38,410 nucleotides of DNA, taken from Clostridia bacterium (GTDB lineage Bacteria; Bacillota; Clostridia; Christensenellales; Borkfalkiaceae). Both the position numbers and the translations under genes were made by a program. The stretch is from assembly GCA_017886545.1 (NCBI GenBank), contig JAGHJS010000052.1, positions 1 to 38,410 on the forward strand, written 5' to 3'. Position 1 is the stretch's first letter; every line of letters begins with the position of its first letter. Of this stretch, positions 1-38,410 are shown one piece after another. Under the pieces are notes generated by a model, which did not search any database, was not told where the DNA came from, and saw only the letters and a list, made by a program, of their open reading frames with translations.

Positions 1-2
1 AC

Positions 3-1025
3 CCGGAGGCGGTGGAGCTGTTCGAACTGTTCAAAGAGCTGACCCTGAGCGAAGTGAGCAAGATCTACGAGCTGCTGGACGTGCATTTCGACAGCTGGGC
101 GGGCGAAAGTTTTTACAACGACAAGATGCAGCCCGTCATCGACGAACTGCGCGAAAAGGGGCTGCTCGTCGAAAGCGAAGGGGCGCAGATCGTCGACCTC
201 TCCGCCTACGATATGCCGCCCTGCATCATCCTGCGCTCGGACGGCGCGTCGCTGTACGCCACGCGCGACATCGCCGCGGCGATCTACCGCAAGAACACCT
301 ACGACTTTTACAAGTGCCTGTACGTCGTCGCCTACCAGCAGAATCTGCATTTCCGGCAGTTTTTCAAAGTGCTGGAGCTCATGGGCAAGCCCTGGGCGAA
401 AGATCTGGTGCACGTCGCCTACGGCATGGTATCTTTGGAAGAGGGGTCCATGTCCACCCGCAAGGGGCGCGTGGTGTACCTGAAAGACGTGATCGACCGC
501 TGCATCGAAAAGGCGCTCGCCATCATCACCGAAAAGAACCCGCAGCTTGAAAACAAAGAGGAGATCGCCGGAACGGTGGGCGTGGGAGCGGTCATCTTCG
601 GCGCGCTGTACAACAACAAGATCAAGGATATCACTTTCTCCTACGACAAGGTGCTCAATTTCGAGGGCGAAACGTCCTGCTATGTGCAGTACACCTGCGC
701 CCGCGCGAACAGTGTATTGGAAAAGGGCGGGGCGGAGCGCAGCAGCGCGCCCGAAACCGTCACCCCGCAGGAGTTCGAGGTGATAAAAAAGCTCGCTGAA
801 TTCCCCGACGTGCTCAAAAACGCGCTGGAAAAGTACGAGCCCTGCTTTATCGCCCGCTATTGCGTCGACCTTGCCCAGCTCTACAATAAGTTCTATTTCG
901 ACTGTTCCATCCTGAACGCCGAAGAGCCGACCCGTTCCTTCCGCCTCGCCCTCACCGAAAGCGTCCTCATCACGCTGAAAAACGGGTTGGGGCTGTTAGG
1001 CATCGGCGTTCCTTCCAAGATGTAG
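3..1025 (+). CDS. argS: Arginyl-tRNA synthetase, C-terminal part (5' end outside window)
   Basis: Class I aminoacyl-tRNA synthetase that charges tRNA-Arg in the cytoplasm. The reading frame is open from base 3, so the start codon and the HIGH-motif region lie before the window; about 340 residues are visible. The segment MSTRKG, coded from about base 450, corresponds to the KMSKS-type signature loop of ArgRS. The last third (VQYTCARANSVL and the helical stretch after it) matches the DALR anticodon-binding domain. The protein ends in LLGIGVPSKM, close to the usual ArgRS C-terminus, so the 3' end looks complete. Family identity is clear from sequence. Confidence 0.96.
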   Translation, partial: PEAVELFELFKELTLSEVSKIYELLDVHFDSWAGESFYNDKMQPVIDELREKGLLVESEGAQIVDLSAYDMPPCIILRSDGASLYATRDIAAAIYRKNTYDFYKCLYVVAYQQNLHFRQFFKVLELMGKPWAKDLVHVAYGMVSLEEGSMSTRKGRVVYLKDVIDRCIEKALAIITEKNPQLENKEEIAGTVGVGAVIFGALYNNKIKDITFSYDKVLNFEGETSCYVQYTCARANSVLEKGGAERSSAPETVTPQEFEVIKKLAEFPDVLKNALEKYEPCFIARYCVDLAQLYNKFYFDCSILNAEEPTRSFRLALTESVLITLKNGLGLLGIGVPSKM

Positions 1026-1519
1026 TTTCGCCGCGGATTTGCGGCGCATAGCTTTGTCAGGCTTGCGTTTTGCATCGGGTCACGTACGTCTGTGTACGCT
1101 TCCCTCGCAAAGCCGCGCCTTCCTCGCTCTGCTTGCAACTGCGCGGCGAAACGTGATGGGGTTCACGCGTTTCTCGCGCAAAGGCGCTGCGAAACGCCGT
1201 GAATTTGAGGGGAAACCCGAACGGCTTTCCCCTCCGCGCGCGATAGTTCAGGGCTTTGTATTATAGAAATCGCGCGCGTTCACCCCTTCCGTGCGCCGCC
1301 TGTGCGGCGTAAGGTGCAAAAGGCAAAAGCGTGGTTTTGCCTTTTGCAAGAGATCGTGTATGCTCCCTCAGGTTTTCCTCGCGCGCCTCGTCTTGCTCGC
1401 GTCTCCGCACCGAAACGGCTATGGGGCTGCGCGGCGAAACGGCTTGCTGGCTTATACGTTTGCAAATCGGGCGTATGCGCAGTTTTGCGTAAAAACGCTC
1501 TGTACGATAAGGAAGTTCT
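1026..1519. other. 494-bp intergenic region rich in perfect inverted repeats, no convincing gene
   Basis: No ORF here looks real: both strands carry short Arg/Ala-rich ORFs without ribosome binding sites. The stretch holds a run of inverted repeats: CGCCGC/GCGGCG just after the argS stop (1028-1045), GAGGGGAAA/TTTCCCCTC (1207-1234), GCGCGCGAT/ATCGCGCGC (1236-1277, 24-nt loop), a CGCCGC/GCGGCG hairpin with flanking CACC/GGTG (1294-1309), and a perfect 13-bp stem with a 6-nt loop (1316-1347). None has a strong T-tract on either strand. I could not find a clear promoter for the downstream HAD gene. It may be a repeat element or a structured RNA; see the findings. Confidence 0.6.
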
Positions 1520-2179
1520 ATGCTCAAAGCAGTTTTATTCGATCTGGACGGCACGGTCCTGCATACATTGCCCGACCTCAACGCCTGCATGAACGAGGCG
1601 CTGCGGCAGTTCGGCTGCCCGCCTGTCACCATGGAGCAGAGCCGCGCCTTCGTCGGGCACGGCGGCAAGCAGTACGCGGTGCAGGCGCTGCCGCCCGAAA
1701 AAAAGAAGGACATCGACGCCTTTTACACGCTCTACCAAAGCGTGCACGTTCACTGGAACAACACGCGCACAAAGCCCTTCCCACATGAAGAGGAGTGCCT
1801 TGCCGCCCTGCGGGAGCGGGGCTTGAAACTCGCCGTCGTCACCAACAAATCGCAGGGCGCGGCGGACGTGCTCAAAGCCACCCTTCTGAAAGAGTACGGC
1901 TTTTCCGCCGTCATCGGCAACCGCGCGGGCGTGCCCGTCAAGCCCGACCCCGCCACGACGTTCGAGGCGCTGCGCCTGCTCGTCGTATCCGCGGACGAAG
2001 CGGTGTTCGTCGGCGACGGCGATACCGACGTGCAGACGGCGAAAAACGCGGGCATGCGCTGCGTGAGCGTGCTGTGGGGCTACCGCTCGCGCGAACAGTT
2101 GCTTGCGGCGGGCGCGTCGCAATTCGCCGAAACGTTTTTAGAGTTGAAGGACATCCTGCTGCAAATGGCGGCAGAATAG
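1520..2179 (+). CDS. HAD-superfamily phosphatase, phosphoglycolate phosphatase-like
   Basis: A 219-residue cytoplasmic HAD hydrolase, the usual length for Gph/PGMB-like members with a helical cap (cap C1 about residues 15-80). Motif I is FDLDGT with nucleophile Asp8 and acid/base Asp10. Motif II is VVTNKS. The motif III lysine lies in VKPDP. Motif IV is GDGDTDV, with Gly where many relatives have Ser. The family dephosphorylates small phosphate esters, such as 2-phosphoglycolate or sugar phosphates; the substrate cannot be read from the sequence. The start ATG at 1520 follows AAGGAAG, and the phosphatase fold begins at once, so no earlier start is needed. The gene stands alone, bounded by the palindromic region and a strong terminator. 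Confidence 0.88.
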   Translation: MLKAVLFDLDGTVLHTLPDLNACMNEALRQFGCPPVTMEQSRAFVGHGGKQYAVQALPPEKKKDIDAFYTLYQSVHVHWNNTRTKPFPHEEECLAALRERGLKLAVVTNKSQGAADVLKATLLKEYGFSAVIGNRAGVPVKPDPATTFEALRLLVVSADEAVFVGDGDTDVQTAKNAGMRCVSVLWGYRSREQLLAAGASQFAETFLELKDILLQMAAE

Positions 2180-2182
2180 GGG

Positions 2183-2225
2183 AAAGCCCTCCGCGGCGCA
2201 TAAGCGTCGCGGAGGGCTTTTTGCA
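2183..2225 (+). terminator. Rho-independent terminator of the HAD gene
   Basis: GCCCTCCGCGGCGC pairs with GCGTCGCGGAGGGC across the loop ATAA, one wobble pair apart from perfect, followed by TTTTT. It lies four bases after the HAD stop codon. Confidence 0.9.
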
Positions 2226-2260
2226 TTTTTTAAAAGGGAGCGTCCTTTGCCGCTTTCCCT

Positions 2261-2647
2261 TTACGGGCGGCGTCCGTCGGCGGCGGAGTAAAGGATGCAG
2301 AAGGCGGTCATCGCCATAACGAATCCGCCGAACACGGGCGTGAGGTTCACGGTCACGTCCGAACGCGTGCGGTACAGCCCGCTGCCGACGGCATACAGCA
2401 GCGAATAGATGCAGATCTCTACGGCGGGCGGGATGTACAGTCTGTACTTTTTCTGCACGAACACGGGCACGCTGATGAGCGCAAGTTCAAAGAGGGTGAA
2501 CAGCGCATAGGCGAGCAGCTCGGCGGGCGTGAACGCCCCCGCGCGGAAATGTGCGAGGAGCGCGCCCGCAAAGAACAGCAGGAGCAGCGCCGCGCACACG
2601 ATATAGACGACGCCCGTCGACTTTTTTCCGAAGATGTTTTTCAGCAT
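2261..2647 (-). CDS. Small membrane protein of unknown function, four predicted TM segments
   Basis: I do not recognise a family. The 128-residue product has about four hydrophobic helices (near residues 12-33, 42-63, 72-90 and 105-125) joined by short loops, with a basic N-terminus (MLKNIFGKK), so it is probably an inner-membrane protein. It lies 65 bp downstream of the DUF6062-type gene on the same strand and probably shares its transcript. The chosen ATG at 2645-2647 has only a weak upstream ribosome binding site; the open frame runs further upstream, but that part is Arg/Pro-rich and overlaps the neighbouring gene in another frame, so it is unlikely to be coding. Confidence 0.6.
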   Translation of the reverse strand: MLKNIFGKKSTGVVYIVCAALLLLFFAGALLAHFRAGAFTPAELLAYALFTLFELALISVPVFVQKKYRLYIPPAVEICIYSLLYAVGSGLYRTRSDVTVNLTPVFGGFVMAMTAFCILYSAADGRRP

Positions 2648-2712
2648 AAGCGCAGAAGAAAGTTCGCTACGGGGAAAGGCAAAAAAAGGGCGGCAAAAAG
2701 AGGAAGGCGCGG

Positions 2713-3390
2713 CTATTTCGCCTCTTCGCCGTGCAGGCGCTGTACGGCGCGGAGGAGCGCCGTTTCCGCTCCCTCCCAGGGCACGTTCGCGTTGCGGTAG
2801 TCGTGCTTGGAACAGAATTTGTACAGGTCCTCCAGGAGGTCGTTCATCGCCTTTTTTTGCAGTTTGGAAAGGTCGTACACATACGAGCGGTTGCTGCCGT
2901 GCGCGTATTTGGCGTGGGCGAGCAGCGCGGCGTAGTGTTCGAGGCAGAACCCGTTCGTTTTGAGCAGCACGTCCTTGAATTTCGGCTCGCCGTCGTACAT
3001 TTCGGCGATGGTCTTGTAGTAGCGCACCATGCTGTCCTCCACGCTGTCGCAGATGACGCACGTTTCGCCGCAGTGCGCAAAGTACTCCGCCTGTTTCAGC
3101 GCAAGTTTCACGTTGTCGGTCACTTCGAGTTTCGCTTTGAGCGTGGTGATGCGCGTCACATGCTGGAGCGCGAGCGAAAGTTTGTTCTTGCGCGCGAGCA
3201 TCATCTGCGTGTGGTGGGCGCAGAAGCCGCGTTCGTTCACCTTTTTGCGCTGGTCGTCCTCCATCACGGCGTCGTTCAGGTACTGTTCCGCCAGCCTGTT
3301 TTCAAGGATGTTGCGGATGCGGCAGAGCGGGCATTCGCAGCCGGGCTTGAATTCCTGATAGATGAGCATGTTGCCGATGTGGTAGTGCAT
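2713..3390 (-). CDS. DUF6062-type Cys-rich protein
   Basis: A 225-residue cytoplasmic protein that begins MHYHIGNML and resembles the DUF6062 family of Clostridia, whose function is not known. It carries four Cys/His clusters that suggest metal binding or a redox role: CECPLCR near the N-terminus, GFCAHH around residue 70, CGETCVIC in the middle, and GFCLEHY in the second half. The repeated GFC-x-H and CPLC/CVIC pattern suggests two duplicated halves. The start at 3390 was chosen because AGGAGG ends five bases before it; an ATG seven codons upstream would put that site inside the gene. A TTGCAT/TATAAT promoter lies just upstream. Confidence 0.78.
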   Translation of the reverse strand: MHYHIGNMLIYQEFKPGCECPLCRIRNILENRLAEQYLNDAVMEDDQRKKVNERGFCAHHTQMMLARKNKLSLALQHVTRITTLKAKLEVTDNVKLALKQAEYFAHCGETCVICDSVEDSMVRYYKTIAEMYDGEPKFKDVLLKTNGFCLEHYAALLAHAKYAHGSNRSYVYDLSKLQKKAMNDLLEDLYKFCSKHDYRNANVPWEGAETALLRAVQRLHGEEAK

Positions 3391-3419
3391 GGGCTCCTCC
3401 TTGGGGTTCACTGATTTTC

Positions 3420-3448
3420 ATTATAAAGCAAACGGGCGGAAAATGCAA
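3420..3448 (-). promoter_or_regulatory. Sigma-A-type promoter for the DUF6062-type gene
   Basis: On the minus strand TTGCAT (3443-3448) and TATAAT (3420-3425) are 17 bp apart, about 30 bp upstream of the start codon. It stands divergent from the dgk promoter. Confidence 0.8.
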
Positions 3449-3506
3449 CGCCGTGGGCGGAAAAAAGCGTGTTTCGCTGTTTTTCGCCGTTCGCGTCCGA
3501 TTCCGC

Positions 3507-3535
3507 TTGCTTTACCCGTTTTTTTGCGGTATAAT
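3507..3535 (+). promoter_or_regulatory. Sigma-A-type promoter for the diacylglycerol kinase-like gene
   Basis: TTGCTT (3507-3512) and a perfect TATAAT (3530-3535) with a 17-bp spacer, about 32 bp before the ATG at 3567. Confidence 0.8.
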
Positions 3536-3566
3536 GCAAAACAGGCATACAAATGAGGGAGTGCGC

Positions 3567-4493
3567 ATGAATTGTCTTTTTATCTATAACCCCGTGAGCG
3601 GAAAGGGAAAGATCGCGAAGATCGAGGGCAAGATCGTGCAGATGCTCGGGCGCGCGTTTGAACAGGTGGATGTGTACGCGACCAAGGGCCCGGGCGAAAT
3701 GACGCGCGTCGTTGCCGAGCGCGCGGGCGGGTATGGCGCGATCGTGTTTGCGGGCGGCGACGGCACGTTCAACGAAGTGCTGCAGGGCGTCTGCGAGTCG
3801 GGCGCGGATCCCGTGCTCGGGTACATCCCGGGCGGCACGGTGAACGACATCGCGCATTCGCTGCATATCCCGCGCGACCCGGAAAAGGCGCTTTCCGTCA
3901 TTTGCGGAGGGTACAGCGAGCGCTTTGACTGCATGCGCGCAAACGGGCGTTACGCGATGTATGTCGTTACCGCGGGCGCGTTCACGAGCGCGACCTATAA
4001 TGCCGCGCAGACGCAGAAAAAGAGGTTCGGCAGGCTCGCCTATGGCTTTGAAGGGCTGCGCAAGAACATGCATTTCGATGTCTTCCCCGTTCGCGTACAG
4101 GGGGACGGGCAGGCGATCGAAACGCACACCGTGCTCATCCTGTTCATCAACGGGCAGTATGTTGCGGGCATGCACTGCAACCGCCGCGGCAATTTGCAGG
4201 ACGGCAGCATCGAGGTCGCCGTCGTGCGGCAGAAGGCGCATCCGAAATTCTTCGCCAAAGCGCGGGCGCTGTTCACCGTGGCGCGGCTGTTCCTGTTCGG
4301 GTACCGCCACGGCGGGAAAAACGTATTGCGCACGCAGGGCAGCCATTTTACGATCGAAACGGAGGAGTCTGTCGTCTGGAATTTTGACGGCGAGCGCGGC
4401 ACCCCGGGCAAGATCGCGGTGGACGTGCTGCCGGCGAAAGTCAGGATGCTCGTCCCCGAACCAAACAAGAGCAAGAAAAAAAGAGCGGAATGA
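3567..4493 (+). CDS. Diacylglycerol/lipid kinase of the DgkB/YegS/BmrU family
   Basis: A 308-residue ATP-dependent lipid kinase, the normal family length of about 300. The N-terminal catalytic domain shows the NPVSGKGK phosphate-binding start and the GGDGTFNEV signature (around residue 70), followed by GYIPGGTVNDIA, the usual G-x-x-P-x-G-T-x-N-D motif. The C-terminal beta domain ends in the typical FDGERG segment. The family recycles diacylglycerol to phosphatidic acid at the membrane or acts on related lipids; which lipid is not visible. The start ATG follows GAGGGAG. The stop codon lies in the loop of the terminator hairpin. Confidence 0.9.
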   Translation: MNCLFIYNPVSGKGKIAKIEGKIVQMLGRAFEQVDVYATKGPGEMTRVVAERAGGYGAIVFAGGDGTFNEVLQGVCESGADPVLGYIPGGTVNDIAHSLHIPRDPEKALSVICGGYSERFDCMRANGRYAMYVVTAGAFTSATYNAAQTQKKRFGRLAYGFEGLRKNMHFDVFPVRVQGDGQAIETHTVLILFINGQYVAGMHCNRRGNLQDGSIEVAVVRQKAHPKFFAKARALFTVARLFLFGYRHGGKNVLRTQGSHFTIETEESVVWNFDGERGTPGKIAVDVLPAKVRMLVPEPNKSKKKRAE

Positions 4494-4508
4494 ACCGCTC
4501 TTTTTTTG
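4482..4508 (+). terminator. Terminator overlapping the end of the lipid kinase gene
   Basis: AGAGCGG pairs with CCGCTCT, and the loop contains the TGA stop codon of the gene; eight T residues follow. Confidence 0.88.
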
Positions 4509-4510
4509 TG

Positions 4511-4547
4511 GAAAGGCGGGGAAAGCGTTGCGCTTTCCCCGCCTTTC
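4511..4547. terminator. 17-bp perfect hairpin between convergent genes
   Basis: A perfect 17-bp inverted repeat (4511-4527 with 4531-4547) with a TTG loop sits between two convergent genes. It lacks a proper T-tract on either side, so it may act as a transcript-end stabiliser rather than a full terminator. The solute-binding protein gene on the minus strand ends eight bases away. Confidence 0.6.
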
Positions 4548-4554
4548 GGTTGTC

Positions 4555-5952
4555 TTATGAAAGTCCGACGTTGGCGAGCCAGGTCGGCCAGTTGCTCTCG
4601 GCTGAGGACGCGATGGTCGTGAATGCCGTCGCAACGGTTGATGTGCCGTTCAGGACATTCATGAACGGACGCCATGCCGAGGTGCCCCAGATGTTGACCT
4701 GGTTTGCAAGATACAGCAGGCTGTCGGAGTAGTCCGTAAAGGAGGTGGACTTTTCGCGGACGGAGAGCACCTTGCTGAGAACGGTGTCGCTCGTCGTGAG
4801 CGGGGCAGTGGAGTCATACGCGAGGAGGGAGTGCGCTTTTTCAAAGAAGGTTTCGATGCCGTCGTCGCTTACGATATACTTGATGAACTCCTTTGCCTCA
4901 TCTGCCATGGTCGAGGTGGCGGGGATGGCGATGAACTGGTCTTCGCCGACCACATAGTTTACGTTCCGGTATTGCGCGCCGTCGATCACGGGCGTGTCCA
5001 TGAGTGCGAGTGTAAAGTTGCTCATGTCAACGTCCGCATTGGAGTAGCCGAGGATCTCGTTGTAGATCCAGTCCGCGTTGAACATCATTGCGGCATAGCC
5101 GTTCACGAAGTTCTGCTGGGCAACGTGGTTGCTCTTGTCCTGGCAGTTCGTCACGCAGTTTTCGGAGGTGAACAGCTCCGCCCATGCTTCTACGGCATCT
5201 TCCAGGTAGCCGTACGTCGCGCTCGTCGCCGCGTCGAAGTTCGTATAGTTCTCATATTTCAGAAATTCGTCGATCGCGTCTACGCCCGCAAGCTGCGCCC
5301 ACCAGGTGAATACCACATAATCGAAGTAGTCCGTGTTCTGGCCCGTGTACACAAAGGGCTTGACCGTCTCCATGCGGTCACCCGCCACGGGCAGCCTGGC
5401 ATTGTTGATCGTAGTGCACAGCTCCTTTAATTCTTCGACGGTCGTGGGGATCGGCCATTTGTTGTCCTCAAACATCTTCGCGTTGTAGTAGATCCCGCCC
5501 GTGCCCGCCGTCCAGGGGAGTCGGTAGACGTGCGTTTCGCCGCGATGGTCGGTGTAGTAGATGCTGTCCTTATACTCGTCTGCGAGTTTTGTTTTGATGG
5601 CTACGCCGTCGACCGTTTCGTCAACGAAATCGGTGAGGTCCAAAAATTTCCCTTGCGCGGCATAGGTTTTCCAGCTCGCGTCCGTGCATATGTACAGGTC
5701 GTCCTGATTGTTGCTGCCGGAAAGGTGCGAGCGGATCAGGTTTTCGGCGCTGTATTCGGCGGTCAGGTTGACCTCCACGCCCGTCTCTGCCGTATACCGC
5801 GCGGCGATCTCGTCCAGCCATTCTCTGCCGTAGCCCGCGCTGAGCGCTACGATGTTCAGCCCCGTATGCGCGTTTCCGCCGCAAGCGGCGACGGATACGA
5901 GCATGCAAGCCGCCAGTACGACGGCAATGATGGTAGCGAAAAACTTTTTCAT
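4555..5952 (-). CDS. Sugar ABC transporter substrate-binding lipoprotein (CUT1 family)
   Basis: A 465-residue extracellular solute-binding protein of the family-1 (MalE/UgpB-like) type. The N-terminus is a lipoprotein signal: basic MKKFF, a hydrophobic core, and the lipobox VAAC with the modified Cys at about residue 24. The mature part contains the usual DLYICTDASW and PWTAGTGGIYYNAKMFE segments of oligosaccharide-binding proteins. Start choice: GGAGG abuts the first ATG (5958) with no room, but sits seven bases before the second ATG (5952), which I use. It is divergent from the GH16-permease operon, and the two permeases there lack any other binding protein in the window, so it probably delivers glucan oligosaccharides to them. 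The ATPase is not encoded here, as is common for CUT1 systems sharing MsmK. Confidence 0.9.
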   Translation of the reverse strand: MKKFFATIIAVVLAACMLVSVAACGGNAHTGLNIVALSAGYGREWLDEIAARYTAETGVEVNLTAEYSAENLIRSHLSGSNNQDDLYICTDASWKTYAAQGKFLDLTDFVDETVDGVAIKTKLADEYKDSIYYTDHRGETHVYRLPWTAGTGGIYYNAKMFEDNKWPIPTTVEELKELCTTINNARLPVAGDRMETVKPFVYTGQNTDYFDYVVFTWWAQLAGVDAIDEFLKYENYTNFDAATSATYGYLEDAVEAWAELFTSENCVTNCQDKSNHVAQQNFVNGYAAMMFNADWIYNEILGYSNADVDMSNFTLALMDTPVIDGAQYRNVNYVVGEDQFIAIPATSTMADEAKEFIKYIVSDDGIETFFEKAHSLLAYDSTAPLTTSDTVLSKVLSVREKSTSFTDYSDSLLYLANQVNIWGTSAWRPFMNVLNGTSTVATAFTTIASSAESNWPTWLANVGLS

Positions 5953-6019
5953 GGGCATACCTCCGTTGGATGCTTACCGCCCGCCGCGTTCTTCTCTGCG
6001 GCGGGTCAGGATTGTCTTT

Positions 6020-6048
6020 ATTGTATCATACGGGCACCCGCTTGTCAA
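6020..6048 (-). promoter_or_regulatory. Promoter of the solute-binding protein gene
   Basis: On the minus strand TTGACA (6043-6048) and TACAAT (6020-6025) are separated by 17 bp. The predicted 5' UTR is about 60 nt and contains the GC hairpin at 5980-6005. Confidence 0.85.
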
Positions 6049-6276
6049 TAAATTTTTAATAAAGTTAAAAAATATTTTGTTTCATGGTCGCCTGCGCAGA
6101 TGGGAGGGGGTAAAAAAGAAGTTACAGATAAAACAGTTCGATCGTTTTCATAAATAATTATAAATTAAGAGAGATACAAGCATAAATTATTTGAATATCC
6201 TTCAAAAAATGTAAGAATGGGAAGAGCATTCGCCTTATTCTATGAGAAAATTATTTTTTTAATTCTGTTAAAAAAC

Positions 6277-6305
6277 TTGCAAATACGCAGCGCATATGCT
6301 ATACT
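6277..6305 (+). promoter_or_regulatory. Promoter of the GH16-permease-phosphorylase operon
   Basis: TTGCAA (6277-6282), 17-bp spacer, TATACT (6300-6305). The spacer carries a perfect GCATATGC palindrome, and just downstream is CCGAAA-N7-TTTCCGG; either could be an operator, but this is inference. Confidence 0.8.
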
Positions 6306-6338
6306 ATAGCCGAAAGAAAAAATTTCCGGGAGGAACCT

Positions 6339-7751
6339 ATGAAAAAAAGCTCTGCCAAAGGGAAGATGAAGCGCGCGTTCAGCGTTGCATTTGCCGCGCT
6401 CATCGCGGCGTGCGGATTTTCCTTTGCCGCATGCGCCGAAGAGGAGTCTGCGCGGGTAGAGGCGATCGCCCGCGGTGACGAAGCCGCACTGCTCACAGCC
6501 GCCGAACTCGACCTTGAAAATACGGTCTTTGACGATTTTTCGCAGGGTGTGGACAGTAGCCGCTGGTATATCGCCAACCAAAGCTGGGGCGCCTATTCCA
6601 ACGGCGGCGTGGTACCCGAAAACGTCGGGTACACCGACGACGGCGTACTCGTATTCACGGCGAACGGTTCCCATTATAAGAAAGGGGAGGTCGCGGGCGT
6701 GGGCAACGTGCGCGACGGGTCGCTGACGGGCGGCGCGCTCATTTCCAAATTCCTCGCCGGTCCCGGGAGGTATCAGGTGCGCATGAAGGTGCTGCCCCGA
6801 ATCGGCGCATGTACGGCGATGTGGGTGTATGCCTATCAGCAGACGGAAAGCGGCGCGCTCAATCACGAGATTGACATTGAGCTCCCCGGCGGCAACCGCA
6901 GCGGAACCATCGGGTTCGATTCCGTGCTCAATACCAACTACATCACCGAAGAGTACAACATTTCCGAAGATGTGCGCGTCGGCGACGTGCTGGGAGGCGA
7001 CGTTTATCTGAATGACGGGCAGTGGCATACGTTCGGATTCGACTGGTATACAGACCCCGCCATGATCGTCTATTCCGTTGACGGCGTGGTCACCGCCGTA
7101 ACGACCTCTTTTGTGCCGACCCTGCTCACCCGCCTGTGGCTGGGCGTATGGATCCCCAACAACGCGGGGTTCGTCGGCAGCCCGAATTTTGAAACGGACT
7201 ACATGCAGGTGGATTGGTTCCGTTACACGCCCTTCACGGGGCAGCCGTATGAGGAATACGAGCCGAATGTCGGTTCGGTGGCGGCTGAGGCGGAGTATCC
7301 TTCCGCGCCCACTGAATACGCATCGGCAGATAAAATATCCAACGGAACCTTTGAATATGTAACGGCACAGGACCCGGGCGGCTGGGTGCTTGCGAACGAT
7401 TGTGCGTTTACGGCAGACGGCGGAGCGGATTCCTCCGCAGGCGTGCATCTTACGGGCAACGGTATCCTGCGGCAGGATGTCGACGCCGTATACGGCGGAT
7501 TCCGGTATACTTTGGGGCTTATGGCAAAGACGAAGGGTACGGTCTGTGCCGACATTTTTTGGCAGACGGACATCAGCACCGTTAAAACGGAGACGATCGA
7601 ACTCTCCGCTGCGGACTGGACGTCGTTCACACGCGAGCTGATCGCCCCTGCCGGTTGCACGCGGCTGCGCATTGAGTTTTACACCGAGAACGGTGAAAGC
7701 GAACTGTGGCTGGACGACGTGTCGTTGCTGTTCAACGGCACGGAGGGCTGA
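6339..7751 (+). CDS. GH16 family beta-glucanase, secreted lipoprotein with C-terminal carbohydrate-binding-like domain
   Basis: A 470-residue secreted endo-beta-glucanase. The signal peptide ends in a lipobox-like SFAAC (Cys32), so it is probably anchored to the outer face of the membrane. The GH16 jelly-roll runs from about residue 62 to 310; the catalytic motif is EIDIE with nucleophile Glu177, Asp179 and acid/base Glu181. This unbulged E-x-D-x-E form is the one typical of lichenases rather than of most laminarinases (E-x-D-x-x-E). Trp-rich strands follow (GFDWYTDP, GVWIPNNAGF). From about residue 335 a second beta domain (SNGTFEY to WLDDVSLLF) resembles a CBM4/9-type module. It opens an operon with permeases and a phosphorylase, fitting beta-glucan breakdown; the exact linkage is not readable. 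Confidence 0.9.
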   Translation: MKKSSAKGKMKRAFSVAFAALIAACGFSFAACAEEESARVEAIARGDEAALLTAAELDLENTVFDDFSQGVDSSRWYIANQSWGAYSNGGVVPENVGYTDDGVLVFTANGSHYKKGEVAGVGNVRDGSLTGGALISKFLAGPGRYQVRMKVLPRIGACTAMWVYAYQQTESGALNHEIDIELPGGNRSGTIGFDSVLNTNYITEEYNISEDVRVGDVLGGDVYLNDGQWHTFGFDWYTDPAMIVYSVDGVVTAVTTSFVPTLLTRLWLGVWIPNNAGFVGSPNFETDYMQVDWFRYTPFTGQPYEEYEPNVGSVAAEAEYPSAPTEYASADKISNGTFEYVTAQDPGGWVLANDCAFTADGGADSSAGVHLTGNGILRQDVDAVYGGFRYTLGLMAKTKGTVCADIFWQTDISTVKTETIELSAADWTSFTRELIAPAGCTRLRIEFYTENGESELWLDDVSLLFNGTEG

Positions 7752-7770
7752 GTTTTCGCGGAGGGACGCT

Positions 7771-8862
7771 ATGGAACAGAGAATGAACAATCGCAGCGAC
7801 TGCGTTGAAGAGGACGTGCAGCCCGCCGACCCGCATGCCGAAAAGTACACGCTCACGCCCGAAGAATTCGGGGAGATCGCGGAAAACGAGGCGAAGGCGG
7901 GGCGGCTGCCGCCGCAGGAGGGCTACACAAAAGTGCGCCTGCCCAAGAGCGTTTGGCGCAGGTATCTGTTTGTGGCGGTGTGCCTCATTTTCCCCGTCTT
8001 TCAGTTTGTGCTGACATGGGCGTATGTCAACATCGATTCCATCCTGCTCGCTTTTCAGCGGCAGATGCCCTGGGGCGACTGGAGCTGGACGCTTGATCAG
8101 TTCGCCGTCGTTTTCAACAACATTTTTCATTCGACGGCAAATTCGACGGGGGTAACCTGGCTGAACGATTACAGCGTGCAGCTGTTGAATTCGTTGGGGT
8201 ACGGTGCCGTTTCCATTTTTATCAGCCTGCCGCTTTCCCTGCTTTTTTCCTATTTTCTCGCAAAAAAAATGCCGCTCTCCAATGTGTTCCGCGTCATCTT
8301 TTTTCTGCCGAACATCATTCCCGTAGTGGCGCTTGCGCTCGCTTTCAAACTGCCGTTTGACAGTTCGTACGGCTATCTGTACGCATTGTTGCGTTCGTTC
8401 GGCATCGAAACGGCATATTTCAGCAGTTATCCGCAGGCATCGCTGATGGTGTATCTCTACTGTATCTGGGCAGGGTTGGGGTACAATATCCTGCTTCTGT
8501 CCGGGGCGATCCGTCGCGTGCCGAAAGAGCTGTTTGAAAGCGCGCAGTTGGACGGTGCGGGCTACTTCAAAGAGTTTACGAAGGTGTGCGTCCCGCTCGT
8601 TTGGCCGACCGTCGTTACGCTCATACTGCTCGGAATGACCAGCGTGCTCACCCTGTATCTGCAGCCGTATCTGCTGCTCGGGGAAAGCGTGGCGAGCGGG
8701 TATACCATAGCGATGTCCATCTTTACGAGCACCGCGACCTTTACTCCGTCCAATTACAGTGCGGCGGCCGCTTACGGGCTGCTGTGCTCGCTGATCTGGG
8801 CGCCCATCGTGCTTGTCACGCGCAAATTTGTCAGTCGCAAGTACAGCGAAGTGGATTATTGA
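7771..8862 (+). CDS. Sugar ABC transporter permease, MalF/UgpA type
   Basis: A 363-residue inner-membrane permease of a CUT1 sugar importer. About 70 N-terminal residues are cytosolic and acidic (DCVEEDVQPADPHAEKY), longer than usual. The first TM helix starts near residue 72 (FVAVCLIFPVFQFVLTWAYV) and is followed by a large external loop and five further helices. The EAA loop is visible as ELFESAQLDGAGYFKEFTKVCVPL, the contact site for the ATPase. The ATG at 7771 follows CGGAGGGA; the frame is open further upstream but that overlaps the GH16 gene. It is 19 bp after GH16 and 10 bp before the partner permease. Confidence 0.92.
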   Translation: MEQRMNNRSDCVEEDVQPADPHAEKYTLTPEEFGEIAENEAKAGRLPPQEGYTKVRLPKSVWRRYLFVAVCLIFPVFQFVLTWAYVNIDSILLAFQRQMPWGDWSWTLDQFAVVFNNIFHSTANSTGVTWLNDYSVQLLNSLGYGAVSIFISLPLSLLFSYFLAKKMPLSNVFRVIFFLPNIIPVVALALAFKLPFDSSYGYLYALLRSFGIETAYFSSYPQASLMVYLYCIWAGLGYNILLLSGAIRRVPKELFESAQLDGAGYFKEFTKVCVPLVWPTVVTLILLGMTSVLTLYLQPYLLLGESVASGYTIAMSIFTSTATFTPSNYSAAAAYGLLCSLIWAPIVLVTRKFVSRKYSEVDY

Positions 8863-8872
8863 GGTGAATGCC

Positions 8873-9802
8873 ATGCAGGAAAAGATCATGCAGGATCAGG
8901 CTCCTTTGCGGGGGAGCGGTTCCGCACCCGCGGCAAGAGGCGGGCGCAGGCGGTCGATAGGATATGTCATCGTAAAATACATCGTCTTTGTTATTTTCAT
9001 TTTCTATGCCGTGTCGCTTGCATTCCCGTTTTTGTGGATGCTTCTCAACTCCTTCAAGACCACGGGTGACTTCGTAGGCGGAAACATCTTCGGGTTCCCC
9101 GCGGCGTGGACGTTTGAAAATTTTTCGTATGTGCTCGGCTATACGATCAACGGCACGGCGGTATGGCAGATGTTCGTCAACAGCGTGCTTCTTACGGTTG
9201 CGGGCACGGCGGTGAACGTGTTCTTCTCCACGCTTGCCGCGTACTGTGTGGCAAAGTACCGCTTCCCCGGGCGGAGCATCCTGTACGGGGTCGCCGTCAT
9301 CACGATGGTAGTGCCGATCGTCGGCACCATGCCCGCGCAGGTGCGCATGCTCGAAACGTTCGGCATGATGGATTCCTTCTTCGGCGTTCTGTTCCTGTAT
9401 TCGGGTGCATTCGGCTTCAACTTCATCCTTCTGCACGGTTCCTTTTCAAACATCAGCTGGAGCTATGCCGAAGCGGCGCAGATCGACGGCGCAAACCAGG
9501 CACAGATCATGTTCCGCGTCATGCTCCCCATCGGCATCGGACCGATCGTCGCCGTCGCCATTTTGCAGGCGATCGCCATTTGGAACGACTATTCCACGCC
9601 GTATCTGTTCATGCATTCAACGCCGACTCTTTCCGTCGGGCTGCAGGATCTGCAGTCTGCGTTCACATCGGGAACGGGCGGCGGTAACTTCCCCGGGATC
9701 TTCGCGACGGTCATCATCACGGTGCTCCCGATGCTCATTCTCTTCGCCTGCTTCCAAAAAAAGATCATGGAAAATACCGTGGCGGGCGGGCTGAAAGGCT
9801 GA
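8873..9802 (+). CDS. Sugar ABC transporter permease, MalG/UgpE type
   Basis: A 309-residue inner-membrane permease, partner of the preceding MalF-type protein. TM1 lies near residues 30-55 (VIVKYIVFVIFIFYAVSLAF), followed by FLWMLLNSFKT, typical of MalG-type proteins. The EAA loop reads AEAAQIDGANQAQIMFRVML, a near-perfect match to the E-A-A-x-x-D-G-A consensus. The C-terminus (FACFQKKIMENTVAGGLKG) is the usual MalG ending. The ATG at 8873 follows GAGGTGA. No ATP-binding subunit is encoded in this operon. Confidence 0.93.
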   Translation: MQEKIMQDQAPLRGSGSAPAARGGRRRSIGYVIVKYIVFVIFIFYAVSLAFPFLWMLLNSFKTTGDFVGGNIFGFPAAWTFENFSYVLGYTINGTAVWQMFVNSVLLTVAGTAVNVFFSTLAAYCVAKYRFPGRSILYGVAVITMVVPIVGTMPAQVRMLETFGMMDSFFGVLFLYSGAFGFNFILLHGSFSNISWSYAEAAQIDGANQAQIMFRVMLPIGIGPIVAVAILQAIAIWNDYSTPYLFMHSTPTLSVGLQDLQSAFTSGTGGGNFPGIFATVIITVLPMLILFACFQKKIMENTVAGGLKG

Positions 9803-9833
9803 GCGGACGCAGTTTTTACGGAGGTTTGTTTCA

Positions 9834-11489
9834 ATGAAAAAGAAGATCTGTCTGCTCCTTACCGCGCTTGCCGTCCTTTTCGCGGCGTGTGCGCTGCTCT
9901 GTGCCTGTTCCGAAGAGCGCGGTTCGTTTGAAGCGTCGTATGCCGTTCGGTCGGGCGAAAGCGTGACCATAACGGGGTCGGGCATCACGTACCGTATTGC
10001 CGACTGCCCCGACGGCGTCTCCGTCGACGAAAATGAAGGGGTGTTCACCTTTTTCGTAACGGTCGATACGCAGGTGCTGTACCTGGCGTTGCAAGACGGA
10101 GAAGTCGTTGACGAAACGGTCGTTACCTGCCTTGCGGAGCGCGGCACGGCGGAGGTTGCGTTTACCAACCCGTCGCAGTGGATCGCCGACGGCGACTATA
10201 TCACGGCGCAGAGCACTGCGGGGACTGCCGTTTCCTATACGCTCGTTTCGGATGCGCCCGGCGTGAGCGTCAACTCCGCGACGGGCAGGGTCACCTTCAC
10301 GGCGGCAGTCACGGAAGGGACGCAGTTCACCGTCCGCGCGGCGGAGAGCGGCGGGGCGCATGCTGAAGAGACGTTTTCCGCCTCCGTCACGAGCGTCGCG
10401 ACGGTGGAGAGCGCGCGGCAGGCGACCGAAGCGGCAGAGCCTTCCGCCGTACAGTACACCGTCGTGTTTGCAGTGGGAGAGGAAGAGAGCATTGTCGAGG
10501 CGGGCGTCTATGCCGTGCAGTTCGGCAACACTATGCTCGCCGCGGACACCTGGAGCTATGACGCGCAGTCGCGCACGCTTATGCTGCAGCCTGCCGCTTT
10601 TGCAGATTGGGGCACGGGCGAGTATACGCTGCGGCTGGTTACTTACCGCAATACGATCTCCGTCGGGCTGACGCTTGCAACAAAGGTCATCCGCACCGTG
10701 GACGACCTGCTCGCCGTACAGAACGATCTTGCGGGCATCTATGTGCTTGCGAACGACATTGACCTGGCCGACTACACGCAGCAGCAGCTTACGGCGGACG
10801 CGAATGCGGAAGTATGGACGCCGTTCGGACTGTACGTGGACGGCGGTACGAGCGCTCCGTTCACGGGCGTGTTTGAGGGGAACGGCTACGAGATCAAAAA
10901 CTTTTATATGAACCGTTCGGTGAACGCGGCAGAAAATTTCAACGCGGGATTCTTCGGATATATCGGGGCGAACGGCGAGGTGCGTAACCTCGGCATCCGC
11001 GCGACGTCCGTGCAGACGCGCTCTTATTCGGGCGGATTTGTCGGGCAGAACGAAGGCACTATTGAAAACTGTTACATCGTTTTTGAGCGCAACATTTACG
11101 TCGTCGGGTATTACGGCGGCATGTTCGCGGGGCATAACGAAGCGTCGGGACATATCTCCAACTGCTATGCGGCGGGCAACATCGCCTCAGAAGCGGAGGA
11201 AACGACGGGGCAGTACTATCAGGGCGCATTCATAGGGTTCAATACGGGCACGGTTGAAAACAGCTACGCCGCGCTCGGCGACGATACGCTGAACAGTCCC
11301 TATTTTGCGGGTACGCGGTTTGCGGGCACACGTCCCGGCACGGCACTCGTCGACTGCGTGAACTGCACGCAGTTTGAGAGCATCGCCGCCCTGCAGGAGT
11401 ATGACTTTACGCAGGCTGGCGACATGTGGGTGGTGAACGAGGGAGCGTATCCCACTCTGTCACATCCCATCGCGTTCTATAACGACTGA
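9834..11489 (+). CDS. Surface lipoprotein with Ig-like N-terminal region and GLUG-type repeats
   Basis: A 551-residue exported protein with no catalytic motif that I recognise. A hydrophobic signal ends in LLCAC (lipobox-like, Cys25). Residues about 30-285 are beta-rich and look like two or three Ig-like or cadherin-like modules (for example AAVTEGTQFTVRAAESGG). From about 290 it changes to VIRTVDDLLAVQNDLAGIY and ANDIDLADYT, then GVFEGNGYEIKNFYM, NAGFFGYIGANGEVRNLGI, SGGFVGQNEGTIENCY and YQGAFIGFNTGTVENSYA: the GLUG-repeat beta-helix signature of surface adhesins. It sits between the permeases and the phosphohexomutase in the glucan operon, so I infer a cell-surface glycan- or wall-binding role. 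ATG with upstream GGAGG. Confidence 0.82.
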   Translation: MKKKICLLLTALAVLFAACALLCACSEERGSFEASYAVRSGESVTITGSGITYRIADCPDGVSVDENEGVFTFFVTVDTQVLYLALQDGEVVDETVVTCLAERGTAEVAFTNPSQWIADGDYITAQSTAGTAVSYTLVSDAPGVSVNSATGRVTFTAAVTEGTQFTVRAAESGGAHAEETFSASVTSVATVESARQATEAAEPSAVQYTVVFAVGEEESIVEAGVYAVQFGNTMLAADTWSYDAQSRTLMLQPAAFADWGTGEYTLRLVTYRNTISVGLTLATKVIRTVDDLLAVQNDLAGIYVLANDIDLADYTQQQLTADANAEVWTPFGLYVDGGTSAPFTGVFEGNGYEIKNFYMNRSVNAAENFNAGFFGYIGANGEVRNLGIRATSVQTRSYSGGFVGQNEGTIENCYIVFERNIYVVGYYGGMFAGHNEASGHISNCYAAGNIASEAEETTGQYYQGAFIGFNTGTVENSYAALGDDTLNSPYFAGTRFAGTRPGTALVDCVNCTQFESIAALQEYDFTQAGDMWVVNEGAYPTLSHPIAFYND

Positions 11490-11590
11490 AACACAGCGAC
11501 CGTCCGCGCGCAGGAGCGCGGGACGTCGGCATTGCCCGCGCGCCGCAGGAAGCGGCGTGCAGAAAAACGAGAGAGAAGAGAGGATCTATC

Positions 11591-13003
11591 ATGCTACAAT
11601 TCGGTACGGGCGGGTTTCGCGGCGTCATCGGAGAAGATTTTACAAAACAGAACGTACAACTCATAGCGGAGGCGCTTGCGCGTATCGCGGAGCGGGAGGG
11701 GAAGACGGATCTGCCCGTCGCCGTCGGATACGACAACCGTTTCACCTCCGACAGGGCGGCGATGTGGCTCGCGGAGGTGTTCGCGGCGCATGGCATCCGG
11801 GTGTGGCTCATTCCGTACGCTGCGCCCACGCCGTCGGTGATGTTCACCGTCAAAAGCGAACGCCTGCACTACGGCGCGATGGTCACGGCGAGCCATAACC
11901 CATACATATTCAACGGTGTAAAACTGTTCACGGAAGGCGGCATGGATGCAGACGCCGCCTTTACGGGCAGGATGGAGCGCGAGATCGCGAACGTGACCTC
12001 CGTCCGATCGCTGCCTGCGGAAAAGATCCCGCAGGGCGGTCTCGTCCGCTTTGACGTGCGCGAAAAATACCTTGATTTTATTCAAAGTTTCCTCTCGCCC
12101 GCGGCAAAGGGGAGCGGCATCCGCATTCTGTACGACAACCTGAACGGCGTTGGGGCGGGCATGATCGCGCCGCTCGCGGAACGGATGGGCTGGTGTGTGG
12201 ACGTGCTGAACGCCGAGCACGACGCCTTCTTCAGGTTTAAAAACCCGAACCCGACGGAGAGCGCGATCGCGCCGCTCGCGGAACGGCTCAGGGCGGGCGG
12301 CTATGCCTTTGCGATGGCAACGGACAGCGACGCGGACAGGCTAGGTATTTTAGACGAGCGCGGTCAGTACGTTGGCAGCAACGACATCCTTGCGGCGCTG
12401 TACTATTATTTGGTACGCTGCCGCGGTATGCGCGGTGACGTCGTGAAAAACTGCGCAACCTCGCTGCTGCTGGATAAACTTGCGCAAAAGCTCGGGTTCG
12501 TTTGTCACGAAGTGGACGTCGGATTTAAAAACGTATCGCAGAAAATGGACGAAACGGACGCGCTCATCGGTGGCGAAAGTTCGGGAGGGCTGACCGTGCG
12601 CGGGTATGTGAAAGGGAAGGACAGCGTCTTTTCTTCCGCACTGTTCACCGAAATGGCGGTCTGTATGCGCAAGCCCGTATCGGAGATCGTCCGTGAGGTG
12701 CGTGACTTCGCGGGGTACGATCTGTACTGCGTGGAGCGGGAAATCAAGCTGCCCTCGCTCGAAGAGGCGCGGGCGTGCCTGGATAGTTGCACGCCACCCG
12801 CGGGCGAAAAACTTCTTCGCACGCTGCGCTTCGGACGGAACGTGAAATTCCTGTTGGAGGACGGATGGGCGCTTTTGCGGCTTTCGGGCACGGAACCCGC
12901 CGTGCGCATTTTTGCGGAGCTGCCCACGAAGGCGCGCGCGGAGCGCGCGGCGGAAGCGCTGAAAAGCTGTCTCGCCGCGGTGGGCAGAGGGTGCGCGGTA
13001 TAA
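11591..13003 (+). CDS. Phosphoglucomutase/phosphomannomutase family protein
   Basis: A 470-residue cytoplasmic alpha-D-phosphohexomutase that interconverts hexose 1- and 6-phosphates through a phosphoserine. It shows FGTGGFRG at the N-terminus, the active-site TASHNP with Ser101, the magnesium loop DSDADR (Asp245, 247, 249), the sugar-binding GGESSGG around residue 328, and a C-terminal phosphate-binding RLSGTEPAVRIF. All catalytic residues are present, and the length fits the short PMM/PGM class. In the operon it comes just before the GH94-type phosphorylase, whose product is a sugar 1-phosphate, so it probably feeds that product into glycolysis. The 101-bp gap upstream holds two imperfect GC-rich hairpins that may separate it from the lipoprotein message. 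Confidence 0.92.
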   Translation: MLQFGTGGFRGVIGEDFTKQNVQLIAEALARIAEREGKTDLPVAVGYDNRFTSDRAAMWLAEVFAAHGIRVWLIPYAAPTPSVMFTVKSERLHYGAMVTASHNPYIFNGVKLFTEGGMDADAAFTGRMEREIANVTSVRSLPAEKIPQGGLVRFDVREKYLDFIQSFLSPAAKGSGIRILYDNLNGVGAGMIAPLAERMGWCVDVLNAEHDAFFRFKNPNPTESAIAPLAERLRAGGYAFAMATDSDADRLGILDERGQYVGSNDILAALYYYLVRCRGMRGDVVKNCATSLLLDKLAQKLGFVCHEVDVGFKNVSQKMDETDALIGGESSGGLTVRGYVKGKDSVFSSALFTEMAVCMRKPVSEIVREVRDFAGYDLYCVEREIKLPSLEEARACLDSCTPPAGEKLLRTLRFGRNVKFLLEDGWALLRLSGTEPAVRIFAELPTKARAERAAEALKSCLAAVGRGCAV

Positions 13004-13027
13004 AGGAAAAACAGCGAGGAGACCTTT

Positions 13028-15544
13028 GTGAAGATGAATTGGGCAGAACGTCTGTTCGATAAAATGGAAGAGTTGCTTGCAGGGGGCGGAGAGGAAAGCT
13101 CTCCGCTCGCGTCGCGCTGTGCCTTCGTTGCGGACGACGCCGTCGTATGCCTGCCCCGCGGGGACGGAGACGCGCGTCACCCGTACAGCGCGGACGGGCT
13201 GACGCTGTGGGCGCATTCCTCCGGATATATGAGCGTGAACGAAAGCGCGTTCTATGCCGTGCTCCCTGCCGATGAGGGAAGGGAGCCGTACCTGAATTTC
13301 TACGCCGCGGAAAGGGGCGGCGTTCCCGTGACGCTGACGGGCGCCGCGCCCTTTGCGGGCGACGCGGCGCGGCGCTGCTGCCTGTTCACGCCGGAGGCGG
13401 TATACTATCTTACGCGCACGGATGGAGCGGACTACTGTGTGCGTGCCTTCGTGACGGAGAACAAAGAGGTATGCTTCACCGTCCTTGCTCGCGCACACAA
13501 AGCGGGAGAGCTGTACCTTGCGCCGTACGTGAACTGCCTGCTCATGCACAGCGCAGGCGAATGCTGCGAAACAAAGTGGTTCAAATCTTGTAAAAGAGAG
13601 GAGGACGGCTTCCTTTTTCACAGCGTTGAAAACGTCAGTCCGACGGTGCGGCTGAACAACTACGGCGCGCTCGCCCTGGCTGCGGAAGGGCAGGTGACGG
13701 GGCTGTCGGCAACGACCTCCCGTTCTGATTTTGCGGGTGGTAAAAACAGTCCGATGAACGCCTCTTCCGCACTGCTCGCAGGCAGGTTTGCCGCGGAAAA
13801 GATGGCGACAAAATTTACGGACAGTGCCTGCGCCGCCGCGATCATACACTTTGCGGCGAAGACGGGCGGATGCGCGCGGTTGGATCTGCGTCTTTCCATC
13901 GCTACGGAGGAAGGGGTCGCGCGCAAAAAGCTGACGGCGCCTTTTTCCGCTTCCGTATGCGACGGGTACGCCGAAGCGCTTGCTGCGCGCGAGGCGGCAA
14001 AGGCGACTTCGCCGCATGCGCTGAAGATGCGCTTTTCGGGCAGCCGCGTTCCCGGACTTGACGCGCGCACGTTTACGCGGTTCGCGGCGTATGTACAGCG
14101 CGAGGCGGAGTTCGGCGCGCTCTCCAAAAATTCGGGGGTATCCCTGCTCGGCGTGCGCGACGTGTTCCAGCAGCTTGAGGCGGCGCTCTTATGGACGCCG
14201 CAGGCGTGCCGCGCCAAAATACTGGAGGCGTTCGGCTTTTTGGGGGAGGACGGCAGATTCCCCCGCCAGTACAGCATGCCCGCCGCCGAAGGTGAGGTAC
14301 CCGCGCTCGATCTGCGCGAGTTTGTCGATCAGGCGCTGTGGGCGGTCGATACGCTGTACCGCTATGTCGCGTACACGGGCGACGTATCCATCCTGCGCGA
14401 GGAATGCGGCTTTTACCGCTACGAGGGCAGGCGTGCTTTTCTGAGCGCGCAGCGCTCGGACGTGTTGGATCATCTTTCGCGTATCGTCCGCTTTTTCCGC
14501 GACAACACCGACGCGGATACGGGTTGTCTGCGCGCGCTGTACGGCGACTGGAACGACGCGTTGGACGGACTGGGCGTGAACCGTTTCGGAGGCGAAGGGT
14601 TCGGCTCGGGTGTCTCCGTCATGGCAAGCGAGCAGCTTGTGCTCGCATGGAGGGAGCTCGGCGCGCTCTACCACGCGGCGGATGCGGATCCGCCCTGCGA
14701 CTTTTCAAGTCTTGCGTGCGAGCTGGAACAGGCGCTGCGCCGCCACGCGCTGCAGGCGGATGGAGACGGTGTGCGCATCCTCCACGGCTGGGGGGATCGG
14801 TGCTCTTACCTCGTGGGGAGCCGCTGCGACGGCGACGGGGAGGACCGCGTCGGGCTGACGGCAAATGCCTTCTGGGTGATCGCGGGACTGTATGCGGGGG
14901 ATACGGGCATAAAGAAGGACATCCTCCGCGCTTATGACAGGCTGGATTCAAAATACGGCCTGCGCACCTTCGATAAACCCTTCGCTCCGGGCGCTTACGG
15001 TATGGGGCGCATCGGCGATCTGCCGCCCGGCACGGCTGAAAACTGCGCGACGTACGTCCACGCAACGCTGTTCGGCGTGTGGTCGCTCTTCCTCATGGGC
15101 GAAGGCGAACGCGCATGGGAGCAGCTTGCCAAAGTGCTGCCGCCCACGCATGCGTTCATCTCCACGACGCCTTTCGTGATGAGCAATTCCTATTCGCACA
15201 ACGCGGAATACGGTATGGACGGCGAGTCCATGTCCGACTGGTATACGGGTTCGGCGAACGTGCTGATAAAAGTGCTGGTGCGGCAGGTGTTCGGGCTAGA
15301 CATGGCGCCCGGGCGGCTGTGCGTGCGCCCTGCCTTTCTTCCTTTTGACGAGGCGGAGATCGTAATGAACATCTGCGGTTCGCGCGTGTGCCTGCGTTAT
15401 AAAAACGAGGGGCGCGGCGTTCGTACGTTTACGCTTAACGGAGAGCTGAAAAAGGCGGATATGGACGGGACAAGCGGCTATCCGTTCCTTTCGCTGTGCG
15501 CGGAAGAGATCGCGGGCGGCGCGGAGATCTGTGTGACGGATTGA
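13028..15544 (+). CDS. GH94-type glycoside phosphorylase (cellobiose phosphorylase-like)
   Basis: An 838-residue cytoplasmic enzyme with the layout of inverting glycoside phosphorylases: an N-terminal beta-sandwich (about 1-320), a helical linker, an (alpha/alpha)6 catalytic barrel (about 350-760) and a C-terminal sheet. The catalytic segment is YGDWNDALDG with Asp507 and Asp510, the place of the GH94 general acid. RDVFQQ (around 377) and DWYTGSANVLIK near the end are the matching GH94 landmarks, and HSVENV and ENCATYVHATLF also fit. The family cleaves beta-linked glucosyl disaccharides or oligosaccharides with phosphate, giving glucose 1-phosphate. Which linkage is cut is not readable, and the N-terminus diverges from classical cellobiose phosphorylases. 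GTG start with GAGGAG about eight bases upstream; an ATG two codons later is less well placed. Confidence 0.82.
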   Translation: MKMNWAERLFDKMEELLAGGGEESSPLASRCAFVADDAVVCLPRGDGDARHPYSADGLTLWAHSSGYMSVNESAFYAVLPADEGREPYLNFYAAERGGVPVTLTGAAPFAGDAARRCCLFTPEAVYYLTRTDGADYCVRAFVTENKEVCFTVLARAHKAGELYLAPYVNCLLMHSAGECCETKWFKSCKREEDGFLFHSVENVSPTVRLNNYGALALAAEGQVTGLSATTSRSDFAGGKNSPMNASSALLAGRFAAEKMATKFTDSACAAAIIHFAAKTGGCARLDLRLSIATEEGVARKKLTAPFSASVCDGYAEALAAREAAKATSPHALKMRFSGSRVPGLDARTFTRFAAYVQREAEFGALSKNSGVSLLGVRDVFQQLEAALLWTPQACRAKILEAFGFLGEDGRFPRQYSMPAAEGEVPALDLREFVDQALWAVDTLYRYVAYTGDVSILREECGFYRYEGRRAFLSAQRSDVLDHLSRIVRFFRDNTDADTGCLRALYGDWNDALDGLGVNRFGGEGFGSGVSVMASEQLVLAWRELGALYHAADADPPCDFSSLACELEQALRRHALQADGDGVRILHGWGDRCSYLVGSRCDGDGEDRVGLTANAFWVIAGLYAGDTGIKKDILRAYDRLDSKYGLRTFDKPFAPGAYGMGRIGDLPPGTAENCATYVHATLFGVWSLFLMGEGERAWEQLAKVLPPTHAFISTTPFVMSNSYSHNAEYGMDGESMSDWYTGSANVLIKVLVRQVFGLDMAPGRLCVRPAFLPFDEAEIVMNICGSRVCLRYKNEGRGVRTFTLNGELKKADMDGTSGYPFLSLCAEEIAGGAEICVTD

Positions 15545-15582
15545 ACCTGCATGTTTTTGTGTCCGCCGCTTTGCGGAGACGG

Positions 15583-15611
15583 TTGACATTTCTCCGAAAA
15601 AAGAGTATTCT
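15583..15611 (+). promoter_or_regulatory. Promoter of the ROK regulator gene
   Basis: TTGACA (15583-15588), 17-bp spacer, TATTCT (15606-15611). Just downstream is an imperfect dyad of GCTG/CAGC and CGAA/TTCG halves (about 15616-15639), a candidate operator for autoregulation. Confidence 0.75.
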
Positions 15612-15676
15612 ATTGCTGATCGAACATATTTCGGCAGCAGGGCGGTTGTTTCTGCGCAGAATGCGGGGAGAACGGG

Positions 15677-16810
15677 ATGAAGGCAGGCAAGGACCAGGGG
15701 TATACGCGTTACAAAAATAACGAGCTGATCCTCGATCTTTTACATAAACGGAATTACAGCGCGACAGAGCTTGCGCAGCTCACAGGACTTTCCAACGCAT
15801 CGATGACGAAGATCCTTGTCGACTTGTCGGGGAAAGGGCTGATCAAGGTCGTACAGGGCGAAGACGAGGGCGGCAAGGGGCGCAAGCGCAAATATTATGC
15901 CATCAACGACCAGGCCGGGCTGATCGTCGCCATTGATTTTTCGGATAACGCGCTCAAAGTTGCCTTTGCGGATATGCAGGGCAATATTCTCGATCGCCGC
16001 GTGCTCGGGCAGGTGCTGCATTACACCGTTGCCGTGCTGTACGAGGCGATCCTCTTCATCAAAGACGCGATCCACACCGATTTTTCGGACAGGCGTCTTA
16101 CTTCCGTCAACCTTTCTCTCCCGGGGCAGATCGACGAATCGACCATGGCGATCGGCAGGTCGGCGCAGTTCCGCGAGATCGTTTCCGAGGACAGACTCGG
16201 GGTGCTTCGTTTGTTTGAACGCCATTTCGATGTGCCAGTACGTCTGTATAACGATATTAACCTTTCCGCCGTGGCGGAAAAGGAGCTCGGCGGCGTCGCG
16301 GAGGAAAATTTTTTGCTCATGCACATCGACGCGGGCGTGGGCGGTGCCTTTTATTTCGGCGGCAAGGTGTTCGGCGGCAGCCACGGATTTGCGGGCGAGA
16401 TCGGTTTTTTGCCCGTCGTGCGGGACGGGAAAGAGGAGATCCTCGATTCCGTCGTATCGTTCACGGCGATCGCCGAGCGACTGAATGCGCGCTGTGGCGA
16501 AACGTTCACGATCGACGGACTGGTACGGGCGTACGGCAGTGATCCGCGCGTTCGCGCCGAATTGTTGGAGAGCGCGAAGGTGGCGGGCAAGGCGGCGCGC
16601 GAGCTTGCGCTCATTCTGGATATAGACAGGGTGATCGTCAGCGGTAAGGTCGCTGCTCTTGATGAGGAATATAAAAGCACGTTTGTTGCCGCGTCGAGCG
16701 GCGACGGGGCAGAGGTGCGCGTCAGTTTTTCGGAGCTGGAGGACAGCGCCCTGCACGGCGCGATCCTGACGGCGATCCGGCTGGATCTGCGGCAGACGAT
16801 CTCCCGCTGA
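15677..16810 (+). CDS. ROK family transcriptional regulator (NagC/XylR-like)
   Basis: A 377-residue DNA-binding regulator. Residues about 14-66 form a winged helix-turn-helix (NNELILDLLHKRNYSATELA, then SNASMTKILVDLSGKGLI) and the rest is a ROK sugar-kinase-like domain. Seen in the ROK part: YNDINLSAVAEKELG with the N-D-x-N signature, DAGVGGAFYFGG (phosphate loop), and GFAGEIGF. The zinc-binding Cys cluster and the adjacent His of typical ROK proteins are absent: the place reads VVRDGKEEILDSV. The protein is therefore likely a sugar sensor without kinase function. Its position after the glucan operon, with its own promoter, suggests that it controls that operon. ATG at 15677 after GGGGAGAACGGG. 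Confidence 0.88.
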   Translation: MKAGKDQGYTRYKNNELILDLLHKRNYSATELAQLTGLSNASMTKILVDLSGKGLIKVVQGEDEGGKGRKRKYYAINDQAGLIVAIDFSDNALKVAFADMQGNILDRRVLGQVLHYTVAVLYEAILFIKDAIHTDFSDRRLTSVNLSLPGQIDESTMAIGRSAQFREIVSEDRLGVLRLFERHFDVPVRLYNDINLSAVAEKELGGVAEENFLLMHIDAGVGGAFYFGGKVFGGSHGFAGEIGFLPVVRDGKEEILDSVVSFTAIAERLNARCGETFTIDGLVRAYGSDPRVRAELLESAKVAGKAARELALILDIDRVIVSGKVAALDEEYKSTFVAASSGDGAEVRVSFSELEDSALHGAILTAIRLDLRQTISR

Positions 16811-16840
16811 GCGGCGCGGGCTGCGTCGCCGGCTTTTTTC
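16809..16840 (+). terminator. Weak terminator after the ROK gene
   Basis: AGCGGCG pairs with CGCC-G-GCT (one bulged G), followed by six T residues, right behind the stop codon. Confidence 0.6.
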
Positions 16841-16886
16841 ATACGGACTTTCATTGCGCGAATCGGCGCAGGAGGATACAAGGATC

Positions 16887-17735
16887 ATGCAGTTGAACAA
16901 AAAGGCAGTCGTATACGTGCCAGACGGCACGGAGGAGAACGTTGCGATCGCGCGGACGACGCATCTCGCCATCGCGGCGCATCAGGACGACATCGAATTC
17001 ATGGCGTATGCGCCCATCGCCGAATGCTTCGGCAAAAAGGACAAGTGGTTCGGCGGCGTCGTCGTTACCGACGGCGCGGGCAGCCCGCGCAGCGGGATCT
17101 ATGCCGACTGCTCGGACGAAGACATGAAGGCGATCCGCATCGAGGAACAGAAGAAGGCGGCGCACGTCGGCGGGTATTCGGTGCAGTTTCTGCTCGCGCA
17201 TCCGTCCAAGGCGGTCAAGGACAGGGAGGATAACGAGCACATCGCGGAGGAGCTTGCGTGCATCCTGCGCGCCGCGCGTCCGCGGTTCGTGTACATGCAC
17301 AACTTAGCGGACAAGCATGAAACGCATGTGGCGACGGCGCTCAAAGCGCTCGCCGCGCTGCGCTCGCTGCCCGAAGAGGAGCGGCCCGAAAAGCTGTTCG
17401 GGTGCGAAGTGTGGCGCGACCTCGACTGGATGTCCGACGAGGAAAAGGTGTTCCTCGATACGGGCGCCTATCCGCACCTGGCGCGCGCGCTTTCGGGCGT
17501 GTTCGACAGCCAGATCTCGGGCGGCAAGCGTTACGAGCTGGCGGCGGAGGGGCGCAGGCTCGCGAACGCGACCTTTTCCGCAAGCCATGCGTGCGATACA
17601 TACGAGGGGCTGAACTACGCGATGGACCTTACGCCGCTTCTGCGCGACACATCGCTCGACCCCGCCGAATTCGTGGCGGAGCGCATCCGCCGTTTCGAAG
17701 CGGAAGTGCGGTCGATGCTGCATAAATTTTACTGA
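16887..17735 (+). CDS. PIG-L/LmbE family zinc deacetylase
   Basis: A 282-residue cytoplasmic member of the PIG-L family, zinc-dependent deacetylases that act on N-acetylglucosamine-containing or related substrates. The metal and catalytic motif is AAHQDDIE (His32, Asp34, Asp35), the family's A-H-P-D-D with Gln for Pro. The third metal ligand is probably in ADKHETHVAT, the family's H-x-x-x-H site. Length is normal. The ATG at 16887 follows AGGAGG by eleven bases, with a closer AAGGA. It is 17 bp before a double-SIS protein of the aminosugar isomerase/deaminase type, so both probably act on an amino sugar. The substrate is unknown. Confidence 0.87.
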   Translation: MQLNKKAVVYVPDGTEENVAIARTTHLAIAAHQDDIEFMAYAPIAECFGKKDKWFGGVVVTDGAGSPRSGIYADCSDEDMKAIRIEEQKKAAHVGGYSVQFLLAHPSKAVKDREDNEHIAEELACILRAARPRFVYMHNLADKHETHVATALKALAALRSLPEEERPEKLFGCEVWRDLDWMSDEEKVFLDTGAYPHLARALSGVFDSQISGGKRYELAAEGRRLANATFSASHACDTYEGLNYAMDLTPLLRDTSLDPAEFVAERIRRFEAEVRSMLHKFY

Positions 17736-17752
17736 TAGGAGAGGAACCGAAG

Positions 17753-18814
17753 ATGAATTACCGTGATACGCTCATGTGGAAGGAACTGAACGAAGCGCCC
17801 GCAATTTTGCAGACGCTTGCGCAAAAGAATGCCAAAGCGCTTGCGGGCATTGCCGCCGCCGCCAAAGAGGCGGCGATCGCGGGCGTGTACACCGCCGCGC
17901 GCGGCACGTCCGACCACGCGATGATCTACTTCAAGTATCTGTGCGAAGCGCAGTGCGGGCTGCCCGTCGCGTCGGGCGCGCCGTCCGTCGTCACCATGTA
18001 CGGCGGCGGGCTTGCGCTCGGCAAATTTCTGACCGTCGGCTGCTCGCAGAGCGGGAAGGCGGCGGACGTGCTCGCCGTCATCGAACGCGCCAAAGCGTGC
18101 GGCGCGCCGACCGTTGCGATCACCAACGACGAAGAGAGCCCGCTCGCAAAGGCGGCGGACTTTCACCTCTATTGCAACGCGGGCGAAGAAAAGAGCGTCG
18201 CCGCGACAAAGACCTTTTCCGCACAGATCGCCCTGGCGCGCCTGCTGGCGGGCGCGCTGAGCGGAACCCCCGCCGACGCGGCGGCAGATCTCGCCGCGCA
18301 GTGCGTGCCCGTCGCCGACGCCGTGACGGACGAGGCGGCGAAGGCGTTTGCGGGCGCGGAGGACTGCTTTACGCTGGGCAGGGGCATTACCGCGGCGATC
18401 GCCTTTGAATGCGGATTGAAATTGCAGGAAACGTGCTACATCAAAGCGCGCGCCTACCACAGCTCGGACTTCTATCATGGCCCCATGGCGATGATCGGCA
18501 AGGGGACGAAGGTCATCCTGTTCGCGTCGGGCAAGGCGCTGGGCGGGAACGCCGCGCCGCTGCGCGAGGACAGCGTGAAGTGCGCAAACAAGATGCTCGA
18601 GCTCGGCGCGGACCTGTATATCGTTACCGACGACGCGGCGCTGTTTGCGGGGCTTCCCGCGAAGGTGCTCGCCGTTCCCGGCGGAAAAACGGAGGCGGAA
18701 ACGGCGCAGAGCCTGGCGCTTGCGGCGCAGATGCTCGCCTGCAAAACGAGCTGCCTGCGCGGGCTGAACCCCGATTCCCCCCGCGCCCTCAAAAAAGTCA
18801 CCGTCACGGTGTAA
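17753..18814 (+). CDS. Double-SIS aminosugar isomerase/deaminase (GlmS isomerase-domain or NagB-II/AgaS-like)
   Basis: A 353-residue cytoplasmic protein with two SIS domains and no glutaminase domain, so it is not GlmS itself. SIS1 (about 35-170) shows ARGTSDHA and GCSQSGKAADV, the S-x-S-G phosphate-binding turn, then SVAATKTFSAQ. SIS2 (about 195-335) shows LGRGITAAIAFECGLKLQET and the catalytic-loop region SSDFYHGPMAMI. The tail LNPDSPRALKKVTVTV is the standard ending of this family. Relatives convert glucosamine 6-phosphate (or galactosamine analogues) to the ketose phosphate plus ammonia. ATG at 17753 after AGGAGAGG. Co-transcribed with the PIG-L gene and closed by a strong terminator. Confidence 0.86.
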   Translation: MNYRDTLMWKELNEAPAILQTLAQKNAKALAGIAAAAKEAAIAGVYTAARGTSDHAMIYFKYLCEAQCGLPVASGAPSVVTMYGGGLALGKFLTVGCSQSGKAADVLAVIERAKACGAPTVAITNDEESPLAKAADFHLYCNAGEEKSVAATKTFSAQIALARLLAGALSGTPADAAADLAAQCVPVADAVTDEAAKAFAGAEDCFTLGRGITAAIAFECGLKLQETCYIKARAYHSSDFYHGPMAMIGKGTKVILFASGKALGGNAAPLREDSVKCANKMLELGADLYIVTDDAALFAGLPAKVLAVPGGKTEAETAQSLALAAQMLACKTSCLRGLNPDSPRALKKVTVTV

Positions 18815-18826
18815 ATAGAGAAAGGA

Positions 18827-18856
18827 TAAAAGCACCCCGTTTCGGGGTGCTTTTTC
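18827..18856. terminator. Bidirectional terminator between SIS and AAA genes
   Basis: GCACCCCG pairs with CGGGGTGC over a TTT loop, flanked by AAAA on the left and TTTTT on the right, so it can serve both convergent genes. Confidence 0.9.
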
Positions 18857-18902
18857 CGTTTCAAAAGTGCAGCTTTTTTGAGGGATGATGAGTTTCATTC
18901 AG

Positions 18903-20159
18903 TCACCGTTTTTCCGCCTTGCGCAGTTCCCGTATCGTGAGATATTTATTTGCGAGAAGCTGCTTTTTAAAATTTTGGAACAACGCTTCGTTTGCCTGCA
19001 AAATTTCTTTTGCATGCTGTTTGGCACGTTCCAGCTCTTCGGCGATCCTTTCCGCAACGTGTTCGAGCATTGCGTCGGGCATATAATCGTATAGCTGCCC
19101 GAAGCGGTCCGTGCAGTCGAACCCGCAGCAACACAGTTCGGCGACGAGTTGGTAAGCGATGCGGTATGCCTGCTTGATATCTCCCTCGCAGTTGGCATCC
19201 TGTACGCCTGAATGCAGCCCGACGGCAGCAGATCCGGCAAGACGCATGCACATCTCTTCGCGCAGACTTTCAACGCTGTCGCCGTATTCGGGCAAAGTAT
19301 TGTAATACAGTGCTCCGCCCCCGCAAACCGTGGCGAAGTAGGGGGATATATGCTTTGCTGTTACCGCTGCGGTCAGCTTTCCCGCAATCGAAACGGCAGT
19401 TTCCGTAAGCTCTTCCGCGTTCGCAGGATAGTCGTACGGTAAAATTTCGTACAGCGATGTCATGATCGTTTCCACGATGTGCCGATTGTCGAGCACGGCT
19501 TTGCGCTCGTACACGGCAAGACTCATTGCCTCGTTGAGCACAGTCTCCAGATCGGCGCAGGAATACCCTGTCAGAAGAGCGGCAAGATCGGAAGCGCGCA
19601 CGCTCCGTTTGTTTATCGGCTTGTTTTGCAGGTAATGCGCAATAATTTGCTCTGCCTCTTTACGGGAAGGGAGACCGATGGTCAGAACGACGTCAAACCG
19701 TCCTTTGCGCAGGAGCGAGGAGGGGAGGCAATCCGTATCGTTGACCGTTGCGATGGTCACGACGTTACAGTGCTTGGTATCCTCCATACACGATTGGATA
19801 GCCGTAAATGCGTCCTGATTGTAATAATCATCCTCAGATTCGGCGAGCTTATCCATATCGTCCAAAAAGACGAGCGCGGGCGCGTTTTCCGCCGCTTTCC
19901 GATATGCTTTAAAGAGACTTTCGATCGTCGCTTTGTCCGAATGCTGTTTTTTGGCGCGATATACGGGAAGCGCGCAGGCTGCCAACAGGTCGTTTGCCAT
20001 GACGGTTTTGCCTACGCCCGGTTTTCCCTGTAGCAGCACGCCTTTCGGAAGGCGTGCTCCTGCTTTTGCATATAGTTCGCGGTTGCATATACTGTCGCAG
20101 ACTCTTGCCAAAATCTTTTTCTCACCTTCATAGCCTATAATGTTTTTAAAAAGTTCCAT
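18903..20159 (-). CDS. FtsH-like AAA ATPase with degenerate M41 protease domain, no membrane anchor
   Basis: A 418-residue protein. Residues about 8-240 are an AAA module: Walker A GKPGVGKT (45-52), Walker B ALVFLDD (95-101), sensor TIATVN (135-140), arginine-finger region RKGRFD (151-156), and a lid with SCADLETVLNEA. Residues about 250-415 follow the layout of the FtsH M41 domain, including a segment like the FtsH third-ligand helix (GDIKQAYRIAYQLVAE, Asp327) and the final long helix. Where FtsH has HEAGH, this protein reads SIAGK (257-261), so both zinc histidines and the catalytic Glu are missing. There are no TM helices. The start at 20159 follows AGGAGG. The gene is visibly AT-richer than its neighbours and lies beside tRNA-derived repeats, which hints at transfer. 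Cellular role unknown; perhaps an unfoldase. Confidence 0.8.
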   Translation of the reverse strand: MELFKNIIGYEGEKKILARVCDSICNRELYAKAGARLPKGVLLQGKPGVGKTVMANDLLAACALPVYRAKKQHSDKATIESLFKAYRKAAENAPALVFLDDMDKLAESEDDYYNQDAFTAIQSCMEDTKHCNVVTIATVNDTDCLPSSLLRKGRFDVVLTIGLPSRKEAEQIIAHYLQNKPINKRSVRASDLAALLTGYSCADLETVLNEAMSLAVYERKAVLDNRHIVETIMTSLYEILPYDYPANAEELTETAVSIAGKLTAAVTAKHISPYFATVCGGGALYYNTLPEYGDSVESLREEMCMRLAGSAAVGLHSGVQDANCEGDIKQAYRIAYQLVAELCCCGFDCTDRFGQLYDYMPDAMLEHVAERIAEELERAKQHAKEILQANEALFQNFKKQLLANKYLTIRELRKAEKR

Positions 20160-20221
20160 TGATTTTTCCTCCTGTCTGTATGTTTTTTTATCGGAAAAGA
20201 GCTGCAACTCTTGTCACGGAC

Positions 20222-20256
20222 AAAAAATTGACCCGTGCCAAAGCGGAACGGGTCAA
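20222..20256 (-). terminator. Terminator upstream of the AAA gene (end of the tRNA-repeat transcript)
   Basis: Read on the minus strand, TTGACCCGT pairs with ACGGGTCAA over an 11-nt loop and is followed by TTTTTT. It would stop transcripts coming from tRNA-Thr and the tandem units before the AAA gene. The stretch 20160-20221 shows a small AAGAG/CTCTT hairpin and no clear promoter. Confidence 0.75.
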
Positions 20257-20300
20257 AATTTGGAAACAAAAACCCCGAATTTTCATTCAGGGTCTTTGTT

Positions 20301-20473
20301 TGGAGCTACTGGCCGGACTTGTAAGGAGCCGCTTTGCGGCGACGGAACAGCGATCGATGCCAAGGCAGGTAAACGAAAAAACGGAAAGCGATACGCCGAT
20401 CGCGTCACGTTATTTCGGCGGTACGGGCAGTAGCCGAAGCAAAGCCCCCGAACTTCTGTTCGGGGGGCTTGCG
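20301..20473 (-). repeat. 173-bp tandem unit, copy 1 (contains tRNA-Thr 3' end)
   Basis: This unit differs from copy 2 at three positions only (about 98% identity). Its first 21 bases equal the CCA end, 3' acceptor strand and part of the T arm of the adjacent tRNA-Thr. Read on the minus strand, each unit contains GCTACTG (the tRNA 5' acceptor strand) and ends in CAGTAGCTCCA, so a 7-bp tRNA-like acceptor stem plus CCA could form around about 115 nt of unrelated sequence. Left of it (about 20245-20300) lies a degenerate further copy of the unit's end. Confidence 0.85.
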
Positions 20474-20646
20474 TGGAGCTACTGGCCGGACTTGTAAGGA
20501 GCCGCTTTGCGGCGACGGAACAGCGATCGATGCCAAGGCAGGTAAACGGAAAAACGGAAAGCGATACGCCGATCGCGTCACATTATTTCGGCGGTACGGG
20601 CAGTAGCCGAAGCAAAGCCCCCGAACTTCTGTTCGAGGGGCTTGCG
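20474..20646 (-). repeat. 173-bp tandem unit, copy 2, directly downstream of tRNA-Thr
   Basis: Directly abuts the CCA end of the tRNA gene. It carries the same 21-bp tRNA 3'-end copy and a GCCCC-CGAAC/GTTCGGGGGC terminator-like hairpin that would lie just behind the tRNA in the transcript. Differences from copy 1 are single A/G changes in the AAACG-AAAA, GTCAC-TTA and GTTCG-GGGC contexts. Confidence 0.85.
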
Positions 20647-20722
20647 TGGAGCTACTGGCCGGACTTGAACCGGCGACCTGCTGATTACGAATCAGCTGCT
20701 CTACCGACTGAGCCACAGTAGC
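20647..20722 (-). tRNA. tRNA-Thr (anticodon CGT)
   Basis: A 76-nt cloverleaf on the minus strand. Acceptor GCTACTG pairs with CAGTAGC; the D arm contains GGCTCAGTCGGTAGAGC; the anticodon stem is GCTGA/TCAGC with loop TTCGTAA, giving anticodon CGT (Thr, codon ACG). The T arm is GCCGG-TTCAAGT-CCGGC. Discriminator T and the CCA end are encoded in the DNA. A protein call over this region would be spurious. Confidence 0.97.
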
Positions 20723-20750
20723 ATATTAAAGCATATTAAAGCAGATTAAA
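20721..20750 (-). repeat. Three 10-bp direct repeats at the tRNA 5' end
   Basis: GCATATTAAA, GCATATTAAA and GCAGATTAAA lie head to tail just upstream of the tRNA 5' end (the first overlaps its last two bases). They fall in the tRNA leader; function unknown. Confidence 0.8.
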
Positions 20751-20763
20751 AGAAAATTTATCT

Positions 20764-20840
20764 TGCGGTGGTGGATACCGCAGGGGGCGCGTTCACCGTA
20801 ACGCGCCTATTTATTATACCATACTTTCCGAAAAAATCAA
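20764..20840 (-). promoter_or_regulatory. tRNA-Thr promoter and leader with two hairpins
   Basis: On the minus strand TTGATT (20835-20840) and a perfect TATAAT (20813-20818) are 16 bp apart. The predicted leader of about 85 nt holds a perfect GGCGCGTT/AACGCGCC hairpin (20786-20807) and a TGCGGT/ACCGCA hairpin (20764-20782). Nothing else is seen between here and the malQ promoter. Confidence 0.75.
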
Positions 20841-20929
20841 CAGTTTTTATGCGGCGGAAGAAAAATTTTTATACGGAAATTTTTTGTCCGCATGCAGGCA
20901 AAAAATTTCGGGCGACTTCCGAAAAACGA

Positions 20930-20958
20930 TTTAAAAATAATGACGGATATGATACAAT
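20930..20958 (+). promoter_or_regulatory. Extended -10 promoter of malQ
   Basis: TGATACAAT (20950-20958) is an extended -10 element, with a weak TTTAAA 17 bp upstream (20930-20935). It lies about 35 bp before the chosen ATG. Confidence 0.65.
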
Positions 20959-20992
20959 AAAGAAAAGTTGCTTTTTAAAGGCGGAAAGGCGT

Positions 20993-22678
20993 ATGCAGGA
21001 AAAGAGCGGAACGGTTTCGGCAGCGCGCGCGGCGGAAGAAAAGGCGGCATGCGGCGCGGCGGAAACTGTGGGGAAAATTGCGGAAACAGTCGGAAGAACG
21101 GCAGAAACAGCTGTAAAAACGGCGGAAACAGCCGCAAAAATGGATAGTACGGAAAACGGGAAAGGGAGCGCGCCCGCAGCGGCGGAGCGCGCGGCGGGCG
21201 TGCTGCTGCACATCTCGTCCCTGCCCGGTAAATACGGGATCGGCACCTTAGGAAGGGAAGCGCGGCGGTTTGCAGACTTTCTGCACGCCGCGGGCGTGCG
21301 CTATTGGCAGGTGCTGCCGCTGGTGCAGACGGGCTACGGCGATTCTCCCTATCAGTCCGTGTTCAGCGCGTCGGGCAATCCGTATTTCATCGATCCGGAG
21401 ACGCTCGCGGCAGAAGGGCTGCTCAAAAAGCGCGAGCTCGCCCTCTGCGAACGGGCGGGGGAGCGCGTGGACTACGGCTTCTTATACGATAGGAAGTTCG
21501 CGCTGCTGCGCAAAGCCTTTTCACGGTTCGACTGCACCGCCCCCGCGTTCCGCGCCTTCGAAGAGGAGGGCGCCTTTCACGATTATGCGCTGTACATGGC
21601 GCTCAAAACGGCGCACGGCGGGCAGAGTTTCGACTGCTGGGAGCGAAGGTACAAATTCCGCGACCCCGCCGCGCTGGACGCCTTTCTGCGCGAACACAGG
21701 GGCGAATATTCCTTCTGGCTGTTCGTGCAGTATGAATTTCTGCGCCAGTGGCAAACTTTAAAGGAGTATGTGAACGCGCTCGGCATCCGCATCATCGGCG
21801 ACATCCCGCTGTATGTGGCGTACGATTCCGCGGACGTATGGGCGAATGCGCACCTGTTCAAACTCAACAAAAACCTGTCCTGCCGCAAGGTGGCGGGGGT
21901 CCCGCCCGATTATTTTTCGGCGACGGGGCAGCTGTGGGGCAACCCCGTGTACGACTGGAAGGCGCATGCGCAGGAGGGCTATGCCTGGTGGACGGCGCGC
22001 ATCCGCCGCGCGTTTGCGCTGTACGATGTGGTGCGCGTCGACCATTTCCGCGGCTTCGACCGCTATTACGAGATCCCCGCGGGCAATGAAACGGCGGTCG
22101 GCGGCAGGTGGCGCAGGGGCCCGGGCATGGCGCTGTTCGACGCGGCGCAGCGGGCTTTGGGCAAACTCGATTTTATTGCGGAGGACCTCGGCACCATCGA
22201 CGACGGCGTGCGCAGGCTGATCCGAAAGAGCGGCTTCCCCTCCATGAAGGTGCTGGAATTCGCCTTCGACGGCGACCCGAACAACGCGTACCTGCCCAAA
22301 AACATCGGCGAAAACTCCGTCACCTATACGGGCACGCACGATAACGACACGCTGGTCGGCTATTTGAAGTCGCTGCCCGCGTGGGAGTACGGCCGCCTCC
22401 TTTCGATCGTAAAGCCGCTCCTGAAAGAAGCGGGTATCGCGGCGCGGCCCGTCGGCATAGAGAGCACGGCGCGCGCGATCGCGCGGTTAGCGCTTTCGGT
22501 GCGTTCCCGCCTTGCCGTGCTGCCCATGCAGGACGTGCTGCTGCAGGGCGCGGAGGCGCGCATGAACACGCCCTCGACGGGCGAGGGGAACTGGCAGTAC
22601 CGCCTGCCGCGCATCCCCGGCGCCGCCTGCGCAAGGGCGCTGCGCGCCGCAGTCGAAGAGGCGGGGCGCGCCCGCTGA
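20993..22678 (+). CDS. malQ: 4-alpha-glucanotransferase (amylomaltase, GH77) with repetitive N-terminal extension
   Basis: A cytoplasmic glycogen/maltodextrin disproportionating enzyme that moves alpha-1,4-glucan segments. The GH77 domain starts around residue 65 (AAGVLLHISSLPGKYGIGTLG) and runs to the end, the family's usual ~500 residues. Seen: DSPYQSVFSASGNPYFIDP, GDIPLYVAYDSADVW, nucleophile Asp in RVDHFRGF, acid/base Glu in AEDLG, and the third acid in THDND. The first ~60 residues are extra: Ala/Glu/Thr-rich with four 7-residue repeats (A-E-T-x-x-K/R-x, residues 23-50) that could form a short coiled helix. The ATG at 20993 has GGAAAGG upstream and a fitting promoter; a later ATG (codon 50) lacks a ribosome binding site. 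Confidence 0.92.
   Translation: MQEKSGTVSAARAAEEKAACGAAETVGKIAETVGRTAETAVKTAETAAKMDSTENGKGSAPAAAERAAGVLLHISSLPGKYGIGTLGREARRFADFLHAAGVRYWQVLPLVQTGYGDSPYQSVFSASGNPYFIDPETLAAEGLLKKRELALCERAGERVDYGFLYDRKFALLRKAFSRFDCTAPAFRAFEEEGAFHDYALYMALKTAHGGQSFDCWERRYKFRDPAALDAFLREHRGEYSFWLFVQYEFLRQWQTLKEYVNALGIRIIGDIPLYVAYDSADVWANAHLFKLNKNLSCRKVAGVPPDYFSATGQLWGNPVYDWKAHAQEGYAWWTARIRRAFALYDVVRVDHFRGFDRYYEIPAGNETAVGGRWRRGPGMALFDAAQRALGKLDFIAEDLGTIDDGVRRLIRKSGFPSMKVLEFAFDGDPNNAYLPKNIGENSVTYTGTHDNDTLVGYLKSLPAWEYGRLLSIVKPLLKEAGIAARPVGIESTARAIARLALSVRSRLAVLPMQDVLLQGAEARMNTPSTGEGNWQYRLPRIPGAACARALRAAVEEAGRAR
21059..21142 (+). repeat. Four 21-bp tandem repeats inside malQ
   Basis: Four in-frame 21-bp units beginning GCGGAAAC or GCAGAAAC code for the heptads AETVGKI, AETVGRT, AETAVKT and AETAAKM. 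Such units can expand or contract by slippage, so copy number may vary between strains. Confidence 0.85.
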
Positions 22679-22723
22679 AATACCGCCGTTTGCGACGGGA
22701 GTTCGTTCCCGTGTCGCCTTCGG

Positions 22724-22753
22724 TTGCCGCGCATGCGGGTTTTGTGGTAAAAT
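22724..22753 (+). promoter_or_regulatory. Probable promoter of the hydrogenase gene
   Basis: TTGCCG (22724-22729), 18-bp spacer, TAAAAT (22748-22753). The roughly 85-nt leader contains a CGCGCGGC/GCCGCGCG hairpin. Confidence 0.6.
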
Positions 22754-22844
22754 AATGCTCCGCGCGGCGGCGTGCCGCGCGAAGGCGGGGGAAGTGAGGG
22801 AATAGGAACGGCGCGGAGATCGAGCCGCGCGAGGAGGTTGTTTG

Positions 22845-24356
22845 ATGGAAAGAGGACTTTTGACCCCGCTGAAGGAACTGCGCAGGCAGGTGTTCGTCGA
22901 AGTGGCGCGCATGGCGTTTGAAACGGAGACGGAGAACCTGAAAGACGCCGTGGAGGAGATCCCGTACAAGATCACCCCGGGCGACAAGCCCAAATACCGC
23001 GAGAGCATCTGGCGGGAGCGCGCGATCTGCTCGGAGCGCGTGCGCCTTGCGATGGGGCTTTCGCTCCGCCCCGAAGACGTGCCCGTGCACCTGACGAGCG
23101 GTATGCGTGCGAGCGACATCGCGGACAAGTATTACGAACCGCCGCTGATGCAGGTCATCCCTTCGGCGTGCGCGGCGTGCTCGCCGAACAGGTACCAGGT
23201 CACGGACAACTGCCGCGGCTGCGTGGCGCATCCGTGCACGGCGGTCTGCCCCAAACAGTGCATCAGCGTCGAAAGCGGCAGGGCGGTCATCGACCAGTCG
23301 AAGTGCATCAAGTGCGGCAGGTGCAAGAGCGTCTGCCCGTACGACGCGATCGCGCACCACACCCGCCCCTGCGCGGAGGCGTGCGGCGTCAAGGCGATCG
23401 ATTCGGACGAACTCGGCAGGGCGAAGATCGTGCCCGAGCGCTGCGTTTCCTGCGGCATGTGCATGGTGAACTGCCCCTTCGGCGCCATTGCGGATAAATC
23501 GCAGCTCTTCCAGCTCATCCGCGCCATCCGCCGCGGGGATAAGATCATCGCCGAGGTCGCGCCCTCGTATGTGGGGCAGTTCGGCGATAAGGTCACGCCC
23601 GCAAAGTTCAAGGCGGCGCTTGAACAGCTCGGCTTTGCGGACGTGTTTGAAGTCGCCCTCGGCGCGGACATGGGCGCGGCGATCGAGGCGCACCATTACG
23701 CGGAAGAGGTCGCTACGGGCAAGCAGCCGTACATGTTCACCTCCTGCTGCCCCGCCTGGGCGATGCTCATCAAGCATTACTTCCCCGAAACGGCGGATAA
23801 ACTTTCGCGCACGCTCACGCCGATGGTCGCCACGGCGCGCACCATCAAGCAGAAGTACCCCGATTACCGCGTCGTGTTCATCGGCCCCTGCGCGGCGAAA
23901 AAGCTGGAGGCTTCCCGCCGCACCATCCGCAGCGACGTGGACTTCGTGCTCACCTTTGAGGAGCTTTCCGCCGTGTTCGAGGCGCGCGGCATCGACCCGC
24001 AGACCATCGAGAGCGGCGAGGACATGAACGACGCGACGGGCGCGGGGCGCGGCTATGCCTGCGCGGGCGGCGTTGCGGGCGCGATCGAAAAGTGCATCCG
24101 CGCCTATTACCCTGATACGCCCTTGCAGATCGACCACGTCGAGGGGCTGGAGGACTGCCGCAAGATGCTGCTCCTCGCCAAGATGGGCAGAAAGAACGGC
24201 AGCCTGATCGAGGGGATGGCGTGCCCCGGCGGCTGCGTTGCGGGCGCGGGCACGAATATCCAGATCGGCAAGGCGGCGGCGCTCGTAAAAAAGACGGTGG
24301 AAAGTTCCGCCGAGGCGATCCCGCCCAAACAGCTCGCCGAGATCCGTCTGGAATAG
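22845..24356 (+). CDS. [FeFe] hydrogenase, monomeric group B-like
   Basis: A 503-residue cytoplasmic hydrogenase that interconverts protons and H2 using ferredoxin-type electrons. The N-terminal 100 residues are helical. A ferredoxin-like part (about 105-225) holds two 4Fe-4S motifs, CIKCGRCKSVCP and CVSCGMCMVNCP, with further Cys clusters before them (CAAC, NCRGCVAHPCTAVCPKQC). The H-cluster domain shows all three signatures: TSCCPAW (L1), IGPCAAKKLE (L2) and EGMACPGGCVAG (L3). The short L2 form and the single-subunit layout suggest group B rather than the electron-bifurcating type. The ATG at 22845 follows GAGGAGG by seven bases. No maturation genes (hydEFG) lie in the window. Together with the pyruvate oxidoreductase at the window end it indicates ferredoxin-based fermentation. 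Confidence 0.93.
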   Translation: MERGLLTPLKELRRQVFVEVARMAFETETENLKDAVEEIPYKITPGDKPKYRESIWRERAICSERVRLAMGLSLRPEDVPVHLTSGMRASDIADKYYEPPLMQVIPSACAACSPNRYQVTDNCRGCVAHPCTAVCPKQCISVESGRAVIDQSKCIKCGRCKSVCPYDAIAHHTRPCAEACGVKAIDSDELGRAKIVPERCVSCGMCMVNCPFGAIADKSQLFQLIRAIRRGDKIIAEVAPSYVGQFGDKVTPAKFKAALEQLGFADVFEVALGADMGAAIEAHHYAEEVATGKQPYMFTSCCPAWAMLIKHYFPETADKLSRTLTPMVATARTIKQKYPDYRVVFIGPCAAKKLEASRRTIRSDVDFVLTFEELSAVFEARGIDPQTIESGEDMNDATGAGRGYACAGGVAGAIEKCIRAYYPDTPLQIDHVEGLEDCRKMLLLAKMGRKNGSLIEGMACPGGCVAGAGTNIQIGKAAALVKKTVESSAEAIPPKQLAEIRLE

Positions 24357-24382
24357 GAGGCGGAGCGGAGAAAACTTTCCCG

Positions 24383-24425
24383 GCGGGCGGCAGGGGACCG
24401 GATCGGGCCCCTGCCGCCCGCGTTT
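24383..24425 (+). terminator. Terminator-like hairpin after the hydrogenase gene
   Basis: A perfect 14-bp stem, GCGGGCGGCAGGGG with CCCCTGCCGCCCGC, with an 11-nt loop, followed only by GTTTGT; strong hairpin, weak T-tract. Confidence 0.7.
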
Positions 24426-24474
24426 GTCCGCGCGGCCGGATCGTTCAGCTTTTTGGCAAGATATTCCCGTATAG

Positions 24475-24503
24475 TTGACAAAAGTCATTAAAAAGTATAT
24501 ACT
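24475..24503 (+). promoter_or_regulatory. Promoter of the zinc-ribbon membrane protein gene
   Basis: Consensus TTGACA (24475-24480), 17-bp spacer, TATACT (24498-24503), about 72 bp before the ATG. Confidence 0.85.
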
Positions 24504-24575
24504 TATGTCATAGTGCATATGGCGCTGATTTCCCGGCGCGTATACGCATATCAAAAGGAAAGAGGGGAGGAAAAC

Positions 24576-25640
24576 ATGAAAGAAGGGGAGATCATCTGCC
24601 CGCAGTGCGGCAGGGAAACGCCCGCGAACGGGGTCCGCTGTGTGCATTGCGGCACGGCATTCAGGGTGTGCGGCACCTGCGGCGCGGTCAACAGGGCGGA
24701 TACGGCCTTTTGCACGAACTGCGGAACGCAGCTCTATGCGCCGCAGCCCGCGCAGGCAGGGCAGGGCGGGACGCCCGTACAGCCGTATGCAGCGCAGCCG
24801 ATGAACACGGCGCCGCAGACAGCCGCCCCGTCCGTACAGCAGCCGTATGCGGCGCAGCCCGCCGCGGCACAGACGGGAACGTACAAGTATCTGATGGAGA
24901 TATGGATGGAGAACGACCCGCACGGCGGCGGCGCGTATAAGGCGATCCGTGCCCTGCGCATCGTGGCGGCGGTGTTCATGGGGATCGGCTACGCTCTTTC
25001 GATCATCGGGCTGATGGCGGTCCTGATGTTCTTCTTCTCAAACGGCGGCATGTCCGTGCCGGAGGTGCTCGTCTTTGCGGGCGACGTCGGCTGCTGGATC
25101 ATGCTCCTGTTCGGCATCGCGTATGCCGCGCTGCATATAACGTATTATCTGTATGCTGCCGGGGCGTGCGGCAAGTGGCTCAAGCAGCAGGGCGTGGACG
25201 GGCACGCGATGCTCTGCGACGATCTGCGCGTATCCGAAACGGACAGCCGCAACAGCGTTGCGATGGCGATGTTCGTGCCCGGTATGGGGTATGCGCGCAA
25301 CAGTATCCAGCACAAACTGCGGCAGGGGAAGGACGCGGTCTATTTAGCGGAAAATCCCGCCGATTGGGGACGGTACATAGCGGGCAAGGTGCTCGGCGCT
25401 TTGGGGCTTTTGCTGGCGGCAGGCGGGCTGTGCGCCCTCGTATGGGGCGCGTGGACGGCGCTTTCGCTGGCGCTGTGGCTCATTCCTGCGGCGGTGCTGT
25501 TTGTGCTTGCCATAACGGCGGGCATCCTGAGCGTCACGGTGGGGAACATCGCGCTGAAGCGCAACGCATGGATCAACGAAGTGTGGGCGGCGCGAACGGG
25601 CTTCCGCCTGGAAATGAAGGGAAAGAACTGGCGCCGCTGA
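24576..25640 (+). CDS. Zinc-ribbon membrane protein of unknown function
   Basis: A 354-residue protein. The N-terminus has two zinc ribbons, CPQCGRE...CVHCG and CGTCGAV...CTNCG (residues about 8-48), then a Pro/Gln/Ala-rich linker (PQPAQAGQGG onward, about 50-105). The rest is a membrane domain with about four to five TM helices (near 128-155, 165-195, 265-285 and 290-325) and a short cytosolic loop carrying a DLRVSETDSRNS segment. Such zinc-ribbon plus linker plus membrane proteins are common in Clostridia and mostly uncharacterised. ATG at 24576 after GGGGAGG. It has its own promoter and terminator, so no operon partner points to a role. Confidence 0.75.
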   Translation: MKEGEIICPQCGRETPANGVRCVHCGTAFRVCGTCGAVNRADTAFCTNCGTQLYAPQPAQAGQGGTPVQPYAAQPMNTAPQTAAPSVQQPYAAQPAAAQTGTYKYLMEIWMENDPHGGGAYKAIRALRIVAAVFMGIGYALSIIGLMAVLMFFFSNGGMSVPEVLVFAGDVGCWIMLLFGIAYAALHITYYLYAAGACGKWLKQQGVDGHAMLCDDLRVSETDSRNSVAMAMFVPGMGYARNSIQHKLRQGKDAVYLAENPADWGRYIAGKVLGALGLLLAAGGLCALVWGAWTALSLALWLIPAAVLFVLAITAGILSVTVGNIALKRNAWINEVWAARTGFRLEMKGKNWRR

Positions 25641-25652
25641 AAGGCGGGCAAA

Positions 25653-25680
25653 AAAAGCGCGGAGCATCCGCGCTTTTATT
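25653..25680 (+). terminator. Terminator of the zinc-ribbon gene
   Basis: AAAAGCGCGG pairs with CCGCGCTTTT over the loop AGCAT. Confidence 0.9.
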
Positions 25681-25717
25681 ATGAGAAAAATTTTACAAGA
25701 TCGCGCCCTCAAAAGAT

Positions 25718-25747
25718 TTGACAAACCCCGCCGCCGCGTGGTATAGT
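25718..25747 (+). promoter_or_regulatory. Promoter of the trpXYZ T-box leader
   Basis: TTGACA (25718-25723), 18-bp spacer, TATAGT (25742-25747). Confidence 0.88.
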
Positions 25748-25753
25748 GAATGC

Positions 25754-26048
25754 GATCAAAGGGAAACCGATGAGGCAGAAGAGTAGCGCAAAAGGTCTGT
25801 TTTCAGAGAGCTTTTGGTTGGTGCAAAAAAGCAGCGGCGTTTGCGTGAATGGACTGCCGAGGGCATCTTCGAGCCTGCGTTGCAGGGGTAGCGGATGACG
25901 CGTCTTTCGCGTTACAGGAAGGGGATATAACTCCCGAAAGGGGGCGTATCTGCAAGGAGGCGGCAGGATCGCAGAACGGTCTGCCGTGAAATCGGGTGGC
26001 AACACGGTTCATTCGTCCCGAACGAGTGGATCGTGTTTTTATTTTTTT
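25754..26048 (+). promoter_or_regulatory. T-box leader, tryptophan-specific
   Basis: A tRNA-sensing transcription attenuator. Stem I has the expected GAGTAG start, the AGAGAG/GGTTGGTG distal elements (about 25803-25832) and GTGAA before the specifier. The specifier codon is TGG (25850-25852), seven bases before the conserved GAG, so it reads tRNA-Trp. The T-box proper is GGGTGGCAACACGG (25994-26007); its TGGC pairs with a GCCA tRNA end, matching the G discriminator of bacterial tRNA-Trp. The terminator is a 14-bp stem (26003-26035, loop CCCGA) followed by TTTTTATTTTTTT. Uncharged tRNA-Trp would favour the antiterminator and switch on the transporter behind it. Confidence 0.93.
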
Positions 26049-26163
26049 GTGCAAAGGGTATACCCTTTTTTCGCTGCAAAACAGCGAAAAAAGCCTTTGT
26101 CCGCCGAAACGGGAAAAACGGCGCCTGCGGCGCCGTAGAATAATAAAAAAGAGGTAAAGGACT
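26049..26163 (+). other. Post-T-box 5' UTR with three extra inverted repeats
   Basis: Between the T-box terminator and the trpX start lie AAAGGG/CCCTTT (about 26053-26068), an 11-bp perfect TTTTTTCGCTG/CAGCGAAAAAA hairpin (26066-26092) and an ACGGCGCC/GGCGCCGT hairpin (26118-26136). The ribosome binding site AAGAGGTAAAGG follows. Confidence 0.7.
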
Positions 26164-27174
26164 ATGAAAAAGCTGATCGCGATCCTGCTTTCCGCATTCC
26201 TGCTCGTTGCGGGCGTCGGGCTGTTTGCCGGCTGTGAAGGGTTCAGCGGATTGCTTCAGGTGAGCGTGCTGCAGTATGCCGAGCACGGCTCGCTGGATAA
26301 CTGCTACAACGGCATCGTGGAAGGGCTTGCCGAGCGCGGCTACACGGAGGAGAACACGAACGTTTCCCGCCGCAACGCAAAGGGCAACGATTCCGAAAAC
26401 CTGACGGCGGCGCAGACCATCATCAACTCGATGCCTGACGTAGCGGTGGGCATCGCCACGCCTTCGGCGTACGCGCTCGCATCGGCGGCGCGCGGCGACG
26501 TGCCCGTCGTCTTTACGGCGGTCTCCGACCCTACGGCGGAATCGGCGGATTTTTCAGAGTTTGACAATGTGACCGGTTCTTCCGATCAGCTGCCCGTCGA
26601 ACGGCAGCTGCAGCTCATCCGCGACTTTTTCGACGCGAAGGGGGAGACGGGCACGATCACCGTCGCCATCGTCTACACGCTGTCGGAGGCGAACTCCGTT
26701 TCGCAGATCGCGCAGTTCGAGGCGAAGGAGAGCGAGTTTAATGTGGATATCATCTCCCGCGGCATCACCGACGCGACCGAGCTTGCGGCGGCGGTCGATG
26801 CGCTGATCGCAGAGGGGGCGGACTGCTTCAACAACCTCACCGACAACACGGTGGTGCAGAACCTTTCCACCCTTCTCGACCGCGCGAACGGATCCAATAT
26901 CCCCGTGTTCGGCAGCGAGATCGAACAGGTGGAAAAGGGCTGCATCGCGAGCGTTTCGCTCGACTATGTGGAGCTTGGCAGGCAGACGGGCTATATGATC
27001 GCGGACATCCTCGACGGCACAAAAACGGCGGACGAGATCGAGTTCCTGTACATCGAGGACGGCTACACCGTCGACTACAATTCCACGGTCATGGGCCCAC
27101 TCGGTTTTACGCTCCCCACGGGCGAGGCGTATACGACGGCGAACAACGTAACGGCGGGCGTAAACGCGGCATAA
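26164..27174 (+). CDS. trpX: Tryptophan ABC transporter substrate-binding lipoprotein (TrpX-like)
   Basis: A 336-residue extracellular binding protein of the ABC_sub_bind (PF04392-type) family. A signal peptide ends in the lipobox LFAGC (Cys24). The mature domain begins VSVLQYAEHGSLDNCYNGI, typical of TrpX/YtrF-type proteins, and contains AVGIATPSAYALA, VVFTAVSDP and PVFGSEIEQVEKGCIASVSLDY, the two-lobed fold landmarks. By sequence alone the ligand would be uncertain; the Trp T-box in front makes tryptophan (or a precursor) the best guess. It is followed at 12 bp by its permease. Confidence 0.88.
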   Translation: MKKLIAILLSAFLLVAGVGLFAGCEGFSGLLQVSVLQYAEHGSLDNCYNGIVEGLAERGYTEENTNVSRRNAKGNDSENLTAAQTIINSMPDVAVGIATPSAYALASAARGDVPVVFTAVSDPTAESADFSEFDNVTGSSDQLPVERQLQLIRDFFDAKGETGTITVAIVYTLSEANSVSQIAQFEAKESEFNVDIISRGITDATELAAAVDALIAEGADCFNNLTDNTVVQNLSTLLDRANGSNIPVFGSEIEQVEKGCIASVSLDYVELGRQTGYMIADILDGTKTADEIEFLYIEDGYTVDYNSTVMGPLGFTLPTGEAYTTANNVTAGVNAA

Positions 27175-27186
27175 GCGGAGGATGCA

Positions 27187-28227
27187 ATGTTTTTTCTCAA
27201 CCAGATGAGCACCGTTCTGCAGATGGGCTTCATCTACGCCGTTGTGGGCATCGGCGTGTACATAACCTATAAAATTCTGGACTTCCCCGACCTTTCGGTA
27301 GACGGCACGTTCCCCCTCGGCGGCGTGGTCTTTTCGGTGCTGCTCGTGGCGGGGTGCCCGTGGCCGGTCGCCATGCTCGTTTCCTTTTTCGCGGGCGCGG
27401 GGGCGGGGCTCATCACGGGGCTGCTGCATGTAAAATTAAAGATCAACGGGCTGCTGTCGGGCATCATCACGATGACGGCGCTCGTCTCCGTCAACTACCT
27501 CATCGCGGGCGGGCCGCAGGTCTCCTTCGCGCAGGAGGATACGCTGCTCAACAACGGCTTCCTTGACGGCTTGCCCCGCGTTGCGTCCAACTACATGCAG
27601 GTGTTGTTTATCCTGCTCATCGTGGTGCTGTGCAAAGTGCTGCTCGACCTGTTTTTAAAGACGAAGGCGGGCTTTCTGCTGCGCGCCACGGGCGACAATC
27701 CGCAGCTCGTCACCCAGATGGGCAAAAACGCGGATAACTACAAGATGCTCGGGTTGGCGCTCGCCAACGGCATCGTGGCGCTGGCGGGCAGCCTGTACTG
27801 CCAGTACGCCAGCTCGTTCAACTCCAATATGGGCACGGGTACGGTGGTCATCGCGCTCGCGTGCGTCATCATCGGGTGCGTCATCGCCAAACACATCCGC
27901 CCGATGGCGAACACCACGGGCGTGGTCGTCGGCGCGCTCATCTACTATGCCATCCTCTCCGTCGCCATGCTGCTGCTGGGCAGCGACTATACGCGGCTCA
28001 TCGTCGCGGTGCTGTTCGTCATCGTGCTCATCTTCGATACGGGGCTGATCGGGCGCACGGTGAAAAAGCTGTTCCGTCGGAAAAAGAAGGAGAAGGGCGG
28101 CGGTGCGTCCGGCGGGTCTGCTGCGGCAGGCGCGGGCGGGCAAGCCGCCGAGGATGCGGGCTTGGCGGAGCGATCCGCCGAAGATCCTGCCGCGGAAGGC
28201 GAAGGAGTGTCAAAAGGCAGTGCTTGA
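27187..28227 (+). CDS. trpY: Tryptophan ABC transporter permease (TrpY-like)
   Basis: A 346-residue inner-membrane permease of the BPD_transp_2 type, with about eight to nine hydrophobic helices; the conserved start is MGFIYAVVGIGVYITYKILDFPDLSVDGTFPLGG. The last ~55 residues form a charged, low-complexity cytosolic tail (KKLFRRKKKEKGGG, then Ala/Gly/Glu-rich), longer than I would expect. Its end overlaps the ATPase gene by 8 bp, so translation is coupled. Moves the ligand delivered by TrpX. Confidence 0.88.
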   Translation: MFFLNQMSTVLQMGFIYAVVGIGVYITYKILDFPDLSVDGTFPLGGVVFSVLLVAGCPWPVAMLVSFFAGAGAGLITGLLHVKLKINGLLSGIITMTALVSVNYLIAGGPQVSFAQEDTLLNNGFLDGLPRVASNYMQVLFILLIVVLCKVLLDLFLKTKAGFLLRATGDNPQLVTQMGKNADNYKMLGLALANGIVALAGSLYCQYASSFNSNMGTGTVVIALACVIIGCVIAKHIRPMANTTGVVVGALIYYAILSVAMLLLGSDYTRLIVAVLFVIVLIFDTGLIGRTVKKLFRRKKKEKGGGASGGSAAAGAGGQAAEDAGLAERSAEDPAAEGEGVSKGSA

Positions 28228-28993
28228 ATTACAGAACATCCGCAAAGTTTTCAATAAGGGCACGCCCGACGAGAACGTGCTGTTCGACGGCTTCAACTTC
28301 TCCGTGGCAGAAGGGGAGTTCGTCTCCATCGTCGGCTCCAACGGGTCGGGCAAAACGACGCTTTTAAACCTCATCAGCGGCACCATGCGGCCGGACGAGG
28401 GCAAGGTGCTCCTGCGCGGGCAGGACATCACCGCGCAGAAAGAATTTGTGCGCGCGCGGCGCATCGGCAGGGTGTTTCAGGACCCTGCGGGCGGCATGGC
28501 GAACAGCATGACCATTGCCGAAAACATGGCGATCGCCGAAAACAAGGGGCGCGCTTACGGGCTTTCGGCGGCGCTGGGCAAAAAGCGCGTCGAGGCGTAC
28601 AGGGAGATGCTGCACCCCCTCGGTTTGGGGCTGGAGATGCGCATGAACGTGCCCGTCGGCTCCCTTTCGGGCGGGCAGCGGCAGCTGCTGACCCTGCTGG
28701 TCGCGACGATGACGCCCATCGATATCCTCCTTTTGGACGAACATACCGCCGCGCTCGACCCGAAGACGGCGGAACAGACGATGGAGCTGACCGACCGCAT
28801 CGTGCGCGAAAAAAAGATCACGACGCTGATGGTGACCCACAACCTGCGCTTTGCCGAGCGCTACGGCACGCGGCTGTGCATGTTCGATAAGGGGCACATC
28901 GTACTGGACGCCGCGGGCGAGGCGAAGGCGGCGCAGAAGGTGGACGACCTTCTCGCGCTCTTCAATTCGATCTCCATCGAGTGCGGCAACTGA
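28220..28993 (+). CDS. trpZ: Tryptophan ABC transporter ATP-binding protein (TrpZ-like)
   Basis: A 257-residue ABC ATPase: Walker A GSNGSGKTT (about 37-45), Q-loop VFQDPAGGMANSMT, signature LSGGQRQ, Walker B ILLLDEHTAALDP (the Glu is present), and H-loop MVTHN. The DEHTAALDP form is typical of this transporter class. The GTG start (28220) overlaps the trpY stop and begins VLELQNIRKVF, the normal start of the fold; longer in-frame starts would run through the trpY tail in another frame. A strong terminator ends the operon. Confidence 0.9.
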   Translation: MLELQNIRKVFNKGTPDENVLFDGFNFSVAEGEFVSIVGSNGSGKTTLLNLISGTMRPDEGKVLLRGQDITAQKEFVRARRIGRVFQDPAGGMANSMTIAENMAIAENKGRAYGLSAALGKKRVEAYREMLHPLGLGLEMRMNVPVGSLSGGQRQLLTLLVATMTPIDILLLDEHTAALDPKTAEQTMELTDRIVREKKITTLMVTHNLRFAERYGTRLCMFDKGHIVLDAAGEAKAAQKVDDLLALFNSISIECGN

Positions 28994-29031
28994 AGCGCGT
29001 CCCCGCTTTGCGCGGGATAAAACATATGTAA

Positions 29032-29081
29032 AAAACGGCTCCCCGCCGAACGGGTTTCGTTCGGCGGGGAGCCGTTTTGCT
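29032..29081 (+). terminator. 21-bp perfect terminator hairpin after trpZ
   Basis: A perfect 21-bp inverted repeat (29032-29052 with 29058-29078, loop GGTTT) that starts with AAAA and ends with TTTT. Confidence 0.92.
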
Positions 29082-29115
29082 GCGTTCGCCTTACCGCGGG
29101 CGGCGCAGGAAGCAT

Positions 29116-29149
29116 ACGCGCCCGCCGTTTTGCGTCGGGCGCGTTTTTG
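29116..29149 (+). terminator. Second hairpin before the XRE gene
   Basis: ACGCGCCCG pairs with CGGGCGCGT, and TTTTT overlaps its end. It backs up the trpZ terminator. Confidence 0.7.
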
Positions 29150-29173
29150 CGGCCGCTGCACCGATCTGAGCGG

Positions 29174-29413
29174 TCACTGCCATACGTCGAGCACGTCCTC
29201 GGGCAAAATGTCGAGCACGCGGCAGAGGAGCGCAAACGTGGAGAGGGAAGGCTGGATCGTCCCCGCGCAGTACTGCGATACGGAGGAAGGGGAAACGCCG
29301 AGTTCTTTTGCGATCTGCGACTTGCTTTTGTTGCTGAGTTCGATCTCGCGGCGAAGGTTATCCGAGATCTTTTCCCATATCTGCGTCTGCGACAATTCCC
29401 GCTCCATTTTCAT
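29174..29413 (-). CDS. Small XRE-family helix-turn-helix regulator
   Basis: A 79-residue DNA-binding protein that consists almost only of a Cro/CI-type HTH: SKSQIAKELGVSPSSVSQYCAGTIQPSLSTFALLCRVLDI, about residues 30-70 within a five-helix fold (written here in one-letter family layout: Q-I-A-K-E-L-G-V then S-S-V-S-Q-Y as recognition helix). There is no sensor domain, so it probably binds as a dimer and responds through a partner or its own level. Start at 29413 after GAGAGGATC; an ATG two codons on is possible. It is divergent from the heptose operon across about 140 bp that carry two matching palindromes. Confidence 0.85.
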   Translation of the reverse strand: MKMERELSQTQIWEKISDNLRREIELSNKSKSQIAKELGVSPSSVSQYCAGTIQPSLSTFALLCRVLDILPEDVLDVWQ

Positions 29414-29444
29414 GATCCTCTCTTTGGCTCGCTGCCTTTTATTA

Positions 29445-29489
29445 TTTAGTATTACTTAATAAATTGCTTGACTTTTAAGTAATACTTAA
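29445..29489. promoter_or_regulatory. Two XRE-type operator palindromes in the shared promoter region
   Basis: Site 2, TTAAGTAATACTTAA (29475-29489), is a perfect palindrome with a 1-bp centre. Site 1, TTTAGTATTACTTAA (29445-29459), has one mismatch. Centres are 30 bp apart, about three helical turns. Site 2 fills the spacer of the hddA promoter. Confidence 0.75.
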
Positions 29490-29497
29490 AATATAAT
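29468..29497 (+). promoter_or_regulatory. Promoter of the heptose operon
   Basis: TTGACT (29468-29473), 18-bp spacer holding operator site 2, perfect TATAAT (29492-29497). The start GTG lies 60 bp downstream. Confidence 0.82.
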
Positions 29498-29556
29498 ACA
29501 TTGTAAAGAATTGTCGAAAACGATTTTTTTATTGTACGGGAGAGGAGGTTCGGAAA

Positions 29557-30588
29557 GTGGTCATCAGATCGAGAGCGCCGCTCAGGATCGGGTTTGCGGG
29601 AGGCGGTACGGATCTGCGCGAATACAGCGACCGTTTCGGCGGGAGCGTGTTCAATGCGACGATCGGCATGTATTCTTATTGCACGATCGTGCCGACGCAG
29701 GACGGGATGGTCCGTTTTCAGGCGCCCGACCGCCGCGAGAGCGTCGAGCTGAAGGCGGCGGAGCATATCGAGCTTGCCGATCCGCTCATCCTGCACAGGG
29801 GGGTCTACAATCGCGTCGTGCGCGAATTCAACGGCGGAAAGCCGCTTTCGCTATTCATGAGCACGAGTTCGGACGCGCCCGCGGGCAGCGGATTGGGTTC
29901 GTCCTCTACGATGGTGGTGACCATTCTGGAGGCATACAACCGCTGGCTGCGCCTGAACCTTTCGGCGTACCGCATCGCAAACCTCGCCTACGAGATCGAG
30001 CGGGAAGACATCGGGCTTGCGGGCGGAAAACAGGATCAGTACGCCGCCGTATTCGGCGGGTTCAACCGCATGGAGTTCCGGCAGGACGGGAGCGTCGTCA
30101 TCAACGCGCTGCGCGTGGAAAAGCAGGTGCTTTGCGAGCTGGAGTCGTCGCTGCTGCTCTATTACCGCGGGCGCAGCCGCGATTCGGCGAAGATCATTTC
30201 GCAGCAGATGAAAAACACGGCGGACAACAACGAAAAGACGATCGAGGCGATGCACCGCATCAAACAGGCGTCTTTTGACATGAAAGACGCCGTGCTGATG
30301 GGCGATATAAAGCGGTTCGCGCAGCTTTTGCGCGAGGGGTGGGAGCAGAAAAAGCGGACCTCCTCCATCGTCACGAACACGGAATTGGAGCAGATCATCG
30401 CGTACAGCATGGAGCACGGCGCGGAAGCGGTCAAACTTTCGGGCGCGGGCGGCGGCGGGTTCATCCTGCTGTACTGCGACCCCGTCAACCGCCAGCAGCT
30501 GTTCGAGGCGCTCAAACAGAAGGGCGGCATCGTGTTCCCCGTCAAATTCAGCAAGTGCGGCGCCGAAAGCTGGGTGGCGGAAGAATGA
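29557..30588 (+). CDS. hddA: D-glycero-alpha-D-manno-heptose 7-phosphate 1-kinase (GHMP kinase)
   Basis: A 343-residue cytoplasmic GHMP-superfamily kinase that makes heptose 1,7-bisphosphate. N-terminal RSRAPLRIGFAGGGTDL is the HddA/GHMP start; the phosphate loop is PAGSGLGSSSTMV (108-120); the C-terminal motif is KLSGAGGGGF (293-302). DIGLAGGKQDQYAAVFGGFN is characteristic of the heptose/fucose branch. The GTG start is eight to nine bases after AGAGGAGG. Its stop overlaps the next start as ATGA. The neighbours encode the other three steps of GDP-heptose synthesis, which supports heptose over other substrates. Confidence 0.9.
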   Translation: MVIRSRAPLRIGFAGGGTDLREYSDRFGGSVFNATIGMYSYCTIVPTQDGMVRFQAPDRRESVELKAAEHIELADPLILHRGVYNRVVREFNGGKPLSLFMSTSSDAPAGSGLGSSSTMVVTILEAYNRWLRLNLSAYRIANLAYEIEREDIGLAGGKQDQYAAVFGGFNRMEFRQDGSVVINALRVEKQVLCELESSLLLYYRGRSRDSAKIISQQMKNTADNNEKTIEAMHRIKQASFDMKDAVLMGDIKRFAQLLREGWEQKKRTSSIVTNTELEQIIAYSMEHGAEAVKLSGAGGGGFILLYCDPVNRQQLFEALKQKGGIVFPVKFSKCGAESWVAEE

Positions 30589-31898
30589 GCGGGTATACGG
30601 CGGTGATCATGGCGGGCGGCAAGGGCACGCGCCTTTCCTCCGTCACAAACGGCGAGATCCCCAAACCGATGGTGCCCGTCGCGGGCAAGCCCATCCTTGC
30701 GCGGCAGGTCGAGGCGCTGCGCGCATGCGGCGTACGCCGGTTCGTGTTCGTCGTCGGGCATCTGCACGAACAGATCGAGGCGTACTTCGGCGACGGGAGC
30801 GCGTTCGGCGTTTCGGTGCGCTACATCGTCGAGCGCGAGCCGCTCGGTTCGGCGGGGGCGCTGTTCTATTTAAAGGGCACGCTTGCCGACGATTTTTTCC
30901 TCGTGTTCGGCGATACGGTGTTCGACATCGACATCGAACGCATGCTGCGCTTCCACCGCGAAAAGCATGCGGCGATCACCCTGCTTGCGCACCCCAATTC
31001 GCACCCGTACGACAGCGACCTCGTGCTCGCGGACGGGGAGGGGCGGGTGACGGGCTTCCTCTCCAAAAACGAGCCGCACGGCGATCGGCACAACCGCGTC
31101 AACGCGGCGTTCTTTATCCTTTCGCCGCGCGCGCTCGATACGTTGGATGCGCCCGCGCGGCTGGATATGGAAAAGGGGCTTGTGGCGCGGCGCATCGAAG
31201 AATACGGCGACGTGTTCGCCTACCGTACGACGGAGTATATCAAGGACGCGGGCACGCCCGACCGCCTTGCGTCGGTCGGGCGCGATATTGAAAACGGAAC
31301 GGTTGCGGCACGCAACCTGCGCCGCCCGCAGAAGTGTATTTTTCTGGACAGGGACGGCACGATCAACCGCTATGCGGGGTTCATCCGCACGCCCGACGAG
31401 CTGGAGCTTCTGCCGCACGCGGCGGAGGCGATCGCGCGCATCAACGCGAGCGGGTATCTCGCCGTCGTGGTCACCAACCAGCCCGTGCTCGCGCGCGGCG
31501 AATGCACGGCGGAGGAGCTGGACGCGATCTTCTGCCGCATGGAGACGGAGCTGGGCAGGCGGGGCGCGTATGTGGACGCCGTGTACTATTGCCCGCACCA
31601 CCCCGACCGCGGGTTTGCGGGCGAAGTGCCCGAACTGAAAACGGACTGCGCGTGCAGGAAGCCGAAGCCGGGGCTGCTGCTGCGCGCGGCGGAGGAGCTG
31701 CACATCGACCTCGCTGCGTCCTGGTCGGTGGGCGATTCGTGGCGCGACGTCGAAGCGGGCAAAAGCGCCGGCACGCGCACGGCGCTTTTGACCTGCGGCG
31801 AACCGCTGTGCGGCGGCGAGGGCGCCGACCTTGTATGCGCCGACCTCGCCGAAGCGGTCGGGCAGATCTTAGGGCTGACAGAGGAGCAAACGCGATGA
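30585..31898 (+). CDS. hddC-gmhB: Fused heptose 1-phosphate guanylyltransferase and heptose bisphosphate phosphatase (HddC-GmhB)
   Basis: A 437-residue two-domain enzyme. Residues 1 to about 240 are a sugar nucleotidyltransferase: AGGKGTRL (10-17), EIPKPMVPVAGKP, GSAGAL (88-93), FGDTVFDID. This domain activates heptose 1-phosphate with a nucleotide, probably GTP. Residues about 250-430 are a GmhB/HisB-type HAD phosphatase: LDRDGT (254-259), VVTNQP, the zinc site C-x-H (336, 338) and C-x-C (355, 357), KPKPG, and GDSWRDVEAG (383-392). It removes the 7-phosphate of heptose 1,7-bisphosphate. The order in the protein is the reverse of the reaction order. ATGA overlaps at both ends couple it with hddA and gmhA. 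Confidence 0.9.
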   Translation: MSGYTAVIMAGGKGTRLSSVTNGEIPKPMVPVAGKPILARQVEALRACGVRRFVFVVGHLHEQIEAYFGDGSAFGVSVRYIVEREPLGSAGALFYLKGTLADDFFLVFGDTVFDIDIERMLRFHREKHAAITLLAHPNSHPYDSDLVLADGEGRVTGFLSKNEPHGDRHNRVNAAFFILSPRALDTLDAPARLDMEKGLVARRIEEYGDVFAYRTTEYIKDAGTPDRLASVGRDIENGTVAARNLRRPQKCIFLDRDGTINRYAGFIRTPDELELLPHAAEAIARINASGYLAVVVTNQPVLARGECTAEELDAIFCRMETELGRRGAYVDAVYYCPHHPDRGFAGEVPELKTDCACRKPKPGLLLRAAEELHIDLAASWSVGDSWRDVEAGKSAGTRTALLTCGEPLCGGEGADLVCADLAEAVGQILGLTEEQTR

Positions 31899-32545
31899 AA
31901 GAGAGAACGGAAGCGCATTTTTCCGCTTTTTTTGAACAGTACCCACAGCTGCGCGGGTTGGAGAGCGCCCTGCGCGGCGGGGCAAAGCTGCTCACGGACG
32001 CCTTTTGTGGCGGCGGGAAGGTGCTCGTCTGCGGCAACGGCGGGAGCGCGGCGGATGCGGAGCACGCGGCGGGCGAACTGCTCAAATCGTTCGTGCTGCG
32101 GCGCCCCGTAGAGGGCGCGCGGCGCGGAAAGCTGATCGAACTGTACGGCGGCGAAGAGGGGAACAGACTTGCGGACGGAATGCAGCAGGGGCTTGCGTGC
32201 ATTCCGCTCACCTCGTTCTGCGCCTACAATACGGCGTTTTTGAACGACTGCAACGACGAAATGCTCTTTGCGCAGCTCGTCAACGCGCTCGGAAAGGAGG
32301 GGGACGTGCTGTGGGCGTTTTCCACGTCAGGCAATTCCGCGAACGTGCTCGCCGCGGCAAAGGTCGCACGCGCGCTCGGCATGCGCGTGCTCGCCATGAC
32401 GGGCAGCTCGGGCGGAAAGCTGCGCGCCTGGGCGGACGTACTGTTGAACGTGCCGTCGGACGTCGTGTACCGCATTCAGGAACTGCACCTGCCCGTCTAC
32501 CATATCCTTTGCCTCGCCGCAGAGAGCGAGTGTTTTGCCCTATGA
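31895..32545 (+). CDS. gmhA: Sedoheptulose 7-phosphate isomerase
   Basis: A 216-residue cytoplasmic SIS-domain isomerase that turns sedoheptulose 7-phosphate into D-glycero-D-manno-heptose 7-phosphate, the first step of the pathway. GNGGSAADAEHAAGEL (47-62) is the GmhA signature, with phosphate-binding FSTSGNSANVL around residue 147 and the active-site helix QELHLPVYHILC near the end, including the catalytic His pair. The middle LYGGEEGNRLADGMQQGLACIPL fits the longer GmhA-like forms. ATGA overlaps tie it to both neighbours. Confidence 0.9.
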   Translation: MKERTEAHFSAFFEQYPQLRGLESALRGGAKLLTDAFCGGGKVLVCGNGGSAADAEHAAGELLKSFVLRRPVEGARRGKLIELYGGEEGNRLADGMQQGLACIPLTSFCAYNTAFLNDCNDEMLFAQLVNALGKEGDVLWAFSTSGNSANVLAAAKVARALGMRVLAMTGSSGGKLRAWADVLLNVPSDVVYRIQELHLPVYHILCLAAESECFAL

Positions 32546-33780
32546 ACGCAGCGGAAACAAAGACAGCCGCCGCCGTGCTGGAAGCGGACGCGGCGGACGG
32601 CACAAAACTGCGCGTGCTCGTCGCGATGGACGTATACCTGCCCAACATGGACGGCGTGGTCAACTGCATGCGCAACCACCTTCTGCATTTTCCTGCATGG
32701 GTCGAGGCGACCGCCGTCGGACCAAAGGCGAAAAATTATGTGGACAGCGACCCTTATCCCGTCATCCGTTATAAAGGGTTCCATGTGCCCTTTTTGAAGA
32801 CGGTGGATTTCGGGTTCCCGTCCTGCGACAAGGCGTTCCGCAGGCGTATCCTTGCCATGCCGCTGGACATCATCCATGTGCACACGCCCTTCGGCGTATG
32901 CAAGGCGCTCACAAAGATCGCGCGCGAAAAAAACATCCCCATCGTTGCGACCTTCCATACGAACTACCGCATGGTGTTCAAACACATCCTGTGGCTGCCA
33001 TTCCTGTACGAGCCGTATATCCGCACGCTGGGCAGGCGGTACGGCAGGATGGACGAAATGTTTGCGGGCACGGAGGCGACGGAGGCGCAGCTGCGCAGCT
33101 TCGGCTACAAGGGGAGCTGCACCATCGTTCCCTTCGGAACGAGCCTAAAACCTTTGGCGGACAGGGCGGAGTATGCGCGCCGCGCGAACGAACGGTTCGG
33201 CTTGCGCGAGGACGAAACGGTGTTCTGCTTTATCGGGCGCATCGTCAAAAGCAAGCGCGTGCAGTTCTCGCTGGAGGCGCTCAGGCGCGTCAGGGAGAAG
33301 GGGCATTCGTTCCGTTTCATCGTGGGCGGATGCGGGAACTACGAGGCCGCCCTCCGCAAAAAGATCCGAAAACTCGGGCTGGAGGACTGCGTGATCATGG
33401 CGGGGTTCCTCAGCGACGAGGAGCTGAAAATGGTGTACGCCCGCGCCGATCTGCTGCTCTTTCCGTCCATTCTCGATAATTTTGCGCTCGTCAAAGTAGA
33501 GGCGGCGACCTTCTATACCCCCGGGCTGTACCTGCGCGGCTCGAATACGGCGTTCGGAACAAAGGATATGCACAATGCGATCCTCGCCGAAAATACGGCG
33601 GAGGACTTCGCTGAGAAGATCGAATGGGCGATCGCGCATCCGCAGGAGCTTGCCGCGATCGGAAAGAACGCGCACGACGAGCTGTACTTCTCCTGGGAGG
33701 ACGCAGCCGCCATGCAGGCACTGGAATATCGGCGCGTCATCGCGGCGTACAAACAAAAACACGGCGGCGGCAACACATAA
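32542..33780 (+). CDS. Glycosyltransferase family 4 protein
   Basis: A 412-residue GT-B glycosyltransferase. About 22 N-terminal residues are Ala-rich; the fold starts LRVLVAMDVYLPNMDGVVN. Seen: DIIHVHTPFGVC, TFHTNYRMV, GRIVKSKRVQFSLEAL (donor domain), and PSILDNFALVKVEA, the E-x7-E donor motif with Asp for the first Glu. The profile is close to 1,2-diacylglycerol 3-glucosyltransferase-like GT4 proteins. Being translationally coupled to the heptose genes, it may use GDP-heptose and attach it to a lipid or glycan; this is inference. It ends just before a bidirectional terminator. Confidence 0.87.
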   Translation: MNAAETKTAAAVLEADAADGTKLRVLVAMDVYLPNMDGVVNCMRNHLLHFPAWVEATAVGPKAKNYVDSDPYPVIRYKGFHVPFLKTVDFGFPSCDKAFRRRILAMPLDIIHVHTPFGVCKALTKIAREKNIPIVATFHTNYRMVFKHILWLPFLYEPYIRTLGRRYGRMDEMFAGTEATEAQLRSFGYKGSCTIVPFGTSLKPLADRAEYARRANERFGLREDETVFCFIGRIVKSKRVQFSLEALRRVREKGHSFRFIVGGCGNYEAALRKKIRKLGLEDCVIMAGFLSDEELKMVYARADLLLFPSILDNFALVKVEAATFYTPGLYLRGSNTAFGTKDMHNAILAENTAEDFAEKIEWAIAHPQELAAIGKNAHDELYFSWEDAAAMQALEYRRVIAAYKQKHGGGNT

Positions 33781-33810
33781 AGGCGGCGAAAATGCCGATA
33801 AAAGAAACGG

Positions 33811-33837
33811 AAAACGGACCTGCGGGTCCGTTTTTTT
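33811..33837. terminator. Bidirectional terminator between the GT4 and ABC-F genes
   Basis: AAAACGGACC pairs with GGTCCGTTTT over TGCG, with seven Ts rightwards. The stop codon of the ABC-F gene (33836-33838, minus) lies at the edge of this tract. Confidence 0.9.
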
Positions 33838-35350
33838 ATCGGCCGCGCACGTTCGCGTCCGACGTGCGGCACGGGCGGCGCAGTTCGGCCGTGCGGGTCG
33901 CTACGTTTCGGCAGAACGCGGCGTCGTGCTCGATAAACAGCAGCGTGGGGCGGAAGCGCAGGATGAGTTCTTCGAGCTGTATGCGCGAAACGAGGTCGAT
34001 AAAGTTGAGCGCCTCGTCCCAGATATACAGGTGCGCAGGCGTCGCGAGCGAAACGGCGAGCGCGACCTTTTTCTTTTGCCCGTCGCTGTATCCGGAAATA
34101 TAGCGCGAAAACAGTTCGCTGCGCAAATCGAATTTGTTCAGGATCGCCATCACGAGCGTAGGGTCAGCTCCGTGCGCGGCGGCGTATCCGGCAACGGTGC
34201 CGCAAATGCCGCTCACGTTCTGCGGCAGGTAGGATATGCGCAGGTCGCCGGGTACCTGCACGATGCCGCTCTGCGCGGTCAGTTCGCCCGTCAGGAGCTT
34301 TAAAACGGTGGACTTGCTGCTGCCGTTTTCTCCCCTGAGCGCGATGCGCTCGCCCCGTTCCACGGTCAGCGAAACGTCGCGCACGGCGGGGCTTTCGCCG
34401 AAGGAAAAGTCCGCATGGGTCAGCGGGCAGAGGGTCTGTGTGCGGAAGAAGAGGGGTGTCAGCTTAAAATTTCCGTAGAACTCCGCGTTTTTGAGCAGCG
34501 AACGCTTTTCCTCCGCCGCCTGTTCGCGGCGCCGCTCGGTCACTTTCGCGCGCTTTGCCATTTTCGCCGCCATAGCGCCGATGTGCCCCTTGTCGGGGCG
34601 CAGACCGCCCACTTTTTGGTTCTTGCTCGCTTCCACCTTGTCCGCCCACGCCGACGTGCGCGCTGCCGCGGTTTCCAATGCGGCGATCTGCTTTTGCAGG
34701 CGCGCGCTCTTCTCCGCTTCGGCGGCGTCGGCGGCGGTTTTATCCCTCCACCAGTCGGAAAAGCTTCCTTTGCGCAGTTCGTATCCCTCCGCGTTCAGTG
34801 CCAGAACGTGATCGCAGCAGCCGTCCAAAAAATCGCGGTCGTGCGAAACAAGGATGAACCCGCGCTTTGCGGCGAGGTAGTCGCTGAGTTTTTTCCGTCC
34901 CGCTTCGTCGAGGTGGTTGGTCGGCTCGTCGATGAGCGGAAAGGCGTTTTCCTTTGCGAACAGCGCGGCGAGCATGACCTTCGTGCGTTCGCCGCCCGAA
35001 AGGGTGCAAAGCGGCCGTTCGAGCGCTTCCTCGCCGACGCCGAGCTTGTTCAGCTCCGCCTTTAAACGCCAGAGTTCGATGTCGGGCTGTGCGACGTACA
35101 GGGAGGAAAGCGCGTCGAGCGATGCGTCGGCGGCGTAGGGGAAGTATTCCGCCTGCACACCCGCGCTTATCCTGCCGCTGTATCCGTATTCGCCGCACAG
35201 CAGGTGCAGAAGGGTGCTCTTTCCCCGCCCGTTCCGCCCCGTCAGTGCAAGTTTCCAGTCGGTGTCGAGCACGGCGGAAAAGTTTTCAAAGACGTTCTGC
35301 GCGGCACCTGGGTAGCCGAACGTCACGTTTTGCAGGATGATCGAAGACAT
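33836..35350 (-). CDS. ABC-F protein, Lsa/CplR-like ribosomal protection type
   Basis: A 504-residue cytosolic protein with two ABC domains and no TM segment. Domain 1: Walker A GRNGRGKST (38-46), LSGGE, DEPTNHLD. Domain 2: GENGSSKST, the degenerate signature YSDGQ, and WDEALNFID. The linker between them is highly charged. The N-L-N-F-I-D style second Walker B and the phrases DTDWKLALTGRNGRGKST and AHLYIWDE are typical of the Lsa/CplR branch, whose members displace lincosamide, streptogramin A and pleuromutilin drugs from the ribosome. The second Walker B has Ala where Pro is usual. Function here is inferred. The ATG at 35350 follows AGGAGGT; it is controlled by the leader described below. 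Confidence 0.88.
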   Translation of the reverse strand: MSSIILQNVTFGYPGAAQNVFENFSAVLDTDWKLALTGRNGRGKSTLLHLLCGEYGYSGRISAGVQAEYFPYAADASLDALSSLYVAQPDIELWRLKAELNKLGVGEEALERPLCTLSGGERTKVMLAALFAKENAFPLIDEPTNHLDEAGRKKLSDYLAAKRGFILVSHDRDFLDGCCDHVLALNAEGYELRKGSFSDWWRDKTAADAAEAEKSARLQKQIAALETAAARTSAWADKVEASKNQKVGGLRPDKGHIGAMAAKMAKRAKVTERRREQAAEEKRSLLKNAEFYGNFKLTPLFFRTQTLCPLTHADFSFGESPAVRDVSLTVERGERIALRGENGSSKSTVLKLLTGELTAQSGIVQVPGDLRISYLPQNVSGICGTVAGYAAAHGADPTLVMAILNKFDLRSELFSRYISGYSDGQKKKVALAVSLATPAHLYIWDEALNFIDLVSRIQLEELILRFRPTLLFIEHDAAFCRNVATRTAELRRPCRTSDANVRGR

Positions 35351-35376
35351 AACGTACCTCCTTTGCGAGCCGCAAG

Positions 35377-35518
35377 AAAAAAAGAACCGCACAGAAGATG
35401 CGGCTCTTTCAAACGGAAAAATTGGCAAATATAAAAGATCTTCTGCGGCAGGGTACGCCCGTACCGCCGCGGATATGCGGGGCAGAGCGTTTCGGTTTTA
35501 CGCGCAGAAGATATACAT
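35377..35518 (-). promoter_or_regulatory. Putative ribosome-mediated attenuator of the ABC-F gene
   Basis: Three segments, given on the minus strand. Segment 1, ATCTTCTGCG (35512-35503), lies inside a six-codon leader ORF. Segment 2, CCGCAGAAGATC (35448-35437), pairs perfectly with segment 1 over 10 bp. Segment 3 is an 11-bp terminator stem, AAAGAGCCGCA/TGCGGTTCTTT (35409-35381), followed by seven Ts. Segment 2 can also pair with the loop and 3' arm of segment 3 (ATCTTCT plus GCGG, 11 bp with a 2-nt bulge), which would destroy the terminator. So 1:2 allows termination and 2:3 prevents it. Confidence 0.75.
35498..35518 (-). CDS. Leader peptide ORF MYIFCA upstream of the ABC-F gene
   Basis: ATG at 35518-35516, then Tyr-Ile-Phe-Cys-Ala and TAA (35500-35498). 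GAGGGAG stands a few bases before the ATG. Its last codons are segment 1 of the attenuator, so a ribosome on this ORF would cover it. Small and unproven, but well placed. Confidence 0.6.
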   Translation of the reverse strand: MYIFCA

Positions 35519-35542
35519 GGCTCCCTCGGAAGATTTTTTACC

Positions 35543-35571
35543 ATTGTACCACGCCGCGGCGCGTTTGTCAA
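35543..35571 (-). promoter_or_regulatory. Promoter of the ABC-F leader transcript
   Basis: On the minus strand TTGACA (35566-35571), 17-bp spacer, TACAAT (35543-35548); predicted leader of about 185 nt before the ABC-F start. Confidence 0.88.
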
Positions 35572-35613
35572 GACGTAGTGGGAGACCGTTTTCCGTCGGG
35601 TCGCCGCGGGGCA

Positions 35614-35649
35614 AAAAAAGGGAGCAGGCGAACGCCTGCTCCCTTTTTT
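35614..35649. terminator. Bidirectional terminator at the end of the pyruvate oxidoreductase gene
   Basis: AAAAAAGGGAGCAGGC pairs with GCCTGCTCCCTTTTTT over GAAC. It ends the minus-strand oxidoreductase transcript and insulates the ABC-F promoter. Confidence 0.92.
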
Positions 35650-35662
35650 CTGCGAACGGGAA

Positions 35663-38410
35663 TTACTCCTGTTCGGCAAGTTTCTTGTACCCTTCGTAGC
35701 GGGCCTTGCTCTCCTCTTCGTTCTCTTTGAAGAGTTTTTCCGCCGCTTCGGGCTGCGTCTTTTTCAGCGAAGAGTAACGGGTCTCGCCGAGGATGAACGC
35801 CTGGTAATCGCCCGTCGGCTCTTTGCTGTCCAGCGTGAAGGGGTTCTTGCCCTCTTCTTTCAGAGCGGGGTTGTAACGGTACAGCTGCCAGTAGCCGCAG
35901 TCGACCGCGCGCTTCTCTTCGTCCTGGCTCTTGCTCATGTTGATGCCGTGGTTGATGCAGGGCGCGTACGCGATGATCAGCGAAGGACCGTGGTACTTTT
36001 CCGCCTCCATGATCGCGTTGAGGAACTGCTGTTTGTTCGCGCCCATGGAAACCTGTGCGACGTACACATAGCCGTAGCTCATCGCCATCATGCCGAGGTC
36101 CTTCTTCTTGACGCGCTTACCGGAGGAAGCGAACTTCGCGACGGAGCCGGTCGGCGTGGATTTGGACGCCTGTCCGCCCGTGTTGGAGTATACCTCGGTG
36201 TCGAGCACGAGCACGTTCACGTCTTCGTCGGAAGCCAGCACGTGGTCCAACCCGCCGTAACCGATGTCGTACGCCCAGCCGTCGCCGCCGAAGATCCAGA
36301 CAGACTTCTTGACGAGGCAGTCTTTCGCTTTGAGCACTTCTTCGCAGAGCGCCGCGCACTCTTTGCCGCAGTCCGTGCAGCCTTCGCACGCCTTGATCAG
36401 CTTCTCCGCGGCGGCCTTGCTGCCCTCCGCGTCTTCCATGTTCGCGAGCCATTCTTCGCAGGCGGCCTTGTCGTCGCCCGTCCACATCTCGGCGAGCTGC
36501 TTCACTTCGTCCGCGAGCTTATGGCGCCGCGCGCTGTACGCGAGGTTCATGCCGTAGCCGAATTCTGCGTTATCCTCGAACAGGCTGTTCGCCCAGGCGG
36601 GGCCGTGGCCCTGTTTGTTCGTGGTGTACGGGCAGGTAGGGGAGGAACCGCCGTAGATGGAGGAGCAGCCCGTCGCGTTCGCGATGACCATGCGGTCGCC
36701 GAACATCTGGGTCACGACCTTGACGTACGGGGTCTCGCCGCAGCCTGCGCATGCGCCCGAGAACTCGAACAGCGGCTGGTTGAACTGGCTGCCCTTGACC
36801 GTCGTGCGCTTGATGGAGGAGGTATCCGCCTGCTGCACTTCCTGCGAATAGTTCCAGTTCGCCGCGTCGGCTTCCGCAACTTCTTCCAGCGGGACCATAA
36901 CGAGCGCTTTGTTGCCCTTCATGCCCGGGCAGACGTTCGCGCAGACGCCGCAGCCCATGCAGTCCAGAGGAGAGACCTGCATGCGGAACTGCGTGCCTTT
37001 GAGCCCCGTCGTGGGCTTGGTGACGAACGTTTCGGGTTTTGCCGTAGCGTCGTCGATGACCACGGGGCGGATGCACGCGTGCGGGCAGACGAAGGAGCAC
37101 TGGTTGCACTGGATGCAGTTTTCAGGCAGCCACTTCGGCACCTTGACGGCGACGCCGCGCTTTTCGAATTTCGTCGTCCCGACGGGCACGGAGCCGTCCG
37201 CATTGAACGCGGAGGTCGGCAGCTTGTCGCCCTCGAGCACGAGGATGGGATGCACAACGTTCTTGAAGTACTCGTTGTCCGCCACGGCGACCATCGGCGC
37301 GCCTTCGGTCGCGTCCGCCCAGCTTGCGGGGTAGTTGACTTCCTGCAGCTGCGCCTTCGCAGAGTCGATGGCGGCATAGTTCATGTTGACCACCGCGTCG
37401 CCCTTGCGCGAGAACTTCTTGAACACGGCTTTCTTCATGTAATCGGAAGCCTGTTCGTAAGGCATGATGGAGTCGTTGATGTAGAAGAATGCAGACTGCA
37501 TGATCGTGCTCGTCTTGCCGTTCAGCCCGATGTCCATCGCGATCTTGATCGCGTCGATGTTATAGAATTTGAGGTGCTTTTTCGCGATCTGCTGTTTGAC
37601 CTTGGCGGGCAGGTTCTTTTCCAGCTCTTCCATGGTCGTCCACTGCGAGTTCAGAAGGAACTTGCCGCCCTCTTTGATGTCGGAGAGCATGTCGTAGCGG
37701 GTGATGTAGGAGGGGTTGTGGCAGGCGACGAAGTCCGCGCTGTCAATGAGGTACGAGCTCTGGATGGGCGTCTTGCCGAAACGCAGGTGCGAAACGGTGA
37801 TGCCGCCCGATTTTTTGGAGTCGTAGAAGAAGTACGCCTGCGCATACATGTCGGTGTGGTCGCCGATGATCTTGATGGAATCTTTGTTCGCGCCGACCGT
37901 GCCGTCCGCGCCGCGCCCGTAGAACTTGCAGGAGATCGCCCCTTCGGGAGCGGCGTCGTACTTCTCGGAGAAGTCGAGCGAGGTGTTCGTCAGATCGTCA
38001 TAGATGCCGACGGTGAAGTGGTTCTTCGGCTCCTTCTGCTCGAGGTTCTTGTACACCGCGTAGCACATCGAGGGGTTGAACTCCTTCGAACCGAGGCCGT
38101 AGCGCCCGCCGACCACTTTGATGCCGGAAACGTTCTTTTCAAACAGCGCCGAGCACACGTCGAGGTAGAGCGGTTCGCCGAGGGAGCCGGGCTCCTTCGT
38201 GCGGTCGAGCACGGCGATCTTTTTGCAGGTCTTGGGGATCGCCGCAACGAATGCGTCCGCAACGAACGGGCGGTAGAGGCGGACTTTGATGAGGCCGACC
38301 TTGTGCCCTTCCTTGTTCATGCGGTTGATGGTCTCTTCCATCGCGTCCGCGCCGCTGCCCATGATGACGACGACGTTCTCCGCGTCGGGCGCGCCGCAGT
38401 AGTCGAACAG
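35663..38410 (-). CDS. nifJ: Pyruvate:ferredoxin (flavodoxin) oxidoreductase, C-terminal part (start outside window)
   Basis: A homodimeric cytoplasmic enzyme that oxidises pyruvate with CoA to acetyl-CoA and CO2 and reduces ferredoxin. About 915 of the usual ~1170-1180 residues are visible; the N-terminal pyruvate-binding domain lies beyond the window. In order: transketolase-like domain II (VVVIMGSGADAMEETI), the gamma domain (YGRGADGTVGANKDSI), the two-cluster ferredoxin domain (CIQCNQCSFVCPHACIRP and CMGCGVCANVCPG), and the TPP domain (CAGCGETPYVK, GCSSIYGGSSPTCPYTTN, GGDGWAYDIGYGGLDH, DTEVYSNTGGQASKSTP). The C-terminal extension after NHGINMSKSQ is present. It supplies reduced ferredoxin that the hydrogenase could use. 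Confidence 0.97.
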   Translation of the reverse strand: MFDYCGAPDAENVVVIMGSGADAMEETINRMNKEGHKVGLIKVRLYRPFVADAFVAAIPKTCKKIAVLDRTKEPGSLGEPLYLDVCSALFEKNVSGIKVVGGRYGLGSKEFNPSMCYAVYKNLEQKEPKNHFTVGIYDDLTNTSLDFSEKYDAAPEGAISCKFYGRGADGTVGANKDSIKIIGDHTDMYAQAYFFYDSKKSGGITVSHLRFGKTPIQSSYLIDSADFVACHNPSYITRYDMLSDIKEGGKFLLNSQWTTMEELEKNLPAKVKQQIAKKHLKFYNIDAIKIAMDIGLNGKTSTIMQSAFFYINDSIMPYEQASDYMKKAVFKKFSRKGDAVVNMNYAAIDSAKAQLQEVNYPASWADATEGAPMVAVADNEYFKNVVHPILVLEGDKLPTSAFNADGSVPVGTTKFEKRGVAVKVPKWLPENCIQCNQCSFVCPHACIRPVVIDDATAKPETFVTKPTTGLKGTQFRMQVSPLDCMGCGVCANVCPGMKGNKALVMVPLEEVAEADAANWNYSQEVQQADTSSIKRTTVKGSQFNQPLFEFSGACAGCGETPYVKVVTQMFGDRMVIANATGCSSIYGGSSPTCPYTTNKQGHGPAWANSLFEDNAEFGYGMNLAYSARRHKLADEVKQLAEMWTGDDKAACEEWLANMEDAEGSKAAAEKLIKACEGCTDCGKECAALCEEVLKAKDCLVKKSVWIFGGDGWAYDIGYGGLDHVLASDEDVNVLVLDTEVYSNTGGQASKSTPTGSVAKFASSGKRVKKKDLGMMAMSYGYVYVAQVSMGANKQQFLNAIMEAEKYHGPSLIIAYAPCINHGINMSKSQDEEKRAVDCGYWQLYRYNPALKEEGKNPFTLDSKEPTGDYQAFILGETRYSSLKKTQPEAAEKLFKENEEESKARYEGYKKLAEQE

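Follow-up and report, generated by a model that had tools for sequence, protein, structure and literature searches.

A candidate ribosome-operated transcription attenuator upstream of an Lsa-type ABC-F gene from an uncultured gut Clostridia bacterium

Described leaders of ABC-F genes

Attenuation of the kind proposed here belongs to a mechanism class that is already known from vmlR and cplR. The vmlR leader of Bacillus subtilis carries a short upstream open reading frame (uORF) in an anti-antiterminator stem, followed by an antiterminator and a terminator; its induction by lincomycin and the requirement of the uORF start have been experimentally proven, and a 30S toeprint was found at +16 of that start (PMC9226507). 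The cplR leader of Clostridioides difficile also combines a uORF with terminator attenuation before a Clostridia ABC-F gene, responding to lincomycin and retapamulin, while a uORF precedes lsa(A), the nearest characterised gene family (PMC10201436). In Streptomyces coelicolor, the uORFs of tiaA and are5sc give start-codon toeprints in the presence of lincosamides, tiamulin and pristinamycin IIA (PMC12421871). Besides, ribosome profiling in Campylobacter jejuni, and in E. coli as cited there, has revealed start-stop sites, with ribosomes on start codons that are followed by a stop at once or almost at once (PMC11955535).

The likeness of the present leader to that of vmlR is one of architecture, and the vmlR uORF encodes MIN (three codons) before a gene of the ABC-F subfamily ARE2 (PMC9226507). 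The cplR uORF encodes MRI, its terminator also hides the Shine-Dalgarno (SD) sequence of the gene, and the gene belongs to ARE1, and the lsa(A) leader, compared by its uORF, has the uORF consensus MAGN among homologues of at least 80% identity (PMC10201436). The genes tiaA and are5sc are of the ARE5 type with the uORFs MVGDDDISG and MLV (PMC12421871), and the start-stop sites from ribosome profiling are not tied to a resistance-gene terminator switch in the available part of that report (PMC11955535). A full-text literature search returned no paper for six of the uORF hexapeptides described below, and no start-stop leader of a resistance gene was found in a literature that lay mostly outside subscription journals and was judged by titles, beginnings of abstracts and term counts. 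Searches for Paenibacillus ABC-F or Cfr leaders gave one unrelated paper each, and neither ABC-F nor lsa appears in the accessible parts of two surveys of RNA motifs.

The leader and its gene in the window

The window, that is, the whole stretch of 38,410 nucleotides that was analysed, belongs to a MAG. Among the closest relatives of this MAG are Candidatus Borkfalkia avistercoris and some uncultured Clostridia, one of which came from chicken. Its minus strand encodes an Lsa-type ABC-F ribosome-protection-like protein of 504 aa (33836..35350), identified by NCBIfam and PDB matches. Since the best NCBIfam model was Lsa (NF000167, 532.2 bits, under the curated cut-off of 750), the general ribosomal-protection ABC-F model reached 379.9 bits and missed its cut-off of 380, the CplR model gave 129 bits, and the closest solved relative was Lsa(A) (7nhk, E 3.9e-97, with the runner-up at 2.9e-50), we classify the protein as Lsa-type on grounds of similarity, beyond the bounds of the curated family and with a presumed function in resistance. 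The gene had earlier been called Lsa/CplR-like, and the scores agree with the Lsa part of that name (532 bits) and speak against the CplR part (129 bits).

The leader region extends on the minus strand from 35571 to 35351 and comprises a promoter, the uORF, the segments S1 and S2, a terminator and the ribosome-binding site (RBS) of the ABC-F gene; every element listed in the earlier note (promoter, MYIFCA frame with its GAGGGAG site, S1, S2 and terminator) was located there. The promoter (TTGACA-17-TACAAT, with a TG ahead of the -10 box; 35543..35571, minus strand), assigned to the sigma-70 type by consensus match only, agrees with the consensus at 11 of 12 positions and is the sole promoter-like site in 33700-36000, where 0.5 would be expected from shuffles. 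The uORF ATG TAT ATC TTC TGC GCG TAA (MYIFCA; 35498..35518, minus strand) has the GAGGGAG SD sequence just 5' of it. S1 (ATCTTCTGCG; 35503..35512, minus strand) lies within the uORF, at +7 to +16 of its start codon, and S2 (CGCAGAAGAT; 35438..35447, minus strand) has two possible partners: S1, giving an anti-antiterminator, and the loop plus 3' arm of the terminator, giving an antiterminator. The latter partner, T (ATCTTCTGTG; 35390..35399, minus strand), is a near copy of S1 and covers the end of the 5' arm, the loop and the start of the 3' arm of the intrinsic terminator (35380..35410, minus strand; 13 bp, loop of 5, -17.1 kcal/mol, U-run at 35383-35377). The S1:S2 helix has 10 bp, as the earlier note had stated, without G-U, and the S2:T helix has 10 bp including one G-U. 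The RBS of the gene (AAGGAGGT; 35356..35363, minus strand) precedes the gene start at 35350, and its AGGAGGT lies 14 nt downstream of the U-run, not about 20 nt from the terminator as first estimated. Altogether, a predicted anti-antiterminator, antiterminator and terminator that exclude one another, and a short, presumably translated uORF with an SD sequence upstream of the ABC-F gene, are present in this leader, which is the arrangement expected of a ribosome-mediated attenuator.

The leader RNA folds at -70.3 kcal/mol, below all 200 shuffles (z -4.47), with the S1:S2 helix and the terminator both present, and none of 2000 mononucleotide shuffles gave a 10-bp S1:S2 helix without G-U together with a comparable S2:T helix. 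An Rfam scan of the window at gathering scores returned no family at the leader, the only matches being T-box and tRNA elsewhere; a T-box leader (25761-26023, plus strand, 111 bits) lies about 1.2 kb before an ABC-transporter-like permease/ATPase pair (27187-28993). The hairpin search also gave a terminator-like hairpin behind the ABC-F gene (33811..33834, minus strand). On its other side the leader is flanked by a frame at 35663-38362, which we take to be pyruvate:ferredoxin-oxidoreductase-like, and a strong hairpin with a T-run (35618-35645, minus strand; AAGGGAGCAGGCGTTCGCCTGCTCCCTT), resembling the terminator at the end of the upstream gene, stands shortly before the ABC-F promoter.

We consider it very probable that the leader is a ribosome-operated transcription attenuator of the ABC-F gene. 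Without drug, ribosomes would start the six-codon uORF, end at once and depart, S1 would pair with S2, the terminator would form and most transcripts would stop before the ABC-F gene. A pleuromutilin, lincosamide or streptogramin A, by blocking the first peptide bond, would hold a ribosome at the uORF start codon, and the leading edge of this ribosome (about +16) would cover S1. The S2 segment, freed in this way, could capture the emerging terminator loop and the start of the 3' arm before the terminator closes, and RNA polymerase would then continue into the ABC-F gene. Initiation at the uORF, drug stalling, termination and read-through at the window leader are what we infer from the arrangement of its parts.

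Five leaders were folded at growing transcript lengths, with a ribosome represented by a mask over -15..+16 (loci are given L-numbers, the window leader being L001). According to the folding model, S2:T does not form in the unmasked window leader, while in the masked one it outweighs the pairing of the terminator between T+6 and T+14, the terminator being favoured at equilibrium from T+16 on. With the mask, L006, L008 and L051 also had the antiterminator ahead over shorter or similar stretches and then the terminator at equilibrium; at one length the antiterminator of L051 reached 0.60 even when unmasked. The antiterminator of L233, a leader in which the start codon is directly followed by a stop (start-stop leader), was favoured at all tested lengths but one. 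The model thus suggests that only kinetics could save the antiterminator in the window leader, L006, L008 and L051, so that the proposed order of events would depend on kinetics in the window leader and in part on thermodynamics in L233. The S2 segment would meet the terminator loop first, as the loop emerges before the 3' arm.

Conservation of the leader and the genes behind it

The protein is encoded in 16 of 40 genomes of the genus, including the genome of the window, and 15 upstreams were left because the match at L014 was truncated by a contig edge. All 15 carry an SD-preceded six-codon uORF, encoding MYIFCA or MYIFCV (six loci), MYISCR (two), MYIFCR (two) and, once each, MYDSCG, MYISYR, MYISRR, MIKFSC and MNIFCA. 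An S1:S2 helix of 9-12 bp is present in 15/15 despite differing S1 segments (e.g., ATCTTCTGCG, TTCTTGCGG, ATTTCTTACAG and ATTTCCCGC), each with its own complement. A partner of S2 of at least 8 bp lies inside the terminator in 13 of the 15, and in the other two (L015 and L169) the script picked a partner that belongs to a U-run or comes after the terminator. The U-runs of L002 and L003 are weak. A stricter search for the whole arrangement was passed by 11 of the 15 upstreams and failed by L010, L011, L015 and L169. The alignment of relatives that had been suggested as a check therefore turned out in favour of the proposal, as the short frame and the alternative stems are conserved, with compensatory changes in both alternative helices.

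For a wider survey, 253 upstreams were gathered, all belonging to Lsa-like ABC-F genes of Clostridia, Bacilli and a small number of other bacteria. The gene occurs in 72 of 391 genomes of a Clostridia-class sample, of which 70 upstreams were used, and in 141 of 198 genomes of the Paenibacillus/Cohnella order, from which 89 of the matches listed were used. The search for the triple of segments required an SD sequence, S1, S2 and T, with T within a hairpin followed by a T-run. A score of at least 20 was reached by 157 of the 253 upstreams vs 1.9% of 1012 dinucleotide shuffles (96 upstreams had no triple at this score), a score of at least 22 by 125 vs 0.3%, and a score of at least 24 by 47 vs none. 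Removal of duplicates left 154 rows, at least two of which (L134 and L220) look false. S1 and T repeat a UUUCUUGC-type motif in most lineages, with S2 complementary to both.

Since the three segments were chosen for pairing, the informative figure is the gap to a swapped S2 and not the raw percentage: in 148 of the 154 rows (six motif-less rows were dropped), 1247 of 1332 cells were paired in S1:S2 and 1288 in T:S2, vs 1186 ± 5 (maximum 1205) for both helices when S2 was exchanged between rows. All three bases were changed with both pairs kept in 48 cells. A MAFFT alignment (A1) of 60 sequences picked from 84 diverse ones had 78.9% of cells paired, vs 73.8 ± 0.6 when shuffled and 47-54% when slid, and a covariation score of 0.218 vs 0.156 ± 0.008; its structure was supplied by hand, and therefore the pairing test on A1 leans towards that structure. 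The inner stem (helices 2 and 3) was paired in about 70% of cells, which is weaker than S1:S2 (92.5%), and the pairs changed on both sides numbered 18 vs 14.7 in shuffles, a value reached by 14 of 500 shuffles and also by a slide of -3. RNAalifold returned zero base pairs on A1, as several lineages have their S1 columns shifted out of register in this alignment.

With a covariance model (R2) the window leader scored 18.9 bits (E 0.06 when 11 loci were searched) despite its presence in the training alignment, and a scan of the genome of the window with E up to 1 did not recover it, while congeners outside that alignment scored 34.0 (L010), 19.1 (L013), 48.9 (L015) and 22.1 bits (L169). The window leader is an outlier to R2, and a common descent of the Borkfalkia leaders with the rest of the family would therefore rest on architecture and on higher-scoring congeners such as L007 and L015, not on R2 alone. 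R2 leaders were found in 37 of 382 Clostridia genomes, several of whose loci belong to the training set, and 34 stand directly before ABC-F genes by coordinates; a leader visible to R2 precedes about half of the 72 Clostridia ABC-F genes. One of the three other Clostridia matches, L373, precedes a CplR/Msr/Vga-like ABC-F gene (424.9 bits with the general model, cut-off 380), and the remaining two are weak (E 0.007-0.01) and probably due to chance.

R2 also matched 44 of 99 genomes in the Paenibacillus/Cohnella order, and inspection covered 13 places of this order that do not abut a listed ABC-F match together with the three Clostridia cases. At eight of these 16 places a start-stop leader is followed by a Cfr gene, at three there is an Lsa-type ABC-F gene (recognised by scan at L370 and by eye at L367 and L375), one is L373, and neither a Cfr nor an ABC-F gene was found at L368, L371, L372 and L374. 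A scan of three of the eight Cfr proteins put each of them above the Cfr equivalog cut-off (613.6-635.7 bits vs 550), the other five being judged by eye, and the eight leaders, none of which is in the R2 training set, score 43-60 bits. At these loci (L361-L366, L369 and L376) the space between terminator and cfr contains a second short uORF, M..EVV(D/N)..VN.., suggestive of double control of the gene. The ABC-F frame behind the start-stop leader of L375 has 103 aa only and is apparently truncated. At L368:2097-2198, in a genome of the Paenibacillus/Cohnella order, R2 matches on both strands and no recognised resistance gene adjoins.

A pattern search of 398 genomes of the phylum gave a match in 59, with many chance matches in coding DNA. 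Thirty matches were made into loci, and an SD sequence and a start codon are in register in seven of them (L176, L181, L183, L187, L190, L194 and L195), five of which precede an ABC-F-like frame while L176 and L181 do not. The match at L176:1471-1583 is strong (85.7 bits), the next listed frame on the same strand, about 350 nt on, resembles an Fe-S subunit and not an ABC-F protein, and this leader looks like an orphan or an assembly artefact. Among 19 matches in viral_contigs, one was a real leader (L211, IMGVR_UViG_2518285549_000001, from a contig listed as viral), with the uORF MYNFSC followed by a 494-aa Lsa-like ABC-F frame. The leader is absent from the lsa(E) plasmid upstream covered here (L220), and the lsa(B) plasmid upstream (L221) holds another kind of leader. 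A different short leader with a common VTH..LRI stretch occurs just before Lsa-type genes at L088, L094, L097, L121, L221 and L370, in the last case in tandem behind a start-stop leader.

The short reading frame and rival explanations

Over all rows, the uORF is one to seven codons long. In 145 rows with a script-assigned start it has one codon in 46, two in 11, three in five, five in 15, six in 60, seven in six, and eight and nine in one each, the last two rows and a few others being doubtful or misread: L102 was given MKE though MKNFSC is present, L080 was read as eight codons though ATG AAA TAA sits in place, the start of L126 is ambiguous and that of L147 doubtful. Nine rows had no start by script, seven of them being AUG-UAA by eye and two the false-looking triples L134 and L220. 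Bare start-stop forms account for 39 rows by script and seven by eye among the 70 rows of the Paenibacillus/Cohnella order. The 46 script-assigned start-stops end in UAA (24), UAG (15) or UGA (7) and tend to have a long spacer between SD and AUG (12 nt in 28/46). In the UGA forms an overlapping GUG could serve as an alternative start. Because a stop-containing GUAA, GUAG or GUGA can pair with a GUUA-like stretch after S2 in 93 of 154 rows, the stop codon of these uORFs may partly be a by-product of pairing. In a quick and weakly supported tree of the protein from 89 rows, uORF length class changed 13 times and start-stop against other forms six times, and the start-stop leaders sit mostly in one clade. 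Stars mark 27 of the 86 inner branches of this tree and some of its rows are mislabelled, so that the count of independent start-stop origins is provisional.

The position of the RNA segment is nearly constant. The last base of the UUCUUGC-like motif falls at +15 to +19 of the uORF start in 136 of 145 rows, and a start codon with an SD sequence lies 14-20 nt before the end of S1 in 143 of 154 rows, compared with four of 154 before the T copy, a contrast that is only partly free since the search itself demanded an SD somewhere upstream of S1. The comparison of leaders thus establishes the parts, both alternative helices as conserved pairings, the nearly fixed distance from start codon to S1 and the lack of conservation of the peptide, which suggests that the uORF is a landing pad and not a message. 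The sensor would most likely be a ribosome held at the start codon rather than an arrest peptide.

MsrD and Erm leaders work by an arrest peptide, the ribosome being stalled at an inner codon by the combined action of drug and nascent chain. That MYIFCA is a sequence-specific arrest peptide of this kind appears improbable: MYIFCA or MYIFCV is kept in the closest relatives (L001-L006) and M..FSC is common in Clostridia, but frame, sequence and length vary (MYISYR, MYISRR, MISRSR, MYTFLRA, MK and a bare AUG-stop) while the RNA segment does not, and the residue changes within the genus accompany changes in S2 that preserve pairing. The earlier proposal of a ribosome stalling on MYIFCA is therefore strengthened by conservation as regards attenuation, while MYIFCA is probably no peptide-specific arrest sequence, because the frames of relatives differ down to a start-stop and the RNA segment is nearly fixed from the start. 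Attenuation by amino-acid starvation, for example of cysteine, might be suspected from the many leaders that end in Cys-stop, and a Cys codon does occur in many uORFs; this seems hardly credible in view of the Cys-less variants (SYR, SRR, ASR, RSR, MK and start-stop) and of the genes behind the leaders, which are of the ribosome-protection or Cfr type and not of amino-acid metabolism.

An ordinary terminator with fortuitous pairings and no switch would fit the dominance of the terminator at equilibrium in four of the five folded leaders, but the shuffle, swap, slide and genus controls make it very unlikely. It is possible, though we regard it as doubtful, that the leader is a general sensor of slow initiation or ribosome defects, with the drug as one of several inducers, an explanation that overlaps with the drug-responsive attenuator. 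The start-stop forms have no peptide to discriminate with, and defects of ribosome assembly likewise induce vmlR (PMC9226507); on the other hand, most genes identified behind the leaders belong to ABC-F and Cfr, both of them families with a known role in resistance to peptidyl-transferase drugs. The M..FSC motif was likewise considered as a conserved arrest peptide, an idea given up because of the codon-level variants and the MK-stop and AUG-stop forms.

Returning to the attenuator with a ribosome held at the start codon, we lean slightly towards the broader proposal that these leaders represent a widespread, peptide-free antibiotic sensor, in which an RNA repeat lies one initiating-ribosome footprint behind a start codon, the uORF may shrink to AUG-stop, and the whole acts as a portable module that induces unrelated genes of resistance to peptidyl-transferase drugs (Lsa-type ABC-F, a CplR/Vga/Msr-like ABC-F and Cfr). 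The analysis would add uncultured gut Clostridia to the bacteria with inducible control of ABC-F genes. Thanks to the start-stop forms, one can test directly whether the leader peptide matters. If it is true that cfr has the same module, two unrelated mechanisms against the same drugs would share one sensor. At L219, L233 and L300 the sequence after S2 (e.g., GTTACTATATCTTTTCACTC) complements the SD and start region of the uORF (GGAGTGAAAAGATA), and in these leaders the anti-antiterminator hairpin may also hide the ribosome site of the uORF.
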